DNA from: Lachnospiraceae bacterium | GTDB lineage: Bacteria; Bacillota; Clostridia; Lachnospirales; Lachnospiraceae | Reading direction: 5' to 3' | DNA length: 5,421 nucleotides | Assembly (NCBI GenBank): GCA_017959525.1 | Contig: JAGDAL010000324.1 | Coordinates: forward strand, 1-5,421 | Shown here: positions 1 through 5,421 of the stretch, piece by piece | How positions within the stretch are numbered: position 1 is the stretch's first letter | Layout: each line of letters begins with the position of its first letter | Translations under genes and position numbers: made by a program | Notes under the pieces: model-generated | Databases searched by the model: none | Told to the model about the DNA's origin: nothing | Seen by the model: the letters and a program-made list of their open reading frames with translations, nothing else

Positions 1-299
1 GCATGCAGAAGACTTTCGATACCATGGGCAGCTTCCAGGGGAATCCGGGAGCGCCGGAGAGTGATAACATCGATTTTTCCGGCATGCCGAATATCAGCAT
101 GATTAACTTAAGCGACTTAGGCGGCTTCATGAACGGCGGATTCGGAACACCGATGAGCCAGCGCCTGAAGAAGAAGCAGGCAGACAAGAATGCCAAGCCG
201 AAGGAAGCACCGGTCATCGATATTAAGAACATCCCGCCACCACACAAGATTAAGGCACTGTTGGATGATTACGTGGTAGGCCAGGATCAGGCTAAGTAG
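1..299 (+). CDS. clpX: ClpX, N-terminal part (5' truncated by window edge, ends at premature amber stop)
   Basis: This is the front part of the ATP-dependent unfoldase ClpX, the partner of the ClpP protease in the cytoplasm. The frame is open from the left edge. The Met codon at 3 is probably not the start: in related clostridial ClpX proteins the N-terminal zinc-binding domain ends in Cys-Met-x-Lys-Thr, so the first two bases (gc) are probably the end of a TGC codon for the last zinc ligand. Visible here are a roughly 70-residue Gly/Met/Asn-rich linker (GSFQGNPG, then PNISMINLSDLGGF), a basic patch (RLKKKQ), the IDIKNIPPPHKIK approach and the first AAA+ helix LDDYVVGQDQAK. The frame then hits TAG at 297-299, where homologues continue KKVMSVAVYNHYKR. 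It joins the next entry in the same frame. Recognition as ClpX is firm. Whether the gene is broken in the cell or the base is an error cannot be told here. Confidence 0.85.
   Translation, partial: MQKTFDTMGSFQGNPGAPESDNIDFSGMPNISMINLSDLGGFMNGGFGTPMSQRLKKKQADKNAKPKEAPVIDIKNIPPPHKIKALLDDYVVGQDQAK
297..299 (+). other. In-frame amber codon inside clpX
   Basis: The sequence reads GCT AAG TAG GTG ATG TCC. Changing only the first base of TAG to A gives AAG and restores Ala-Lys-Lys-Val-Met-Ser, the usual ClpX sequence at this point. No frameshift is involved, and the frame stays open for another 344 codons. It may be a nonsense mutation, a mixed population, or a sequencing or assembly error. Confidence 0.9.
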
Positions 300-1334
300 G
301 TGATGTCCGTTGCGGTATATAACCACTACAAGCGTGTGGCATCCTTAGAGAACTTAGTGGCAGAGGATGACGGCATCGAAATCGAGAAGTCCAACATGTT
401 AATGATTGGACCGACCGGTTCCGGTAAGACCTATATGGTTAAGACCTTGGCCAAGCTTTTGGATGTACCGCTTGCCATTACCGATGCCACTTCTCTCACA
501 GAGGCCGGTTATATCGGTGATGATATCGAGAGCGTAGTATCCAAGTTACTTGCGGCAGCAGGCAACGATGTGGAGCGTGCCGAGAAGGGCATCATCTTCA
601 TCGATGAGATTGATAAGCTTGCCAAGAAAAAGAACACCAACCAGCGTGATGTCAGCGGCGAGAGCGTACAGCAGGGTATGTTGAAGCTCTTAGAAGGAGC
701 AGAGATCGAAGTGCCGGTAGGAGCCAGCAGCAAGAACGCTATGGTGCCGATGACTATGATTGATACCCGCAATATTCTCTTTATCTGCGGCGGTGCCTTC
801 CCGGATTTGGAAGACATCATTAAGGAACGTCTGAACAAGGCGTCTTCCATGGGATTCGTAGCAGACTTGAAGGATAAGTACGACCACGAAGAGAACTTGC
901 TTAGCAAGGTGACGGTAGAGGACTTACGGAAGTTCGGAATGATTCCGGAGTTCATCGGACGTCTTCCGGTGATCTACTCTTTGGAGGCATTATCCGAGGA
1001 GATGTTTGTTCGCATCTTAACCGAACCGCGCAACGCCATTACCAAGCAGTATCAGAAGTTGTTGGCTTTTGATGAGGTGAATTTAGAGTTTACCGACGGC
1101 GCATTGCATGCCATTGCCCGTAAGGCCAGAGAGAAGGAGCTGGGAGCCAGAGCGCTTCGTTCCATCCTGGAAGAATATATGTTGGATATTATGTACGAGA
1201 TTCCGAAGGACGACAACATCGGAACCGTACGCATTACCGAAGACTACATCGAGAAAAAAGGCGGCCCTCAGATTATCATGCGCGATACCCAGCGCCTGGT
1301 AGAACAGAAGGCGGCAGGAACCGGGGCACAATAA
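300..1334 (+). CDS. clpX: ClpX AAA+ unfoldase, C-terminal 344 codons (downstream of amber stop)
   Basis: This is the AAA+ module of ClpX, which unfolds tagged proteins and feeds them to ClpP. Residues counted from GTG 300 show Walker A GPTGSGKT at 37-44, pore loop GYIG at 70-73, Walker B IIFIDEID at 98-105, the ClpP-docking tripeptide MGF at 184-186 (usually IGF), the GRLP arginine-finger region near 221, and sensor 2 GAR at 282-284. The end at KKGGPQIIMRDTQ plus a short Gln/Ala/Gly tail is normal for the family. It is in the same frame as the preceding fragment, so originally one gene. GTG 300 and ATG 303 directly follow the stop and could allow reinitiation, with only a weak AGG at 289-291 as ribosome binding site. 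A protein started there would lack the LDDYVVGQ segment, which in ClpX contributes to nucleotide binding, so full activity is doubtful. The next gene starts 2 bases after the TAA. Confidence 0.9.
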   Translation: MMSVAVYNHYKRVASLENLVAEDDGIEIEKSNMLMIGPTGSGKTYMVKTLAKLLDVPLAITDATSLTEAGYIGDDIESVVSKLLAAAGNDVERAEKGIIFIDEIDKLAKKKNTNQRDVSGESVQQGMLKLLEGAEIEVPVGASSKNAMVPMTMIDTRNILFICGGAFPDLEDIIKERLNKASSMGFVADLKDKYDHEENLLSKVTVEDLRKFGMIPEFIGRLPVIYSLEALSEEMFVRILTEPRNAITKQYQKLLAFDEVNLEFTDGALHAIARKAREKELGARALRSILEEYMLDIMYEIPKDDNIGTVRITEDYIEKKGGPQIIMRDTQRLVEQKAAGTGAQ

Positions 1335-1336
1335 AT

Positions 1337-1804
1337 ATGCAGTCATTTCGAATTACGGATGTCAAAGGTTTTATGGCACAGTTGTTGACCAGAGATGCCT
1401 TTGATTCCTTCCTTCTGGTGGAGGCCACCATACACAATCGGGTTGCTTACGTCATTGACGGGCATGTGGCAGGGGAAGAGACCCCATGCGTTCCTTACGG
1501 GGACGTACGACCGCTGTGCTTCGATATGATCAAAGGCAGCAAGACGCCGGAATTTTTCCAGTTTGTGTTACAGCTTGCACCGGAAGCAAAAGACAAGTTC
1601 ATAGAAGATAGTGATGTTGTTCTACAGAGTGCCGATGTATTAAGTCTCTCCATGAATATACGATATCAGAACGATGAGCTGACAATCGTAACAGGAACTT
1701 CCCTTCGGATTTTTACTGTGGATCGTTCCTTAGAGCAGCAGTGGGATCAGTGGGTTCGACGGTTTTTAACCCAGGGAAACTACACATTTGAGGAAAATGT
1801 GTAA
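1337..1804 (+). CDS. DUF5721-like protein of unknown function
   Basis: The product has 155 residues, is soluble, and has no signal peptide or membrane segment. I recognise it from memory as resembling DUF5721, a small family seen mainly in Lachnospiraceae; no function is known to me. Conserved-looking parts are the opening FRITDVKGFMAQLL and DAFDSFLLVEA, the middle RPLCFDMIKGSKTPEFFQFVLQL, and the end IRYQNDELTIVTGTSLRIFTVDRSLEQQWDQW. The ATG is 2 bases after the clpX stop, so the gene is probably co-transcribed with clpX. Only a weak GGGG (1323-1326) precedes the start, which would fit translational coupling. A clpX amber stop could therefore also lower its expression through polarity. The fold looks alpha/beta with alternating strands, but that is a guess from composition. 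Function inferred from position alone (proteolysis-linked) would be speculation. Confidence 0.8.
   Translation: MQSFRITDVKGFMAQLLTRDAFDSFLLVEATIHNRVAYVIDGHVAGEETPCVPYGDVRPLCFDMIKGSKTPEFFQFVLQLAPEAKDKFIEDSDVVLQSADVLSLSMNIRYQNDELTIVTGTSLRIFTVDRSLEQQWDQWVRRFLTQGNYTFEENV
1781..1803 (+). repeat. Perfect 9-bp inverted repeat across the stop codon of the DUF5721-like gene
   Basis: The arms TACACATTT (1781-1789) and AAATGTGTA (1795-1803) pair perfectly around the 5-base loop GAGGA. The right arm includes the first two bases of the stop codon TAA at 1802-1804. No T-tract follows, so it is not a classical intrinsic terminator. It may be an mRNA 3'-end stabilising stem-loop or a protein-binding site. 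Confidence 0.65.
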
Positions 1805-1807
1805 TAC

Positions 1808-1846
1808 AATCCGCGTAATATGTCGGTTTCTACTGAAAAATCCGCG
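1808..1846 (+). repeat. Direct repeat AATCCGCG, 31 bases apart
   Basis: AATCCGCG occurs at 1808-1815 and again at 1839-1846. The 31-base spacing is close to three helical turns, and the second copy ends 7 bases before the candidate csp -35 box. This layout would suit a regulator binding upstream of the promoter, but two short copies could be chance. Confidence 0.35.
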
Positions 1847-1853
1847 AGTTTCC

Positions 1854-1882
1854 TTTACTTTTCGAAATCGTTATGCTACTCT
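1854..1882 (+). promoter_or_regulatory. Candidate promoter of the csp gene
   Basis: The -35 box TTTACT (1854-1859) is followed after 17 bases by TACTCT (1877-1882), which is preceded by TG one base away (TATGC, an extended -10). Each hexamer matches the housekeeping consensus only in part, but spacing and the TG are right. Transcription would start near 1887-1890, giving a leader of about 45 bases before csp. Confidence 0.45.
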
Positions 1883-1896
1883 AACTATGTTTAGAG
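1879..1896 (+). repeat. Inverted repeat overlapping the csp -10 box and start-site region
   Basis: CTCTAA (1879-1884) and TTAGAG (1891-1896) are inverted copies around the spacer CTATGT. The element overlaps the candidate -10 box and the predicted start point, a position suited to an operator. The TCTAGA palindrome (1900-1905) follows directly. Six-base arms are short enough to arise by chance. Confidence 0.35.
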
Positions 1897-1918
1897 CAAT
1901 CTAGACATAAATTTTTTT

Positions 1919-1923
1919 GGAGG
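1919..1923 (+). promoter_or_regulatory. Strong ribosome binding site of csp
   Basis: GGAGG sits 9 bases upstream of ATG 1933, right after a run of seven T (1912-1918). It is the strongest Shine-Dalgarno match in the window and fixes the csp start. AGGTAC recurs at 1921-1926 and 1941-1946, allowing a weak stem that would put the ATG in its loop. Confidence 0.85.
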
Positions 1924-1932
1924 TACTTTCTA

Positions 1933-2139
1933 ATGAGCAAAGGTACAGTTAAGTGGTTTAACGGCCAGAAGGGATATGGATTTATCCTGGATGAGAATGG
2001 TCAGGATGATGTATTCGTACATTACTCCGGAATCAACATGGAAGGCTTCAAGTCTCTGGAAGAGGGAGCTGCTGTTGAGTACGAAGTAGTCGAAGGCAAC
2101 AAGGGACCTCAGGCAGTTAACGTAACCGTTGTTAAATAA
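1933..2139 (+). CDS. csp: Cold-shock protein (CspA family)
   Basis: This is a 68-residue single cold-shock domain, the full normal length for the family. Such proteins bind single-stranded RNA and DNA in the cytoplasm and keep mRNA unfolded, often at low temperature or in general growth. The opening [16 protein letters not shown] holds the RNP1 motif (KGYGFI, residues 13-18, with Tyr for the common Phe), and VFVHYS (27-32) is RNP2, again with Tyr for Phe. The end [10 protein letters not shown] is typical. It has its own candidate promoter and a strong GGAGG ribosome binding site, so it is probably a well-expressed single-gene unit, ended either at the stem-loop over its stop codon or at the terminator at 2247-2277. 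Which Csp paralogue this is cannot be decided, so the symbol is generic. Confidence 0.95.
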
Positions 2140-2154
2140 GGAGTATTTAGCAAC
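2128..2154 (+). repeat. 11-bp stem-loop across the csp stop codon with AGGAG loop
   Basis: The arms GTTGTTAAATA (2128-2138) and TATTTAGCAAC (2144-2154) pair over 11 positions, with one T-G wobble, around the loop AGGAG. The stop codon TAA (2137-2139) lies at the top of the left arm. There is no T-tract after it. The loop resembles a ribosome binding site, but no start codon follows at a usable distance. It is likely an RNA 3'-end or regulatory structure. Confidence 0.7.
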
Positions 2155-2237
2155 ACAATTAATCAGACTTGTTTTCAACGCTGTACCTTTTGATTCTTAG
2201 AAATTATATATGGGCAACGGAGATAGACAAATTGATT

Positions 2238-2244
2238 AGGGGAG
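2238..2244 (+). promoter_or_regulatory. Apparent ribosome binding site of the lipoprotein gene, set back by a hairpin
   Basis: AGGGGAG is the only good Shine-Dalgarno-like sequence upstream of ATG 2285, but it is 40 bases away in linear sequence. The intervening terminator-like hairpin (2247-2274), if folded, would reduce the gap between 2244 and the ATG to about 12 unpaired bases. Its use is an inference. Confidence 0.4.
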
Positions 2245-2246
2245 AG

Positions 2247-2277
2247 AACGACATCCAAGTAATTGGGTGTCGTTTTT
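2247..2277 (+). terminator. Intrinsic terminator (csp unit) or attenuator before the lipoprotein gene
   Basis: AACGACATCC (2247-2256) and GGGTGTCGTT (2265-2274) form a 10-bp stem with one T-G wobble and the 8-base loop AAGTAATT. The run of five T at 2273-2277 follows the GC-rich part of the stem. It would end transcripts coming from csp. It finishes only 7 bases before ATG 2285, so transcripts of the lipoprotein gene starting upstream must read through it. Confidence 0.75.
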
Positions 2278-2284
2278 GCATTGT

Positions 2285-3448
2285 ATGAAGAAAAAATGGT
2301 TATCAATACTTACAATTGCATCCGTGACCTTAAGCCTGTGGGGGTGTGGGCTGTCTGATGTGGCAGAAGCACCGGGGCATATTGCCCAGGAGATCAATGC
2401 GTTCATTGATGCCCAGGTAGCCAAGAGTCAAATCGGTGAACCGCAAGCGGTGGAGTCGATTTCCGGGGACAAGTATGTCTATGGAACTCTAGACGATGAC
2501 GAACAGTTAACCTATGATGAACTGTTGCATGCCATCCTTACCATGGATACCGATGTGCCGCTTTCTACCAAGTCCGTGGAGCAGGTGGACAAGGTCTATA
2601 ACTGTATCCTGGCAGACTACGGAGAATTGTTCTGGATTTCCGGTTATTCTTATCAAACCTATCAACGTCAGGACCGGGTCATTGGAATCTCTTTTACCCC
2701 GACCTACACGATGACCCGGGAGACCAGGGAGCAATACCAGAAGGATATCGACGCGGTGGTGGCAGAGTGGATGCAGGAGGTGCCTGCAGGAGCCAGCGAC
2801 TATGAGAAGGCTAAGTTTGTCTATGAGACCATTATTTCCCGTGTGGATTATGATATTGAAAGCCCAAACAATCAGAACATCATTAGTGTGTTCTTAAATC
2901 ATGCTACCGTATGCCAAGGCTATGCGGATGCGGCAGCCTATCTGTTGTCTTTGATGGATATTCAGTCCTCCATCGTTACCGGCCGGGCCAACAACGAGAG
3001 CCATGCCTGGAACTTGGTGCGATTGGACGGGGATTACTACTATATGGACATTACCTGGGGAAACAGCCGCTACCTTAACGCGGATGCCACCGAAGGGAAT
3101 ATGACTAACTATGCGTACTTGAATATTACCGGTGAGGAAATTGCCCAGACCCACCGCAGTGAAGTGGTGTATGAGCTGCCGGATTGTACGGCGATTACCG
3201 ACAACTACTACAATCGGGAAGGATTGTATTTCGCAGTTTGGGATCCGGATGAAATCGGAGCCGCTTTTGCTGATGCTTACTACGGTGGAGCCGATATGGT
3301 GTCGGTCAAATTCGCCGGCAACGACCTCTACAATCAGGCGGTGGATTACTACCTGACACAGGGCAGATTCATTGATTATTGTAGGGAATTACGGTCACTT
3401 GCGTACATCGAAAGTCCGGAGATGAGCGTGTTGACCTTTATGTTTTAG
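2285..3448 (+). CDS. Predicted lipoprotein with transglutaminase-like (Cys-His-Asp) domain
   Basis: The product has 387 residues from ATG 2285. The N-terminus MKKKWLSILTIASVTLSLWG followed by Cys21 is a lipoprotein signal: a charged start, a hydrophobic stretch and the lipobox Leu-Trp-Gly-Cys, so the protein should be anchored on the outer face of the membrane. ATG 2285 was preferred to the in-frame GTG 2267, which lies inside the terminator stem. Residues about 175-262 form a transglutaminase/papain-like core: EKAKFVYETI, then ATVCQGYADAA with Cys210, NNESHAWN with His240, and YYYMDITWG with Asp255, the expected triad in the right order. Bacterial members are mostly uncharacterised and may be proteases or crosslinking enzymes; the substrate cannot be inferred. 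Residues 22-170 and about 290-387 match nothing I recognise; the tail is rich in Tyr, Asp and Ala. No clear promoter was found in 2140-2246. The stop TAG is 51 bases from degV. Confidence 0.85.
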   Translation: MKKKWLSILTIASVTLSLWGCGLSDVAEAPGHIAQEINAFIDAQVAKSQIGEPQAVESISGDKYVYGTLDDDEQLTYDELLHAILTMDTDVPLSTKSVEQVDKVYNCILADYGELFWISGYSYQTYQRQDRVIGISFTPTYTMTRETREQYQKDIDAVVAEWMQEVPAGASDYEKAKFVYETIISRVDYDIESPNNQNIISVFLNHATVCQGYADAAAYLLSLMDIQSSIVTGRANNESHAWNLVRLDGDYYYMDITWGNSRYLNADATEGNMTNYAYLNITGEEIAQTHRSEVVYELPDCTAITDNYYNREGLYFAVWDPDEIGAAFADAYYGGADMVSVKFAGNDLYNQAVDYYLTQGRFIDYCRELRSLAYIESPEMSVLTFMF

Positions 3449-3459
3449 TTTTATAAAAT
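3431..3459 (+). promoter_or_regulatory. Near-consensus promoter for degV-folC
   Basis: TTGACC (3431-3436) and TAAAAT (3454-3459) each match the housekeeping sigma factor consensus at five of six positions, with the optimal 17-base spacer. The -35 box lies in the last codons of the lipoprotein gene, and the -10 box just after its stop. The start point would be near 3466, giving a leader of about 34 bases to ATG 3500. Confidence 0.7.
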
Positions 3460-3488
3460 AGATAGAAGGGGCAACCCGAATAAATTGT

Positions 3489-3494
3489 GGAGAG
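3489..3494 (+). promoter_or_regulatory. Ribosome binding site deciding the degV start
   Basis: GGAGAG ends 5 bases before ATG 3500. It supports that ATG rather than the in-frame TTG at 3485, which would place this site inside the gene and add a non-conserved Leu-Trp-Arg-Asp-Gly extension. Confidence 0.7.
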
Positions 3495-3499
3495 ACGGC

Positions 3500-4354
3500 A
3501 TGTACAAGATTATTATTGATAGTTGTGGGGAGATTCCTCAGAATTTAAAACAGGATGGTCGATTTGTAAATGTTCCGTTGACTTTGGAGATTAATGGCGA
3601 GGAAATCATCGACGATGAGACCTTTGACCAGGCTTCTTTTCTTGAGAAGGTAGCGAAGAGTCCTACCGGACCGAAGTCTGCCTGCCCATCTCCGGCTTCT
3701 TATATGAAGGCCATGGAAGGCGACGCAGACCATATCTATGTGATTACCCTTTCCGCTCAGTTAAGCGGTTCTTATAATAGTGCGGTTTTGGCCAAGAGCC
3801 TCTACGAGGAAGAGTTAGAGGATGAGGATGAAGACCGTGAGGTACGCATTCACGTATTTGATTCCAAATCAGCTTCCATCGGAGAGACCTTAATCGGTAT
3901 GAAGGTGGCAGAATTGGAAGAGGCCGGTTGTTCATTTGAAGAAGTTGTGGAACAGACCGAAGCATATATTTCCGAGCAGCATACATTCTTCGTATTGGAG
4001 ACCTTAGAGACCTTACGTAAGGCCGGACGTCTGAGCAATCTGAAGGCGATGATTGCAGGTACCTTGAATATTAAGCCGGTTATGGGTTCTACCGACGAAG
4101 GCAACATCCAGCAGTTGGGACAGGCCCGTGGTATGGCCAAGGCATTGGATAAGATGGTAGAGTGCTTAAAGGCAGTCTCCATTCATCCGGAGCAGAAGAT
4201 CCTTGCAATTTCCCATTGCAATGCGCCGCAGGCAGCAGAACAGCTGAAGCAGCGGGCACTGAAGGCTTGTTCCTTCAAGGATGTATTTGTAATTGATACC
4301 CGTGGCGTGAGTAGCATGTATGCCAATGACGGCGGGTTGATCATGGTATTGTAG
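3500..4354 (+). CDS. DegV family fatty-acid-binding protein
   Basis: The product has 284 residues, the usual size for a DegV protein. The family binds a fatty acid in a cleft between two domains; FakB members present it to the kinase FakA for phosphorylation and use in lipid synthesis, but no fakA is in the window. The start MYKIIIDSCGEIP is the typical first strand. SPTGPKSACPSP (54-65) and LSAQLSGSYNSA (84-95) are the Ser/Thr-rich loops around the ligand carboxylate, and LETLETLRKAGRLSN followed by LNIKPVM is the family's most recognisable signature. Two oddities: a very acidic segment at 103-114 (10 of 12 residues Asp or Glu), and a C-terminal motif SSMYANDGG where FakB-type proteins have a His-x-Gly-Pro-Gly loop. 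A strong promoter and ribosome binding site precede it, and folC starts 2 bases after its stop, so the two probably form one transcript. The exact ligand is unknown. Confidence 0.9.
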   Translation: MYKIIIDSCGEIPQNLKQDGRFVNVPLTLEINGEEIIDDETFDQASFLEKVAKSPTGPKSACPSPASYMKAMEGDADHIYVITLSAQLSGSYNSAVLAKSLYEEELEDEDEDREVRIHVFDSKSASIGETLIGMKVAELEEAGCSFEEVVEQTEAYISEQHTFFVLETLETLRKAGRLSNLKAMIAGTLNIKPVMGSTDEGNIQQLGQARGMAKALDKMVECLKAVSIHPEQKILAISHCNAPQAAEQLKQRALKACSFKDVFVIDTRGVSSMYANDGGLIMVL

Positions 4355-4356
4355 GA

Positions 4357-5421
4357 ATGACATACGAAGAGATTGTACAACGAATAGAAGAGAGTCATCG
4401 TTTCGGTAAGGCAAGTGGATACGAAGTCAGCAGCGAGATGTTAGAGCTATTGGGACATCCGGAAGCAGGCAAGCGCATCATCCACATTGCCGGAACCAAC
4501 GGTAAAGGATCAACGGCAGTTTATGTAAGTTCTATCTTACAGGCTGCCGGTTTTTGTGTAGGCATGTTTACATCGCCGCATTTGATTGATTTTACGGAGC
4601 GCATTCAGGTAAACGGAACGCAGATTCCAAGAGACGAAGTGGTTCGCTTGGGACAGAAGCTGTTAGAGCTGCCTATGACCTTAGAACCCACCATGTTTGA
4701 TTATTGCCTTGGCATGGCGTTATTGTATTATGAGCAGCAGGAGTGCGATTATATTGTCTTAGAGACCGGACTCGGCGGTCGATTGGATTCTACCAACGCT
4801 ATCGGTGTAGTACCGGCTGTTAGTATCATTACCCGCATTGGGTTTGATCATATGGCATACTTAGGAAATACCCTGGCAGCGATTGCGTCTGAGAAGGCCG
4901 GCATTTTAAAACCTGGAACCCGGGCGGTCCTTGGGGTCAATGATCCGGAAGCGGATGCTGTGTTACGCAGTGCCTGCATTGAACAGGGAATTGCGTGTTA
5001 CGATTTGAATGATGCGAATGCAGAGGAGATTCGTTCCTTTGTAATGTCACATCGAAAGGCAGTGATGCCGGGCACCTATCAGGTGGAGAATGCCATGACT
5101 GCGGTGGCGGCAGCGCGGATTCTGTATGAGATGGGAGCCTTAGCGCCGAAAGTGGCGGATGAGAAGATACTAGAACAGGTTATCCTAGAGGGCTTATCAG
5201 CTTCGGTTTGGCCGGGACGCATGCAGCAGGTGGGAGAGGAGCCGATCTTTTTGGTAGATGGGGCGCATAACCCACAGGGCGTGGCGGCGCTTCGGGAAAG
5301 TTTGGAAGAGCGTTTTCCGGGACAGCAGGTCGTCTTTTTGATGGCAGTGATGGCAGATAAGGATTACGAGCATATGATTGCAGACGTGCTTCCATTGGCA
5401 CGCTGCTTCTATACGGTCACC
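4357..5421 (+). CDS. folC: Folylpolyglutamate synthase / dihydrofolate synthase FolC (3' end beyond window)
   Basis: 355 codons are present and the frame is still open at the right edge; the usual length is about 430, so roughly 75 residues are missing. FolC is a cytoplasmic Mur-ligase-type enzyme that adds glutamate to folates using ATP; some members also make dihydrofolate from dihydropteroate. Motifs in order: P-loop GTNGKGS (46-52), TSPHL (72-76), ETGLGGRLDSTN (136-147), ITRIGFDH (158-165), LGNTLAAIASEKAGILKPG (169-187) with the conserved EKAG lysine at 180, WPGRMQ (285-290) and DGAHNPQG (301-308), then MADKDYE. The stretch between about 212 and PGTYQVENA (238) looks shorter than usual. 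ATG 4357 lies 2 bases after the degV stop; the only purine-rich bases nearby (AGGA) touch the ATG, so translation is probably coupled to degV. Whether it has one or both activities cannot be read from the sequence. Confidence 0.95.
   Translation, partial: MTYEEIVQRIEESHRFGKASGYEVSSEMLELLGHPEAGKRIIHIAGTNGKGSTAVYVSSILQAAGFCVGMFTSPHLIDFTERIQVNGTQIPRDEVVRLGQKLLELPMTLEPTMFDYCLGMALLYYEQQECDYIVLETGLGGRLDSTNAIGVVPAVSIITRIGFDHMAYLGNTLAAIASEKAGILKPGTRAVLGVNDPEADAVLRSACIEQGIACYDLNDANAEEIRSFVMSHRKAVMPGTYQVENAMTAVAAARILYEMGALAPKVADEKILEQVILEGLSASVWPGRMQQVGEEPIFLVDGAHNPQGVAALRESLEERFPGQQVVFLMAVMADKDYEHMIADVLPLARCFYTVT

Follow-up and report, generated by a model that had tools for sequence, protein, structure and literature searches.

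In E. coli ClpX, ssrA binding and specificity involve residues Tyr153, Val154, Thr199, Val202, Arg228, and His230; human ClpX, in which positions 199 and 230 are both Leu, leaves ssrA substrates undegraded (PMC7652416, accessible part). Extra copies of ClpX are described in Myxococcus xanthus, where ClpX2 and ClpX3 are encoded in isolation, away from clpP, and both can be deleted; ClpX3 lacks the Arg-Lys-His (RKH) motif, and ClpX2 has Lys in place of Arg (PMC11423568, accessible part). An open-access literature search found no description of a second ClpX in the Lachnospiraceae. Sources that name the protein call it simply ClpX, the same as the first copy.

The window analysed here is the whole of contig C315 (5,421 bases) of a Lachnospiraceae metagenome-assembled genome (MAG) of 370 contigs, with a completeness of 70.84% and a contamination of 3.14%; the median length of 80 sampled contigs is 3,177 bases. 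It carries a clpX-like gene, hereafter clpX2, with an in-frame TAG 297 bases from the contig end (Table 1). Compared to canonical ClpX (TIGR00382/NF003745; E. coli ClpX), clpX2 shares the Walker A and B motifs, the GY[V/I]G pore loop, and the IGF-type loop, and almost every ortholog also has the zinc finger; however, clpX2 belongs to a separate clade, is longer, lacks RKH, and lies apart from clpP in G002, the closest relative. In human mitochondrial ClpX, as in clpX2, the RKH loop differs at its His230 position, but the human protein has Leu at the Thr199 and His230 positions, whereas clpX2 has Asn at 230 and mostly Gln or Ser at 199 (human residues from the accessible part of PMC7652416). 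M. xanthus ClpX3 is described without the N-terminal Cys domain, which the Lachnospiraceae copy usually keeps; the M. xanthus copies represent one species, and they are likened to the Lachnospiraceae gene by description and not by sequence kinship (PMC11423568, accessible part). By this analogy, the Lachnospiraceae gene would work like the extra ClpX of M. xanthus.

Table 1. Coordinates of the features in the window.
Feature	Position	Strand	Basis	Remark
Upstream fragment of clpX2	3..296	+		Covers the linker and the first part of the AAA+ core; the zinc finger and the true start are off the contig
VVGQD motif	273..287	+	Motif alignment	Upstream of the stop, so absent from any restart product
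In-frame amber codon TAG	297..299	+	Sequence and ortholog codon comparison	Private to this MAG
Downstream fragment of clpX2	300..1334	+		344 codons, GTG 300 to TAA 1332-1334
Walker A, GPTGSGKT	408..431	+	Motif alignment
Pore-1 loop, GYIG	507..518	+	Motif alignment
Walker B, IFIDEID	594..614	+	Motif alignment
Ser-Lys-Asn	729..737	+	Ortholog alignment	At the place of the canonical Arg-Lys-His (RKH) loop
Met-Gly-Phe	849..857	+	Ortholog alignment	IGF-type loop
DUF5721 gene	1337..1804			Begins 2 bases past the clpX2 stop codon
Transglutaminase-core protein gene	2285..3448			Flanked by a cold-shock gene and a DegV gene

A second ClpX of the Lachnospiraceae

When family relatives were searched with the downstream piece of the gene, two groups of ClpX were recovered, one at 71–97% identity and the other, which holds the full-length canonical copies, at 48–56% identity over the AAA+ core. 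The open frames of the first group are mostly 463–587 aa and those of the second mostly 411–460 aa; the exceptions are fragments (a first-group copy in two pieces in G014, and second-group copies in G004 and G009) and a 1,243-aa frame in G034. A copy of the first group, the second ClpX, was found in 34 of 36 relatives from the genus and family, the two in which it was not found (G004 and G023) being 74% and 67% complete; no copy was found in 24 genomes from the order's other families. In a sample spread evenly over the class, all nine family members besides the MAG have it, each with two ClpX matches, and it was found in 0 of 233 genomes of other families, two of which had no match at all (four genomes, G025, G046, G050, and G052, are common to both samples). 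In the class sample, the E-value is 3.3e-173 for the weakest family match and 9.5e-119 for the best match outside.

A tree of 38 sequences picked by hand separated 22 second copies from 16 canonical copies by a branch with 100/100 support, and the window sequence adjoins the second copy of G002. In G002, the canonical copy lies in a tig-clpP-clpX-ysxC cluster (families confirmed) at C10:190174, and the second copy lies at 105215, 85 kb off; a canonical copy is present in all three congeners of the MAG. The median lengths are 505 residues for the second ClpX and 431 for the canonical one (best 120 hits each). Based on these sequence comparisons, the window gene is a second ClpX, not the housekeeping clpX of the tig-clpP-clpX cluster. 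The earlier note had taken it for the clpX of the organism; its grouping with second copies, its missing RKH, and the distance of its G002 counterpart from clpP place it elsewhere. We regard this conserved second ClpX of the Lachnospiraceae as a more useful observation than the stop within it, though a modest lead. Two more ClpX-like matches, at 37% identity, lie within 7 kb of clpX2 in one family relative (G007:C9:36640-44373).

Walker A (GPTG[S/C]GKT), the GYIG pore loop, and the IGF-type loop ([IMV]G[FY]; MGF in the window) were each found in 109 of 109 ortholog rows, and a CxxC...CxxC zinc finger in 102 of the 106 orthologs with a closed 5' end. The stretch of the window gene that would hold the zinc finger is off the contig. 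At the RKH position, the 109 rows read SKN (104), NKN (4), or SKS (1), and among the best 120 clustered proteins of each kind, RKH occurs in 0 of 120 second-ClpX hits versus 120 of 120 canonical hits. As for other positions that matter in E. coli ClpX, Val154 is replaced by Ile, and Val202 is kept. We had also considered a lost pore-2 Thr as another hallmark of clpX2, but a recount weakened this: at the variable Thr199 position, 49 of 109 rows have Gln, 45 Ser, 7 Thr, and 8 some other residue, though Gln prevails in the best 120 database hits.

The kept motifs predict that the clpX2 product docks ClpP. The intact protein in relatives would act as an unfoldase powered by ATP, with the IGF-type loop presumably serving as the site that docks ClpP, and because the RKH loop is missing, this protein is predicted to select clients other than ssrA-tagged ones; given that the Thr199 position varies, the case for such clients rests mainly on the RKH loop. 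In its boldest form, the proposal would be that a single ClpP in the Lachnospiraceae serves two ClpX unfoldases, the second being a family invention that lacks RKH, is blind to ssrA, and has its own clients, and that the lineage of the window is losing the second by one amber codon; as a whole, we consider this doubtful. If the second ClpX is truly an ssrA-blind partner of ClpP, its clients and role become directly testable.

What the MAG itself holds of the canonical system was also searched. There is no second full ClpX match and no ClpP among its contigs (71% complete). The DNA of the G002 tig-clpP-clpX-ysxC cluster matches the MAG well at tig only (97%), up to base 8169 of contig C137, which is 8,169 bases long and thus ends inside tig; the remaining matches are weak and hit clpX2 itself. 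Given that C137 ends within tig, the rest of the clpP-clpX cluster falls in an assembly gap, and nothing suggests a cell without canonical ClpXP. The earlier note had proposed searching the genome for another clpX, which gave no second full match in the MAG; canonical copies are present in the congeners. It had also expected that loss of ClpX would affect proteolysis broadly. This expectation does not carry over, because the stop lies in the second copy and the canonical clpX, which adjoins clpP in the closest relative, falls in the gap; loss of the second ClpX would probably not remove ClpXP.

The amber codon and the constraint around it

The frame is open on both sides of the TAG, which replaces the second Lys of A-K-K-V-M-S, just as the earlier note had read it. 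Its counterpart in the 424-residue ClpX chain 8e91_A is Lys86. To compare orthologs, we located the homologous codon by tblastn with both pieces of the gene (X at the stop) against 111 loci, of which 110 could be placed; L002, a weak match of 33% identity elsewhere in the MAG, was left out. The codon is AAG at 60 loci, AAA at 48, CAA at one (L100), and TAG at one, the window's own contig. Hence, the site is Lys in 108 and Gln in one of 109 ortholog loci (107 distinct, as L060 repeats L015 and L106 repeats L027), and the window alone has a stop. The second ClpX frames of the other three genomes of the genus are unbroken (508–532 aa), and the stops that we checked in relatives' second clpX genes (L011 in G029 and L027 in G020) are both at C-terminal ends.

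Within residues 36–431 of the visible protein, 152 columns are near-invariant, meaning that the remaining rows agree in at least 99% of cases, and the stop is the only deviation of the window from them. The description of the gene as otherwise intact thus holds for the visible part; the N-terminus lies beyond view. The ATG at position 3 is internal and not the true start, and the match of the window begins at residue 66 of P0001, the closest full relative (508 aa), whose CYVC...CNDC zinc finger ends at residue 65, just ahead of it. By this alignment, the N-terminal ~65 residues of the window's ClpX are off the contig. The downstream piece (300-1331), scored alone, reaches 486.4 bits for NF003745 (cut-off 359) and 431.3 bits for TIGR00382 (cut-off 370.75).

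We then compared the window and G002 codon by codon. Before the stop, dN is 0.043 and dS 0.846 (98 codons); after it, dN is 0.025 and dS 0.723 (344 codons). Purifying selection is strong on both sides of the stop. Given that the downstream constraint is not measurably relaxed, the stop must be very recent if it is real at all. The window branch does carry more resolved amino acid changes than the G002 branch (5 versus 0, with 12 unresolved) and a longer end branch in the tree (0.053 versus 0.0012), which relaxed selection could also give. However, the resolved synonymous changes are uneven as well (32 versus 14), and with these taken into account, accelerated evolution on the window branch falls within chance (about 0.16).

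Possible origins of the stop

The earlier note had offered a wrong base, a recent loss, or a bypass of the stop, and for a lone stop in a strongly constrained frame this was the right set. We consider the TAG to be probably a consensus error, arising in assembly or sequencing of a fragmentary MAG, and not a working feature. Single-base consensus errors and disrupted open reading frames occur in MAGs of low depth, and the window looks likewise: a lone in-frame stop, close to a contig end, interrupts a conserved gene whose frame is open in all relatives examined. A literature search on pseudogene errors in MAGs found nothing. A wrong base in a thin, fragmentary metagenome assembly would yield just such a lone TAG in clpX2, and substitution errors at about 1 per 1,000 bases would suffice for the stops seen in the MAG, both the rate and the thin coverage being what we infer.

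The stops were counted by comparing 1.09 Mb of G002 with 338 kb of the MAG (81 contigs, the window included by design). Among 901 mechanically called G002 ORFs, 73 were matched at an identity of at least 65%, and over their 25,238 codons the MAG has three interior stops, or two in 72 genes when the gene that prompted the search is set aside. No split match, the mark of a frameshift, was found among the 73. In the opposite direction, 72 MAG ORFs compared with G002 gave five stops, none of them mid-way in a long gene. Two ORFs have one each, at codon 3 and at codon 7; a third (75% identity) has two, at codons 12 and 16; and an ORF of 101 codons that starts at a contig end has the last, at codon 85. 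All but this last one may lie ahead of the true starts. A smaller, earlier comparison had given two MAG stops in 51 matched ORFs and two in the opposite direction. About 4.3% of random substitutions make a stop (3.1–3.7% if transitions weigh more), so that three stops imply about 9e-4 substitutions per base, or slightly above this, an error rate that we infer to be plausible for thin coverage. At a rate near 1e-3, the cleanliness of the 152 columns is expected anyway and does not discriminate, and three broken genes in 73 (or two in 72) is a rate that real pseudogenes can also reach.

The two other interior stops of the MAG are lone in-frame TAGs as well. One (L189:5000-5002, contig C1 of G000) lies in a gene whose G002 protein has 749 aa, appears hydrophobic by eye, and carries Tyr at the site; the frame is open in all three congeners. 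The other (L256:6601-6603, contig C208 of G000) lies in a short ORF; its G002 counterpart runs open over 104 codons and has Leu at the site, and this stop differs from the G002 codon at all three bases and is thus no one-step change from it.

If the base is right, the window would hold a very recent nonsense allele whose upstream piece is useless: the strain would have just lost its second ClpX, and the canonical ClpXP of tig-clpP-clpX would carry on. We regard such a loss as possible, though not likely. Apart from the stop, what can be seen of the gene bears no lesion, the canonical copy found in all three congeners would cover for the second, and the failure to find the second ClpX in two of 36 relatives, both incomplete assemblies, leaves room for it to be dispensable; isolated clpX copies are deletable in M. 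xanthus (PMC11423568, accessible part). Against this stand the near-universal presence of the gene in the family (34/36 and 9/9) and the strong purifying selection on it. Furthermore, natural pseudogenes usually include frameshifts, and decay would have brought some, yet no split match accompanies the three lone stops of the MAG.

Bypass of the stop, by a suppressor tRNA, pyrrolysine, or leaky termination, would give a full-length ClpX2, and it could draw support from the three interior stops found in the MAG sample, every one of which is TAG. The relative's residues at the three sites differ, however (Lys, Tyr, and Leu), and most random substitutions that create a stop are expected to create TAG. 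With the codon use of this genome, its share should be 51–56%, so three TAGs of three are unremarkable (chance about 0.13–0.18), and the apparent TAG excess, which we had considered as a sign of suppression, is not significant. RF1 is present (531.2 bits, cut-off 423.25), the best PylS-like match reaches only 27.4 bits (cut-off 178.15) in the 71% complete MAG, and the search for a CTA anticodon proposed in the earlier note found none among 13 tRNAs recovered from the MAG, an incomplete set, or among 28 in the G002 stretches examined. TAG terminates 20 of the 57 matched MAG genes with a readable terminal stop, and it ends 62 of 210 closed mechanical ORFs in the MAG sample. On the strength of RF1, the PylS score, and the terminal use of TAG, we rejected codon reassignment, and the bypass that the earlier note had allowed for gains no support from these data; we judge read-through or recoding to be very improbable.

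Translation could also resume behind the stop, with the ORF from GTG 300 or ATG 303 yielding a working short ClpX. Both codons lie directly 3' of the stop, a stretch reading AAGTAGG lies just ahead of ATG 303, and the downstream piece needs no upstream part to pass the ClpX equivalog cut-offs. But AAGTAGG is only two bases from ATG 303, nearer than a usual ribosome-binding site, and a restart here would be peculiar to the window, as no relative examined has a stop at this place (0 of 109). Nor is the Met conserved (Met in 50 versus Ile in 52 of 109 rows), which rules out a conserved restart codon. The finding that would have refuted the earlier note, close relatives that share the TAG and keep a downstream start, was thus not made among the relatives examined. 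Neither the zinc finger nor the VGQ box, part of the VVGQD motif that we take to be the nucleotide-binding box of ClpX, would be present in the restart product, which is predicted to be inactive. We find such a split gene hardly credible, and even together with read-through it remains improbable. The stop itself carries little weight: single disrupted housekeeping genes in fragmentary MAGs, when seen without reads, are no basis for biology.

Neighbouring genes

DUF5721 directly follows clpX2 in G002 and at locus L032, as it does in the window. We considered it as a conserved partner or functional clue and rejected it, since it was found within 250 bases in only one of the 76 named loci with room for it (by tblastn, which misses divergent copies). 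On the upstream side, we viewed 12 loci and scanned six upstream genes that were alike by eye (L050, L053, L060, L095, L102, and L104); all six encode an HtrA-like protease (Trypsin_2 and PDZ domains), a possible link to protein quality control.
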